Positions 1-64,000 of a stretch of DNA of 64,000 nucleotides are shown here, piece after piece. Below the pieces are notes generated by a model, which saw nothing but the letters and a program-made list of their open reading frames with translations, was not told where the DNA came from and made no database searches. Source of the stretch: Lysobacter changpingensis (GTDB lineage: Bacteria; Pseudomonadota; Gammaproteobacteria; Xanthomonadales; Xanthomonadaceae); assembly GCF_017308985.1 (NCBI RefSeq), contig NZ_JADWPE010000003.1, positions 310,001 through 374,000 of the forward strand, read 5' to 3'. Position 1 is the first letter of the stretch. Each line of letters opens with the position of its first letter. A program made the position numbers and the translations under genes.

Positions 1-251
1 ACCAGGCCCAGCAGCAGGATGCGTGCGGTGGCCTTCACGCCCTCGTGGATCGACGCGCGACGCGCGGACGGATCGTTGACGATGTTCCAGAAGTACGGCG
101 GGCGTCCGCTCTTCGCATCCTTGACGCCGTCGCGCAGCGCCATCAGCAACGCCATGGACGGTTGCAGGAAGAAGCGGAACGACATCGGGCCCTGCGTGCG
201 GCCGATCAGGTCGTCGTAGAAACGCACCAGGTCGTTCACGAGCCCTTCCAA
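1..251 (-). CDS. Unrecognised protein, N-terminal part only (runs off the window)
   Basis: An open frame enters from the left edge and reads leftward, so only about the first 83 residues are visible. The visible protein has an amphipathic start (VNDLVRFYDDL), a stretch QGPMSFRFFLQPSMALLMAL, then a charged segment and the beginning of a hydrophobic segment (ATARILLLGLV) that looks like a membrane helix. The start is uncertain. An ATG lies at 269, but the best Shine-Dalgarno (GGAGGAG) sits inside that longer version, about 6 bases before a TTG at 251, which I chose. A GTG at 239 is a third option. I do not recognise the family. It is probably an inner-membrane protein. Confidence 0.5.
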   Translation of the reverse strand, partial: MEGLVNDLVRFYDDLIGRTQGPMSFRFFLQPSMALLMALRDGVKDAKSGRPPYFWNIVNDPSARRASIHEGVKATARILLLGL

Positions 252-540
252 AACCCGCTCCTCCTGCATGCTTGCATCGGAACAGCCGGGAAAACACGAT
301 CCGCATCGACTCCGCACGCGCGGAATGCGCGGGGAGCACTTCCACACCGGCGCATCGCGCACCGGATCGCTCCCGCGGGTCGTCGGCCGCCACGCGGGAC
401 AACGCCCGGTGGCGGACCGCATGATCGTGTCCACCGGGTGAAAAGGTCGTGACGAGCGCATCAACGCGTGCGACGCGCGGCGAGAAGACACGGCGCCGCC
501 CGTCACGGCGCCGCGGCTGTTCCCGGAGTTCGGCGTGCGC

Positions 541-1941
541 TCAGAGCACGCGCAGGAACGCCACCAGGTCTTCCTTCTCCTGTTTCTCCAGCTTCGTCTG
601 CAACACGATGTTGAAGAATTCCACGCTGTCCTCCAGCGTGAGCAGGCGACCGTCGTGCAGGTACGGCGGCGAGTCCTTGATGCCGCGCAGCGGGAAGGTC
701 TTGATCGGCCCGTCCGCGCTGGCGAAGCGCCCGTTGATCATCTGCGGCCGGAAGAAGCGTTCCACCTGCAGGTTATGCATGGTGTTGTCGGTGTAGTACG
801 GCGGCGAATGGCAGGACGAACACTGCGCCTTGCCGAAGAACAGCGCCTCGCCGCGCTTCTCCTGGTCGGTCGCCTTCGCCGGATCGAGCCTGCCGAAGAT
901 GTCGAGCTTCGGCGCCGGCGGGAAATCCAGCAACGCCTGGAACTCGCCCATCGCGTGCACCTGGTGGCCGCGATCGAGGATGTTGATGCCCTTCTTCGTC
1001 GCGATCACCGGATCGCCGTCGAAGTACGCGGCGCGCTGCTCGAACTCGGTGAAATCCTCCACCGACTTCAACGCACGCTGCGAACCGAACAGCCGCTGGA
1101 TGTTCACGCCACGCAGCGTCGGCGTGTCGATGCGATGACGGAACTGCTGCGGCCGGATGTCGCCCACCAGGTGCGTGGCCGCCGAGGTGTGGCCGTTGCT
1201 GTGGCAATCCAGGCACGCCACGCCGCGACTGGGCAACGCGGAGCGGCGGTCCTCGGTCTGGTTGAACTGTTGCTGCGGGAACGGGGTGACCAGCAGGCGC
1301 AGTCCTTCCAGCTGTTTCGGATTGAGGATGCCGTTGAACAGTTCGAAGTAGTTGTTGATGTTGACGACCTTGCCCTTCGACACGTCGCCCAGGTCCGGCC
1401 GCGTGGTGAGGAAGATCGGCGCGGGGAATTCCGGCACGAAGTGGTCGGGGAGATCGAAGTCGAGATCGAACCGCGTCAGGTCGCGCTGCTCCAGCCGCTT
1501 GAGTTCGTCGATCTGGAACTGCGGGAACAGCATGCCGCCTTCGGGATGGTTCGGATGCGGCAACGGCAGGAAGCCGATCGGGAACGCATTGCGTTCGCGG
1601 ATCTGCTCCGGCGTCATGGTCCCCAGTTCCTCCCATGTGACGCCGGAAGGCAACCGTGCGCGCACGCCGCCCTGCACGGGTTTTCCGCGCGTCATCGTCA
1701 ATCCCGCGACGGGGCGGTTCGACAGGTCGTACCGCTGTTCGAGCAGACTTCTGTGTCGCTGCATCACGCCGCGCTTGGCGCCTTCCATCCGCGACTTGAT
1801 GGCCTGGAAGGTTTCGGTGATCACCACCGGCATGTAGCTGCTCGGTGGCGGATCGGCCGCGAGCGCCAGGCCGGAAAGGCCCAACGCCGTAACGCACACC
1901 ACCCACAACGATTTCAGCCTGGGTTGCCTGGGCTGCCTCAT
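541..1941 (-). CDS. Di-haem cytochrome c peroxidase / MauG-like protein, periplasmic
   Basis: A 466-residue exported protein with an N-terminal signal peptide (hydrophobic core then LALA-AD). It has two c-type haem-binding motifs, CLDCH near residue 247 and CSSCH near residue 378, and the late segment FPLRGIKDSPPYLHDG typical of the bacterial cytochrome c peroxidase/MauG superfamily. Members reduce hydrogen peroxide with electrons from small cytochromes or cupredoxins, or oxidise other substrates. At about 465 residues it is longer than classical CcpA (about 330). The extra N-terminal part matches the longer MauG-like subgroup. I chose the ATG at 1941 over 1947 because AGGAG is then 7 bases away. 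Azurin, a plausible electron donor, is the next gene upstream on the same strand. The substrate is not shown by sequence. Confidence 0.8.
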   Translation of the reverse strand: MRQPRQPRLKSLWVVCVTALGLSGLALAADPPPSSYMPVVITETFQAIKSRMEGAKRGVMQRHRSLLEQRYDLSNRPVAGLTMTRGKPVQGGVRARLPSGVTWEELGTMTPEQIRERNAFPIGFLPLPHPNHPEGGMLFPQFQIDELKRLEQRDLTRFDLDFDLPDHFVPEFPAPIFLTTRPDLGDVSKGKVVNINNYFELFNGILNPKQLEGLRLLVTPFPQQQFNQTEDRRSALPSRGVACLDCHSNGHTSAATHLVGDIRPQQFRHRIDTPTLRGVNIQRLFGSQRALKSVEDFTEFEQRAAYFDGDPVIATKKGINILDRGHQVHAMGEFQALLDFPPAPKLDIFGRLDPAKATDQEKRGEALFFGKAQCSSCHSPPYYTDNTMHNLQVERFFRPQMINGRFASADGPIKTFPLRGIKDSPPYLHDGRLLTLEDSVEFFNIVLQTKLEKQEKEDLVAFLRVL

Positions 1942-2084
1942 GGTCATTCTCCTTTGACTGGGATGACGGCTGCAGGACGCACATGCGCGCCCCGCCGCGA
2001 GGCTAGTCGGGCATTCGCCCGAGATGAAATCGTTTGATTGGATGTATTCGATAGTCCCCGGCTATTCGCGTGAACGCGAACGCA

Positions 2085-2540
2085 TTACTTCACGACGATG
2101 AGCTTCCCGCGCATCAGCGTCGCGTGTCCGGGGAACGTGCAATAGAACGCGTAGTCCCCGCCGGGCTTCAGGCGCGAACCGGCGAACGTCGCCTTCGTGC
2201 TCTGGCCGCCGCCGATCAGTGGGGTCGCTGCGATCACCCGCGAGTCGTTCTTCGCCACGTAGTTGGCACTCGCGCCCGCCTTCAGGCCATCGCGTGCGAT
2301 GGCGTCGTACAGCACCGTCTGCGATACGACGACGTTGTGGCCCATCGCGGTCACCGGCAGCTTGCCGACATGGGCGAGTTCGATGGTGATCGTCGGGCAC
2401 GACGCCGAGACCGTCGCGGTCTTGATGTCGTACTTCATCGCGTCGTCCGAGTTGATCTTCACCGTGCAGTTGCCTGCGGCGAATGCGTGGGACGTCAGGC
2501 CGGCCAGCGCGAGGCCGGCCAGCAGCAGTGCGGTTTTCAT
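2085..2540 (-). CDS. azu: Azurin precursor (blue copper protein)
   Basis: A 151-residue precursor: signal peptide MKTALLLAGLALAGLTSHAFA, then a cupredoxin of about 130 residues that aligns by eye with azurins throughout. Copper ligands are visible: His68 in GHN, and Cys134, His139 and Met143 in YCTFPGH...LM. The disulfide pair is Cys25/Cys48. It shuttles single electrons in the periplasm, usually between c-type cytochromes and reductases or peroxidases. A longer frame opens at 2591, but only the ATG at 2540 gives a signal peptide at the N-terminus. The di-haem peroxidase-like gene lies just downstream. A perfect FNR-type palindrome about 66 bases before the start suggests oxygen-dependent control. 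Confidence 0.93.
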   Translation of the reverse strand: MKTALLLAGLALAGLTSHAFAAGNCTVKINSDDAMKYDIKTATVSASCPTITIELAHVGKLPVTAMGHNVVVSQTVLYDAIARDGLKAGASANYVAKNDSRVIAATPLIGGGQSTKATFAGSRLKPGGDYAFYCTFPGHATLMRGKLIVVK

Positions 2541-2605
2541 GGGAACCCCTGGAATGCGCAGGATTGCGTCGCCGCCAAGTCTAGGAAGCACGTGCGCGCG
2601 CGCCC

Positions 2606-2619
2606 TTGATCCGGATCAA
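2606..2619 (-). promoter_or_regulatory. Perfect FNR/ANR-type box upstream of azurin
   Basis: TTGATCCGGATCAA matches the FNR consensus TTGAT-N4-ATCAA at all ten defined positions. Its centre is about 72 bases before the azurin start codon. A class II position (-41.5) would put the transcription start near 2571, leaving a leader of about 30 bases. The box overlaps the stop codon of the upstream DNA alkylation repair gene. Azurin is a known ANR target in Pseudomonas. The assignment here is by consensus only. Confidence 0.65.
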
Positions 2620-3395
2620 TCCGCGCTGCTGCGGATTCGCTTCCGCGCCTTCTTCGCTGGCGTACGCTTCGTCCCGTGCGCCTTGGGCCCGCGCTTGGCG
2701 AACTCGCGCAAGGCATCCTTGCCGATCCATCGCGCGCCGGCGTGTTCCGCCGCGGCAAGGCGTTTCGCCAGTGCGACGGCTGCGGCACGCCACGACTCGC
2801 GCATGCCGATCGCACGCAACGCCCAGTTCACGCCCTTCTTCACGAAGTTGCGATCGTCGAAGGCCTCGCGTTCGATCAGCGCCAGACCTTGCGCATACAA
2901 GGCTTCGTCTTCGAGCCGGTCGTGCAGCGCGAGCGTGGCGAGCAGCGCGAAGGCGGCGCGCTTCTGGAATTCGCCCTTCCGCGACGACCACTGCTCGACC
3001 TTGCGCCACGCATGCGGCGTGCGATCGAACAACGCGAAGCACAGCGTGTCGCACACGGCCCAGTTGTCGAAATCGCGGCACCAGCGGTCCATCTGCTGCG
3101 CGGTGACGCGCTCGGGCTCCTCGACATGGGCGGCGAGCATGCGTGCCTCGTAGACATCGGTGTCCCATAGCGCGGCGGCGAGGCCGTGATCGCGACCCAA
3201 CTGCTTCGCCAACGACTGGATGTCCTTCATCGGCACGCCGAACGCGCGGTCGGCCGGAATCGCGAAACGCGCCATGCCGTCGCGATGCTGCGCGGAGGCA
3301 TGCTCGCGCAGCCACGCGAGCGCGTGCTCCGTGCGCGCCTGCGGCGACAGGTCGCTGCCGGCGGGCTTCGTGCGTCTGCGCGCGGTCGTCGCCAC
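2616..3395 (-). CDS. DNA alkylation repair protein (AlkD-like HEAT-repeat family)
   Basis: A 259-residue protein starting at GTG. It shows the AlkD-type signature: a helical protein with an early FGVPMKDIQSLAK segment, LWDTDVYEARMLAA, the WCRDFDNWAVCDTLC stretch and FVKKGVNWALRAIG. These are hallmarks of the family that removes bulky or positively charged N3/N7-alkyl purines with a HEAT-repeat scaffold. The C-terminal 35 residues are Lys/Arg rich (RTPAKKARKRI), probably a non-specific DNA-binding tail. It follows the small membrane protein gene by 13 bases and may be co-transcribed. Its last codon lies inside the FNR-type box for azurin. Family assignment is good; substrate range is unknown. 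Confidence 0.82.
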   Translation of the reverse strand: MATTARRRTKPAGSDLSPQARTEHALAWLREHASAQHRDGMARFAIPADRAFGVPMKDIQSLAKQLGRDHGLAAALWDTDVYEARMLAAHVEEPERVTAQQMDRWCRDFDNWAVCDTLCFALFDRTPHAWRKVEQWSSRKGEFQKRAAFALLATLALHDRLEDEALYAQGLALIEREAFDDRNFVKKGVNWALRAIGMRESWRAAAVALAKRLAAAEHAGARWIGKDALREFAKRGPKAHGTKRTPAKKARKRIRSSAD

Positions 3396-3408
3396 GGACG
3401 TGGTCCGC

Positions 3409-3894
3409 TCAGCCGCGCCGCAGCGCCATCCGCGCGAACACCACGCAGATCACGCCGAACAGCATGTGCGCGAGGATGCTGTAGGAGATCCAGTCCGGAT
3501 GCGCGAACGACGGCGAACGCCCCACCCGCGAAAGCGGCATCACGACGAAGTTCATGACCACGTAGAGCACCACGCCGTACAGCAGGCCGAGCACGACCGG
3601 CCGCGCCAGCAGCGACGGATGCCGGCGCGCGACGAGCGTGTAGATCGCGACGAAGGCGATCGCCATCAGCACGTGCAGCACGGCGCCGAGCGCGGCCGAC
3701 TGCATGCCGCCGGCGTAACTCGCCTGCCCCAGCACGCCCACGGCGATGGTCTGGAAGACGCGCTTTAAACCTTCCGCGTCCCACGAGAACCAGAGCGTCG
3801 TGGCGAAGATGAAGTCGCCCAGGGCGACCAGCAGTCCGCCGATCACCACGGAAATCCAGAGGATGCGCGGTGCGTGCGGACGGACGGAGGACAT
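3409..3894 (-). CDS. Small multi-pass membrane protein
   Basis: A 161-residue protein with four clear hydrophobic segments: ILWISVVIGGLLVALGDFIF, AALGAVLHVLMAIAFVAIYTL, LGLLYGVVLYVVMNFVV and ILAHMLFGVICVVFARMAL. This looks like a four-helix inner-membrane protein of a conserved but uncharacterised type; I cannot name a function. I chose the ATG at 3894. A TTG at 3993 would extend it by 33 non-hydrophobic residues and would sit inside the BlaI operators. It is divergent from the BlaI repressor gene, and the operator pair between them could regulate both genes. Confidence 0.65.
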   Translation of the reverse strand: MSSVRPHAPRILWISVVIGGLLVALGDFIFATTLWFSWDAEGLKRVFQTIAVGVLGQASYAGGMQSAALGAVLHVLMAIAFVAIYTLVARRHPSLLARPVVLGLLYGVVLYVVMNFVVMPLSRVGRSPSFAHPDWISYSILAHMLFGVICVVFARMALRRG

Positions 3895-3972
3895 CGCGAT
3901 GCTCCCGGTGGCGCTTGGCGCGGCCGGCACATCGTAGTGGCGGGACGGGTCCGTCGCCCATGACTTTCGCCA

Positions 3973-4003
3973 TAGACAAAATGGTCTAGACAAACCGTTC
4001 TAG
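3973..4003. promoter_or_regulatory. Two overlapping operator-like palindromes for the BlaI-type repressor
   Basis: TAGAC-N6-GTCTA at 3973-3988 overlaps CTAGA-N8-TCTAG at 3986-4003. BlaI/MecI repressors bind short dyads of this kind as dimers. The pair lies directly before the BlaI-like gene (start 4043) and between it and the divergent membrane-protein gene, so autoregulation is likely. No binding data are available. Confidence 0.6.
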
Positions 4004-4042
4004 TTGGATCAGCATGCCGCCACGCACCCATCGAACGACGCC

Positions 4043-4459
4043 ATGACCCGCAGGACCACCAAACCGCCCAAGCCCACCGCCGCCGAGCTCGACCTGCTCC
4101 GCGTGATCTGGCGCCTGGGCCCGTCGACGGTGAAGGACGTGCACCAGGCGCGGCTCGCCGAACGCCCGGACGTCACCTACGCGACCGTCCTGCGGATCCT
4201 GCAGGTCATGCACGGCAAGGGCCTGCTCACGCGCGACGAGAGCCAGCGCTCGCACGTCTACGCCGCCGCGCACGCGCAGGACGCGCTGCAGACCAACCTG
4301 TTGCGCGAGCTGATCCAGAAGGCGTTCTCCGGCTCCGGCAAGGCGCTGGTGATGGCCGCGTTGAACGAGCACGTCACCGAGCGCGAACGCGAGGAAATCC
4401 GCCAGCTCCTGAAGAGCGACGGCTTGACGGACGATGACAGGGAGCATCGCGATGAATGA
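4043..4459 (+). CDS. BlaI/MecI/CopY-family transcriptional repressor
   Basis: A 138-residue protein, the usual size for BlaI. The N-terminal winged helix covers about residues 10-75: PTAAELDLLRVIWRLGP, STVKDVHQARL, then the recognition region DVTYATVLRILQVMHGKGLL. The C-terminal helices give the dimerisation part. Such repressors are inactivated when a partner M56 metalloprotease cleaves them, and that partner is the next gene, overlapping by 8 bases. I chose the ATG at 4043. The frame stays open to a TTG at 4004, but that lies at the operator edge. The ligand sensed is unknown; no beta-lactamase gene lies nearby. Confidence 0.87.
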   Translation: MTRRTTKPPKPTAAELDLLRVIWRLGPSTVKDVHQARLAERPDVTYATVLRILQVMHGKGLLTRDESQRSHVYAAAHAQDALQTNLLRELIQKAFSGSGKALVMAALNEHVTEREREEIRQLLKSDGLTDDDREHRDE

Positions 4460-6344
4460 TCTTCTGGTCGAAGCGGTTCCGGTGCTGGGCCGCGCCCTGC
4501 TCCACTTTCTCTGGCAGGGCGCGCTGATCGGGCTGCTCGCCGCGTTCGCGTTGCATCTGTTGCGCGATGCCCGGCCGCAGGCGCGATATGCGGTGGCGTG
4601 CTTCGCGTTGCTGCTGTGCGCGCTGGTGCCGGCGATTTCCGTCGCGGTCGCGCTGGTGCAGGCGTCGGGCGCGGCGGACGTCGCGATCCCGACCGCGATC
4701 TTCGTGCGCGGCAGCGGCCTTGCGGCGATCGTCCCCGGCGTCGCACCCGACTGGACTTCGCGCATCGACGCGGCGCTTCCTGACATCGTGCTGGCGTGGG
4801 CGGCGGGCGCCGGCGCGTTGTCGCTGCGCATGGGCCTGGGGCTGGTGTGGATCGAACGCCTGCGCGCCACGCCGCAGGGGCCGGCGCAGCGCGAATGGCA
4901 GGCGCGGCTCGATGCGCTCGCGCAGCGTTTCGGCCTGCGGCGCATGGTCGCGTTGCGCCTGGTCGAGTCGCTTACCTCGCCGGTATCGGCGGGCTGGTGG
5001 CGGCCGGTCGTGCTGCTGCCGGCGGGACTGGTCACGCGCATGCCGGCGGAGCTGATCGAAGCATTGCTCGCGCACGAGCTGGCGCACATCCGTCGCCACG
5101 ATTACCTCGTCAACCTGTTGCAGAACCTCGTCGAGGCGCTGCTGTTCTACCACCCCGTGACGTGGTGGCTGTCGCGCCGCATCCGCGACGAACGCGAACA
5201 CATCGCCGACCGCCTCGCCGCCGAGGCCACCGGGCAGCCACGCCGCCTCGCACTCGCGCTGTCCGAACTGGCGGAGTGGTCGTGCGGCCACGCCGCCGCC
5301 CCGTCCACGCCCACCCTCGCGCAAGCCGCCCATGGAGGCCATCTGATGTCCCGCATCGAACAACTCGTCCGTCCCGGTACGCGCCCCGTGCGCGGCGGCG
5401 TCGCGCTGCCGCTGGTCGGCATGGCGATCGCCTGCGTCGCGTTCTACGCGCACGCCCACATCGGCCAGGACGCGAAGCCCGCACCGGCGGCCATCGCGCA
5501 GGCCAGGGCCGACGCGGCCAGCCGCGCGACGCCCGCCGCGAACGTGCATGCCACGCCGGCCACTGCGCCATCGCCGGCCGCGAAGCGTTCCGTGCGCGTC
5601 GCGCGTGGCGACGACGATGCCTACGCGCTGATCAGCAAGGATCGCGACGGCATCCGCCTGTCCGGTTCCACCGACGACCTGCCCGAGATCGAACGCGCCC
5701 GCCGCAGCCTGGCGAACCAGGACTTCGTGTGGTTCCGTCGTGGCGGCCAGGCGTACGTCGTGTCCGATGCCGACACCATGGCGAAGGTGCGCGATGCATG
5801 GCGCGACAGCGATCGCATCGGCGAACAGATGCGGGTGCTCGGCGACCAGATGGAAGCGCACGGCCGCAGGATGGAAGCGCTTGGCGCGCAGATGGAGCAG
5901 TTGTCGGAGAAGGCCGAGGACCACGCGGAGATCGATGCGTCGTCGCGGCGCATGGAGCGGCTGGCCGATCAGCAGAGCGCGCTGGCGGAACGGCAGGCGG
6001 AGCTCGCCGGAAAGCTCGCGGGCGTCGACGGCGAGGACCGCGCGCGGCTTCAGGCCACCATCGACGATCTGGCGCGGCAGATGGACGAACTCGGCCGGCA
6101 GATGGACGAGCAGGGGCGCGTGATCGAACGGCAGTCCGCGAGCCTTGCGGCGAACACCGCGCCGATGGAAGCGCTGGGCCGCCAGATGGACGAGGCGAGC
6201 AAGCCGATGGATGCGCTTGGCCGGCAGATGGATGCGCTCGGCAAGGAACAGGAGAAGATCATCGGCGATGCCGAACGCAAGACGCATGCGTTGCTGGACA
6301 GTGCGGTCAAGCGGGGGTTGGCGCGGCCGTTGTCGGCGCTGTGA
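4452..6344 (+). CDS. M56-family (BlaR1-type) membrane metallopeptidase with Met-rich heptad C-terminus
   Basis: A 630-residue protein. The N-terminal part has several membrane helices (HFLWQGALIGLLAAFALHLL; YAVACFALLLCALVPAISVA). The zinc-protease motif HELAH is at residues 208-212, followed by IRRHDYLVNLLQNLVE, as in BlaR1/MecR1. Near 5390-5450 there is one more hydrophobic segment. After that, unlike BlaR1, there is no penicillin-binding SxxK domain. The rest (about residues 455-600) is a long helical array with repeated units such as QMEALGxQM and RQMDELG. The start overlaps the repressor gene, so the two are a repressor/antirepressor pair. The metallopeptidase call is firm; the signal is unknown. 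Confidence 0.85.
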   Translation: MNDLLVEAVPVLGRALLHFLWQGALIGLLAAFALHLLRDARPQARYAVACFALLLCALVPAISVAVALVQASGAADVAIPTAIFVRGSGLAAIVPGVAPDWTSRIDAALPDIVLAWAAGAGALSLRMGLGLVWIERLRATPQGPAQREWQARLDALAQRFGLRRMVALRLVESLTSPVSAGWWRPVVLLPAGLVTRMPAELIEALLAHELAHIRRHDYLVNLLQNLVEALLFYHPVTWWLSRRIRDEREHIADRLAAEATGQPRRLALALSELAEWSCGHAAAPSTPTLAQAAHGGHLMSRIEQLVRPGTRPVRGGVALPLVGMAIACVAFYAHAHIGQDAKPAPAAIAQARADAASRATPAANVHATPATAPSPAAKRSVRVARGDDDAYALISKDRDGIRLSGSTDDLPEIERARRSLANQDFVWFRRGGQAYVVSDADTMAKVRDAWRDSDRIGEQMRVLGDQMEAHGRRMEALGAQMEQLSEKAEDHAEIDASSRRMERLADQQSALAERQAELAGKLAGVDGEDRARLQATIDDLARQMDELGRQMDEQGRVIERQSASLAANTAPMEALGRQMDEASKPMDALGRQMDALGKEQEKIIGDAERKTHALLDSAVKRGLARPLSAL

Positions 6345-6769
6345 GGCGGTCGGGTTGATGGTTTGAGGATGAACCCTCTCCCTCCGGGGGAGGGGTTGGG
6401 GTGAGGGTCGGGACATGCGGTCATCGATGCGGCCGATGCCTTGCTTCGATGCTTCCGCGCTGTGCACGTCACCCCTCCCCTGCAAGCAGGAGCGGGAGTC
6501 AGCGCAGGCGACCCGCGCGGCAACGCCGTTTTGCACCGCCTTCGAGTAACACGTCGTCGCCATCATGGCGAAACGCGACCGCCTCCGCATCGCCCCGCCC
6601 GGCCATCCATGGCCGTGCTTTCGGCAGGCCACGCGCGGCAGTGCCGCGTAAGCGGCCTGCCTCAACCTTCCCACCTGTCCCCTTTCTGCCCTTGCCTGCG
6701 TTCACTCGGAACGGTAGCCCGGCGTGCGCACGCACGACCGGTGCATGAACGTTTCAAGGGGCAGCGCAT
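6345..6769. other. Intergenic region without a supported gene
   Basis: About 425 bases between the M56 peptidase gene and the GMC oxidoreductase gene. It holds one REP-like unit at 6374-6407. Short open frames exist, but none has family-like protein sequence or a good ribosome-binding site. A promoter for the oxidoreductase gene presumably lies in the last 100 bases, but I cannot place it. Confidence 0.5.
6374..6407. repeat. REP-like palindrome, CCCTCTCC family
   Basis: CCCTCTCCCTCCGGGGGAGG followed by GGTTGGGGTGAGGG. The arms pair around a short loop, and the trailing GTGAGGG is typical of the unit seen between genes in Xanthomonadaceae. Related units occur at 18342, 18426, 18541, 33408 and 40047. 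Confidence 0.7.
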
Positions 6770-8440
6770 TTGATCTTCGATTACAGAAAGGCGTCGGCGC
6801 CGGCGGACATCGAGGCGGACATCTGCATCGTCGGTGCCGGCGCGGCCGGGCTGGCGATCGCCTGGGCGTTCCTCGACACGCAGGCGACGGTGTGCGTGGT
6901 CGAGAGCGGTGGCCTCACCGCCGACGAGCGCTACCAAGCGCTGCTGGAAGGCCACTCGGTCGGCGAGCCGTCGTTCGATCCGGGCGCCTCGCGGCTGCGC
7001 GCATTCGGCGGCACCTGCAATTACTGGGGACGCGGCTGCATTCCGCTGGCGAACCTCGCGCCGCGCGACTGGGTGCCGCACAGCGGCTGGCCGATCGGGT
7101 TCGCCGATCTCGAACCGCACTACCGCAAGGCGCGCACCTTCTGCGGTCTCGAACAGCACGACTTCGGCGAGGACACCTTCCTCACTCCGTCCTCGCGCCA
7201 ACCGCTGGAATTCGAAGGCGATGCGCTGGTGCACAAGACCTTCGCCTCCAGCCCGATGATCTTCGGGCACGCATACCACGACGTGTTCGAGCGCGCGCGC
7301 AACATCACCGTGCTGCTGCACGCGAACCTGATCGAACTGGACGCGGTGGAATCGGCGCAGGCGGTGCGGCAGGCGCGCATCGGCACGCTCGATGGCCGCC
7401 AGGGCACGGTGCGTGCGCGGCATTACGTGCTCGCGTGCGGCGGCATCGAGAACGCGCGGCTGCTGCTGTCGTCGAATTCGACCGCCGCCGAGGGCCTGGG
7501 CAACGCGCACGACCTGGTCGGCCGTTATTTCATGGACCATCCCAGCGGCAAGCTCGGCACGTTGTTCAGTCCGGACCCGCGCGTGCTCATGCGTCCGTAC
7601 GACCGCAACGTGCCCAAGGGCCGGCCGCAGGCGCATCCGGAAATCTGCCTGTCGGACGAAGCGCAGCGCCGGCATCGCATCCTCAGCGGGCGCGTACGGC
7701 CGTTCGCGTTCGAGGAACCGGTCCCCGAAGGACTGCAGGCGCTGCGCGACCTGCGCGCGGCGATCCGTGCGCGTAGGCGGCACGAGAACTGGGCCATCAA
7801 GGCGCGTGTGTGCGGTCGCCGCAACGGCGAGCCGGATTACATCGCCAACGCCATGCCGCCGGCGGAGGACCTGCGTGCGCTGACGCTGCGGGCCGGGCTC
7901 AATGCCGCCGACATCGCCAAGGCCATGGGCCGCAAGCTCACGCGCAAGCCCGCCGTGCGCACCGAACGCGTGGACCTCATCGGCTATTTCGAACAGGTGC
8001 CCAACCACGACAGCCGCATCACCCTGGGCGGGGAACGCGACGCGCTCGGGCTGCGCAAGGTGAGCGTCGACTGGCGCCTGACCGAACTCGACCGGCACAC
8101 CTACCGCACCGCGGCGACGCTGTTCGGCGAGCAGCTCGCGCGCGCGTGCAACGGGCGCTTCCAGCCCGAATCATGGATCGGGGAAAACGGCGGCGTGCCG
8201 CAGGTGTTCGGCACCTCGCACCACATGGGCACCACGCGCATGGCGGACGACGCGCGCGAAGGCGTGGTCGATCGCCACTGCCAGGTGCACGGCGTGGACA
8301 ATCTGCACATCGCCGGAAGCTCGGTGTTCCCCACCGGCAGCTGGGCGTTCCCGACGTTCACGATCATCGCGCTGAGCCTGCGCCTTGCGGAGCAGCTGCG
8401 CGCGCGACTGGAGCAGGCGACGCCGTTGCTGGGCATCTGA
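6770..8440 (+). CDS. GMC-family FAD-dependent oxidoreductase
   Basis: A 556-residue flavoprotein. The dinucleotide-binding motif GAGAAG is at residues 22-27 inside ADICIVGAGAAGLAIAWAF. The GMC C-terminal region contains SHHMGTTRMADD, then NLHIAGSSVFPTGSWAFPTFTIIAL, where the catalytic His lies. GMC enzymes oxidise alcohols, sugars or sterols. The start is a TTG at 6770 with AAGGGG nine bases before it; no ATG fits better. Downstream on the same strand lie the transglutaminase/TPR and TIGR04325 genes, but the spacing argues against one operon. The substrate cannot be read from sequence; a sugar or polyol is one possibility. Confidence 0.82.
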   Translation: MIFDYRKASAPADIEADICIVGAGAAGLAIAWAFLDTQATVCVVESGGLTADERYQALLEGHSVGEPSFDPGASRLRAFGGTCNYWGRGCIPLANLAPRDWVPHSGWPIGFADLEPHYRKARTFCGLEQHDFGEDTFLTPSSRQPLEFEGDALVHKTFASSPMIFGHAYHDVFERARNITVLLHANLIELDAVESAQAVRQARIGTLDGRQGTVRARHYVLACGGIENARLLLSSNSTAAEGLGNAHDLVGRYFMDHPSGKLGTLFSPDPRVLMRPYDRNVPKGRPQAHPEICLSDEAQRRHRILSGRVRPFAFEEPVPEGLQALRDLRAAIRARRRHENWAIKARVCGRRNGEPDYIANAMPPAEDLRALTLRAGLNAADIAKAMGRKLTRKPAVRTERVDLIGYFEQVPNHDSRITLGGERDALGLRKVSVDWRLTELDRHTYRTAATLFGEQLARACNGRFQPESWIGENGGVPQVFGTSHHMGTTRMADDAREGVVDRHCQVHGVDNLHIAGSSVFPTGSWAFPTFTIIALSLRLAEQLRARLEQATPLLGI

Positions 8441-8445
8441 GCGCC

Positions 8446-8503
8446 AGGAACGAGTCTGGAGGAACCAGAAACGAGCAGAGGCCGGCGCTGGTTCCTCGTT
8501 CCT
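8446..8503. repeat. Nested inverted repeats between convergent genes, possible terminator
   Basis: Outer arms AGGAACGAG (8446-8454) and CTCGTTCCT (8495-8503) and inner arms GAGGAACCAG (8459-8468) and CTGGTTCCTC (8488-8497) are perfect complements. The element sits exactly between the ends of the GMC gene and the DksA-like gene. It could end transcription from both sides and looks like a mobile intergenic palindrome. It has no clear T-run. Confidence 0.55.
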
Positions 8504-8523
8504 CTCCGCTCGCTCCCGCGCCG

Positions 8524-8790
8524 TCACCGCAATTGCGAATCCTTGCTCCCGCGCCGGTTGTATCCGCTGAAACCGGCCTCCTCGCGATCGAGGGCTTCCT
8601 GGCACGCGATGCACAGGCGCACGCCGGGCACCGCGTCGCGGCGGGCCTGCGGGATCTCGACGCCGCACTCCTCGCAATGCGTCAGTCCCGGGCCCTGCGG
8701 GAGCTTGCTGCGCGCGCGCTTGATGGCGTCCTTCACGGTCGCGTCGATCTGGTCCTGGACCGCGCCGTCGCCTGCCCAACCGGTGGCCAT
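8524..8790 (-). CDS. DksA/TraR-family C4 zinc-finger protein (YbiI-like)
   Basis: An 88-residue protein with the four-cysteine finger HCEECG...LCIACQEALD in its second half. This is the DksA/TraR zinc finger, and the size fits the short YbiI-like branch that lacks the long DksA coiled coil. The ending FSGYNRRGSKDSQLR is typical of this branch. DksA relatives bind the RNA polymerase secondary channel; for YbiI-type proteins the role is not settled. The start at 8790 gives the usual MATGWAGDGAVQDQID opening. A longer frame to 8868 would add 26 unlikely residues. It is a single gene, convergent with the GMC oxidoreductase. Confidence 0.82.
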   Translation of the reverse strand: MATGWAGDGAVQDQIDATVKDAIKRARSKLPQGPGLTHCEECGVEIPQARRDAVPGVRLCIACQEALDREEAGFSGYNRRGSKDSQLR

Positions 8791-8944
8791 GTCGTTCTCC
8801 TGCGTGATTGCGTGACTCCGTCCGAAGCATAGCGCCGGCGGGCTGAACTTCCCGCGCACGGCGTCCACGCGCGCTTGCGGTGCGCGGGACTACACTCCGC
8901 GCAGCCCCTGGCGCGGCCCGCGGGACCGCACGGAGCGTTCGTCG

Positions 8945-10006
8945 ATGCGCGGCACGCTCGCCGCCGTGGTTTTCGCGCTGGCCTGGCAGGCCGCGGGCGC
9001 GTTCGCCCAGCCGGTGTCCACGGGCGAAGTCATGACGATGCCCACGGGACTACGCGAGCGGCTGCATCGCGAAGTGCTGTACGACGACCCCGCGCCGCAC
9101 GAGCGCCTGGAACGCCTCGGCGTCTTCATGTTCGCGTCCGAAGGCCTGGGCATGACCTACGTGGAAACGGCGAACCTCACCGTGGCGCAGGCGTACGAGG
9201 CGCGCACGGCGAACTGCCTCACCTTCACCCTGCTCTTCCTCGCGCTGGCCAAGGAAGCGGGGCTGGAAGCGACGCCGCAGGAAATCGAACAGATCCTCGG
9301 TTTCCGCCAGGCCGACGGCACGCTGTACCTGAGCAACCACGTCAACGCCAGCGTGCGCGTGGGCTCGCGGCGCTACACGGTGGACGTGGCCGGCGACCAG
9401 ATCATCCAGCGCGATCGCCCGAAGCCGATCACCACCACGCGCCTCATCGCGCATTACTACAACAACCTCGCGGTCGAACGCCTCGCCGCCGGCGATTACC
9501 CCGCGGCGTCGTCGCTGCTGGACATGGCGATCGGTCTCGATCCCGCCTACGCCGGCTACTGGAGCAATGCCGGCGTCGTGCACACGCGCGGCGGCGATCC
9601 GGAAACCGGCCGGAACGACTATCGCCAGGCGCTGGCGCTCGACCCGGACAACACCAACGCGCTGTTCAACCTGGCCGGGCTCGCCGCGCGCACGGGCGAT
9701 CGCGCGCTGGAGGCCGAATACCGCAAGCGCCTGGCGAAGCTCGAACGCAACGATCCCTTCCACGCCTTCGTGCAGGCGCTGACCGCCGAGAACGCCGGCG
9801 ACCTGGCGCGCGCGACGCGCTTCTACCGCCGCGCGGTGGACCTGCGACCGCAGGAGCACCGCTTCCATTCCGCGCTCGCCAACGCCTACCTCAAGGCCGG
9901 CAAGACCGGGCTGGCGATCCGCTCGCTCGCCCGCGCGCAGGCACTCAGCAACGGCGACACCCACGCGGCCTACAGCGAGCGCCTGGATGCCCTGCGCGCC
10001 CGCTGA
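8945..10006 (+). CDS. Exported transglutaminase-like / TPR protein
   Basis: A 353-residue protein with a signal peptide (cleavage near AFA-QP, residue 21). The first half is a transglutaminase-like domain with a plausible Cys-His-Asp triad: Cys91 in TANCLTFTLL, His132 in LSNHVNAS and Asp147 in YTVDVAG. The second half (about 165-350) is a chain of tetratricopeptide repeats, for example DYPAASSLLDMAIGLDPAYAGYW and ARATRFYRRAVDLRPQEHRF. Proteins with this fusion are periplasmic or membrane-associated, and TPR parts usually bind other proteins. It may be a protease or crosslinking-type enzyme. The next gene starts 73 bases downstream, so co-transcription is possible. The biological role is unknown. 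Confidence 0.75.
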   Translation: MRGTLAAVVFALAWQAAGAFAQPVSTGEVMTMPTGLRERLHREVLYDDPAPHERLERLGVFMFASEGLGMTYVETANLTVAQAYEARTANCLTFTLLFLALAKEAGLEATPQEIEQILGFRQADGTLYLSNHVNASVRVGSRRYTVDVAGDQIIQRDRPKPITTTRLIAHYYNNLAVERLAAGDYPAASSLLDMAIGLDPAYAGYWSNAGVVHTRGGDPETGRNDYRQALALDPDNTNALFNLAGLAARTGDRALEAEYRKRLAKLERNDPFHAFVQALTAENAGDLARATRFYRRAVDLRPQEHRFHSALANAYLKAGKTGLAIRSLARAQALSNGDTHAAYSERLDALRAR

Positions 10007-10079
10007 TGCGCGACGCGTCCCCTTTTTCCCGCGCATCGCGTTGTTTCCCGGGAGACGAGACGATCGGAAGGGGAACCCC

Positions 10080-10910
10080 GTGCGACACGAAACGCTGATG
10101 GCCCGACGCAACCTGGTCCGCATCGCCATCGAAAGTGCCGAACTGCCCGGAATACGCCTGATCGCCCGTCCGCTGTACCGACGACTGTTCAACCGCCCCT
10201 ACCACGGCGGCAACGCGTACTACGGCGCCTACGATTCGCGCGCGCAGGCGCTGGCCGCCGCGCCGTCGCTGCCGACCACGTACGACCAGTCTTCGACCAC
10301 GGGCATGTACATGGACCGGCATCGCAGCATCCGCGTGAGCGACTATCCGATGGTGCACTGGCTGTCGCGCCTGCTCGCGCAGGGACGGCACCGCATCTTC
10401 GACCTGGGCGGCCACATCGGCGTGACGTACTACGGGTTCCGCCGCTATCTGGACTATCCGGGCACGATGGAATGGCGCGTTCACGACGTGCCCTCGGTGA
10501 TGGACGCCGGCCGCAGCTGGGCGGTCGACAACGATCCGGAAAGGCTGCTGCATTTCGCCGACACGCCGGAGTGCGCGAACGAACACGACGTGCTGATCAC
10601 CTGCGGCGCCCTGCAATACCTGGACTACACGCTGCCCGAGCTGCTCGGCCGGCTGTCCTCGCCGCCCACGCACGTGCTGGTGAACCTCACGCCCGTGCAT
10701 CCCAAGCGCGGCTACGTGACGTTGCAGAACATCGGCAAGGCGGTGCTGCCGTATCGCGTGATGTCCAAGCCGCAGTTCATCGCGGAAATGCAGTCGCTGG
10801 GGTATGCGCTGGAAGACCAGTGGCAATCGAAGGAACGCCACCTGCGCGTGCCGTTCGAACCGGACTGCACGCTGGATCACTACGCCGGGTTCTATTTCCG
10901 GCGGGCCTGA
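10080..10910 (+). CDS. TIGR04325-like putative methyltransferase
   Basis: A 276-residue protein of the TIGR04325/LIC12133-like group. Visible features are an early YYGAYDSRAQAL segment, a Rossmann-like glycine motif RIFDLGGHIGVTYYGF, EWRVHDVPSVMDAGR, and HDVLITCGALQYLDY, which resembles the methyltransferase motif where an acidic or polar residue contacts the cofactor. Members often sit in surface-polysaccharide clusters, and methyl transfer to a sugar is a family-level guess. I chose GTG at 10080 because GGAAGGGG lies about 5 bases before it. An ATG at 10098 would drop six residues but leaves the ribosome site too far away. A strong hairpin follows at 10928. Confidence 0.7.
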   Translation: MRHETLMARRNLVRIAIESAELPGIRLIARPLYRRLFNRPYHGGNAYYGAYDSRAQALAAAPSLPTTYDQSSTTGMYMDRHRSIRVSDYPMVHWLSRLLAQGRHRIFDLGGHIGVTYYGFRRYLDYPGTMEWRVHDVPSVMDAGRSWAVDNDPERLLHFADTPECANEHDVLITCGALQYLDYTLPELLGRLSSPPTHVLVNLTPVHPKRGYVTLQNIGKAVLPYRVMSKPQFIAEMQSLGYALEDQWQSKERHLRVPFEPDCTLDHYAGFYFRRA

Positions 10911-10927
10911 ACGGCGCGTTCGAAACA

Positions 10928-10953
10928 GGAAGGCCGGCGATTGCCGGCCTTCC
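10928..10953. terminator. Hairpin between convergent genes
   Basis: GGAAGGCCGGC-GATT-GCCGGCCTTCC is a perfect 11-base-pair stem with a 4-base loop. It lies between the methyltransferase gene and the DUF4136 gene, which converge. It has only a short pyrimidine tail, so it may act on both strands without a classical U-run. Confidence 0.65.
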
Positions 10954-10979
10954 GCGTTACGCGCTTGCGTCGCGGCGGT

Positions 10980-11528
10980 TCACTTCGGCGGCGCGCTCCC
11001 CGGCGGGAACGCCGCGAACATCTTGTCCACGCCGGCCTGCGCCTTGGCGTTCACGCCTTCCGGCGAATCGGGCACGGTGCCCGACGCGGTACCGCGCCAG
11101 ATCGCCTGCCGCGTCTTCATGTCGAACATGTCGACGACGAGCGTCCCGACTTCGTAATTGCGCACGGTGGTCGTCGCCGATCCCATGCCCGCCCCGCCCC
11201 AGCGCCCCCATCCGTAGCCGCCCCAGGCCGGGCCGCTGTAGAAGGTGTCCAGCGTCTGTTGCTGCTGCGTGGCGACGTGCGCGGCGATGCCGACGTCCGC
11301 ATCGGTGCCGGTGGTCTGCCGCCAGCCCTGCGCGGCGAGCTTCGCGTCGATGGCCGCGACCACGCGCTGTTCGACCAGCGGCGACCGTCCTTCGGGTTTC
11401 TTCAGCCACGTGTAGGTGCGATAGCCGGCGAACTGCGCGGCCGGATCGTAGTCGGTGTGCACCGTCGGCGTACTGGCGCAGCCGGCCAGCGCGACCAGCA
11501 GGATCGCGCCGAAAACGAGTGGTTTCAT
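10980..11528 (-). CDS. DUF4136-type lipoprotein
   Basis: A 182-residue protein with a lipoprotein signal: MKPLVFGAILLVALAGC, lipobox LAGC with the modified Cys at residue 17. The body matches DUF4136: an opening VHTDYDPAAQFAGYRTYTW, ADVGIAAHVATQQQQ, a Gly/Trp/Tyr-rich middle (GYGWGRWGG) and WRGTASGTV near the end. These are outer-membrane-anchored periplasmic proteins with no settled function. The next residue after Cys is Ala, so no inner-membrane retention signal is seen. I chose the ATG at 11528; the longer frame to 11732 has no coding character. It is a single gene, convergent with the methyltransferase gene. Confidence 0.8.
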   Translation of the reverse strand: MKPLVFGAILLVALAGCASTPTVHTDYDPAAQFAGYRTYTWLKKPEGRSPLVEQRVVAAIDAKLAAQGWRQTTGTDADVGIAAHVATQQQQTLDTFYSGPAWGGYGWGRWGGAGMGSATTTVRNYEVGTLVVDMFDMKTRQAIWRGTASGTVPDSPEGVNAKAQAGVDKMFAAFPPGSAPPK

Positions 11529-11838
11529 GAGCCTTCTCCGTGTGCGGGTGACGAAGGAAAGAGCCGATGTCGCGGGAACGTGCGGGCGCGCGTCCGCCGG
11601 TGCGGATGCGCTCGCCGTGGTGCGGACATAGAACTTGCGGCCGTGAAACAGGCGTGAAGCCGCTCGAAGGATCCCGCGCGATGCACACCGCTCCGTCATC
11701 CAGGCGAAGACCGGTCCAGGTCGACCGCGCATCGTTCTTGCGATGCACGCGATCCCGGCACGGTGACAGCCTGGATCCCGGCTGCGCCGGGACGAGGGAT
11801 CTCTTCGATGGCAAGCCTGCGCGGCGAAGAAGCGAACG
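11529..11838. other. Intergenic region with one dispersed hairpin repeat
   Basis: About 310 bases between the last gene of the Fap-like cluster and the DUF4136 gene, both on the minus strand. The only structure I see is the GGATCCCGGC-type hairpin at 11766-11797. It probably holds the DUF4136 promoter and the cluster terminator. No credible small gene was found. Confidence 0.5.
11766..11797. repeat. Dispersed hairpin repeat, GGATCCCGGC type
   Basis: CAGCCTGGATCCCGGCTGCG followed by CCGGGACGAGG. The CCCGGC and GCCGGG arms form a hairpin. Similar copies lie at 22581, 22679 (degenerate), 33565 and 47045. All are intergenic. Confidence 0.7.
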
Positions 11839-13293
11839 TCAGAACGAAATCGGCACCCGCGCCGTCAACGTCATGTCCGGCGTATCGCGCGTCACGCCGA
11901 CGCCGAGTGCGACGTTGAGCGACCAGCGATCGCTGAAGCGGTACGTGCCGCCCAGCAGCAGCGTGCCGAGCGTGACGCGCACCGAACCCGGGCTTTCGCG
12001 GCCGTTCTGCTTGGTCTTGCCGACCAGGCTGGTGTCGTAGCCCAGGCTGATCGACGCCTTCTCGTTGAGCGCCAGGCCCATGCCGAGATTGAAGCCCCAG
12101 ATGTCGCCGGCCTGCACGTCGCCGAGGAATTCCTGTTCGCGCCCGAGCACGGTGCGCGAGACGTTGCTGCGTTCGAAGTTGTACAGATAGCTGAAGGTGC
12201 CGAAGAACACGACCGGATCGGACGGATACAGCCAGGTCACGCCCGGCTGGATCGCTTCGAAGCCGGTGCCGGTCGGCAGTTCCAGCGGAAGCCCGGTGCC
12301 GGTGGCGTTCTGAACGCAGCGCTGCACGCAGTCGGTGGTGACTTCGAACAGGTCCTTGCCGGTGCGGCTCTTGTAGCGCAGCCAGCCGATATAGAACGCC
12401 TTGTCCGGGCCGCCGCGATTGAGCTGGTAGCGCGCGGTCGCCTCGATGTCGCCCATGCCGTGGCCGCTGGCGTTGAACACGCGGTCCTGCGCCGAGCCGG
12501 TGAAGATCTCGCGGCTGACGGTGTCGCCGTTGAGGTAGACATACGGCACCTTCGCCTCGATCTCGAATCGGCCGCCGATGCCCATGCGCCCGGTGATCGT
12601 GCCGACGCCGGAGGTGGTCTTCACCTGGCGCACGTCGATGAGGCCGATCAGGATGGCCGGGATCACCGTGTAACCGACCAGCGCCACGCGATCGTTCGCC
12701 GAATAGCCGTATTGCAGCGAGGGTTCGAGGATGAACTGGCCGGCCGGCGTGAGCACGCCGGGCTGGTCGAAGATCTGCGCGACTTCCGGTGGGCGCATCG
12801 CCGATTCCGGCGCCTGCCCGACCGGCTTTCGTCCCTGCTGCGGTTGTTGCGGCGCGGGCGCCTGTTGCGCCTGGCGCTGCGCGGGCGGCGCGGGCTGCAC
12901 GGCGGCGGGCGCCTGCTGCGCGAGCGTCGGCAGCACCGTACCCGGTGCGGCACCGGCGCCGCGTTCGGCGTCCAGGCGTTCCTCGTCGAGCGCGCGTTGC
13001 AGGTTCGCCACCGCCTGTTCCTGCTGCGCGAGCGAATCGCGCAGTTCCTCGAGCCGGCGCGTCTGCGCGTTGATCTCGCGCTGCAGATCGTCGAGCGAAC
13101 GCCCCTCCGCGACGGGCGCTGCCGGCGCGACCTGCGTCGCGGCCGGAGGCGCCCCGCCCACCTGAGGCTGCGCAGCCGGACGGGCCGGCTCCAGTCCCTG
13201 CCACTGGTCCTGCGCATGGGCCGTCGCGGCGGCGGCGAGCCACAGGCACGGGGCGAGCATCAGGCGGCGGGGCAACTGCGGCGTCCTTCTCAT
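11839..13293 (-). CDS. FapF-like outer-membrane beta-barrel with N-terminal coiled coil
   Basis: A 484-residue exported protein. Order of parts: signal peptide (to about residue 27, AHA-QD); a Pro/Ala linker; a coiled coil at about 65-110 (LDDLQREINAQTRRLEELRD and following); a Gln/Pro/Ala-rich linker at 111-165; then about 310 residues of alternating polar/hydrophobic strands ending in TARVPISF, with the C-terminal Phe typical of outer-membrane barrels. The part before the barrel, PPEVAQIFDQPGVLTPAGQF, may act as a plug. Pseudomonas FapF, the export pore for Fap amyloid, is likewise a coiled coil followed by a trimeric barrel. It is the last gene of a five-gene cluster, 80 bases after its neighbour. 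Barrel is firm; the FapF role is inferred from context. Confidence 0.75.
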   Translation of the reverse strand: MRRTPQLPRRLMLAPCLWLAAAATAHAQDQWQGLEPARPAAQPQVGGAPPAATQVAPAAPVAEGRSLDDLQREINAQTRRLEELRDSLAQQEQAVANLQRALDEERLDAERGAGAAPGTVLPTLAQQAPAAVQPAPPAQRQAQQAPAPQQPQQGRKPVGQAPESAMRPPEVAQIFDQPGVLTPAGQFILEPSLQYGYSANDRVALVGYTVIPAILIGLIDVRQVKTTSGVGTITGRMGIGGRFEIEAKVPYVYLNGDTVSREIFTGSAQDRVFNASGHGMGDIEATARYQLNRGGPDKAFYIGWLRYKSRTGKDLFEVTTDCVQRCVQNATGTGLPLELPTGTGFEAIQPGVTWLYPSDPVVFFGTFSYLYNFERSNVSRTVLGREQEFLGDVQAGDIWGFNLGMGLALNEKASISLGYDTSLVGKTKQNGRESPGSVRVTLGTLLLGGTYRFSDRWSLNVALGVGVTRDTPDMTLTARVPISF

Positions 13294-13373
13294 GCGTCGT
13301 CCTTCTGGTGCGGTCGGCCGGCTTCCTTCCGATAGAACGCGGTCCGACACGAAATCAGGGCGCAACCGCACGG

Positions 13374-13898
13374 TCAGGGAGCGGTCGCGGTCACCATCGC
13401 GTTGTGCAGCGTGGACTGGGTGTTCAGGTCCTGGAACGCCTGCAGCGTGTCGACGCCGACGTTCACCGTGGTCAGCGCGCGGATGTCCTGTCCGTCGAGC
13501 GTGTTCTGGATCACCACGCCGCCCGGCAACCCGCCCGGCTGGAACGTGTTGCCTCCGCCGACCTGCACCACCACGCCGTCGTTGAAGCGCTGCAGCTCGC
13601 GCGCCTGCGCGGTGGTCATGCGGCCCACGTCGGGAATCTGCACGCGCGTGGTCGCCATCAGTTCGCCGTTGACGAACACCGCGCGCTCGATGCCGAACGA
13701 CAGCGCCATGCCGCCGTCGGTCATGAAGCCGCCGCGCATGTCGTCCAGGCGCGCGGGGTCGATGGCGACCCATTCCGGCCCCAGCACCTCCGCCGGTGGC
13801 GCCGCGAACGCCGGCGCGCACCACGCCAGCATCGCGATGAAAACGTACTTGAGCCGAACACGTTCGATCCGCCTGTGATGCAGCGAGGGCGATGTCAT
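13374..13898 (-). CDS. Small exported protein of the Fap-like cluster (FapE position) with double-Gly motif
   Basis: A 174-residue exported protein with a signal peptide ending near AFA-AP (residue 32). Twenty-five residues later comes IDPARLDDMRGG, with Gly-Gly at 56-57 and hydrophobic residues at -4, -7 and -12. That is the spacing of double-glycine leaders cleaved by C39 peptidases. The rest is Gly/Asn/Val/Thr-rich and ends in STLHNAMVTATAP. The ending resembles that of the 134-residue protein two genes upstream. GGAGGG precedes the ATG. It lies between the C39 peptidase gene and the barrel gene, the position of fapE in Pseudomonas. I do not recognise a named family. It is probably a secreted matrix or fibre component. 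Confidence 0.65.
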   Translation of the reverse strand: MTSPSLHHRRIERVRLKYVFIAMLAWCAPAFAAPPAEVLGPEWVAIDPARLDDMRGGFMTDGGMALSFGIERAVFVNGELMATTRVQIPDVGRMTTAQARELQRFNDGVVVQVGGGNTFQPGGLPGGVVIQNTLDGQDIRALTTVNVGVDTLQAFQDLNTQSTLHNAMVTATAP

Positions 13899-13912
13899 CG
13901 TCCGACCCTCCG

Positions 13913-14614
13913 TCAGATGTCGCCCGGGCCGCGCCGGGGCGTCACGATGTTGTAGAGGCTGTCGCGGGCGATGCCCGCATCCAGCGGCGCGGGAGGCGCC
14001 GTGCGCCAGTCGCGCGCCATGTTGAACTGCGCCCGGTCGCGGCGGTTGTGCACCACGAACAGGATGCGGTTGTCCCACAGTTTCTCGAAACGCGAACGCG
14101 GCATCGCGCGCGTGCCGCGTGCGGGGTCGCCCAGCAGCACGCGATCGTTGCGGAAGCCCTTCACCACCACGAAGTGGCGGTAGCCGCGATCGTTGAGCAG
14201 CACGATCGCCGGCAGGCCCTCGGCGACGAGCTTGTCGAGCGGCTGTTCGAAGCCGTCGGCCTCGAAGCCCAGCGAACGCAGGTAGCGGCGCATGTCCAGC
14301 AGCGAGAACCCGCGCTGGCGGATCTTCGCCTGGTCGCCGGTTTCGTACATGCGCATGAACACTTCGGCCTCGGTGACCGGATGGCCGTACTGGTAGGTCA
14401 GCAGCGTCGCGGTCGCGGCCGAGCCGCAGCTGAAGTCGTACTGCTGCCGCACGGTGGTCTTGAAGCGCGCTTCCTTGAGGCTCGTGACGCGCAGCGTGTA
14501 GCTGCCGTTCGGTGGCGCGCGCACGTCCACCGTCCCGGCCTGCACGAGGCCGGAAACCAGGATCCACGCCGAAGCCGCGATCCACGCACGGCGCCGGAAT
14601 GTACGCAGGCTCAT
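13913..14614 (-). CDS. C39-family cysteine peptidase, exported (FapD-like)
   Basis: A 233-residue protein with an N-terminal signal or anchor segment (AWIAASAWILVSGLVQAG). The C39 catalytic set is visible: Gln58 and Cys63 in RQQYDFSCGSAATATLL, His147 in GYRHFVVVKGF and Asp163 in LLGDPARG. It has no ABC-transporter domain, so it is a stand-alone peptidase like FapD. C39 enzymes cleave after Gly-Gly in leader peptides, and both small exported proteins in this cluster carry such a motif. Its ATG overlaps the stop of the upstream gene by 4 bases (ATGA), which implies translational coupling. The peptidase call is firm; the substrates are inferred. Confidence 0.85.
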   Translation of the reverse strand: MSLRTFRRRAWIAASAWILVSGLVQAGTVDVRAPPNGSYTLRVTSLKEARFKTTVRQQYDFSCGSAATATLLTYQYGHPVTEAEVFMRMYETGDQAKIRQRGFSLLDMRRYLRSLGFEADGFEQPLDKLVAEGLPAIVLLNDRGYRHFVVVKGFRNDRVLLGDPARGTRAMPRSRFEKLWDNRILFVVHNRRDRAQFNMARDWRTAPPAPLDAGIARDSLYNIVTPRRGPGDI

Positions 14615-15015
14615 GGGCCCGCGTCCGCGAACTTCACGTTCACGATCATCGCGTTCTGGATCAGCACGTTCGCGCCGGTGTTCTGGATAACCGTGGAAAT
14701 GCCGCTGGCGCTGGCGAACGAACCGCCCGCGACGGAGTTGCTGCCGGTCAGCACGTCGTCGGCGATCGCGTCCTCGACGCGGCCGTTGACGAGGATGTCG
14801 TTGTCGACGAGTTGGGCTTCGCCGCCGCGCAGGTCGGCAAGCGCGGACGGATCGACCGCGGCGCCGAACGCGGCGTCGGGTGCGTCCGCCTCGTCGAGGA
14901 CGACGGGCTGGGTTGCCGTGGGCTCGCGAATTTCCTGCGCCCAGGCCACACCGGCGACGATCCACATCACCACGCCCGCCAGACCGCCCAATGCGATGGA
15001 ACGATTGCGTTGCAT
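14611..15015 (-). CDS. Small exported protein of the Fap-like cluster with double-Gly motif
   Basis: A 134-residue exported protein with a signal peptide ending at AWA-Q (residue 26). The segment VDPSALADLRGG ends in Gly-Gly at 64-65 with hydrophobic residues at -4, -7 and -12, as in double-glycine leaders. The remaining 69 residues are Asn/Ala/Val-rich and contain IQNTGANVLIQNAMIV, which resembles the C-terminus of the Gly-rich protein one gene upstream (QNSGFSSLIQQGITV). The start at 15015 puts AAGGAG 7 bases away; the ATG at 15021 is too close. It could be a minor fibre subunit, nucleator or chaperone. I do not recognise a named family. Confidence 0.65.
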   Translation of the reverse strand: MQRNRSIALGGLAGVVMWIVAGVAWAQEIREPTATQPVVLDEADAPDAAFGAAVDPSALADLRGGEAQLVDNDILVNGRVEDAIADDVLTGSNSVAGGSFASASGISTVIQNTGANVLIQNAMIVNVKFADAGP

Positions 15016-15148
15016 CGTCATGCTCCTTGCCCTTCGCTTCCTCCCTGCGCCATCGCTGGAGTCCCGCCGGCGCGGACGCCGGCGGGAATGCGATGCGCAT
15101 CCGGTGACGCATCGGAGCGGGGGCTCCGATGCGTCGAGGGGAAGGCGC

Positions 15149-16456
15149 TTACGGGCCTACGGTCAGGTTGGCCTGGACGGTGATGCCCTGCTGGATCAGC
15201 GAGGAGAAGCCGCTGTTCTGCGCGGCCACCGTGATGCCCGCTGCGCCGCTGGCGGTGCCGGTCATGGTCGAGGACATATCGAATGTGCCCGCATCGACCA
15301 TGTTGCTGCCGCCCGCGCCGCCGGTGCCGCCGGTTGCGCCGTTGCCGACGCCGCCGTTGCCTACGCCACCGTTGCCGGTGCCGCCCGCGCCGCCGTCGCC
15401 GCCGGTCGCGCCGGCCGCCGCCACCGCGCCGTCACCGGCCGTGGCCGAGCCGTTGCTCGCGCTCGCGTCCGCGCTGCCATTGCTGGCATCGCCGTTGGTG
15501 GCCGAGCCACCCGCGCCGCCGCCGCCCGCACTGGCGGTCACGGTGCCGCTGGCACCGCCGTCGCCCGCGGTCGCGCCGGACGTGCCGGTGCCCGCGCCTG
15601 CGGTCGCGGTGGAGGTCGAGCTGGGCGCGCCGCCCGCACCGCCTGCGCCGCCGGTGCCCGTCCCGCCCGCACCGCCCGCGCCGCCGGTGCCGTCGTTGCC
15701 GGCATCGTTGCCGCCGCCACCGCCGCCGCCGTCGTTGCCGCCGGCGCCGCCGCCACCACCACCGTCGCTGCCGCCCGCCAGCGAACCGGACGCGGCCACG
15801 CTTGCGCCGCCGGCATCGCCGCTGTCGTTGTCGGTGTCGCCGCCACGGCCGCTGCGGATGTCGTAGACATCGCCGCCGCGTCCGCCGCGTGCCGCGGTCG
15901 CATCGCCGATCGTCGCGTCGCCGACGGTCGCGTCGCCGGAGGTCGCGCTGCCGTTCACCGCGGAGCCGCCGGAGCCGCCATCGCCGCCCGAGCCACCGTC
16001 GCCGCCATTGCCGCCAGCGCCGCCGTTGCCGTCGCCGCCGTAACCGTCGCCGCCATAGCCATCGCCGCCGGAACCACCGGAACCGCCATTGGCGTTGCCG
16101 TTGTTGGTCGCGACGTTGCCGATGCCATAGGTGCGCACGTCATACACGGCGCCTTCGAGCACGGTCGATGCGACGATCGTGCTGGAGGTCGAGCTGAACG
16201 TGCTGGAGTCGGTGTAGGTGTTGGTGGCGGTGCCACCGCTGTGCGCCGCAGCGGAGCCCGCGTCGGCCGTGGCGTCGCCATCGTTGCCGCGGTTGTCGCC
16301 GGTGCTGTTGTCGGATGCATCGATCGGGACGTTGACGTTGGCGAGGATGTCGTCGCCCTCGCCGCCGTTGCCGTTGGTCTGTTGTGCCATCGCCTGGCCG
16401 CCGAGACCAAGGCCGATGAGCACCGCTGTTGCCATCAAGCTGGTACGAATGCGCAT
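15149..16456 (-). CDS. Large Gly-rich low-complexity exported protein (candidate fibre subunit)
   Basis: A 435-residue exported protein with a signal peptide MRIRTSLMATAVLIGLGLGG, cleavage near AMA-QQ (24/25). Residues 25-115 are Asn/Asp/Ser/Thr-rich. About 115-375 is a Gly/Ala/Asp/Ser/Asn low-complexity array (GGSGG, GGDG, GGAGG units), with a repeated VYDVR / VYDIR element. The last 50 residues form a distinct conserved-looking tail with QNSGFSSLIQQGITVQANL. I see no Cys, Trp or Lys. AAAGGAG precedes the ATG. It is the first gene of the cluster, the place of the main amyloid subunit in Fap. Its repeats are not the Fap repeat, so the fibre role is inference. Confidence 0.7.
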   Translation of the reverse strand: MRIRTSLMATAVLIGLGLGGQAMAQQTNGNGGEGDDILANVNVPIDASDNSTGDNRGNDGDATADAGSAAAHSGGTATNTYTDSSTFSSTSSTIVASTVLEGAVYDVRTYGIGNVATNNGNANGGSGGSGGDGYGGDGYGGDGNGGAGGNGGDGGSGGDGGSGGSAVNGSATSGDATVGDATIGDATAARGGRGGDVYDIRSGRGGDTDNDSGDAGGASVAASGSLAGGSDGGGGGGAGGNDGGGGGGGNDAGNDGTGGAGGAGGTGTGGAGGAGGAPSSTSTATAGAGTGTSGATAGDGGASGTVTASAGGGGAGGSATNGDASNGSADASASNGSATAGDGAVAAAGATGGDGGAGGTGNGGVGNGGVGNGATGGTGGAGGSNMVDAGTFDMSSTMTGTASGAAGITVAAQNSGFSSLIQQGITVQANLTVGP

Positions 16457-16890
16457 TGTTGTTCTCCTTTACGTGACGTCGGCTGGCACCCGGGGGAGGC
16501 ACCGGTAAACGACGCAAGGAACTACACGCATGCCCGGTGCCAACCGTCGTTCAGGCGCGGCAACGCGTTGATCCGGCGGATTAATCGTCCTGAACGGAGC
16601 GCGCATCGCGCCTGCGGTGCGCGCGCACCATCGCGAAGCGGCCCCGCTCGTTGCAAAACTGAAATGCGCCTTGCGGCCATTGCCATGCATCGGACCGCGA
16701 TGTGCGACGCAAGGCATTGATGCGACGGTGCGATGCACGCATCCGGCGGGATTCAGCCGCACGTATCAGCAGCGAAACGCGGGACATTACCGCGACACTT
16801 CAGCGGCAACACGCCCTTTTCCGCTCAGGCATTTACATCGGGAAGTTCGAGCGCGACCGGCGTTACGGGGCGGCAACGCCCGGAAAACAC
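16457..16890. other. Intergenic region upstream of the Fap-like cluster
   Basis: About 430 bases between the divergent-facing start of the cluster (16456) and the 3' end of rarA. It holds the sigma-54-like promoter at 16528-16542. I see no convincing gene; the short open frames on either strand lack ribosome sites. Confidence 0.5.
16528..16542 (-). promoter_or_regulatory. Sigma-54-like promoter for the Fap-like cluster
   Basis: On the minus strand TGGCACCGGGCATGC fits the sigma-54 consensus TGGCAC-N5-TTGC, with GG and GC ten bases apart and one mismatch in the -12 element. Transcription would start near 16516, leaving a leader of about 60 bases. No enhancer-binding protein site was identified. 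Confidence 0.5.
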
Positions 16891-18276
16891 TCAGGTTCGT
16901 CCGTCGCCTCCACTCACATCCCCGTCACGGCGTGCGGCGTTGCGCTGCGCGCGCAGGCGGTCGAGCTTCTCCTTGAGCTTGATCTCCAGTCCGCGTTCGA
17001 CCGGCGCGTAGTACACGCGCTCGCCCATCGCGTCGGGGAAACCGGTCTGGTCGAGCGCGATGCCGCCGTCGACGTCGTGGTCGTACTGGTAGCCCTTCGA
17101 ATAGCCGAGCTGCTTCATCAGCTTCGTCGGCGCGTTGCGCAGGTGCAGCGGGACGTCCTGCGTTCCATACTGCTGGACGTCGGCGCGCGCGGCGTTGTAC
17201 GCGGCGTACACCGCGTTCGATTTCGCGGTGGTCGCCAGGTACACCACGACCTGCGCAAGCGCGAGTTCGCCTTCCGGACTGCCGAGGCGTTCGTAGGTAT
17301 CCCACGCGTCCAGCGCCATCGGCATCGCGCGCGGATCGGCCAGGCCGATGTCCTCCACCGCCATGCGCGTGAGGCGTCGCGCCAGGTACGCGCGATCGCA
17401 GCCGCCGTCGAGCATGCGCGCGAACCAGTACAGCGCGGCGTCCGGGTTCGAACTGCGCACGGATTTGTGCAGCGCCGAGATCTGGTCGTAGAACTGTTCG
17501 CCGCCCTTGTCGAAGCGGCGCGTGCGATCGGCGAGCACCTGCGCGAGCGTGGCAGCTGTGATCTCGCCACCCTCGCCTTCGGCCAGTTCGGCGGCGATTT
17601 CCAGCAGCGTCAGGGCGCGACGCACGTCGCCGTCGGCGGCCTGCGCGATCTCGCCCAGAAGCGCATCGTCGACCTGCAATCCGCGTCCGCCGAGGCCGCG
17701 CTCTTCATCGTCCAGCGCCTGCCGCAGCGCGATGCGGATGTCGTCGGCCGACACCGCTTCCATCACGTGCACGCGGCAGCGCGAGAGCAATGCGGAGTTG
17801 AGTTCGAACGACGGGTTCTCGGTGGTCGCGCCGACGAACAGGATCGTGCCGCGCTCGATGTGCGGCAGGAAGGCGTCCTGCTGCGCCTTGTTGAAGCGGT
17901 GCACCTCGTCGACGAACAGCACGGTACGGTGACCTTCGGCGAAGCGTTGCGCGGCTTCGGCGAGCACCTGCCGCACTTCGGGCAGGCCGGAAAGCACGGC
18001 GGAAATCGCGCGGAAATCCGCGTCGGCATATTTGGCCAGCAGCAACGCGAGCGTGGTCTTGCCGCAGCCCGGCGGGCCCCACAGGATCATCGAATGCACC
18101 CGGCCGGACTCGATCGCCCGACGCAAGGCCGAACGCGGGGACAGCAGGCGCTTCTGCCCGACCATCTCGTCGAGCGTGCGCGGACGCATGCGCTCGGCGA
18201 GCGGCTGCATGCCGCGGTTGTCGACGTGGAGCAGGTCGTCGGTCAGCGAGGATGAGGAAACGGTACGGCGGGCCAC
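16891..18276 (-). CDS. rarA: Replication-associated recombination protein A (RarA/MgsA AAA+ ATPase)
   Basis: A 461-residue AAA+ ATPase that acts at stalled replication forks. Visible: PLAERMRPRTLDEMVGQ at the N-terminus, Walker A GPPGCGKTT, Walker B VLFVDEVHRFNK, sensor 1 VGATTENPSFELN, the arginine-finger region SRCRV, and the tetramerisation C-terminus with SALHKSVRSSNPDAALYWFARM and YGTQDVPLHLRNAPTKLMK. All are standard for RarA. The start is uncertain: GTG at 18276 is chosen, and a TTG at 18312 would add 12 residues. It lies downstream of lolA and an exported-protein gene on the same strand, a common order in Xanthomonadaceae. Confidence 0.92.
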   Translation of the reverse strand: MARRTVSSSSLTDDLLHVDNRGMQPLAERMRPRTLDEMVGQKRLLSPRSALRRAIESGRVHSMILWGPPGCGKTTLALLLAKYADADFRAISAVLSGLPEVRQVLAEAAQRFAEGHRTVLFVDEVHRFNKAQQDAFLPHIERGTILFVGATTENPSFELNSALLSRCRVHVMEAVSADDIRIALRQALDDEERGLGGRGLQVDDALLGEIAQAADGDVRRALTLLEIAAELAEGEGGEITAATLAQVLADRTRRFDKGGEQFYDQISALHKSVRSSNPDAALYWFARMLDGGCDRAYLARRLTRMAVEDIGLADPRAMPMALDAWDTYERLGSPEGELALAQVVVYLATTAKSNAVYAAYNAARADVQQYGTQDVPLHLRNAPTKLMKQLGYSKGYQYDHDVDGGIALDQTGFPDAMGERVYYAPVERGLEIKLKEKLDRLRAQRNAARRDGDVSGGDGRT

Positions 18277-18341
18277 GTGCGGTCTCGGGGAGAGCTGCGC
18301 ACACGATAGCAAGGTGGGCGAAACGGGGGCGTTGCCTCGCC

Positions 18342-18387
18342 TTTGCCCTTCTTACTTCGGGAGAAGGTGCCTGAAGGGTGATGAGGG
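18342..18387. repeat. REP-like palindrome, copy 1 of 3 in this gap
   Basis: CCCTTCTTACTTCGGGAGAA followed by GGTGCCTGAAGGGTGATGAGGG. The CTTC/GAAG arms form a stem, and the GATGAGGG tail is shared with copy 2. Confidence 0.65.
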
Positions 18388-18425
18388 CAACGGAGGCATG
18401 GCAGGGAATGCTGTGCACTGCTTTT

Positions 18426-18470
18426 TCCCTTCTCCCCTCGGGAGAAGGTGCCCGAAGGGCGGATGAGGGG
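18426..18470. repeat. REP-like palindrome, copy 2 of 3
   Basis: CCCTTCTCCCCTCGGGAGAA followed by GGTGCCCGAAGGGCGGATGAGGG. It is nearly identical to copy 1 and forms the same two-stem structure. Confidence 0.7.
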
Positions 18471-18540
18471 AACGGAGGGGCACGGCTCGTCCTTGCGGCG
18501 CTTCACTGCGCTGCGGGTTTCCGCTGTCTCTACGTGCCCG

Positions 18541-18572
18541 TCACCCCAACGCCTCTCCAGTCGGGAGAGGGC
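18541..18572. repeat. REP-like palindrome, copy 3 of 3 (inverted)
   Basis: TCACCCCAACGCCTCTCCAG followed by TCGGGAGAGGGC. CCTCTCC pairs with GGAGAGG. The leading TCACCCCAAC is the reverse of the GTTGGGGTGA tail seen at 6374-6407, so this copy is inverted. Confidence 0.65.
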
Positions 18573-18584
18573 CTTTACAGTCGC

Positions 18585-19280
18585 TCACGGAGACGGAGCG
18601 AGCGAGGCCGTCTGCGCCGCTTCCGGCCCCAACTGGTAATCCAGCTGCAACCACGCCCCATCGCGCCGGTCGTACAGCGCATGGATGCGCACCTCGCTGC
18701 TGCCGTCGAGGCCGAAATCGGCGAGGCCGCGGGCCTCCATGCCTAGGTAATGGCCGGCCATCTCGGTCGTGTCCACGCGATCGAGCTGCATGCGCACCGT
18801 CGTGGTGCCCACTTCGTCCTGCAGCAACGCCGCCATGCGATCCTCCAGCTGCCGCAGCGCCACACTGTCGTTCGGGATCAGGCGGCCGTCGCCGCCGACG
18901 CCGATCTCCAGTTCCGGCCAACCCGCCTGCCCGAGGAACTCGTCGTACCGGCTCGCGAAACGGAAGCCGATCCAGCCCGTCTCGCCCGCGAAGCGCATGC
19001 CGCCTTCGCCACGGATCGCGCGTTCCCGCCCGTCGATCGACTGCTCCTGCAGATCGTCGAACCGGGCCTCGATCGCGCGTCCGCCGAAGCGTTCCGACAA
19101 TGCGGCCACCACCGTTCCGGCGATCGCCTTCTCCAGCGCCGCGCGGTCCATCGTGCGCGGCATCGGCGACGACGCGAGCGCGCCCCCCGCTGGCGGCGGC
19201 GTGGGCAGCGGCTCGTTCGAAAGCGCCGGTGGCGTGGCCAGGCACAGGCCGATCAGAAGCAGCGAAGGACGGCAGGTCAC
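18585..19280 (-). CDS. Exported protein of unknown function
   Basis: A 231-residue protein with a signal peptide (LLLIGLCLATPPALS, cleavage near residue 20) and a Pro-rich stretch after it. The body has no motif I recognise. It reads like a folded periplasmic domain (MDRAALEKAIAGTVVAALSERFGGR, VALRQLEDRMAALLQDEVG, AWLQLDYQLGPEA). The start is GTG at 19280 with GGAG six bases upstream; upstream in-frame residues are Arg-rich and unlikely. It lies 99 bases after lolA on the same strand. No function is proposed. Confidence 0.6.
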   Translation of the reverse strand: MTCRPSLLLIGLCLATPPALSNEPLPTPPPAGGALASSPMPRTMDRAALEKAIAGTVVAALSERFGGRAIEARFDDLQEQSIDGRERAIRGEGGMRFAGETGWIGFRFASRYDEFLGQAGWPELEIGVGGDGRLIPNDSVALRQLEDRMAALLQDEVGTTTVRMQLDRVDTTEMAGHYLGMEARGLADFGLDGSSEVRIHALYDRRDGAWLQLDYQLGPEAAQTASLAPSP

Positions 19281-19379
19281 GCGACGCTCCGGCGGCCGGC
19301 GGATCCGGCCCCTGCGCTTTCCCAAACGAAAAGGCCTGCCGAAGCAGGCCTTTCGATTCGCGATGGCGAGGTGTACGGC

Positions 19380-20006
19380 TTACTCGCCGCCGATCACGTC
19401 CACACCCTTGGGCGGCGTGTAGCGGAACGTGTCCGCCGCGAAGGCCGGGTTGCGCTTCCAGCCGGTGAAGTCGATTTCGGTGCGCTGGCCGAGGTTGTCG
19501 ACCACCTGCATCTTCGCCAGTCCGCTCTGGCCGAAGCCCAGGCGCGCGCTGCGGAACGCCGCCTGCGATTCGTCCTTCGGCGCGAGCGCGAGCCATTCCA
19601 GGCCCTTGTCCATGCCCAGCTCCTTCACCACGAACTGCGCGTCGAGCTTGGCCGGATCGATCAACGCGGCGAGGGGACTGTTCTGCTCTTCCACGCCCTG
19701 CGGGCGCACCGTGGCCTGCTGCAGGTCCGGATCGAACACCCACACCTTCTTGCCGTCGGCGACGATCAGCTGCGGGTACGGCTTCACGTACTGCCAGCGG
19801 AACAGGCGCGGCGCCGACAGTGCCAGCGTGCCGGTCGAGGTTTCCTTCAGCTTGCCCTGCGGGTCGAAGACCTGCTGGCTGAACTCACCGCTGAGCCCCT
19901 TCAGGCCCTTGGTGAACGCGTTGAGGTCGTCGCGCGCGCCGGCGAAGGCCGTGGTCGAGGCCAACGCGAGCGCCAGGGCGGCGCCGATGAAACGAACTGC
20001 ACGCAT
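19380..20006 (-). CDS. lolA: Outer-membrane lipoprotein carrier protein LolA
   Basis: A 208-residue precursor with a signal peptide (MRAVRFIGAALALALASTTAFA). LolA carries lipoproteins through the periplasm from LolCDE to LolB. Family features are present: ARDDLNAFTKGLKGLSGEFSQQV, LSAPRLFRWQYVKPYPQLIVADGKKVWVFDPDL and a late IDFTGWKRNPAFAADTFRYTPPKGVDVI. The length is normal. It follows ftsK by 93 bases on the same strand. The ftsK-lolA-rarA order is conserved in Gammaproteobacteria and supports the assignment. Confidence 0.95.
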   Translation of the reverse strand: MRAVRFIGAALALALASTTAFAGARDDLNAFTKGLKGLSGEFSQQVFDPQGKLKETSTGTLALSAPRLFRWQYVKPYPQLIVADGKKVWVFDPDLQQATVRPQGVEEQNSPLAALIDPAKLDAQFVVKELGMDKGLEWLALAPKDESQAAFRSARLGFGQSGLAKMQVVDNLGQRTEIDFTGWKRNPAFAADTFRYTPPKGVDVIGGE

Positions 20007-20099
20007 GCGAAAAACTCCGGGGTTTCACGTGTTGCCGGCGAGTGTGCCGGCGGTTGTCTGAACAGGCCCGCACGCCGCGACGCTTCGCCGCGGCACGGT

Positions 20100-22460
<2,361 letters not shown>

Positions 22461-22580
22461 CGTGATGTACTGCCTCAACAGGAGTTCGTTAGTTATTGAA
22501 TATACGACAGAAGCGGGCCAGTCAGGCGAACTTTTGCCCTTTTCGGGACCGGCATCCCGCCGATGCGCCGGACTTCCGGG

Positions 22581-22612
22581 TCCGTCATTCCGGCGACGGC
22601 CGGGATCCAGGC
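22581..22612. repeat. Dispersed hairpin repeat, GGATCCCGGC type (inverted copy)
   Basis: TCCGTCATTCCGGCGACGGC followed by CGGGATCCAGGC. It is the reverse orientation of the copies at 33565 and 47045. Confidence 0.7.
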
Positions 22613-22678
22613 CGACAGCCTATCCCAGCTCCCCTGCCCGCCAAACCACAACGCACCGCGAGGGTTCAGCGTTACGGG

Positions 22679-22706
22679 CGTGGATCCAGGCCTTCGCCGG
22701 GTGGCG
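22679..22706. repeat. Degenerate GGATCC-type repeat
   Basis: CGTGGATCCAGGCCTTCGCC followed by GGGTGGCG. It shares the core GGCCTTCGCCGGG with the copy at 47045, but the GGATCCCGG arm is altered to GGATCCAGG. Confidence 0.45.
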
Positions 22707-22739
22707 AGTTCCCGCGTTCGACGCAACACCAACAAAAAC

Positions 22740-22767
22740 GGGGAGCGCCAGTCGCCCGGCGCTCCCC
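22740..22767 (-). terminator. Rho-independent terminator of ald
   Basis: GGGGAGCGCC and GGCGCTCCCC form a perfect 10-base-pair stem around an 8-base loop. On the minus strand it is followed by GTTTTTGTT. It lies 22 bases after the ald stop codon. Confidence 0.85.
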
Positions 22768-22789
22768 GCATGTCGTTGCGAACGCCTGC

Positions 22790-23860
22790 TTAGACCTTCA
22801 TGTCCTGCAGCGCCGGGTGGACGATCTTGCCGCCCTCGACGTTGATGCCGCGCACCAGCGCCTGGTTGTTGCGCCAGTCGCTGCCCGAGGCGAGCTTGTT
22901 GACCCACGGCAGGATCGCCGCGCAGATCGCCTGCGAGCTGGTCTGCGGCACGGCGCCCGGCATGTTGGTCACGCAGAAGTGGGTGACGCCCTCTTCCACG
23001 TAGGTCGGCTCCTTCCACGTGGTCGGACGCGAGGTCTCGAAGCAGCCGCCCTGGTCGATCGAGATGTCGACCAGCACGCTGCCGTCCTGCATGCCCTTGA
23101 GCATCTCGCGGGTCATCACGTGCGGCGCGCGCGCGCCGGTCACCAGCACGGCGCCGACGACGAGGTCGGCCGAGGCGACTTCACGCGCCACGACGTCCGC
23201 GTACGGGTACAGCGCGGTGACGTTGTTGCCCAGGCGCATCATTTCTTCCATGCGGTCCTGGCGCATTTCGAACACCACGACATTCGAGCCGCCGGCCGCG
23301 GCCAGCTGCGCCGACGCGCTGCCGGCCTTGCCCGCGCCGAACACCACGACCTTGCCGCGCTCGGTCGACGGCAGGCCGCCGAGCAGCTTGCCCTTGCCGC
23401 CTTCGGGCTGGTGCAGCAGGTGCGTGCCGACCTGCACGGCGATCTTGCCGGCAATGACGGACATCGGCGCCAGCAGCGGCAGGTCGCCGTTGGGCAGTTC
23501 GACGGTTTCGAACGCAACGCCGGTCAGGCCGATGTCGAGCAGCTGGCGCGTGAGCTTCGGCTCGGCGGCCAGGTGCAGGTAGCAGAACAGCAGGTGATCC
23601 TTGCGCAGGTGCGCCAGGTCGCCGGCGATCGGCTCCTTCACCTTCACGATCAGCTCGCCCTTCTCGTAGAGCGCGGCGGCATCGGGGGCGATCTTCACGC
23701 CGAGCTGGGTGTACTGCTCGTCCTTGAAGCCCGACTTGATGCCGGCATCCTTCTCGATCCAGACCTCGTGGCCGCGCTTGACCAGGTCGCCGGCCGCGGC
23801 CGGAACGAGCGCGACGCGCCCTTCGAGGGTCTTGGTTTCCTTGGGAACGCCGATCCGCAT
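22790..23860 (-). CDS. ald: Alanine dehydrogenase
   Basis: A 356-residue enzyme that interconverts L-alanine and pyruvate plus ammonia with NAD. Features: MRIGVPKETKTLEGRVALVP at the start, VKVKEPIAGDLAHL, the catalytic His region LLFCYLHLAAEP, the NAD motif VVVFGAGKAGSASAQLAAA, ISIDQGGCFETSRPTTW and FCVTNMPGAVPQTSSQA. Slightly shorter than the 370-residue norm, but all core blocks are present. I chose the ATG at 23860; a longer frame continues to 24001 without coding character. It is transcribed alone, divergent from trxB, and ends in a strong terminator. Confidence 0.94.
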   Translation of the reverse strand: MRIGVPKETKTLEGRVALVPAAAGDLVKRGHEVWIEKDAGIKSGFKDEQYTQLGVKIAPDAAALYEKGELIVKVKEPIAGDLAHLRKDHLLFCYLHLAAEPKLTRQLLDIGLTGVAFETVELPNGDLPLLAPMSVIAGKIAVQVGTHLLHQPEGGKGKLLGGLPSTERGKVVVFGAGKAGSASAQLAAAGGSNVVVFEMRQDRMEEMMRLGNNVTALYPYADVVAREVASADLVVGAVLVTGARAPHVMTREMLKGMQDGSVLVDISIDQGGCFETSRPTTWKEPTYVEEGVTHFCVTNMPGAVPQTSSQAICAAILPWVNKLASGSDWRNNQALVRGINVEGGKIVHPALQDMKV

Positions 23861-23884
23861 GTCTCTTACCTTCGATCGTTGAAA

Positions 23885-23945
23885 GGCCGCGCGTTGTGCG
23901 CGGCCGTTGGGGGGATGTGGTGACGAAAAAAACGCCGCATCGGCG
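23885..23945 (-). promoter_or_regulatory. Two hairpins in the ald upstream region, one terminator-like
   Basis: On the minus strand, CGCCG-ATG-CGGCG (23945-23933) is followed at once by seven T. Closer to the gene GGCCGCGC pairs with GCGCGGCC at 23885-23905, 24 bases before the start codon. If ald transcripts begin upstream of 23950, the first hairpin could attenuate them. It could equally stop antisense transcription from the trxB side. Confidence 0.35.
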
Positions 23946-24064
23946 GCGCGCGTGCCTATTGTCGTCCGTCGCCCCGGCGGCCTCACGGCGCAGTGCAACA
24001 TTGCGTCGCGCGACAGAGCCGGTTCAGTGCCTTGTGTTAGGGGGACCGCGCCGCCAAGCTATGA

Positions 24065-25099
<1,035 letters not shown>

Positions 25100-25158
25100 A
25101 GAAGGGTTTTCGACACGGAGCAGCAGGCGGCCCGTTTCTGCTCCGCGTCCGATGAAAA

Positions 25159-26325
25159 ATGCACGAAGCACGCATCCTCGATTCGCTGGCGAAAGTCCCG
25201 CCCTCGCAATGGGATGCGTTGCACGACGGCCGCAATCCGTTCGTCGCGCATGCCTTCCTGCTCGGGCTCGAACAGCACGGCTGCCTGCGCGAACGCTGGG
25301 GCTGGCGACCGCAACACCTGACGCTCTGGGACGGCGATGACCTCATCGCCGCCGCACCTGCGTACCTGAAGGACAACTCGCACGGCGAGTTCGTGTTCGA
25401 CCACGCCTGGGCGCACGCGTATGCGCGCGCCGGGCTCGATTACTTTCCCAAGTGGCTCTGCGCCGTGCCCTACTCGCCCGTCACCGGGCCGCGGCTGCTG
25501 GCGAACACGCCGGAACGGCGGGGCATGCTCGTGCAGGTGATGGCCGGGCTGGGCGCGGGCAACGAACTGTCGTCGGCGCACGTCAACTTCCACACGCCGG
25601 AGGAGGACGCCGATTTCGACGACGACTGGCTGCAGCGCCTGGACGTCCAGTACCACTGGCGCAACGATCGCGGCTGGCGCGGTTTCGACGACTACCTCGC
25701 CGCCTTCGACCACAAGCATCGAAAGAACATCCGCCAGGAACGCGCGAAGGTCGCGCGTGCGGGCATCACGTTCCGCGTGGCCGACGGCACGCAGGCGACG
25801 GCGGAGGACCTCTCCGCGATGCACGACTTCTACCTGCAGACCTTCGCCGAGTACGGCAACCATCCGGCGATCACCCTGGAGTTCCTGCAGCACCTCGCGC
25901 GCGCGATGCCGGAATCGCTGGTGATCATGCTGGCGATGCGCGACGACGCGCCGATCGCCGGCGCGCTGTGCCTGCGTGGCGGCGACACGCTGTACGGCCG
26001 CTATTGGGGCGCGATGGAAACCGTGCCCGGCCTGCATTTCGAAACCTGCTACTACCAGGGCATCGAATACTGCCTGCGCGAGGGCCTGACCCGCTTCGAA
26101 CCCGGCGCGCAGGGCGAACACAAGCTCGCGCGCGGCTTCCTGCCGACCTTCGTGCGCAGCCGGCACTGGATCGCCCACCCGCAGTTCCGCGACGCGCTGC
26201 GCGACTGGTGCGCGCAGGAGGCCGAGTCGATCCGTGCCTACGCCCGCACGCTCGCCGCGCATTCGCCGTTCAAGTCGAGCGAAGGCGGAGCCGGCGGTGG
26301 CGATGCGTCATCATCGCCGGCGTGA
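25159..26325 (+). CDS. DUF482 / FemAB-like GNAT acyltransferase
   Basis: A 388-residue protein of the DUF482 group (peptidogalycan biosynthesis-like, GNAT fold). Visible: NPFVAHAFLLGLEQHGC near the start, GEFVFDHAWAHAYARAG, CAVPYSPVTGPRLL, FDHKHRKNIRQERAKV, SLVIMLAMRDDAPIAGAL, and the late RFEPGAQGEHKLARGFLP. The family is widespread in Proteobacteria, and acyl transfer to an unknown acceptor is assumed. Its stop overlaps the aat start (GTGA), so it is translationally coupled to leucyl/phenylalanyl transferase. This arrangement hints at, but does not prove, a related role in amino-acyl chemistry. Confidence 0.85.
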   Translation: MHEARILDSLAKVPPSQWDALHDGRNPFVAHAFLLGLEQHGCLRERWGWRPQHLTLWDGDDLIAAAPAYLKDNSHGEFVFDHAWAHAYARAGLDYFPKWLCAVPYSPVTGPRLLANTPERRGMLVQVMAGLGAGNELSSAHVNFHTPEEDADFDDDWLQRLDVQYHWRNDRGWRGFDDYLAAFDHKHRKNIRQERAKVARAGITFRVADGTQATAEDLSAMHDFYLQTFAEYGNHPAITLEFLQHLARAMPESLVIMLAMRDDAPIAGALCLRGGDTLYGRYWGAMETVPGLHFETCYYQGIEYCLREGLTRFEPGAQGEHKLARGFLPTFVRSRHWIAHPQFRDALRDWCAQEAESIRAYARTLAAHSPFKSSEGGAGGGDASSSPA

Positions 26326-27134
26326 GCACCCTGCCCGCCCTGCTCCCGCCCGAGCCCGACGCGCCGTTCCCGCCGGTCGAGCAGGCGCTGCGCCAACCCG
26401 ACGGACTGCTCGCCGTGGGCGGCGACCTGAGCCCGACACGGCTGCTCAACGCCTACCGGCACGGCATCTTCCCCTGGTATTCGCAGGGCCAGCCGATCCT
26501 GTGGTGGAGCCCCGACCCGCGCACGGTGTTCGCCACCGACGGCGTGCGGCTGGGCTCGAAGTTCCGCCGCGGCCTGCGGCGTTCGATCTGGGAGGTGCGT
26601 GCCGACACGGCCTTCGCGCAGGTGGTCCAGGCCTGCGCCGAGACGCCCCGCCCGGGCCAGCGCGGCACGTGGATCACCCGCGAGATGCGCGCCGCCTACC
26701 AGCGCATGCATGAGCTCGGTCACGCGCATTCGTTCGAGGTCTTCGACGGCGCGCGGCTGGTCGGCGGGATCTACGGCGTGGCGATCGGCCGCATGTTCTT
26801 CGGCGAGAGCATGTTCAGCGCCGTCTCGGGCGGTTCGAAGGTCGCCCTCGCCGCGCTCGCCCTCCATCTGCGCGACTGGGGCTTCCCTTTGATCGACGCG
26901 CAGGTCGAGAACGACCACCTGATGAGCCTGGGGGCCCGGAGCTGGCCCCGGCCGCGGTTCAGCGCGGCGGTCGCCGAACTGACTGCCAGGCCCGGTATCG
27001 TGGGCGCGTGGTCGGCCCGCGTGGGCGGCTGGCCGGCAGCCCGGCTGGCCGACGTGAACTTTGCGGATGGGAGCCGGGCGGATGGGAGCCGGGCGGACGT
27101 GAAGCCGTCCGGAACGGCGATCGACGATCCTTAA
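26322..27134 (+). CDS. aat: Leucyl/phenylalanyl-tRNA-protein transferase
   Basis: A 270-residue enzyme that adds Leu or Phe from tRNA to proteins with N-terminal Lys or Arg, marking them for ClpS/ClpAP. Blocks: PDGLLAVGGDLSPTRLLNAY, HGIFPWY, PILWWSPDPRTV, AYQRMHELGHAHSFEVF, GGIYGVAIGRMFFGESMFS, and LIDAQVENDHLMSLGAR. The GTG start overlaps the preceding stop by 4 bases. clpA and clpS follow within 4 kb, fitting the N-end-rule pathway. The C-terminus carries extra residues with a 15-base direct repeat (GGATGGGAGCCGGGC twice, coding DGSRA twice), unlike a usual tail. Confidence 0.95.
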   Translation: MSTLPALLPPEPDAPFPPVEQALRQPDGLLAVGGDLSPTRLLNAYRHGIFPWYSQGQPILWWSPDPRTVFATDGVRLGSKFRRGLRRSIWEVRADTAFAQVVQACAETPRPGQRGTWITREMRAAYQRMHELGHAHSFEVFDGARLVGGIYGVAIGRMFFGESMFSAVSGGSKVALAALALHLRDWGFPLIDAQVENDHLMSLGARSWPRPRFSAAVAELTARPGIVGAWSARVGGWPAARLADVNFADGSRADGSRADVKPSGTAIDDP

Positions 27135-27233
27135 CCGATTTTTTGCACCGACGCCACCGGCATGGCAAAATGCGGGGCTTCGTTGCCGCTCCGCTTCCGG
27201 AACCGGCGCCACGACACACATACCAGGAACCAC

Positions 27234-27452
27234 ATGGCAAAAGACGACGTGATCGAATTCGAGGGCACGGTGGCGGAAACCCTTCCGAACACCATGTTCC
27301 GGGTGCGCCTCGAAAACGGGCACGAGATCATTGCCCACATCTCCGGCCGCATGCGCAAGAACTACATCCGCATCCTGACCGGCGACAAGGTGAAGGTCGA
27401 AATGACCCCGTACGACCTGACCAAAGGTCGCATTACCTACCGCATGAAGTAA
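27234..27452 (+). CDS. infA: Translation initiation factor IF-1
   Basis: A 72-residue S1/OB-fold protein that blocks the ribosomal A site during initiation. It starts [20 protein letters not shown] and has [21 protein letters not shown] and [18 protein letters not shown], near identical to IF-1 from other bacteria. The ATG at 27234 with AGGAA is the canonical start. It stands alone after aat with a bidirectional terminator at 27472. Confidence 0.98.
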
Positions 27453-27471
27453 TCGCGGCAAGTGATTGAAT

Positions 27472-27498
27472 AAAAAAGGCGGCCTTGGCCGCCTTTTT
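27472..27498. terminator. Bidirectional terminator between infA and clpA
   Basis: AAAAAAGGCGGCC-TT-GGCCGCCTTTTT is a perfect palindrome with a T-run on both strands. It lies 19 bases after infA and 24 bases before the end of clpA, which converge here. Confidence 0.92.
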
Positions 27499-27522
27499 CG
27501 TTTCCGCGGACCGGCGCGGAGG

Positions 27523-29805
27523 TCAGACCGTCGCCGGGAGCAGCTTCTCCGGTTCCGCCTGCGTGGTGACGACCAGCTCGTCGTCCTTCACGTCGATGGT
27601 GACCTTGCCGCCGTTGACCAGCTTGCCGAACAGCAGCTCGTCGGCCAGCGGACGCTTGATCTTCTCCTGGATCACGCGCGCCATCGGACGGGCACCCATC
27701 AGCGGGTCGAAGCCGTGCTGTGCCAGCCAGTCGCGGGCGGTCGGGGTGGCCGACAGGGCGACGTCCTTCTCGTGCAGCTGGGTCTCCAGCTCGATCAGGA
27801 ACTTGTCCACCACGCGCAGGATGTGCTCGAAGCCCAGCGGCTGGAACTGCACGACCGCGTCCAGGCGGTTGCGGAATTCGGGACTGAAGCTGCGGCGGAT
27901 CACTTCCATCGCGTCGGTCGAGTGGTCCTGCTTGGTGAAGCCGATCGAACGGCGCGAGGCCTGCGCGGCACCGGCGTTGGTCGTCATCACCAGGATCACG
28001 TTCTTGAAGTTCGCCTCGCGGCCGTTGGTGTCGGTGAGGACGCCCCGGTCCATGACCTGCAACAGGATGTTGAAGATGTCCGGATGGGCCTTCTCGACCT
28101 CGTCCAGCAGCAGCACGCAGTGCGGGGTCTTGACGATCTTCTCCGTCAGCAGGCCGCCCTGGTCGAAGCCGACGTAACCCGGAGGCGCGCCGATCAGGCG
28201 GCTGACCGAATGCGGCTCCATGTATTCGGACATGTCGAAGCGGACCAGTTCGATGCCCAGCTGCAGCGCGAGCTGCTTGGTCACCTCGGTCTTGCCCACG
28301 CCGGTCGGGCCGGCGAAGAGGAAGTTGCCGATCGGCTTGTCCGGATTGCCCAGGCCCGAGCGGGCGAGCTTGATCGCCGAGGTCAGCGTGTCGATCGCCG
28401 GATCCTGGCCGAAGATCACCATCTTCAGGTTGCGCTCGAGGTTCTTGAGCACGTCCTTGTCGGAGGCGGACACCTGCTTGGTCGGAATGCGCGCCATCTT
28501 CGCGACGATCGTCTCGATCTCCTCGACGTCGATCAGCGACTTGCGCACGTCGTCCGCGAGCAGGCGCTGGCGAGCGCCGGCCTCGTCGATGACGTCGATG
28601 GCCTTGTCGGGGAGCAGGCGGTCGCCGATGTGCTTCACCGACAGGTCCACGGCGGCCTGCAGCGCGTCGTCGGCGTAAGTCACGCCGTGGTGCGCCTCGT
28701 ACTTGGGCTTGAGGCCCTGCAGGATCTCGTAGGCCTCGCCCACCGTCGGCTCGACGATGTCGATCTTCTGGAAGCGACGCGCCAAGGCACGGTCCTTCTC
28801 GAAGATGCCGCGGTATTCCTGGAACGTGGTCGAGCCGATGCAGCGCAGTTCGCCCGAGGCGAGCGCCGGCTTGATCAGGTTGGAGGCGTCCATCGTGCCG
28901 CCGCTGGCCGAGCCCGCACCGATGATGGTGTGGATCTCGTCGATGAAGAGCACGGCCTCGGGCAGCTTCTTCAGCTGCGTCAGCACGGCCTTCAGGCGCT
29001 TCTCGAAGTCGCCGCGGTATTTGGTGCCGGCGACCAGGGCGCCCAGGTCGAGCGCGTAGATCGTCGCGTCGGCCAGCACCTCGGGCACGTCGCCGTCGAC
29101 GATGCGCTTGGCCAGGCCTTCGGCGATGGCGGTCTTGCCCACGCCGGCCTCGCCGACGTAGAGCGGGTTGTTCTTGCGGCGGCGGCACAGCACCTGGATG
29201 GTGCGCTCCACTTCGTCGGCGCGACCGACCAGCGGGTCGATCTTGCCGTCGCGCGCGAGCTGGTTGAGGTTCACCGCGAACTCCGCCAGCGCGTCGCCCT
29301 TGCCCTCGCCCTCGCCGCCTTCGCCGGACGGGGATTCGCCGTCCTCCTGCGAACGCGCCGGCTCCTGGCCGCCGTGTTTGGCGATGCCGTGGGAGATGTA
29401 GTTGACGACGTCCAGGCGGGCGACGTCCTGCTGGTTGAGGAAGTAGACCGCGTGGCTGTCCTTCTCGCCGAAGATCGCCACCAGCACGTTCGCGCCGGTC
29501 ACTTCCTTCTTGCCGCTGGACTGCACGTGGTAGACCGCGCGCTGCAGCACGCGCTGGAAACCGAGGGTCGGCTGGGTGTCGCGATCGACGTCCTCGGGCA
29601 GCACCGACACCGAGGTGGCGATGGCCTGCTCCAGGTCGGTGCGCAGGCGCTGGAAGTCGACCCCGCACGCCTTGAGCACGCTTTCGGCCGAGGGGTTGTC
29701 GAGCAGCGCCAGCAGCAGGTGTTCGACCGTCATGTACTCGTGACGCGCCTCGCGGGCGCGCTTGTAGCACTGGCCGATGCTGTATTCGAGATCCTTGCTG
29801 AACAT
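27523..29805 (-). CDS. clpA: ATP-dependent Clp protease ATP-binding subunit ClpA
   Basis: A 760-residue unfoldase that feeds substrates to ClpP. It has an N-domain (about 1-145, YKRAREARHEYMTVEHLLLALL) for ClpS binding, AAA-1 with Walker A LYVGEAGVGKTAIAEGLA and Walker B AVLFIDEIHTI, and AAA-2 with FAGPTGVGKTEVTKQLA, FDMSEYMEPHSVSRLIGAPPGYVG and VLLLDEVEKAHPDIFN. The acidic Ser/Glu-rich linker near 146-170 is normal for ClpA. There is no ClpB-type middle coiled coil. The adaptor gene clpS lies 140 bases upstream on the same strand. Confidence 0.96.
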   Translation of the reverse strand: MFSKDLEYSIGQCYKRAREARHEYMTVEHLLLALLDNPSAESVLKACGVDFQRLRTDLEQAIATSVSVLPEDVDRDTQPTLGFQRVLQRAVYHVQSSGKKEVTGANVLVAIFGEKDSHAVYFLNQQDVARLDVVNYISHGIAKHGGQEPARSQEDGESPSGEGGEGEGKGDALAEFAVNLNQLARDGKIDPLVGRADEVERTIQVLCRRRKNNPLYVGEAGVGKTAIAEGLAKRIVDGDVPEVLADATIYALDLGALVAGTKYRGDFEKRLKAVLTQLKKLPEAVLFIDEIHTIIGAGSASGGTMDASNLIKPALASGELRCIGSTTFQEYRGIFEKDRALARRFQKIDIVEPTVGEAYEILQGLKPKYEAHHGVTYADDALQAAVDLSVKHIGDRLLPDKAIDVIDEAGARQRLLADDVRKSLIDVEEIETIVAKMARIPTKQVSASDKDVLKNLERNLKMVIFGQDPAIDTLTSAIKLARSGLGNPDKPIGNFLFAGPTGVGKTEVTKQLALQLGIELVRFDMSEYMEPHSVSRLIGAPPGYVGFDQGGLLTEKIVKTPHCVLLLDEVEKAHPDIFNILLQVMDRGVLTDTNGREANFKNVILVMTTNAGAAQASRRSIGFTKQDHSTDAMEVIRRSFSPEFRNRLDAVVQFQPLGFEHILRVVDKFLIELETQLHEKDVALSATPTARDWLAQHGFDPLMGARPMARVIQEKIKRPLADELLFGKLVNGGKVTIDVKDDELVVTTQAEPEKLLPATV

Positions 29806-29945
29806 GGTGGCGTAAGCCTCCGGAAAGCTACTGCCGTCCTAGATGGGGACGGGCATGGGGAATTCCATGCTCGCAAGACCTCGGGTGGACCCGGTCCGGG
29901 ACCGGCGTTCCGCCCTTATCGCTCAGGACGTACTGAGGAGCACTT

Positions 29946-30266
29946 TTAGGCCTTTTCCATCGTGCACAGCAAGGGATGTTGGTTGAGTCTTGAAAATTCG
30001 TTCACCTGCGCCACTTTCGATTCTGCGACCTCGCGGGTGAAAACGCCGCAGACGCCACGGCCGCGGGTATGTACGTGCAGCATGATCTGGGTGGCCTTCT
30101 CGGCGTTCATCGCGAAAAAGCGCATCAGGACCTCCACCACGAAGTCCATCGGCGTGTAGTCGTCGTTCAGCAGCAGGACGGAATACAGCGGTGGACGCGC
30201 GATTTCGGGCTTGCCCGTCTCCACCAGGACGCCATGCTGGTGCTCGTGTTCGGTCTGTTTGGCCAT
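29946..30266 (-). CDS. clpS: ClpS adaptor protein
   Basis: A 106-residue protein that binds N-degron residues and delivers them to ClpA. Motifs: [23 protein letters not shown] (substrate pocket Asn-Asp and Met), the His region [22 protein letters not shown], and LCTMEKA at the end. The start [12 protein letters not shown] at 30266 is the usual one; a longer frame to 30326 is unlikely. It is upstream of clpA in the same direction, the common order, and with aat 3 kb away completes an N-end-rule set. Confidence 0.96.
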
Positions 30267-30367
30267 GGCGGGATTATAGGCCGCAGGTCCGGCGGGTCGT
30301 GGACGCCCGAGCCCGGCGGCCGGCACAATGCCTGTTTCCCGCCTTCGATCACGTACGAGGAACGCAC

Positions 30368-30868
30368 ATGCGACTTCACGCTCTCGCCGTCGCCCTGGTG
30401 TCGCTGTCGGCCTCGATGCCGGCGCTCGCCGACGACACGTCCATGCGTGAAACGGTCCGTTCCGCCGATCCGGACATCGCGCGGCAGCTCGACAGCCTGA
30501 AGTACAAGTACGAGATCGACGCCGACGGCGACTACAAGCTGGGCTTCGACATGGACAACGGCCGCTCGCAGCTGGCGTTCGTGATCTCCGCCGTGGAGAG
30601 CTTCGGCGACATGAAGGTGCGCGAGGTCTGGGCGCCGGCGTATCGCGCCAGCGAGGGCAGCGAGTTCCCGGTGGCCGTCGCCAACCGCCTGCTCGAGGAC
30701 AGTCAGTCGAGCAAACTCGGCGGGTGGGTCAAGCATGGCGACACCGCGGTGTTCGTGGTGAAGCTGGCGGCCGATGCGAGCCAGGGCCAGCTCGACGACG
30801 CGATCGACTTCGTCCTGCGCACCGCCGACCAGATGGAACTGGAACTCACCGGCAAGGACGAATTCTGA
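30368..30868 (+). CDS. Exported YbjN-like protein
   Basis: A 166-residue protein with a signal peptide ([21 protein letters not shown]). The mature part has [60 protein letters not shown] and a late helix, a pattern like the YbjN / type-III-chaperone fold, though the match is by eye and not certain. Function unknown. Its stop shares one base with the Nudix start (TGATG), so it is the first gene of a coupled chain with nudJ-like, mnmA and hflD. It is divergent from clpS with a 101-base gap. Confidence 0.6.
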
Positions 30869-31347
30869 TGACCTACCGCCAAGGCCGGTTCTGGCAGCCC
30901 GATGTCACCGTCGCCACGATCGTGGTCGATGGCGGGCGCCTGCTGATGGTCGAGGAGACCGTCGGAGGGAAGCTGGTCCTCAACCAGCCGGCCGGGCACC
31001 TGGAGCCGGACGAGACGCTGATCGAGGCGGCGCTGCGCGAGACCCGCGAGGAAACCGGCTGGGACGTGCGCCTGACCGCCTTCGTCGGCGCGTACCAGTG
31101 GAAGGCGCCGGTGAATCCCGACGGCAGCGGCGGCCGTCATTACCTGCGCTTCGCCTTCGCCGCCGAACCGGTCGCGCACGATCCCGCGCGCCCGCTGGAC
31201 GAAGGCATCGTGCGCGCGGTGTGGATGACGCCCAGCGAACTGCAGGCCGCGCAATCGCGCCATCGCAGCCCGCTGGTGTGGCGCGCCGCCGCCGACTTCC
31301 TCGGCGGTCGCCGCCATCCACTGGAAATCACCCAGCACCTGGCATGA
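30868..31347 (+). CDS. Nudix hydrolase (NudJ-like)
   Basis: A 159-residue Nudix protein. The Nudix box [18 protein letters not shown] followed by EETGW is complete. Members hydrolyse nucleoside diphosphate derivatives; NudJ of E. coli is a phosphatase on several nucleotides and thiamine pyrophosphates. The order Nudix-mnmA-hflD matches nudJ-mnmA-hflD of E. coli, which supports orthology, but sequence alone does not define the substrate. It overlaps both neighbours (TGATG upstream; ATGA downstream). Confidence 0.85.
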
Positions 31348-32465
31348 ACGTCACACCGCGCACCATCGTCGGCATGTCCGGAGGGGTCGATTCCTCCGTC
31401 GCGGCGTTGCGCCTGCGCGACGAGGGCGAGCCGATCGCCGGGTTGTTCATGCAGAACTGGGCCGATGACGGGAGCGGCGATTGCCGCGCGGAAGACGATC
31501 GTCGCGACGCGGTGGCCGTCAGCGGACGCCTCGGCATCCCGATCCACTTCCGCGATTTCTCCGGCGAATACTGGAAGGGCGTGTTCGAGCACTTCCTCGC
31601 CGAATACGCGGCCGGCCGCACGCCGAATCCCGACGTGCTGTGCAACCGCGAGATCAAGTTCAAATATTTCCTCGACGCGGCGCGCGCGCTCGGCGCGGAG
31701 TTCATCGCGACCGGCCATTACGCGCGCGTCGAACAGGACGGCGATCGCCACCTCCTGCTGCGCGCGGTCGATCGCAGCAAGGACCAGAGCTATTTCCTGC
31801 ACCAGCTCGGGCAGGCGCAACTGGCGGCGACGAAATTCCCGCTCGGCGGGCTGCTCAAGCGCGACGTGCGGCAGATGGCGCTCGACGCCGGCCTGCCGAC
31901 CGCGGCGAAGAAGGATTCCACCGGCATCTGCTTCATCGGCGAGCGCGACTTCCGCGAGTTCCTCGGTCGCTACCTGCCCGCGCGCGAAGGCGAGATGCGC
32001 ACGCCCGACGGCCACGTCATCGGTCGCCATCCCGGCGTGTTCTATTTCACGCTGGGCCAGCGTGAAGGCCTGAGCATCGGCGGCGTGCGCGGCTTCGAGG
32101 CCGCCCCGTGGTACGTGGTCGGCAAGGACGTCGCGCAGAACGTGCTGTACGTCGACCAGGGCGCCGACAGCCCATGGCTGCGTTCGCAGGCGCTGTGGTC
32201 GGAAGCGGCGCACTGGATCGCGGGAAGCCCGCCGGCGTCGCGCTTGGAATGCACCGCGCAGACGCGCTACCGGCAGGCCGACGAAGCCTGCGAGGTCGAA
32301 GTGCGCGATGACGGCACGCTGGCCGTGCGCTTCGCACGCGCGCAGCGGGCGGTGACGCCGGGACAGTCCCTGGTGCTTTACGACGGCGAGGTCTGCCTGG
32401 GCGGCGCGGTGATCGCCGCCACGGACGCGCCCCTGGAAGAACGATTGAAGGCTCGAGCTGCATGA
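31344..32465 (+). CDS. mnmA: tRNA-specific 2-thiouridylase MnmA
   Basis: A 373-residue enzyme that puts sulfur on U34 of tRNA for Lys, Glu and Gln. The ATP PP-loop is [13 protein letters not shown]; the two catalytic cysteines are Cys100 in [11 protein letters not shown] and Cys196 in [18 protein letters not shown] and DQSYFLHQL are also typical. The sulfur relay normally ends on the second cysteine. It overlaps the Nudix gene by 4 bases and hflD by 4 bases, so it is the middle of a tight operon. Confidence 0.96.
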
Positions 32466-33082
32466 CCCAGAACACGTCGATGTCCACGCGCGTCCTCGCC
32501 CTCGCCGGCCTCGTGCAGGCGCTGGCCCAGGTGCGACGCGTCGCGGACACCGGACAGGCCAACGCGGCCATCCTCGCCACCGCCATGGATTCGGTGTTCC
32601 GCATCGATGCGCCCTCGCCCACCGCCGTCTACGGCGACGTCGAGGCGCTGCGCCCAGGCCTGACGCTGCTGCGCGATTACTTCGGCAATTCGCAGCGCGA
32701 CGAGCAGCTGCCGCGCCTGGTGCTGGCGGTGATGCAGCTGGAACGCCGGTTCGTTCGCGACGACGACATGGGCCGCCGCGTGCAGTCGGGCATCCGCGCG
32801 CAGGCCGGCAACGCCGAGCGGATGGGCAGCACGCATCCGGATGTGATGGCGGCGCTGGGTTCGCTCTACGCCGAAACGCTCAGCCACCTGCGCCCGCGCG
32901 TGCTCGTGCAGGGCAACCCGCATTACCTCGGGCAGGCGTCGGTGGTGTCGGAAGTGCGCGCGATCCTGCTCGCGGCCGTGCGTTCGGCCGTGCTGTGGCG
33001 CCAGTGCGGCGGCAGCCTGTGGGATTTCCTGCTGCGTCGCCGCGACCTGCTGGCCGCGGTGCGCGACCATCTGGAAGGCTGA
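32462..33082 (+). CDS. hflD: High frequency lysogenization protein HflD homologue
   Basis: A 206-residue all-helical, peripheral membrane protein. Features: [82 protein letters not shown] and [21 protein letters not shown]. HflD in E. coli binds lambda CII; its own housekeeping role is unclear. The nudJ-mnmA-hflD order is conserved. The ATG overlaps the mnmA stop. Confidence 0.93.
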
Positions 33083-33153
33083 GTTTCCGCCAACGTGCGG
33101 CGCCCGGCGGCGATCCTTCCGCCAGCGTCCGCTGCAGCGTCCCGCTCGTCCTA

Positions 33154-33273
33154 TCAGCCCGCGATGGGGCCTGCCGCCACCGCCCACCAGACCGCGGCCC
33201 CCAATGCCGCGAGTATCGTCCAGCGCATCGCCTGCTCCACCCGGTCCGACCGGGCTGGCTTGTCCGTCTTCAT
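33154..33273 (-). CDS. Small membrane protein, 39 residues
   Basis: Reading leftward from ATG at 33273: MKTDKPARSDRVEQAMRW, then a single hydrophobic stretch TILAALGAAVWWAVAAGPIAG, then TGA. It has a positively charged N-terminus and one transmembrane helix, and GGGGAA lies about 6 bases before the ATG. It is short enough to be missed by automated gene calling. I recognise no family; it could be a small membrane regulator or a chance frame in an otherwise non-coding gap. Confidence 0.5.
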   Translation of the reverse strand: MKTDKPARSDRVEQAMRWTILAALGAAVWWAVAAGPIAG

Positions 33274-33407
33274 TGTCGCTTCCCCCTGCGTGCCGCATAT
33301 GAAATAGCGGCACAGGACGCGAGTCCTTGACTGTTGTCACGCAGTTGATTCGCGAAGGCGGCCAAAGGGCGCGAATTGTTCGTGGCTTGGGATGGCGGGC
33401 AGGTTTA

Positions 33408-33432
33408 GCCCCTCTCCACCGGGGTTGGGGGA
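33408..33432. repeat. REP-like unit, degenerate
   Basis: GCCCCTCTCCACCGGGGTTG followed by GGGGA. It shares the CCTCTCC core and GGTTGGGG tail with the unit at 6374 but has a shortened stem. Confidence 0.5.
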
Positions 33433-33564
33433 TGGCGAACAGCCGTTGCGCACAACGCTGCTGCTTCGCTGCTTCTCTTTTGGAAACCAGAAGCAAGTGG
33501 GTTCCCGCTTTCGCTGGATTGAGGGCGAGGTGGGTTCGCCGCAGATGGGGGTGCCCGCTCGCTG

Positions 33565-33600
33565 TCAGCCTGGATCCCGGCCCTCGCCGGGATGACGGGT
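33565..33600. repeat. Dispersed hairpin repeat, GGATCCCGGC type
   Basis: CAGCCTGGATCCCGGCCCTC followed by GCCGGGATGACGGG. The arms CCCGGC/GCCGGG pair. It is one of five copies in the window. Confidence 0.75.
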
Positions 33601-33661
33601 TGAGGTGTGGAGGTCGGTGCGAATAACCGCATGGATCTCGCAACGCAGCGTCCAAAACAAA

Positions 33662-33683
33662 AACCCCGGCCGAAGCCGGGGTT
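33662..33683 (-). terminator. Rho-independent terminator of acnB
   Basis: AACCCCGGC-CGAA-GCCGGGGTT is a perfect 9-base-pair stem with a 4-base loop. On the minus strand it runs into GGTTTTTGTTTT. It lies 28 bases after the acnB stop. Confidence 0.9.
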
Positions 33684-33710
33684 CTCTTTACTCCATGACG
33701 CCAGCGCCGA

Positions 33711-36308
33711 TCAGGCCGCGACCGTCTCCGCCACCTGGCGGTAGTCCTCGATCTGGTCGAAGTTCATGTAGCGGTAGATCTCCGCGCCCTTCGCGTTGAT
33801 CACGCCGATGTCGGCCATGTATTCCTCGCGGGTCGGGATGCGACCCAGGCGCGAGCAGATCGCCGCCAGCTCCGCCGAACCCAGGTACACGTTGGTGTTG
33901 CGGCCCAGGCGGTTCGGGAAGTTGCGGGTCGAGGTGGAGAACACCGTCGCGCCCTCGCGGGCCTGCGCCTGGTTGCCCATGCACAGCGAGCAGCCCGGCA
34001 TTTCCATGCGTGCGCCGGCCGTGCCGAAGGTGCCGTAGTGGCCTTCCTTGGTCAGCTCGGAGGCGTCCATCTTGGTCGGCGGGGCGACCCACAGGCGCGT
34101 CGGGATGTCGCGCTTGCCTTCCAGCAGCTTCGCGGCGGCGCGGAAGTGGCCGATGTTGGTCATGCACGAACCGATGAACACTTCGTCGATCTTCGCGCCG
34201 GCGACGTCGGACAGCGTCTTCACGTCGTCCGGGTCGTTCGGGCAGGCCAGGATGGGCTCCACGATCTGGTTCAGGTCGATCTCGATGACCGCGGCGTACT
34301 CGGCATCGGCGTCGCCTTCCAGCAGCTGCGGGTTGGCCAGCCACGCTTCCATCGCCTTGATGCGGCGGGCGAGCGAGCGCGGATCGGCGTAGCCCTCGGC
34401 GATCATCCACTTCAGCAGCGTGATGTTGCTGGTGAGGTATTCGACGATCGGCTCCTTGTCGAGCTTCACCGTGCAACCGGCGGCCGAACGTTCGGCCGAG
34501 GCGTCGGACAGCTCGAACGCCTGTTCGACCTTCAGGTGCGGCAAGCCTTCGATTTCGAGGATGCGGCCGGAGAAGATGTTCTTCTTGCCCTGCTTGGCGA
34601 CGGTGAGCAGGCCCTGCTTGATCGCGGCCAGCGGGATCGCATTGACCAGGTCGCGCAGCGTGACGCCCGGCTGCATTTCACCCTTGAAGCGCACCAGCAC
34701 CGATTCCGGCATGTCCAGCGGCATGACGCCGGTGGCCGCCGCGAAGGCGACCAGGCCCGAGCCGGCCGGGAACGAGATGCCCACCGGGAAGCGCGTGTGC
34801 GAGTCGCCGCCGGTGCCGACGGTGTCGGGCAGCAGCATGCGGTTGAGCCAGCTGTGGATCACGCCGTCGCCCGGGCGCAGCGCGATGCCACCACGGTTGC
34901 TGATGAAGGCCGGCAGCTCGTGGTGCGTCTTCACGTCCACCGGCTTCGGGTAAGCGGCGGTGTGGCAGAACGACTGCATGACCAGGTCGGCCGAGAAGCC
35001 CAGGCACGCCAGGTCCTTCAGCTCGTCGCGGGTCATCGGGCCGGTGGTGTCCTGCGAACCGACCGAGGTCATCTTTGGCTCGCAGTAGGTGCCCGGGCGG
35101 ATGCCTTGCTGCGTACCGTTAACTTCGGGCAGGCCGCAGGCGCGACCGACCATCTTCTGCGCCAGCGAGTAGCCCTTGCCGGTGTCGGCCGGGTTCTGCG
35201 GCAGGCGGAACAGCGTCGACGGCGCCAGGCCCAGCGCTTCGCGCGCCTTGGCGGTCAGGCCGCGGCCGACGATGAGCGGGATGCGGCCGCCGGCGCGGAC
35301 CTCATCGAACAGCACGTCGGACTTCACCGAAAACTCGGCGATCACCTTGCCGTCCTTCAGCGCCTTGCCTTCGTACGGACGCAGTTCGACCACGTCGCCC
35401 ATGTGCATCTGCGACACGTCGAGTTCGATCGGCAGCGCGCCGGCGTCTTCCATGGTGTTGTAGAAGATCGGCGCGATCTTCGAGCCCAGGCACACGCCGC
35501 CGAAGCGCTTGTTCGGGATGTACGGGATGTCCTCACCGGTGAACCACAGCACCGAGTTGGTGGCGGACTTGCGGCTCGAACCGGTGCCGACGACGTCGCC
35601 GACGTAAGCAACCAGGTGACCCTTGGCCTTCAGCGATTCGATGAAGGCAACCGGGCCGCGCTTGCCGTCTTCTTCCGGCTCGATGCCGTCGCGCTTGTTC
35701 TTCAGCATCGCCAGCGCGTGCAGCGGGATGTCCGGGCGCGTGGTGGCGTCGGGCGCCGGCGACAGGTCGTCGGTGTTGGTTTCGCCGGTCACCTTGAACA
35801 CGGTGATGGTCATCGACGCCGGGACTTCCGGACGGCTGGTGAACCATTCGGCGTCGGCCCAGCTCTGGAGGACGGACTTGGCGTTCGCGTTGCCCTTCTC
35901 CGCCTTTTCCTGCACGTCGTGGAAGGCGTCGAACATCAGCAGCGTGTGCTTGAGCGCATTGGCGGCGACGGTGCCGACTTCGGCGTCGTCCAGCAGCTCC
36001 ACCAGCGGGTGGATGTTGTAGCCGCCAAGCATCGTGCCCAACAGCTCGGTGGCACGCGCGCGCGAGATCAGCGCGTTCTTCTCGGTGCCGAACGCCACGG
36101 CGGCGAGGTAGGACGCCTTCACCTTGGCGGCATCGTCCACACCGGCCGGGACGCGGTTGGTGATGAGGTCGAGCAGGAAGCCTTCCTCGCCCGCCGGCGG
36201 AGCCTTCAGCAGTTCGATGACGTCGGCGGTCTGCTGCGCGGTGAGCGGCAGCGGCGGGATGCCCAGCGCGGCGCGCTCGGCAACGTGGTGGCGGTAGGCT
36301 TCCAACAT
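33711..36308 (-). CDS. acnB: Aconitate hydratase B
   Basis: An 865-residue enzyme of the citrate cycle (citrate to isocitrate). It has the AcnB order: an N-terminal HEAT-like domain ([30 protein letters not shown]), the swivel part with [20 protein letters not shown], then the Fe-S core. Cluster ligands fit [12 protein letters not shown] and [39 protein letters not shown] is typical. I chose the ATG at 36308; the upstream frame is the shadow of the toxin gene. It lies downstream of a VapBC-like pair. The second aconitase, acnA, is 1 kb away on the other strand. Confidence 0.97.
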
Positions 36309-36337
36309 TGAACTTCTCCGAAAGGAATTGCGTGCAA

Positions 36338-36790
36338 TCAGGCGACGACTTTGGGGACGATGATCTTCAGTCCCTTGAAGTAGTCGCGAAAGAATCCTGC
36401 GTCCCGGGTGATGAGTCCCGAGCACTGCAGCAACGCATGCGCGCCGACGATGAAATCGGGCACGGTGCGCGGTGAAATCTGGCCGGCCTGCCCCGCGGCG
36501 CGGCGGCGCTGGTTGAAACGGCGCTGCATCTCGCCGGCGCGGATCGCCGAACGGCGCTCCACCGGCAAGTAACGCATGCCCATCTCCTCGACGACGTCCA
36601 TGATGTCGGTGCCGTGTCCCAGGCCCGCGGTGATCTCGCTGACCACCACGTCGCACAGCACCACCGGGCCCTGCGCGAGCGCGTCGCGCACGCACTGCTC
36701 GGCGGCGTCGGCCATGCCGGCGTCTTCGCCCAGCAGGTCGATCAGCACCGAGGTGTCGATGGCGATCATGGTTCCGGCAGGAATGCTCAT
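36338..36790 (-). CDS. PIN-domain toxin (VapC-like)
   Basis: A 150-residue PIN-domain protein, probably a Mg-dependent ribonuclease. The acidic pocket is visible: Asp in [10 protein letters not shown], Glu in VVSEITAG, Asp in [12 protein letters not shown] and Asp in ITRDAGFF. The ATG at 36790 lies 4 bases after the antitoxin stop; an ATG at 36769 (MIAIDTSVL) gives the more usual VapC start and is a real alternative. It sits between acnB and acnA. It appears intact, with all four acidic residues. Confidence 0.82.
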
Positions 36791-36794
36791 GCGA

Positions 36795-37040
36795 TCACTC
36801 GTCCAGCGGATCGCCCGGCGCGCGTCCGCGCAGCTCGCGCATGATGTCGTCCGTCCTCACGCCCTCGGGCAGCTTGAAACGGCCGCGCGCGCGCGAGATG
36901 GCGTCGTCGACGTTCTTGCGAAGGATGATCCGGCTGCCTTCCAGTTCCACCTTGAGCAGCGTGCCCTTGGTCAGGCCCAGCGCGTCGCGCACGGCCTTGG
37001 GCAGGGTGATCTGGCCACGTTCGGCGACGATGGCTTCCAT
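36795..37040 (-). CDS. AbrB/SpoVT-type antitoxin (VapB-like)
   Basis: An 81-residue protein starting MEAIVAERGQITLPKAVRDALGL, the swapped-hairpin AbrB/MazE DNA-binding domain, followed by a charged C-terminal tail (RGRFKLPEGVRTDDIMREL) that would wrap the toxin. ATG 37040 with GGAGGTACGCC upstream is preferred to the longer frame starting at 37088. The pair probably represses its own promoter in the 230-base gap before acnA. Confidence 0.8.
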   Translation of the reverse strand: MEAIVAERGQITLPKAVRDALGLTKGTLLKVELEGSRIILRKNVDDAISRARGRFKLPEGVRTDDIMRELRGRAPGDPLDE

Positions 37041-37271
37041 GGCGTACCTCCTCGGGCGGACGGGACTTCCGAAAAATCCGGTATGCATGAATGATACATA
37101 CCATTCCGCCCATACTCAATCGCGCATAATCTGGCAAGCGCACAATGGCGCCCTGTTCAGGCGTAAGACCTTCGTCCGGTCGGCGCCTTAACGCGAGCAG
37201 CGGATAATCGACCGGACCGATCGTCCTCTCCGAGCCAGACTCGCCATTCAGCCAAGCCGCCAGGAGGCCCC

Positions 37272-40037
<2,766 letters not shown>

Positions 40038-40046
40038 TGCGTGTTT

Positions 40047-40071
40047 GGGCCCTCTCCTTCAGAGAGGGCCC
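40047..40071. terminator. Palindrome after acnA (REP-like, probable terminator)
   Basis: GGGCCCTCTC-CTTCA-GAGAGGGCCC is a perfect 10-base-pair stem. It belongs to the CCTCTCC repeat family and lies 10 bases after the acnA stop, so it may double as a terminator. It has no T-run. Confidence 0.65.
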
Positions 40072-40139
40072 ACCAGGGTCGGCGGAGATCGCGACCAACA
40101 GGTCGCACGAATGAGCAGCCCTCGCCCGCCCTGAAAGCG

Positions 40140-40580
40140 CTACAACCGCCCCTCCCACGCCACGCTCGTCATCCGCCATTCCCCATCGACTTCGCGCCAT
40201 CCGGTCGTCACGTCGTACAGCCGCGCGGCATCCGGCAGCAACTGCCCGGAACCCCCGGTCAACGCGACGCTGAAGCGTGCCGTCGCATGTTCGTCCTGCA
40301 GTTCGATGGCCACCGGCCCGACGTTCGCACCGACCGTGCCATGGCGCAGGAACATCATCTGCGCCATGCGCCGCGCGCCGGCGCGATCGAGCGAGCCGGG
40401 GCCGACGAAGTCCTCCGCCAGCACACCTTCCAGCGCGGAGGCGTCCTTCTTCTCGATCGCCGCCTGCAGCTCGCCCATCGTTTCGCGCAGGCGCTCCTCC
40501 GGCGCGCTCCGCCCGCAGGCCGCCAGCGCGAACGCAAGGCAGGCCGCCGCGACGACGACGAAACCTTTCCCCTTCCCCAT
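40140..40580 (-). CDS. Lipoprotein with SnoaL/NTF2-like domain
   Basis: A 146-residue lipoprotein: MGKGKGFVVVAAACLAFALAAC with lipobox LAAC. The mature part (RLRETMGELQAAIEKKDASALEGVLAEDFVGPG ... TGWREVDGEWRMTSVAWEG) has the pattern of a SnoaL-like/NTF2 cone fold, often a ligand-binding or dimerisation domain. I chose ATG 40580 with AGGGGG 8 bases upstream. A longer frame to 40889 overlaps rpfB and is not supported. It is divergent from rpfB and convergent with acnA. Function unknown. Confidence 0.7.
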   Translation of the reverse strand: MGKGKGFVVVAAACLAFALAACGRSAPEERLRETMGELQAAIEKKDASALEGVLAEDFVGPGSLDRAGARRMAQMMFLRHGTVGANVGPVAIELQDEHATARFSVALTGGSGQLLPDAARLYDVTTGWREVDGEWRMTSVAWEGRL

Positions 40581-40677
40581 TGCAACCACCCCCTGACGAT
40601 GCATCAGCGCGACATCCTGCCATGGACCTGCGCGCCGGAGCCGCGCCGCAGCGCGCCTTGCCAGTCCTCCGGAGCCT

Positions 40678-40713
40678 ATGCTCCAATCGTCCGGACACCG
40701 TACGGTGGAGCAT
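40678..40713. promoter_or_regulatory. Inverted repeat in the rpfB upstream region
   Basis: ATGCTCCA (40678-40685) and TGGAGCAT (40706-40713) are perfect 8-base complements, centre to centre 28 bases apart. The 20-base spacer holds TCCGGA and CCGTACGG palindromes. It lies 73 bases before the rpfB start and on the back side of the divergent lipoprotein gene, so it could bind a dimeric regulator of either. No regulator is known from sequence. Confidence 0.4.
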
Positions 40714-40785
40714 CCATGGAATGCGACCGACGGAACTGCAGGCCGGAACACTGGCCCCGATAACGGCGATGGAGAGGGGATCGCG

Positions 40786-42465
40786 ATGAGTTTCGAACGT
40801 CCGTGGCTGGCACAGTACCCCGAGCGGGTTCCGGCGGAGATCGACGTGGACGAGTTCCCGTCCGTCGTCGCCGTGCTGGAAAGCGCCATCCAGAATTACC
40901 GCGACCGCCCGGCCTTCGCCAATCTCGGCAAGACCCTCAGCTATGCCGAAATCGACCAGCTCAGCGCGCAGTTCGCCGCGTACCTGCTGGGCGAGCTGAA
41001 ACTGAAGAAGGGCGATCGCGTCGCGATCATGATGCCCAACTGCCTGCAGTACCCGATCGCCACGTTCGGCGTGCTGCGCGCGGGGCTGACGGTGGTCAAC
41101 ACCAATCCGATGTACACCGCGCGCGAGTTGAAGCACCAGCTGGTGGATTCGGGCGCGAGCGTGATCCTGGTGCTCGACAACTTCGCGCACACCGTGCAGG
41201 AAGTGATCGGCGACACGCAGGTCAAGCAGGTCATCACCACCGGCCTGGGCGACATGCTCGGCTTCCCGAAGGGCGCGATCGTCAACTTCGTCCTGAAGTA
41301 CATCAAGAAGATGGTGCCCGAGTACGACCTGCCGGGCGCGATCCGTTTCCGCGACGCGCTCGCGCGGGGCAGCCGGCACTCGCTGCCGGAAGTCGACATC
41401 GAGTCGTCCGACATCGCCTTCCTGCAGTACACCGGCGGCACCACGGGCGTGGCGAAGGGCGCGATGCTCACCCACCGCAACATGGTCGCCAACATGCAGC
41501 AGGCCGCGGCGTGGGTCGGCACCAACGTGAAGTACGGCGAGGAGATCATCATCACCGCGCTGCCGCTGTACCACATCTTCGCGCTCACGGCGAACGGCCT
41601 GGTGTTCATGAAGTTCGGTGGGCTGAACCACATGATCACCAACCCGCGCGACATGAAGGGCTTCGTCAAGGAGCTCAAGGGCGTGCGCTTCACCGCGATC
41701 ACCGGCGTCAACACGCTGTTCAACGGGCTGCTCAACACGCCGGGCTTCAGCGACGTGGATTTCTCCGGGCTGCACCTGACGCTCGGTGGCGGCATGGCCG
41801 TGCAGCGCTCGGTCGCCGAGCGCTGGAAACAGGTCACCGGCGTGACCCTGGTGGAAGCCTACGGTCTGACCGAATCGGCCCCGGCGGCGTGCATCAATCC
41901 GATGGACCTGGCCGACTACAACGGCTCCATCGGCCTGCCGATCTCCTCCACCGATGCCTGCGTCAAGGACGAGAACGGCAACGCGCTGCCGCAGGGCCAG
42001 GTGGGCGAGCTGTGCATCCGCGGCCCGCAGGTCATGAAAGGCTACTGGAAACGCCCCGAGGAAACCGCCGCGGCCATCGACGACGACGGCTGGCTGCACA
42101 CCGGCGACATGGCGCGCATGGACGAGAAGGGCTTCTTCTACATCGTCGACCGCAAGAAGGACATGATCCTGGTGTCGGGCTTCAACGTGTACCCGAACGA
42201 GGTCGAGGACGTGATCGCGATGATGCCGGGCGTGCTCGAAGTCGCCGCCGTCGGCGTGCCGGACGAGAAGTCCGGCGAGGCGGTCAAGGTGGTCATCGTG
42301 CGCAAGGATCCATCGCTGACCGCCGAGCAGGTCAAGGCCCACGCGCGCGAGAACCTCACCGGCTACAAGCATCCCCGGTACGTCGAGTTCCGCACCGAGC
42401 TTCCAAAGACCAACGTGGGCAAGATCCTGCGTCGCGAACTGCGGGACGCCCCTGCTCCCCACTGA
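40786..42465 (+). CDS. rpfB: RpfB, FadD-type long-chain fatty acyl-CoA ligase
   Basis: A 559-residue AMP-forming acyl-CoA ligase. ATP motif: LQYTGGTTGVAKGAMLTHRN; adenylation core: GLTESAPAACINP; hinge and C-terminal blocks: GWLHTGDMARMDEKGFFYIVDRKKDMILVSGFNVYP, and the Lys near TNVGKILRREL. In Xanthomonas RpfB activates fatty acids and takes part in DSF turnover. The start MSFERPWLAQYPERVPAEID at 40786 with GAGGGG is canonical. It is followed by a strong terminator and then rpfF. Confidence 0.93.
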   Translation: MSFERPWLAQYPERVPAEIDVDEFPSVVAVLESAIQNYRDRPAFANLGKTLSYAEIDQLSAQFAAYLLGELKLKKGDRVAIMMPNCLQYPIATFGVLRAGLTVVNTNPMYTARELKHQLVDSGASVILVLDNFAHTVQEVIGDTQVKQVITTGLGDMLGFPKGAIVNFVLKYIKKMVPEYDLPGAIRFRDALARGSRHSLPEVDIESSDIAFLQYTGGTTGVAKGAMLTHRNMVANMQQAAAWVGTNVKYGEEIIITALPLYHIFALTANGLVFMKFGGLNHMITNPRDMKGFVKELKGVRFTAITGVNTLFNGLLNTPGFSDVDFSGLHLTLGGGMAVQRSVAERWKQVTGVTLVEAYGLTESAPAACINPMDLADYNGSIGLPISSTDACVKDENGNALPQGQVGELCIRGPQVMKGYWKRPEETAAAIDDDGWLHTGDMARMDEKGFFYIVDRKKDMILVSGFNVYPNEVEDVIAMMPGVLEVAAVGVPDEKSGEAVKVVIVRKDPSLTAEQVKAHARENLTGYKHPRYVEFRTELPKTNVGKILRRELRDAPAPH

Positions 42466-42496
42466 ACCTCGCCTGCCCGTTTGTCGGACGCTTCAT

Positions 42497-42531
42497 GAAA
42501 GCCCCTCCCCGCGCGGAGGGGCTTTCTCTTT
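42497..42531 (+). terminator. Strong terminator between rpfB and rpfF
   Basis: GAAAGCCCCTCC and GGAGGGGCTTTC form a perfect 12-base-pair stem with the 6-base loop CCGCGC, followed by TCTTTT. It lies 31 bases after rpfB and 105 bases before the rpfF start. Confidence 0.88.
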
Positions 42532-42631
42532 TGTCCAGAGGTCGCGGTGTAGCATCGCGCGGGTGGGCAACACCCCCTGCCGCTCGCTGCCCACTCCCTG
42601 CCTGCGGGCGGCCAGTGCCGAGGACCGCAAC

Positions 42632-43507
42632 ATGAGCATGATCGAGAAACTGCACCGCACGCGCGCCTACCCGACCCTGCGCGTCGAATCCGACCCCGCG
42701 GGCGACACCCACTGGATGTACATGCACAACGACCATGCACAGGGCGCGCGTCCGTGCTTCCGCACGGAACTCATGGACGACATGTGGAGCTTCCTCAATT
42801 CGATCACGCTGCGCGACAACCAGCGCCAGAGCGGACGTCTTCGCCACGTCGTACTCGCCTCTTCCGCGCCGCACGCGTTCAATCTCGGCGGCGATCTCGC
42901 GCTGTTCTCGCAACTGATCCGCGCGAACGATCGCGAACACCTGCTCGCCTACGCGCGCCGCTGCGTGGACGGCGTGCATCACTTCCACACCGGCCTGGGC
43001 GGCGACGTGCGCACCGTCGCGCTGGTGCAGGGCGATGCGCTGGGCGGCGGCCTGGAGCTCGCACTGTCGTGCCATACCATCGTCGCGGAGCAAGGCGTCG
43101 AGATGGGCCTGCCGGAGGTGCTGTTCGGCCTCTTCCCGGGCATGGGCGCGTACTCGTTCCTGTGCAAGCGCGTTTCGCCGCAACTCGCCGAACGGCTGAT
43201 CCTGGAAGGCACGATCGCGCCGAGCGAGGAATGGCATCGCATGGGCGTGGTCGACCTCCTGGTGCCCAAGGGCGAAGGCGAGGCCGCGGTCAACGACGTG
43301 ATCCGCCGCCAGCAACGCGCCCCGCACGCGCATCTGGCGATGAACGCCGTGCGCGGCATCGGCCAGCCGGTCGGTTACGACGAACTGATGGGGATCACCG
43401 AAGTCTGGGTCGACACCGCGCTGGCGCTGGGCGAGAAGGCGCTGCGGACGATGGAACGCATCGTACGGGCGCAGGAGCGTCGTTCCGGAACCGAAGCCGC
43501 CGCGTGA
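42632..43507 (+). CDS. rpfF: RpfF, DSF signal synthase (enoyl-CoA hydratase family)
   Basis: A 291-residue crotonase-family enzyme that makes the diffusible signal factor cis-2-unsaturated fatty acids from acyl-ACP (dehydratase plus thioesterase). The two catalytic glutamates are in place: Glu142 in GGGLELALSCHTI and Glu162 in EMGLPEVLFGLFPG. Also present are the oxyanion-hole segment HAFNLGGDLALFSQ and GAYSFLCKRVSPQLAERLILEG. The ATG at 42632 gives MSMIEKLHRTRAYPTLRVE. It sits between rpfB and the convergent rpfC. In Xanthomonas, RpfC also binds and holds back RpfF at low cell density. Confidence 0.95.
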   Translation: MSMIEKLHRTRAYPTLRVESDPAGDTHWMYMHNDHAQGARPCFRTELMDDMWSFLNSITLRDNQRQSGRLRHVVLASSAPHAFNLGGDLALFSQLIRANDREHLLAYARRCVDGVHHFHTGLGGDVRTVALVQGDALGGGLELALSCHTIVAEQGVEMGLPEVLFGLFPGMGAYSFLCKRVSPQLAERLILEGTIAPSEEWHRMGVVDLLVPKGEGEAAVNDVIRRQQRAPHAHLAMNAVRGIGQPVGYDELMGITEVWVDTALALGEKALRTMERIVRAQERRSGTEAAA

Positions 43508-43581
43508 CGGCGGTCCGGGGCACGAACCTCAGCACGACTACGGCACCACGGGGACGAACGGGCCGGACCTGCGGCCCGGGA

Positions 43582-45771
43582 TCAGGGGGAGCGCTCGCTT
43601 TCACCGCGCGCGGCACGCTGCCGTTCGCGGGCTTCGAGCGCCGCCCTGCCCTGCGCCAGCCGTTCGCGCAGGCGCGACAGGTGCGATGACCAGTCCCGCG
43701 CCAGCTGCCAGTCCGGAAGGCGCATCAACTCGCCGCTGATCGCGGCCAGCTTGATCAGGCCCAGGTTGCTGGCGACACCCTTGAGCGCGTGCGCCTGGTC
43801 GCGCGTGCGTTCCCAGTCGGCGCGCTGCGCGCAGGCTTCGAGCTGTTGCAGGCACTTGTCTGCGTCCACCAGGCACTGCGCGATGAACTCACGCTCGAAC
43901 CCCGCGCCCATGCCGAGCGCGCCCAGTTCGTCCAGCACGGACGGGTCGAAATGGCTGTCGCTGGCGAGTGCGGTGGCTTCCCCGCGCGGCGGCGCGACCA
44001 CCGTCGTGGCGACGCGCTGGTTCGCCGCGATGTCGGCCAGCGTGTCGAGCAGCCGCGTGGTCGAAACCGGCTTGGACAGGAAGGCGCGCGCGCCGGCCTG
44101 CTCGCAGGCCTGGATCGATCCGGTGGTGACGTCGGCGCTCAGGATCAGCACGGGCGTACGTCGCCCACTTCCGGCTTCCATGACGCGCAGTTGCCGCAAC
44201 AGGTCCAGACCGCTGACGTCGGGCATGTGCAGGTCGGTGATCACCGCGTCGTAGTCCGAGGTCGCCAGTGCGTTGAGCACTTCCTCGCCGCCTTCGACGC
44301 ACACCACGCGGTGCCCCGCCTTCTGCAGCAGCCGCTGCAGCACCATGCGGTTGGCGATGTGGTCGTCGGCGACGATGATCGACAGGCTGCGCACGCGGGC
44401 GCGATGGCGCAGGAACGGATCGGAGAAAGCGATGACGTTGGGCGCCGTTCCGGCAGGGCCCTGCTCCGGCGCGAACGTGTCATCGGGCTGCGACTCGATC
44501 TCCGCGCGCTCGAACGGCAACTCGACCCAGAACCGGCTTCCGCCGCCCTCCATGGGTTCGTAGCCGATGCTTCCGCCCATGCCTTCGGCGAGCCCCTTGG
44601 CGATCGTCGTGCCCAGGCCGGTGCCGCCGTAGCGGCGCGCGAGGCTGACGTCAGCCTGCTCGAACGGCTTGAACAGGCGCTGGCGCATCGCCGCGGGAAC
44701 GCCGATGCCGGTGTCGGTCACCGTGAAACGCAGGCGCACGCGCTCGGCGGTGGGATCCAGCACGGCCACGTCCACGCGGACCAAGCCCTGGTCGGTGAAC
44801 TTCACCGCGTTACCGGCGAGATTGATCAGGATCTGCCGCACGTGGCCCACGTCCCCGCGAAGGACCTCGGGCACGTCGCGGGCGATGGCGACCTCGTACT
44901 TCAGCTGCTTGGCGCGCGCCTGCGGCTGCAGGATCAGGCTGATGCTGTCCATCAGCTCGCGCGGGGTGAAATCGACGCGGTCGAGCTTGAGCTTGCCGGC
45001 CTCGATCGCGGAGATGTCCAGCACGTCCTCGACCAGCGACAACAGGCTGCGCGTGGACGCCTGGATCGTGCTCAGGCACTCGCGCTGCTCGTTGTCGAGC
45101 TTCGTGGTCGCCAGCAGTTCGGACATGCCCGCCAAACCGTTGAGCGGCGTGCGGAACTCGTGGCTCATGTTGGCCAGGAAGCGACTCTTGGCTTCGTTGG
45201 CGCGCCGCGCCTCGTCGGTGGCCGTGGTCAGCGCCCGCAGCAGGCCGGAGAGATACAGCGGAATGGCGACGAGCCCGAGCAGCAGGCCGATGCCGAGCAC
45301 GCGGTTCGACAGCCAGTATTCGTTGAATGTCACCACCGAACCGAAGCTGGCGAACGCCATCGCCACCGCGCCGTACAGGTAGCCGTTGCCGAAACGCAGG
45401 CCGTTGCCGATGGTGACCCACATCAGGATCACGTAGACCCATGCGAGCGGTTCGCCGATGTGGATCATCGCCGCGGCCATCAGGCCGTAATCGGAGATCA
45501 TCCCGATGATGCGCCGCAGGTGCGATTTACCGGGGCGCCAGAGGATCCACGCGATCAGGAACACACCGACCGCGAAACCCGTCTCGACCATCTTCAGAAC
45601 GTTGACGTACTCCTTCGACGGGAGCGCGCCGGTGGCGCCGCGGACGAGCATGTAGGCCAGCACGACGGAGAGCACCGCAAGGCGTACGAAGGCCTGCCCG
45701 TGTTCGCTGTCGGGCCGCCGCGAAAGTTCCCTCTGCACGTTGCGCACCATGCGGTGCAGGACGCTCAACAT
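43582..45771 (-). CDS. rpfC: RpfC, hybrid sensor kinase for DSF
   Basis: A 729-residue hybrid kinase. Five hydrophobic segments span about residues 28-180 (sensor part). The HisKA has H204 in [12 protein letters not shown]; the HATPase has N321 ([11 protein letters not shown]) and DTGIG; the receiver phosphate acceptor is D513 ([13 protein letters not shown]); the HPt histidine is H661 ([13 protein letters not shown]). It receives DSF at its N-terminus and passes phosphate to RpfG. Order and lengths match Xanthomonas RpfC. It is 6 bases after rpfG on the same strand, without rpfH between them, and convergent with rpfF. Confidence 0.95.
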
Positions 45772-45777
45772 CGCGGC

Positions 45778-46860
45778 TCACTCCAGGCCGGGGCGCGCGG
45801 ACACCGTCGAGAACCGGTTGCAGATGTCCTCCAGCCGCTCGCGGCTGCGGATCAGCGCGTCGACGCAGCGGGGGTCGAACAGGCGACCGCGCTGCGCGTA
45901 GAGATAACCCAGCGCCGCGTCCACGTCCCATGCCTTCTTGTACGGGCGGGGCGAGATCAGCGCGTCGAATACGTCGGCAACCGCGACGATCCTGGCTTCC
46001 AACGGGATTTCCTCCCCGCGCAGGCCATCCGGATAACCACTGCCGTCGTAGCGTTCGTGATGGCGCAGCGCGATGAGCGCGCCGGCCTGGATGAAACGGT
46101 TCTGGCTGCCGCTGAGCAGTTCATAGCCGATGCGCGGATGCCGGCGCATCACCGCGGTCTCGTCTTCCGACAGGGGGCCGGCCTTCATCAGGACGGCGTC
46201 CGGAATGGCGATCTTGCCGATGTCGTGCAGCGGCGCGGCCATTTCGATAACGCGGACTTCGTCCTCGAACATGCCCAGCTGCTCGGCGATCAGCCCGGCG
46301 ACGTGCGCCATGCGTTCCAGGTACGCGCTGGTGCCGGCGTCGCGGTATTCGATGGCGCGGGCGAGACGCGAGAGGGTTTCGCGCTCGCGCTCCTCGACCT
46401 CGTGCATGCTCGACAGCAGGCGCTGTTCCAGGGACAGCGCCCGCTGCTTCACGTTCTCGGACTGCTGGCGGAGTTGCAACAGGTTGCGGCAACGGGCCCG
46501 CAGTTCGCGCGGGCGCACCGGCTTGACGAGGAAGTCGATGACGCCCGCTTCCAGCGCGGCCTGCCGGATCGGCTCGTCGCCGACCACCGTCACCAGGATG
46601 ATCGGGATGTCGCGGTGCAGCGGGAGACGGCGGAAGCGGCGGGCGAATTCCAGCCCGTCCAGCGCCGGCATCCGGTAGTCGAGCAGCAACAGGTCCGGCT
46701 GGTTGGATTCGCACCAGCCCAGCGCGGCTTCGGGGTCGCCGAAATCGGACACATGCAGCTCGGACGAAATGTCCTCGATGATGTGGCGCAGCATCGTGCG
46801 CGCGGAGGTTTGGTCATCGACGATGACGACGTTCACATCGGGGTTCCGTAGAGCCGCCAC
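45778..46860 (-). CDS. rpfG: RpfG, HD-GYP response regulator (cyclic di-GMP phosphodiesterase)
   Basis: A 360-residue two-domain protein. Receiver: acceptor D61 in LLLLDYRMPALDG, with conserved Asp pair VDDQ at the start and Lys in FLVKPVRP. HD-GYP: H212-D213 in APLHDIGKIAIPD, G275-Y276-P277 in DGSGYPDGLRG, and HHERYDG. RpfG degrades cyclic di-GMP when phosphorylated through RpfC and so links DSF to virulence and motility genes. The start is a GTG at 46860; a GTG at 46836 is possible. It is the first gene of a pair with rpfC. Confidence 0.95.
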   Translation of the reverse strand: MAALRNPDVNVVIVDDQTSARTMLRHIIEDISSELHVSDFGDPEAALGWCESNQPDLLLLDYRMPALDGLEFARRFRRLPLHRDIPIILVTVVGDEPIRQAALEAGVIDFLVKPVRPRELRARCRNLLQLRQQSENVKQRALSLEQRLLSSMHEVEERERETLSRLARAIEYRDAGTSAYLERMAHVAGLIAEQLGMFEDEVRVIEMAAPLHDIGKIAIPDAVLMKAGPLSEDETAVMRRHPRIGYELLSGSQNRFIQAGALIALRHHERYDGSGYPDGLRGEEIPLEARIVAVADVFDALISPRPYKKAWDVDAALGYLYAQRGRLFDPRCVDALIRSRERLEDICNRFSTVSARPGLE

Positions 46861-47044
46861 CCCCTGTGGTGGCCGATGAGGGGAGCATACCCCGGGCCGG
46901 CGGCGCCCGCAGCCGGGAACCGACCCGGCTTGATATGGGAATCGGCTGACCCTGGCGTAGGCTTTAGCTGGGCTTCACTGCGGGACGCAGGGCCTGCGCT
47001 CCGGGCGCGGCCGACGTCGCCGGCCGCGCTGCCCGACACGTTGT

Positions 47045-47077
47045 GGGCTTGGATCCCGGCCTTCGCCGGGATGACGA
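47045..47077. repeat. Dispersed hairpin repeat, GGATCCCGGC type
   Basis: GGGCTTGGATCCCGGCCTTC followed by GCCGGGATGACGA, between rpfG and lysS. CCCGGC pairs with GCCGGG. It is one of five copies. Confidence 0.75.
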
Positions 47078-47110
47078 CATCGACGCGCCGCTATCCGGTC
47101 GGCAACGGCG

Positions 47111-48631
<1,521 letters not shown>

Positions 48632-48743
48632 GGGCTGGAGCAGTCGTGGGTTTCGAGAAGTGGGAATTGGGCCGGGCGAGCCGGGGAAGGCGTGCCGGAG
48701 AGGCTCATCCTCTCACTTCCCGCTCCTCCCCACCCGCCCTGCA

Positions 48744-49872
48744 TCAAACGGCGTCGGCGCGTTTCGAACCGGCTTCCAGGCCGGATTTCAGGCTGGCCTC
48801 GACGAATTCGTCCAGGTCGCCGTCGAGCACCTTCTGCGTGTCGCTGCGTTCGATGCCGGTGCGCAGGTCCTTGATGCGGCTCTGGTCGAGCACGTAGTTG
48901 CGGATCTGGCTGCCCCAGCCGATATCGGACTTGGTGGCCTCCACCGCGTCGCGCTCGGCGTTGCGCTTCTGGATTTCCAGCTCGTACAGCTTGGCCGCGA
49001 GCATCTTCATCGCACGGTCGCGGTTGGCGTGCTGGCTGCGTTCGGTCTGGCACGCGACCACGATCCCGCTCGGCACGTGCGTGATGCGCACGGCGGACTC
49101 GGTCTTGTTCACGTGCTGGCCGCCGGCGCCGGAGGACCGGTAGACATCGGTCTTCAGGTCCGCCGGATTGATCTCGATGTCGATCTTGTCGTCGACTTCG
49201 GGCGACACGAACACCGAGGTGAAACTGGTGTGCCGGCGGTTGTCCGAATCGAACGGCGACTTGCGCACCAGGCGGTGCACGCCGGTTTCGGTCTTGAGCC
49301 AGCCGTAGGCGAAATCGCCTTCCACGCGGAAGGTCGCCGACTTGATGCCGGCCACGTCGCCGCCGCTGACTTCCATCAGCTCGGCCTTCCAGCCGCGCGA
49401 TTCGGCCCAGCGCAGGTACATGCGCAGCAGGATTTCAGCCCAGTCCTGCGCCTCGGTGCCGCCGGCGCCGGCCTGGATGTCCACGAACGCGTTGGCCGCA
49501 TCCATCTTGCCGGAGAACATGCGCTGGAACTCGAGCTTCTCGACGTCCTTCGCATAGCGTTCGACGTCGTCGACCACGGCCTGCGCGGTGCCTTCGTCGT
49601 TCTCCATCTCGGCCAGTTCGAGCAGTTCGCCCGCGCCATTGAGGCCATCGGTGAGGTCGCGGATGCCGCCGACCACCTTGTCGAGCGAGGAACGCTCACG
49701 GCCAAGCGACTGGGCGCGGTCGGCGTCGTTCCAGACGTCCGGGCTTTCCAGTTCGCGGTTTACTTCTTCCAGACGTTCGACCTTGCGGTCGTAGTCAAAG
49801 ATACCCCCTGAGCGCATCCAGCCGACCGGTCAGGTCGGCGATGCGCTGGCGGACGGGATTAAGCTCGATCAT
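48744..49872 (-). CDS. prfB: Peptide chain release factor RF2, with programmed +1 frameshift
   Basis: RF2 recognises UGA and UAA. The reading begins at ATG 49872 ([25 protein letters not shown]), reaches an in-frame UGA at 49797-49795 and continues in the +1 frame. The second frame is the main body with the GGQ motif [20 protein letters not shown] and the SPF specificity motif in [15 protein letters not shown]. The full product is about 375 residues. Without the shift only a 25-residue peptide is made. It is followed by lysS, as in many bacteria. Automated annotation may start it in the second frame at 49817 or call it broken; it is intact. Confidence 0.96.
49795..49812 (-). promoter_or_regulatory. 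RF2 programmed frameshift site
   Basis: On the minus strand CTCAGGGGGTATCTTTGA, followed by C, is the canonical RF2 recoding signal: a Shine-Dalgarno-like AGGGGG just before the slippery CUU, then UGA-C. When RF2 is scarce, the UGA is read slowly and ribosomes slip +1, restoring synthesis. Confidence 0.95.
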
Positions 49873-50007
49873 GTCCGATTCGAATCGCGATGGTGAACCG
49901 CCGATTCTAACAAACACGGCTCCGACAAACGCGGTCCGTGGGCCGCGCGGAGCCGTGCGCCCGATCGGTGAGCACCCACCTGCCCTACGTCCGCCGGAAT
50001 CCGGCGC

Positions 50008-50646
50008 TCAGCGGAACCGGAACGGCCCCGGGCGCCAGCCGGTATCGGAATACCGCCGCACCGGCCCGTAGCTGCTGCTTCCGCCAAAGCCCGTACCGAA
50101 CCCGCTGCCGAAGCCGCCACGGAAATCGCGGTTGCGCCGGCGGTGCATCCGGTCCTGCAGTTCCTCGCGGCGGGATTCCAGCCAGTCCGCCCGCCCCACT
50201 CCGGCCGGGTCGAGCTTGCGCCGCTCGGCCTCGCGCTGGCGGAATTCGCAGAAGTCGTCGTAGGCCTCGAGTTCGTGCCGCAGCTCGCGCGCGCACAATT
50301 CGATCATGATCGCGTCGTCGATGAAGCCCAGCACCGGCACGTTGTCGGGGATCGCGTCTCCGGCCGACACGAAGTACGCCAGCGCGGAACGCACGTTCGC
50401 CGAATCCGCGTCCGACATCGCCCAGGCTTCGTCGCGCAACATCGCGATCAGCGAGTCCAGCGTCAGCAGGCGGTCCTTCACGAATTGCGGCGGATTGCTC
50501 TGCCCGGCCTTGAGCGCCAGCTGGGTGGCGGCTTCCACGACCTGGGCGTTGCTCTTGTCCGAGGCTTCCTTGCGCGCGGCTTCGACCACGCCGGCGAAAT
50601 GCTGCAGGTCCTCGTCCGAAAGGTCGATGTTGATCGTCAACGGCAT
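50008..50646 (-). CDS. DUF1232 (YkvA-type) protein
   Basis: A 212-residue protein. The middle has the DUF1232 pattern RSALAYFVSAGDAIPDNVPVLGFIDDAIMIELC, a stretch of conserved Asp, Pro and hydrophobic residues. The N-terminus (MPLTINIDLSDEDLQHFAGVVEAARKE) is probably helical. The C-terminal 45 residues are Arg/Gly/Phe-rich (RNRDFRGGFGSGFGTGFGG), low complexity. YkvA relatives have no assigned biochemical function. It stands alone on the minus strand between prfB and the response regulators. Confidence 0.75.
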   Translation of the reverse strand: MPLTINIDLSDEDLQHFAGVVEAARKEASDKSNAQVVEAATQLALKAGQSNPPQFVKDRLLTLDSLIAMLRDEAWAMSDADSANVRSALAYFVSAGDAIPDNVPVLGFIDDAIMIELCARELRHELEAYDDFCEFRQREAERRKLDPAGVGRADWLESRREELQDRMHRRRNRDFRGGFGSGFGTGFGGSSSYGPVRRYSDTGWRPGPFRFR

Positions 50647-50967
50647 GGCACGGACTCCCGGAGCAGGGGAAGGGCCGTTCAGCCTAGGTGCGGAGATGTT
50701 CTGGCGGCGTCAAGCCGGGACAACCGGAGGCCGGTCCGCCTGCTCCCGGCGGCCGGCGCTGAACGAAACCGCCGACCGCGACTTCCCTCAGATTCGTCTG
50801 GTCGGAAGCTGCCGCCCGGCCCGATAGCCTACGCACTCGCCCGCACACATGCGCCGCCCATCCGCGTTCCCCATGAAAGCCTTCGTGCCATTCGCACTGC
50901 TTCCGTCGACTTTCGCGCGTTCCGTGCGCGGCGGCGCGGTGTCATGGGATGAGTTGGGCTCGCCGGA
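50647..50967. other. Intergenic region without a supported gene
   Basis: About 320 bases upstream of the DUF1232 gene. A plus-strand frame from 50849 begins MRRPSAFPMKAFVPFALLP, faintly signal-peptide-like, but it runs on as the antisense of the response regulator and has no ribosome site. I see nothing else. Confidence 0.5.
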
Positions 50968-51588
50968 TCAGGAACGCGGCGCGCGCGATCCGGTGCGCGG
51001 CGCGAAGCCGACATCCGGATGCCGGAACGTTCCGTCTCCGGTTGCGTTCGCGTGCCGCTCGACGAACGAGAGCGGAATGCGCAGCAGCGCGGCGATGTCT
51101 TCGGGCGATCGGCCGCGTTCGACCATCTGCGCGATCTCGCGACCGAGCACCGGGTCGTCCATGTGGCCGGCGTACTGGTCCATCGCTTCGGTGAAGCCGG
51201 GACTCACGACGACCTCGCCCTGCGAGACCGCCTGGAGCGCGGCGTGCAGTTCCAGCGACGGCGCCGCCTTGTCGATCAGGCCGCGCACGCCCTCGGCGAG
51301 CAGTGCGCGCAGCAGCACGCCGTTCGACATCGTGGTCAGCATGATCACGGGCAATCCCGGCCACTGCGTCCGGACGCGATGAATCATCTCGATGCCATCG
51401 ACCTGCGCGTCGACCGGCATCGCGTAATCGCACACCAGCAGATCGCAGGGAAGCTCGTGGAGTGCGGCGAACAACTCGTCGGGCGAACGCGCGCGGGCGA
51501 CCACCGTGGCGCCCGTGCCCGCGACCGTCGCACTGACGGACGCGAGCACCGGCAGGTGATCGTCCGCGATTACGACACGTGTCTGCAT
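50968..51588 (-). CDS. Response regulator, RcsB/NarL-like with degenerate HTH
   Basis: A 206-residue regulator. The receiver (1-120) has the acidic pair in VVIADDH, the acceptor Asp in LLVCDYAMP and Thr in MLTTMSN, with Lys in LIDKAAP. The insert DAQVDGIEMIHRV gives it the RcsB-like shape. The C-terminal part (REIAQMVERGRSPEDIAALLRIPLSFVERHA) is a weakened LuxR-type helix-turn-helix. The ending GTFRHPDVGFAPRTGSRAPRS is unusual. It is 110 bases downstream of the second regulator on the same strand and may be its paralogue. Confidence 0.8.
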   Translation of the reverse strand: MQTRVVIADDHLPVLASVSATVAGTGATVVARARSPDELFAALHELPCDLLVCDYAMPVDAQVDGIEMIHRVRTQWPGLPVIMLTTMSNGVLLRALLAEGVRGLIDKAAPSLELHAALQAVSQGEVVVSPGFTEAMDQYAGHMDDPVLGREIAQMVERGRSPEDIAALLRIPLSFVERHANATGDGTFRHPDVGFAPRTGSRAPRS

Positions 51589-51698
51589 GGTCCGGCTGCT
51601 CCTGCGATGGTCGCGGCAGTGTGCGCCCGGGCGGCCGGCCGGACCATCGGACTGATCCGGATCTTCGCCTCGGGGGCAGGCCGCTTCAGGCCAGGCTT

Positions 51699-52325
51699 TC
51701 AGGCCAGGCCGTTCTCCCGCGCGTACGCATACAGCTCGGCCTCGTTCTCCAGCCCGAGCTTGCGCATGGCATCGATCTTCTGCCGACTGATGGTCTTCAG
51801 GCTGCGGTCCAACTGCTGGGCGATCTCTGTTACCGTCAATCCCGACGCCAGCAGGCGGATGATCTCGGCTTCACGCGCGCTTAACGTGCCGCGTCCGCGC
51901 CGCTTGCCAATGGCGTCCAGCTGCCGTCGCAGGCCGGGCGAGATGAACACGCGACGGTTGGCCGCCGACTTCACGGCCATCGGGAGGATTTCCATGTCCT
52001 CGGTCTTCTCCACCACGCCCAGCACCGCCGCGCGCAGCAGCGAGTCCAGGATGCCCACGTTCCCGATCATCGTCATCACGACGATCGGCAGCAGCGGATG
52101 GCGTTCGCGCAGCTGCCGGATCATCTCCGCGCCATCGGGCGAGGCGCTGTTGGGCATGGCGAAATCGGTGACCACGACGTCGCACGGCGTGTTTTCGAGG
52201 GCGGCCAGCAGTTCGTCGCTGGAGCGGGCTTCTCCCACCACGGCGATTCCACTGGCTTCCAGGATCACCCTCGCACCGCGAAGGACGACCGGATGATCGT
52301 CGGCCAGAAACACGCGCAGGTTCAT
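51699..52325 (-). CDS. Response regulator, NarL/RcsB family, partner of the BvgS-like kinase
   Basis: A 208-residue regulator: receiver (about 1-125) with VFLADDHPVVLRGARVIL, acceptor in DVVVTDFAMPNS, MTMIGN and VEKTEDM; then a full LuxR HTH, GTLSAREAEIIRLLASGLTV followed by TEIAQQLDRSLKTISRQKID. It resembles BvgA/EvgA/RcsB. It is divergent from the kinase gene with 72 bases between them, so it is probably controlled together with it. The ATG at 52325 gives the normal N-terminus MNLRVFLADDHPVV. Confidence 0.86.
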   Translation of the reverse strand: MNLRVFLADDHPVVLRGARVILEASGIAVVGEARSSDELLAALENTPCDVVVTDFAMPNSASPDGAEMIRQLRERHPLLPIVVMTMIGNVGILDSLLRAAVLGVVEKTEDMEILPMAVKSAANRRVFISPGLRRQLDAIGKRRGRGTLSAREAEIIRLLASGLTVTEIAQQLDRSLKTISRQKIDAMRKLGLENEAELYAYARENGLA

Positions 52326-52382
52326 ACAGGATCGCCCGCCAGAAGAGGTTGCTTTCGGCGGATAGGATATCCCCGTACCTTC

Positions 52383-52400
52383 GTGCATGCACCGTGCATG
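52383..52400. promoter_or_regulatory. GTGCATGCAC palindrome and direct repeat at the kinase start
   Basis: GTGCATGCAC (a perfect 10-base palindrome, 52383-52392) is followed one base later by GTGCATG overlapping the kinase start codon. It lies in the 72-base divergent gap, so it could be a regulator site. No consensus is recognised. Confidence 0.35.
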
Positions 52401-55400
52401 AGGTTCCGTCGTTTCGCATGCCTGCTGCTGTTTTTCGTGGCGGCGCTCGCGCACGCGGCGACGATCGAACTCACCGGCGAGGAGCGCGAATGGCTGCGCG
52501 CGCATCCGACGATCACCGTCGCCACGTATGCCGGCGGCTGGCCGCCGTTCGAACGTTACGAGAACGCAACGCTCAGCGGTCTCGGCCCCGCCTACCTCGA
52601 CGATGTCGCGCGCCAACTCGGCGTGCGCATCGCGGTGCGCCCGTATCCCTCGTGGGACGAAGCCTTCAAGGGCGGTTGCCGTCGCGAAGTCGACGTGCTG
52701 ATGAACGTCTCGCTGGTGCCGGAGCTCACGCCCTGCCTGGTGTTCACGACTTCGTACATCGAGGCCGTTCCAGTGGCGGTGGGCTTGGCCAGCCGCAACG
52801 ATCTGCTCGCACCCGACCGCTTCGCGTCGGCGCGCATCGTGGTCAATCGCGGCGCAGCGGTGGAACGCGCGGTGCGAGCACAATTTCCCGATGCGCGGAT
52901 CATCGCGACAACCGCCATCGGTGAGGCATTCGACGCGATAACGAAGGGCGATGCCGACGTCTTCATCGGCAATCCGTACGTCGTGCGAACCGCACTGGCG
53001 ACCGGCACGTGGCCGGCCCTGGCGGTGCTCGCACCGGTCGACCTGCCGTCGGATACCTTGCACTTCGCCGTTCCGGACGACCGCAAACCGCTGGCGAGCG
53101 CGATCGACAAGGCGCTCGCCCGCATCACGCCGCAGCAACGTGCGGCTTACGAGCGCCGGTGGCTCGGCGCTTCGTCCTCGCCGATCCCGCGCGCGGGAGG
53201 CGTGCCGCTCACGCGCGACGAGGAACTCTGGCTCGAACGCATTCCGCCGCCGCGCATCGGGTACGCACACGATTGGGAGCCGGTCAGTTTCACCGGCGCC
53301 GACGGGCGCATCAGCGGAATCGCCGCCGAATACCTGCAGATGATGCAAGCGCGGCTGGGACTCAAGCTGGGACGGGTATCCTCGGGTTACATCGAAGACC
53401 TGCGCGGCATGATGGCTCGTGGCCAGGTCGATCTCGTCCCGATACCGGCAAGCGCGCCGGTCGGTTCCGATTGGGTGCGCACCTCGGCGTTCACGCGGGT
53501 CAGCGTCGTGATCGTCATGCGCGCCAGCTCGCACGCGATCAGCGGACTGGATGACCTGGACGGCAAGCGCATCACCCTCGTGGGGCCGGCTCGTGCCGCC
53601 AGGGTCAAGGCCGAGATACCCGGCGCCGTGATCATGCCGGTGACCAGCATCTCCGAGGGATTGCGGGCGGTGGAACGGGGCGACGCGGATGCGTATGTGG
53701 GTGACATGATGTCGGCGGACCGCCCGCTCCGGCGCGGCGAGTACCCGACGCTCCGCCTCGCGGCGCCCGCCGGATTCGACGAAGACCTGGTGTTCGGCGT
53801 GCGTGGCGAGTACCAGCCGCTGGTGCCGCTGATCAACCGCATGCTCGGTGCACTGACCCCTGAAGAACGGCAACGCATCCGCTCGGGCTGGCTGGAAGTG
53901 CAGGTTTCCAGTGGCGTGAAATGGCGCACGGTCGCGATCGGTGGCGGCCTTGCCGCCTTGCTGGTGGCGGTGCTCGCCTTCGCCTACCTGCGCACGCGCA
54001 CGGAAATCCGCCGTCGCGAGAAGAGCGACAGCCTGATGCGCGATCTCACGCGCAACCTGCCCGGCGTGATCTTCAGGATCACGCGCGATCCGCAAGGCAA
54101 CTACGCCCTGCCCTTCGTCGCAGGCAACACGCGCGCATTGTTCGGACTGGACCACGACGAACTCGTTTCCAGGCCCCAGCCGGGAGTCGAGGGCTGCATA
54201 GACGAGCATGATCGCGAGCGATTGCGCCTTGCGCTCGAGACATCGACCGCGGAGCTGACCCCCATCGAGATGGATTTCCGCACGATCTCGCCCGCGCCGG
54301 AACGCTGGATCCGCGTGAGCGCGGTCGCGCATCGCCGCGACGATGGTCTGGTGCACTGGAGCGGATACTGGGTCGACGTGACCGCGTCGCATCGTCAATC
54401 CGAAGCGCTGGAGGCTGCAAGGACATCGGCTGAAACCGCCGCCACCGCGCGCGCGAACTTCCTCGCCGCGATGAGCCACGAGATCCGCACGCCGATGGCC
54501 GGCATCGCCGGCATCATCGAGATCCTCTCGCGCAGCGACATCAACGACGACCAGCGCCATCTCCTCGGCCTGGTGCAGGACTACGCGATGGCATTACGCA
54601 CGATCCTGGACGACGTGCTCGACCTGTCGCGCATCGAAGCCGGTCGCCTGGAACTGGAGCCGGTCGAAACCGACCTGCGCGTGCTGCTGTCCAATTCGAT
54701 CGAGCTGGTGCTGGACCTGTGCCGGCGCAAGAACCTGCGCTGCGCCTGCCACATCGATCCGGCGCTGGCGGCACTGGTGGTCGCCGATCCGACGCGGCTT
54801 CGCCAGATCCTGCTCAACCTGCTCAGCAATGCGATCAAGTTCACCGGCAGCGGGTACGTGGCCGTTTCGTTGCAGGTACTCGAAGCGACCGACCAGACGC
54901 AGACCTGGTGCATGGCCGTGACCGACTCGGGCATCGGGATCGCGCCCGCCGAACAGGCCAAGCTGTTCCATGCCTTCACCCAGGCGCAGACGAGCACGTC
55001 GCGAACCTACGGCGGCAGCGGCCTGGGCCTGGCGATCTGCCGGCGGCTGGCCGAACTGATGCGGGCCACGCTGGACATGGAAAGCACGCCCGGGACGGGC
55101 ACGCGAGTGTGGCTGGTGCTCACCACGCCGATCGCGCCGGGCAGCACCGTCGATCCGGCGCTGGCGGGGCGCAGCGTGGTCGTGCGCAGTCGCGATCACG
55201 ATGTCGCGGATTCGCTGGAGGCCATCCTGCGCTCGTTCGGCACCGAGGTCGTATCCGATGCCACGCGCGCGGATCTGCTGCTTTCCGACGAACCGCCGCC
55301 CGCCGGAGCATCCACGCGCTTCGTGCCGCTGCTGGCCGACGGCCCCGATGTGCCGCGCACTGCGATCGTGACCGAGCCGCTGCTACCCACGCACGTGCGT

Positions 55401-56324
55401 CGCGCCTGCGTGCTGGCGCTGGACGATGCGGTTCCGCGCACGACCGCCCCCACGGCGCCTAAGGCCTCGCACGCCGGGCACATCCTCGTTGCCGAGGATC
55501 ATTCGACCAACCAGCTGCTCGTGCAGCGCCAGCTCGACGAACTGGGCTATCGCTGCCGCGTGGTGTCCAGCGGCGAGCAGGCGCTCGCGGCGCTGGCCGA
55601 AGACCGTTTCGACCTGCTCATCACCGACCTGCAGATGCCGGGCATGAACGGCTTCGAGCTCGCGCGTGCGATCCGCACCGGCGAAGCGGCTGAAGGACGA
55701 AAGCGCCTGCCGATCCTCGCCCTGAGCGCGGGCGTGATGTCGGAAGACGAGGCGCGCTGCCGCGAAGCCGGCATGGACGGCCATCTGCGCAAGCCGATCG
55801 GCCTGGACGAAATGATGAAACAGCTGGAGCTCTGGCTACCCCCCGACGACACCATGACCACCCGGCCACCCGACACCACATCGCCCGCGGCAACCGATTC
55901 GCCGCACGACGACGTGCTGGATACGGCCAGCCCGTCGCAGTCCACCGAACCCGCGCTGGAGCCGCTCGACCTGGCGATGCTGACGCGGAGCTTCGGCTCG
56001 CGGGAAACCGTCCGGCTGGTCGCCGAGGACCTGCTTGCGAACCTGCCCGACGACCTCGCCGACCTGCGGCGTTCCGAGGAAGACGGCGATGCGGTGCGCA
56101 TGGGCCGCGCGCTGCATCGCATCACCGGCGCGCTGGGAACGTTCGGCTATCGCAACCTCGCGGCCGACCTGCGCGTCGCCACGCGCACCGCGGAAGCGGG
56201 GACGCTGGTATCCCCGGATGAAATCGCGCGGCTGCTCCGGCGCGTCGACGGCACGCTGTTCGAACTCGGGCAGTTCGTGACCACGCACAAGGCCGACGCC
56301 GACGAATCGTCGACGTCGCCGTGA
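52398..56324 (+). CDS. BvgS/EvgS-type hybrid sensor kinase
   Basis: A 1308-residue unorthodox kinase. Signal peptide (to about residue 22), two periplasmic solute-binding (Venus flytrap) domains (about 30-265 and 275-500, each starting with a pattern like LRAHPTITVATYAGGWPPFE), one membrane helix (AIGGGLAALLVAVLAFAYLR), a PAS-type domain (about 550-680), HisKA with H694 in AMSHEIRTPMAG, HATPase, receiver with D1077 in LLITDLQMPGMNGFE and HPt with H1240 in RALHRITGALGTFG. BvgS/EvgS kinases sense conditions in the periplasm and pass phosphate His-Asp-His-Asp. The signal is unknown. Confidence 0.9.
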   Translation: MRFRRFACLLLFFVAALAHAATIELTGEEREWLRAHPTITVATYAGGWPPFERYENATLSGLGPAYLDDVARQLGVRIAVRPYPSWDEAFKGGCRREVDVLMNVSLVPELTPCLVFTTSYIEAVPVAVGLASRNDLLAPDRFASARIVVNRGAAVERAVRAQFPDARIIATTAIGEAFDAITKGDADVFIGNPYVVRTALATGTWPALAVLAPVDLPSDTLHFAVPDDRKPLASAIDKALARITPQQRAAYERRWLGASSSPIPRAGGVPLTRDEELWLERIPPPRIGYAHDWEPVSFTGADGRISGIAAEYLQMMQARLGLKLGRVSSGYIEDLRGMMARGQVDLVPIPASAPVGSDWVRTSAFTRVSVVIVMRASSHAISGLDDLDGKRITLVGPARAARVKAEIPGAVIMPVTSISEGLRAVERGDADAYVGDMMSADRPLRRGEYPTLRLAAPAGFDEDLVFGVRGEYQPLVPLINRMLGALTPEERQRIRSGWLEVQVSSGVKWRTVAIGGGLAALLVAVLAFAYLRTRTEIRRREKSDSLMRDLTRNLPGVIFRITRDPQGNYALPFVAGNTRALFGLDHDELVSRPQPGVEGCIDEHDRERLRLALETSTAELTPIEMDFRTISPAPERWIRVSAVAHRRDDGLVHWSGYWVDVTASHRQSEALEAARTSAETAATARANFLAAMSHEIRTPMAGIAGIIEILSRSDINDDQRHLLGLVQDYAMALRTILDDVLDLSRIEAGRLELEPVETDLRVLLSNSIELVLDLCRRKNLRCACHIDPALAALVVADPTRLRQILLNLLSNAIKFTGSGYVAVSLQVLEATDQTQTWCMAVTDSGIGIAPAEQAKLFHAFTQAQTSTSRTYGGSGLGLAICRRLAELMRATLDMESTPGTGTRVWLVLTTPIAPGSTVDPALAGRSVVVRSRDHDVADSLEAILRSFGTEVVSDATRADLLLSDEPPPAGASTRFVPLLADGPDVPRTAIVTEPLLPTHVRRACVLALDDAVPRTTAPTAPKASHAGHILVAEDHSTNQLLVQRQLDELGYRCRVVSSGEQALAALAEDRFDLLITDLQMPGMNGFELARAIRTGEAAEGRKRLPILALSAGVMSEDEARCREAGMDGHLRKPIGLDEMMKQLELWLPPDDTMTTRPPDTTSPAATDSPHDDVLDTASPSQSTEPALEPLDLAMLTRSFGSRETVRLVAEDLLANLPDDLADLRRSEEDGDAVRMGRALHRITGALGTFGYRNLAADLRVATRTAEAGTLVSPDEIARLLRRVDGTLFELGQFVTTHKADADESSTSP

Positions 56325-58052
56325 TCACGCGACTTCAGCCACCGCTTCGCGGTGCACGACGACCAGTTGCACAGCCTCGCCGCCGCGGTAATCGTCGGCT
56401 TCCAGGCGGAACGCGATGCGCACGCGCGGCGGTGGCGCCAGTCCGCCCCAGCCGCCGAACTCGATCGCGTTGAGCCGGCGTCCGGCCAGGCCGAGTTCGA
56501 GTTTCAGATGCCGTTCGCCGACGACGCGCCAGCCGAGCACGTCGAACTCGCCATCGAATTGCGGCTCGGCGAAGCCCTGCCCCCACGGACCGCCATCGCG
56601 CAACGCTTCGGCGCTGGCGCGGCAGAACTCGTCGGCGTGCAGTTCTCCGTCGCTGAGCAGCTCCGCCTGCAGCAGTTCGGGCGTGAGCAGCGCGGCGGCA
56701 CAGTCGCCGAACGCCTGCGCGAACGCGGCGAACTGGTCCGCACGCAGCGACAACCCCGCCGCCATCGCGTGGCCGCCGAAGCGTTCGATCAGCTGCGGAT
56801 GGCGTGCGTGCACGTCGGCGAGCGCGTCGCGGATGTGGAAGCCGGGGATCGAACGCGCCGAGCCACGCAGGGCATCGCTGCCCGGCTCGGCCGGTGCGAA
56901 CGCGATGACCGGCCGGTGCAGCCGTTCCTTCATCTTCGACGCGACCAGGCCCACGACGCCCGGATGCCATTCTGCATCGAACAGGCAGATCGCCGCCGGC
57001 ACCGCCGCATCGTTCATCGCCACGCGTGTGAGCGCGCGCTCGGCGTCGTCGGTCATCTGCTGCTGCACGGCCCGGCGCTCGCTGTTGATCTCGTTGAGCG
57101 TGGCGGCGATGTCTCGCGCGCGTGCGAGGTCGTCGGTGAGCAGGCATTCGATGCCGAGCGCCATGTCTTCCAGCCGCCCCGCCGCATTGAGGCGCGGGCC
57201 GACGGCGTAGCCGATGTCGGTCGCGGTGAGCCGCGCGGCATCGCGCTGCGAGACTTCGATCAGCGCACGCAATCCGGCACAGCCCTGCCCCGCGCGGATC
57301 CGCCGCAGGCCGGCGGCGACGAGCGCACGGTTGTTCGCATCCAGTGGCACCACGTCGGCGACGGTGCCGACGGCGACGAGGTCCAGCAACACCTGCAGGT
57401 CGGGTTCCCTGCCGGCGAACGCACCGCGCTCGCGCAGGTGCCTGCGCAGCGCGAGCAGCACGTAGAACATCACGCCGACGCCGGCCAGGCACTTGCTCGG
57501 GAACGCGTCGCCGCGCAGGTTCGGATCGACGATGGCATCGGCCGGGGGCAGATGTTCGCCGGGCAGATGGTGATCGGTGACCAGCACCTGCCAGCCGCGC
57601 GCCTTCGCCGCGGCGATGCCGGCGTGGCAGGCGATGCCGTGGTCGACCGTGACCAGCAGGTCCGGTTGCAGCGCAGCGAGTTCCTCCACCAGCGCCGGCG
57701 AGAGACCGTAACCATGCACGATGCGGTTGGGCACCGCATGCGACACGCGTCGCGCACCGAGCATGCGCAGCCCGCGCACGCCGACCGCACAGGCGGTGGC
57801 GCCGTCGCAGTCGAAATCGCCGACGACGACGATGTGGCGGTCGTCATCGATGGCGCGCGCGAGCAGCGTCGTCGCCGCGTCCAGGCCGCCCAGCAGTTCC
57901 GGCGGGTGCAGGTGTGCGAGTCGCGGCTGCGCGAGCTCCAGCGAGGTCGCGCCGCGCGCGGCATACAGGCGGCGCAGCAGCGCGGGCATCGAATCGGGCC
58001 ATTGGCCCGGATCGACGCACTCGCGCCGACGCAGTCGCGCGACGGGCTTCAT
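56325..58052 (-). CDS. recJ: Single-stranded-DNA-specific exonuclease RecJ
   Basis: A 575-residue 5'-3' exonuclease of recombination and mismatch repair. DHH-family motifs: VVVGDFDCDGATACAVGVRGLR, LLVTVDHGIACHAG, VLVTDHHLPGEHLPPADAIVDPN, and the DHHA1 part LLDLVAVGTVADVVPLDANNR, with the C-terminal OB fold. The length matches typical RecJ. Its stop directly abuts the stop of the kinase gene with no spacer. Its start overlaps the stop of the RpfE-type gene by 4 bases (ATGA). Confidence 0.96.
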   Translation of the reverse strand: MKPVARLRRRECVDPGQWPDSMPALLRRLYAARGATSLELAQPRLAHLHPPELLGGLDAATTLLARAIDDDRHIVVVGDFDCDGATACAVGVRGLRMLGARRVSHAVPNRIVHGYGLSPALVEELAALQPDLLVTVDHGIACHAGIAAAKARGWQVLVTDHHLPGEHLPPADAIVDPNLRGDAFPSKCLAGVGVMFYVLLALRRHLRERGAFAGREPDLQVLLDLVAVGTVADVVPLDANNRALVAAGLRRIRAGQGCAGLRALIEVSQRDAARLTATDIGYAVGPRLNAAGRLEDMALGIECLLTDDLARARDIAATLNEINSERRAVQQQMTDDAERALTRVAMNDAAVPAAICLFDAEWHPGVVGLVASKMKERLHRPVIAFAPAEPGSDALRGSARSIPGFHIRDALADVHARHPQLIERFGGHAMAAGLSLRADQFAAFAQAFGDCAAALLTPELLQAELLSDGELHADEFCRASAEALRDGGPWGQGFAEPQFDGEFDVLGWRVVGERHLKLELGLAGRRLNAIEFGGWGGLAPPPRVRIAFRLEADDYRGGEAVQLVVVHREAVAEVA

Positions 58053-58993
58053 CCGGCGGCCATGGCGTTGACGAACGACGGCAGCGGACGGCGCCAGAAA
58101 CGCCAGCGCTGCGACCGCGCGAGATCGTAACGCGCGCCGTCGTCGAACTCGAACCGCAGCTGTTTCAGCGCGCCGTCGGCGACTGCTTCAAGCAACGGCG
58201 CGAACCAGTCGCGTTCGAGCAACGCGAGGTCGCGCGCGTCGCGCAGGTCGAACAGGTCGCTCCCCGCTTCGACGCGGCCATTCCAGGCGTCGGGTTTCGG
58301 CGCGACGTTCACGCCGGCCAGCACGGCCAGCGCGGTGAGGGTTTCGTCGTCGCTGGCGATGCGCGCGTAGTGCGACTGCACGCGATCGGGCAGCGCACCG
58401 GCGCCCCAGAACCACAGCGAATTCACCGGCGCCAGTCCGGTCGCGGCGCGCTGCGCATTGAGCGGATGATTGTGCAGCACGATCTGCGCCTCGCTGAGGA
58501 GCGCGCGCCAGCGGCGGCCTTCGGGGCCTTGCGGCAGTTCGTCGAACAGATCGGCGCCGAGCGCCTGCTCGGGCGCGGTGAAGGCCGGCAGCTTCGCGCC
58601 GGCCGGCAACCGCAGGTACCAGCGCGACGGCACCGGCGCGTCGATCGGGAAGCCGGCGTCGCCGAACAGCGGCTTGAGCGGTTTGAGGAGCGCGGCGGCG
58701 TCCTGCGCGGTCAGGCCCAGCGCCTGCCCATACGAGAGCAGGCGCGCGCCGTTGATGTCGGGCCGCACGTAGGCGGGATCCGCGCGGAGCCACGCGGATC
58801 CCACGGCATCGCCCGCGTCGCGCTGGCGCGCGGCCGCCGCCACGGGCCAGCCGCGTGGGAGCACGTCGAGGATGTTCGACAGCGCGTCGCCATTGCGGTC
58901 GCCGCGATCGCCGCGCGCGAGCGCGCGCCCCGTCGATGCGGACAGGCGCTGGCCACCGAAGCGTTCGCGCGGCGGCAGCAGCAGCGTGATCAT
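58049..58993 (-). CDS. rpfE: RpfE-type protein of the rpf/recJ region
   Basis: A 314-residue protein matching by position and style the RpfE gene between recJ and greA in Xanthomonas. It begins MITLLLPPRERFGGQRLSAS, then has a phosphoglycerate-mutase-like layout (NILDVLPRGWPVAAAARQRD, WLRADPAYVRPDINGARLLSYG, SLWFWGAGALPD). The catalytic histidines of true phosphoglycerate mutases are not clear. RpfE is a regulatory rpf gene of unknown biochemistry. Assignment rests mainly on gene order. It overlaps recJ by 4 bases and follows greA by 13 bases. Confidence 0.75.
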   Translation of the reverse strand: MITLLLPPRERFGGQRLSASTGRALARGDRGDRNGDALSNILDVLPRGWPVAAAARQRDAGDAVGSAWLRADPAYVRPDINGARLLSYGQALGLTAQDAAALLKPLKPLFGDAGFPIDAPVPSRWYLRLPAGAKLPAFTAPEQALGADLFDELPQGPEGRRWRALLSEAQIVLHNHPLNAQRAATGLAPVNSLWFWGAGALPDRVQSHYARIASDDETLTALAVLAGVNVAPKPDAWNGRVEAGSDLFDLRDARDLALLERDWFAPLLEAVADGALKQLRFEFDDGARYDLARSQRWRFWRRPLPSFVNAMAAG

Positions 58994-59006
58994 CGACGGG
59001 CGCGAA

Positions 59007-59483
59007 TCAGCCGGCGTAGCTGACGCCGACGATCTCGTACTCGCGGGTGCCGCCCGGGGCGTCGATGGTGATCGTGTCGCCTTCGTGCTTGCCGATCAGC
59101 GCGCGCGCCACCGGCGAGGAAATCGCGATCAGGCCCTGTTTGATGTCCGCTTCGAGGTCGCCGACGATCTGGTAACGCTTTTCCTCGTCGGTCTCGGTGT
59201 CGGCCAGGTCGACCGTCGCGCCGAAGACCACGCGCGAGCCGGCGTTGAGCGAGGACACGTCGATGACCTGCGCGTGCGACAGCTCGGCCTCGAGCTGCTT
59301 GATACGGCCTTCGATGAAGCCCTGTTGTTCGCGGGCGGCGTGGTACTCGGCGTTTTCCTTGAGGTCGCCGTGCGCGCGCGCTTCGGCGATCGCATTGATC
59401 ACCGCCGGGCGCTTGACCGACTTCAATTCTTCCAGCTCGGCGCGCAGACGCTGCGCGCCCTGAAGGGTAAGGGGTGCTCGCAT
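59007..59483 (-). CDS. greA: Transcription elongation factor GreA
   Basis: A 158-residue factor that stimulates RNA polymerase to cleave backtracked RNA. N-terminal coiled coil with [50 protein letters not shown], carrying the acidic tip D and E residues ([12 protein letters not shown]), then the globular domain with [24 protein letters not shown] and [20 protein letters not shown]. The length is normal. It lies between carB and the RpfE-type gene, the usual Xanthomonas order. Confidence 0.97.
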
Positions 59484-59593
59484 TGCTTGTTCTTCCTGTG
59501 CGCCGGGCGCGGGAGCCCGGCGGTTCCGTTAGGCGGATTCTGTCTCAGATGGGCGCCGGGGTGAACCCACCCGGCGCCGCAGGATGCGCTCGT

Positions 59594-59675
59594 GTAGCCC
59601 GGTAAGGCCGAAGGCCGCACCCGGGATTGCGTCACCGTGGCGGCCAACCCGGGTGTGCTGCGCTTACCCGGGCTG
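59594..59675. repeat. BIME-like pair of palindromes
   Basis: GTAGCCCGGTAAGGCCGAAG begins an arm that is matched in inverted form by GCGCTTACCCGGGCTGC near 59660-59676, with AACCCGGGTGTGC between. This facing pair is a common intergenic repeat in Xanthomonadaceae. It lies between carB and greA. Confidence 0.7.
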
Positions 59676-59693
59676 CCAGTGCGTGGATGCGAC

Positions 59694-62942
<3,249 letters not shown>

Positions 62943-62950
62943 GGGGGTCC

Positions 62951-63394
62951 TCAGTAAAGTCGTTCCTGCCACGCGTCGGGCGCGAGCCAGGTGATCTGGT
63001 CGGGCGATCGGGCGTCGATCGCGCCTTCGTTCACGGCAGCAAGCACGGCCTGCTGCATGGCGGTCCAGCTGTCGGCGGCCGCGCCGATGCGCGCGCCGAG
63101 CCGGTTGTTGTGCGCATCCATCGCACGCGCCGCGTTGCCCTGCCCGTCGCGCTCCATCACTTTCGTCACGATGTCCACGCAGCGCGGGGACAGCGTGTAG
63201 GCGACGATGGCGCTGGCGAGCGAGTGGCGGTACGCATCGGCCGGGCCGTTGCGACCGCCGGGCAATCCGGCGGCGAAGAACTGCGAGTACGTGGCCACCA
63301 TCACGAACGCCGGGTAGGCGCCCAGCACGACCGCAACAACGAACAACCTGCGCCAGTGGCGCTTGCGGGCGGGCTTGGTGGCGGCCGGGCTCAC
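62951..63394 (-). CDS. Small anchored protein encoded between carA and carB
   Basis: A 147-residue protein with an N-terminal membrane anchor ([20 protein letters not shown]) and a short cytoplasmic Lys/Arg start. The periplasmic part has [19 protein letters not shown] and [17 protein letters not shown], motifs like the DUF6973 family (NGxxDAxRH ... HNNxxG), which I list as a tentative match. GTG 63394 overlaps the carA stop by 4 bases, and its stop is 8 bases before carB. It is therefore an operon member of carAB but has no known role in carbamoyl-phosphate synthesis. Confidence 0.6.
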
Positions 63395-64000
63395 TTGGCC
63401 TGCTGCATCATCGCGACGAAGCGATCGAACAGCGGCGCCACGTCGCGCGGGCCGGGACTCGCTTCCGGATGTCCCTGGAAGGAGAACGCCGGCGCGTCCG
63501 TCAGCTCGATGCCCTGGTTGGTTCCGTCGAACAGCGAGCGATGGATCACGCGCACGTTCGCCGGCAGCGTCGCTTCATCGACGGCGAAACCGTGGTTCTG
63601 CGAAGTGATCATCACCCGGCCGGTGTCGAGGTCCTGCACCGGATGGTTCGCGCCGTGGTGGCCGTGGCCCATCTTCACCGTCCGCGCGCCAGCGGCGAGC
63701 GCCAGCAGCTGGTGGCCCAGGCAGATGCCGAAGGTCGGGATCTTCGCCTTGATGAACTCCTTGATCGCCGCGATCGCGTAATCGCACGGCGCCGGATCGC
63801 CCGGGCCGTTGGACAGGAACACCCCATCGGGCTTGAGCTTGAAAACCTCCGAGGCCGGCGTCTGCGCCGGAACGACGGTGAGCTTGCAGCCGCGTTCGGC
63901 GAGCATGCGCAGGATGTTGAACTTCACGCCGTAGTCGTAGGCGACGACGTGGAACTTCGGCTCCGCGCGCACGAATTCATTGCGGTCCAGGTCGAGCTGT
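63391..64000 (-). CDS. carA: Carbamoyl-phosphate synthase small subunit (C-terminal part)
   Basis: The C-terminal glutamine amidotransferase part of CarA; the start lies beyond the right edge. It has [22 protein letters not shown], the catalytic Cys in [17 protein letters not shown], His in [13 protein letters not shown] and the preceding [12 protein letters not shown]. It hydrolyses glutamine and passes ammonia to CarB. The visible part is about 203 residues. Its stop overlaps the start of the small anchored protein gene (GTGA). Confidence 0.96.

Follow-up and report, generated by a model that had tools for sequence, protein, structure and literature searches.

Candidate double-glycine-type leaders on two exported partners of a stand-alone C39 peptidase in a Fap-like operon of Lysobacter changpingensis

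We analysed a 64,000-nucleotide stretch of the Lysobacter changpingensis genome (the window; positions 310,001 to 374,000 of contig NZ_JADWPE010000003.1). Five genes follow one another on its minus strand. They encode, in order, a 435-aa Gly-rich protein (15149..16456), a 136-aa protein (14611..15021), a 233-aa stand-alone C39 peptidase with an N-terminal signal (13913..14614), a 174-aa protein (13374..13898) and a 484-aa FapF-like outer-membrane barrel (11839..13293). The gaps between the genes are 127, -4, 14 and 80 bases, the negative value being the overlap of the peptidase gene with the preceding 136-aa gene; given this spacing, the five genes likely form one operon. A promoter and terminator scan gave nothing above chance and no promoter could be placed, and an Rfam search gave nothing above threshold. 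All five products are predicted from their hydrophobic N-termini to be exported by Sec; signal peptides were called with a crude custom script, not with SignalP. The window also carries, at 8945-10006, a gene for an exported TPR-repeat protein with a transglutaminase-like stretch under the Pfam cut-off.

The 435-, 136- and 174-aa proteins have no Pfam or NCBIfam match at E≤1. The 435-aa protein has a Sec signal and shows no sign of the leader motif described below. Its relatives retain the C-terminus (..AQNSGFxSLIQQGxTVQANLTVGP) and its body is of low complexity; it is likely the major fibre or matrix subunit. The 136-aa protein carries a Sec signal, the leader motif and a single IQNTGxNVLIQN core, as seen in the sequence and the alignment of relatives, and is possibly a minor subunit. 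The 174-aa protein, also with a Sec signal and the leader motif, occupies the fapE position between peptidase and barrel. A fold search with its structural model (pLDDT 67.6) returned no match at E≤0.001. The barrel is matched by NCBIfam FapF and PF13557, and its residues from about 66 to 111 gave only weak coiled-coil-type matches (E 0.03-0.04). It is likely the secretion channel.

A first-pass annotation, made from the letters of the window, had described a C39 peptidase with its own signal segment and a cysteine at position 63, and this description holds: the protein has a hydrophobic N-terminus and Cys63, and is matched by PF03412 (E=1.3e-22). It has the C39 fold with the catalytic residues Gln57, Cys63, His147 and Asp163, and the Gln, Cys, His and Asp are invariant across 22 aligned peptidases. 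The NCBIfam FapD (E=1.9e-41) and FilB (E=1.9e-39) models are about equally close. The score of 141.8 bits lies under the FapD equivalog cut-off (NF058616, 330 bits), which is strict, as other fap-type loci also fall below it (202.7 in locus L062; 197-281 in six others). The same applies to the FapF equivalog (NF058560), where the window barrel reaches 142.9 bits (E=1.2e-41) against a cut-off of 700 and the FapF of L062 also falls short at 339.5. Against the FilB model the peptidase scores 135.7 bits (cut-off 475). The genome holds a second C39 domain (L002, G000:C3:214623-214991) that lies in an open frame of 736 residues and may belong to an ABC exporter.

The peptidase is present in 12/12 genomes of the genus and, at E≤1e-15, in 75 of the 197 genomes of the family, where it falls into two classes, one with at least 64% identity and the other with about 38-46%. 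Twenty loci were sampled from the first class (genus and family searches) and 20 from the second (family search). The second-class loci are fap: ten proteins from three of them were searched, and the NCBIfam matches, all under the cut-offs, were to FapA, FapC (twice), FapD, FapE and FapF in L062, to FapB, FapC and FapE in L057, and to FapC in L074. Since the curated cut-offs are strict, the remaining proteins offer a more informative comparison: those of 435, 136 and 174 aa match nothing, whereas fap loci of the same family match FapA, FapB, FapC or FapE. In particular, no match to the FapB/FapC repeats was found at E≤1 in the 435- and 136-aa proteins, while the same-family fap loci do match. 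The FapE model matched in 15 of 369 class genomes at E≤1e-5, with none above the cut-off and none in the window genome. As an observation on the fap loci, exported proteins in the FapA position (L057, L063, L064, L068, L072, L073) share an ELSDxEF-like stretch, perhaps a second contact with FapD.

The profile of the 174-aa family matches the FapE profile with Prob 94.5%, and the position fits. Once all residues as far as the motif are taken away, the remaining bodies score 3.4% across 13 columns, so this match rests on the leader. The resemblance of the 174-aa protein to FapE thus lies in its position, its leader and a short stretch of the FGI type, and does not extend to demonstrable homology of the bodies. 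The first-pass annotation had treated these genes apart from any Fap context; the gene order and the FapD and FapF matches now indicate a Fap-like operon, and the lack of a FapA, FapB, FapC or FapE model match speaks for a divergent Fap-like secretion cluster, not fap proper. As in Fap, an exported C39 peptidase, a protein with the leader and a FapF-like barrel follow one another in D-E-F order, with QN-rich exported proteins upstream. The window cluster differs in its lower FapD and FapF scores (fap-type loci reach 197-281 and 339.5 bits), in having RGG where FapE has RGR, and in adding the leader-bearing 136-aa protein and the Gly-rich 435-aa protein. The Acinetobacter Fil system likewise has a stand-alone C39 peptidase, FilB, and the FilC model also matches the window barrel (1.3e-9), but the exported protein encoded beside the C39 gene of A. 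baumannii, FilA, has another leader (..LSAATGQDG).

The two leader motifs are VDPSALADLRGG (14821..14856, minus strand; residues 56-67 of the 136-aa protein) and IDPARLDDMRGG (13728..13763, minus strand; residues 46-57 of the 174-aa protein). The upstream protein has 136 aa from the first ATG and 134 aa from the second Met, the count used in the first-pass annotation, which placed VDPSALADLRGG at 54-65. Both motifs read as that annotation had described them, with V or I at -12, L at -7, L or M at -4 and Gly-Gly at -2 and -1. They lie in two Sec-like proteins flanking the Sec-like peptidase; the leader is common to both and the bodies show no detectable match to each other. The published consensus of ABC-exporter substrates is L(-12)xxxE(-8)L(-7)xxxxG(-2)G(-1) (in the part of PMC6959990 cited here). 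The window leaders agree with it at -12 (hydrophobic), -7, -2 and -1, not at -8, where they have A and R in place of E. Hydrophobic residues at -12, -7 and -4 followed by GG are also found in bacteriocin and peptide-pheromone leaders processed by PCAT1, ComA and LahT, whose C39 domains share the fold and catalytic residues of the window peptidase. The window leaders differ from these in having R fixed at -3 and no E(-8), in following a Sec signal, and in being paired with an exported peptidase that is not fused to an ABC transporter.

All 20 first-class loci contain the 136-aa, C39, 174-aa and barrel genes. A 435-aa relative with the conserved C-terminus was found in 13/20; in the remainder the script gave another ORF or none. 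Inspection without any pattern found RGG in both partner proteins in all 20 loci. The strict pattern (L, I, V, M or F at -12, -7 and -4 plus GG) was present in 17/19 members of the 136-aa family and 18/18 of the 174-aa family (35/37 together); one and two of the 20 each were left out of this count as they had no called signal peptide. The leader L, R, G and G are invariant amid otherwise variable N-terminal regions of both families, which bears out the motif proposed initially: in 16 aligned 136-aa proteins only Met1, L61, R65, G66 and G67 are invariant before residue 68, and in 14 aligned 174-aa proteins L51, R55, G56 and G57 are invariant before residue 58. Among control Sec-like ORFs with codon-position bias, the strict pattern occurred in 2/270 (2/318 without that filter), and shuffled control ORFs gave 3.8/270 on average. 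An accidental coincidence of GG with hydrophobic spacing, as might arise in Gly-rich exported proteins of a high-GC genome, has in its favour that the pattern turns up at a rate of about 1% in Sec-like ORFs, both control and shuffled, but because of the conservation of RGG in 20/20 relatives for two proteins it is very unlikely indeed.

FapE was examined in loci around FapD-like peptidases. A contig profile scan confirmed 592 stretches, and the best 80 of these 592 were used, all of them named loci (Pseudomonas, Stenotrophomonas, Halomonas and others). An RGR leader lies just downstream of the peptidase in 79 of these best 80 of 592; in the one remaining locus the sequence ends 253 bases past the peptidase. 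In the 76 of them that were scored, E(-8) is present in 74 and the residue at -1 is R in 76. FapE therefore agrees with the ABC-exporter consensus at -12, -8, -7 and -2, with R at -1. In the fap loci of the window's family the leader is present in 19/20 (12 RGR, 5 SGK and 2 SGR; none in L071). Leader-only profiles of the 136-aa, 174-aa and FapE families match one another (Prob 97, 94 and 72%) and the bodies do not. By these profile comparisons, the leader is the element common to all three. The forms together suggest a wider signature with a hydrophobic residue at -12, L or M at -7, mostly L or M at -4, and R-G with the G at -2; the second glycine appears variable. A strict Gly-Gly is thus not general, as FapE keeps L..[LM]RG with R or K in the second position.

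Related motifs were then counted beside other stand-alone C39 peptidases with two patterns, A (composed after viewing the first class and FapE) and B (composed after viewing the wide and plasmid loci). Both patterns have G or A at -2 built in, so the constancy of that residue in these counts is circular, and p-values are too small because neighbours in different loci are mutually related. In a wide set of 40 further gammaproteobacterial loci, many of them fap, 31 had a Sec-like neighbour that matched A or B; counted by protein, 54/133 neighbours matched against 11/318 control ORFs (p=1.7e-22), a result that is partly post hoc. Loci from a plasmid collection gave the pattern in 6/10 loci and 8/29 neighbours. 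A later test set, made up of 20 stretches found by searching the phylum, gave 14/20 loci and 19/69 neighbours (p=7e-9), with 7/48 for upstream proteins only (p=4.5e-3), although the fap loci in it are not independent of the FapE sequences that shaped pattern A. Two of the 20 (L280, L281) overlap named loci L176 and L188; without them the counts are 12/18 loci, 17/60 neighbours (p=1.7e-8) and 7/41 upstream proteins (p=1.9e-3). Other pairs overlapping across sets are L111/L220, L064/L241 and L075/L237. In the last pair L075, a locus from the window's family, overlaps L237 from S. maltophilia, which puts the window genome in the family that includes Stenotrophomonas. The 20 control stretches contained no detectable C39. 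The recurrence of related motifs in the test set agrees with the initial expectation. No enrichment was seen among the upstream proteins of same-family fap loci (4/70, p=0.28), and loci with no match numbered 9/40 in the wide, 4/10 in the plasmid and 6/20 in the test set. Some unmatched loci have near forms, such as LDGMRGG in L276 and LDAQRGG in L289.

A PSSM built from FapE leaders, with R at -1 and Y/F at +1, proved too narrow for other proteins and was replaced by these simple patterns. Upstream proteins past its 99% control threshold numbered 1/48 in first-class loci, 1/70 in family fap loci, 10/101 in wide loci, 2/22 in plasmid loci and 11/251 in named loci (best 80 of 592). Several individual loci were also recorded. 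L140 (2638-4422) has four small exported proteins upstream of the C39 gene with motifs such as LSDADMDGVTAG, and L132 has three small exported proteins similar to these. An Acinetobacter plasmid (L168:1004-4191) carries three paralogous exported proteins (..LSRQEMKDTQGA..) before the C39 peptidase. L292, from a distant phylum member, has a Y/G-rich exported protein with YYGYY runs beside the C39 gene. Two records filed as plasmids, L167 (4.9 Mb) and L169 (4.1 Mb), look like chromosomes.

The position of a cut was considered with 136-type proteins outside the family, which were picked by the C-terminal core and their leader by pattern. Eighteen loci gave a leader pick; L165 gave none, and the pick in L277 was wrong (the true leader is LDQQRGG). 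The -2 residue in the 18 loci is G in 13 and A in 5, and the -1 residue is G (6), R (4), K (3), M (2), T, Q or L, the L being a doubtful pick. Loss of Gly-Gly in homologues that retain the peptidase had been named beforehand as counting against the proposal, and it is found in part: GG is kept throughout the window's own class (20/20 RGG), whereas the second residue is R or K in FapE and varies in the distant 136-type proteins (G/R/K/M/T/Q). Given these residues, the cut may fall directly behind the first glycine (R-G|x), a position that would unify all leader forms. The other of the two readings would place the cut after GG in the window's type, with docking and no cutting in FapE. Both are considered because the C39 cleft is described, in the part of PMC6959990 cited, as very narrow at the cut site.

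Extending docking to the whole system, the leader would be a recognition tag by which the peptidase holds its partners unfolded and hands them to the barrel, with cutting at the leader absent or secondary, as in C39-like domains of some type I systems. This would explain R or K at -1 in FapE, including R in all 76 scored named loci among the best 80 of 592, and some C39 subsets are purely chaperones according to a passage of PMC6173800. We regard it as unlikely, as all 22 peptidases in the alignment keep the Gln, Cys, His and Asp, the FapD C38A substitution abolishes secretion (stated in the part of PMC5557850 cited), and the full GG is found in the window family itself. Quite improbable is a second alternative in which the motif is unrelated to the peptidase: it would mark where a folded domain has its conserved N-terminal edge, or would touch the barrel, and the peptidase would have its target elsewhere, e.g., in the FapF-like barrel. 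In both FapE and the 174-aa family, conserved positions continue beyond the motif ([YF]......FG[IV]), and residues 41-60 of the 174-aa model are moderately confident (pLDDT ~81); both points fit a structural N-terminus and count against the preferred reading below. Cleavage in the FapF linker has also been proposed previously (in a section of PMC5557850). On the other side, the 136-aa family has the leader on a body with no detectable match, and related motifs occur on small exported proteins beside other C39 peptidases.

The preferred reading, which we hold to be probable, is that a stand-alone C39 peptidase makes use of a double-glycine-type leader in the periplasm, ahead of secretion by way of the barrel. 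It builds on what the sequences contain: the motif and its conservation, the gene order, the peptidase fold and catalytic residues, the FapF relationship and the same leader in FapE. We infer the following course. Sec would export all five products. The periplasmic peptidase would bind the leader, hydrophobic(-12)....L(-7)..[LM](-4)-R-G-G, of the 136- and 174-aa proteins much as ABC-fused C39 domains take double-glycine leaders in the cytosol, and would cut it at Gly-Gly, either past the second Gly or between both. Recognition of the two leaders is likely and cutting at GG plausible. Together with the Gly-rich 435-aa protein, the processed proteins would then be secreted by the FapF-like barrel and would form, or serve to anchor, a fibre or matrix outside the cell. 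Besides the points that fit a structural N-terminus, several observations count against this reading: the residues other than G at -1 in FapE and in distant 136-type proteins, the missing E(-8) in the window, the loci with no matching neighbour, the weaker test-set result for upstream proteins by themselves, and the lack of enrichment upstream in same-family fap loci. Of the initial prediction of periplasmic GG-processing, the shared leader, its conservation and its recurrence beside C39 peptidases stand, and the generality of a strict GG does not.

Periplasmic C39 action as such, presented as a prediction in the first-pass annotation, is already known in kind: a 2017 study, in the parts cited, places FapD in the periplasm and reports that Cys38 is required for FapC secretion (PMC5557850). 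The same parts report no peptides from the first ~70 residues of FapE, and describe Fap proteins as lacking the canonical sequences for C39, although GG/GA motifs are present in FapE. From the excerpts at hand, a 2013 survey places Stenotrophomonas and Rhodanobacter within fap trees (PMC3792158), a 2016 review points out that FapF contains a GG (PMC5135000), a 2018 review gives the FapD substrate as undetermined and finds fapD and fapF co-localised in five more phyla (PMC6173800), and a 2025 review gives processing of the FapE N-terminus as a presumed role of FapD (PMC12822426). The portions of the literature covered yielded no report of this FapE leader. Nor have we seen in print, in those portions, the signature of the leader, a second partner that bears it, or the divergent operon with full GG, and all three are apparently unreported.

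It is an evenly balanced proposition that stand-alone periplasmic C39 peptidases across Pseudomonadota (FapD, FilB and the window type) read a common leader after the signal peptide, hydrophobic(-12)...[LM](-7)...[GA](-2), on unrelated cargo (FapE, the 136-aa type, the small LSDADMDGVTAG proteins and the Acinetobacter C39 neighbours). If so, proteins exported by Sec would generally pass through double-glycine-type processing as a second stage of maturation, outside the cytosol and with no ABC transporter, and FapE would be the long-sought FapD substrate by way of its RGR leader. FapD is required for Fap secretion; its relative in the window offers two candidate substrates with full double-glycine leaders, and the nearly invariant FapE leader names residues to test, so that the question of the FapD substrate becomes testable. 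The finding would extend double-glycine processing from cytosolic ABC exporters to a two-step route through Sec and the periplasm.
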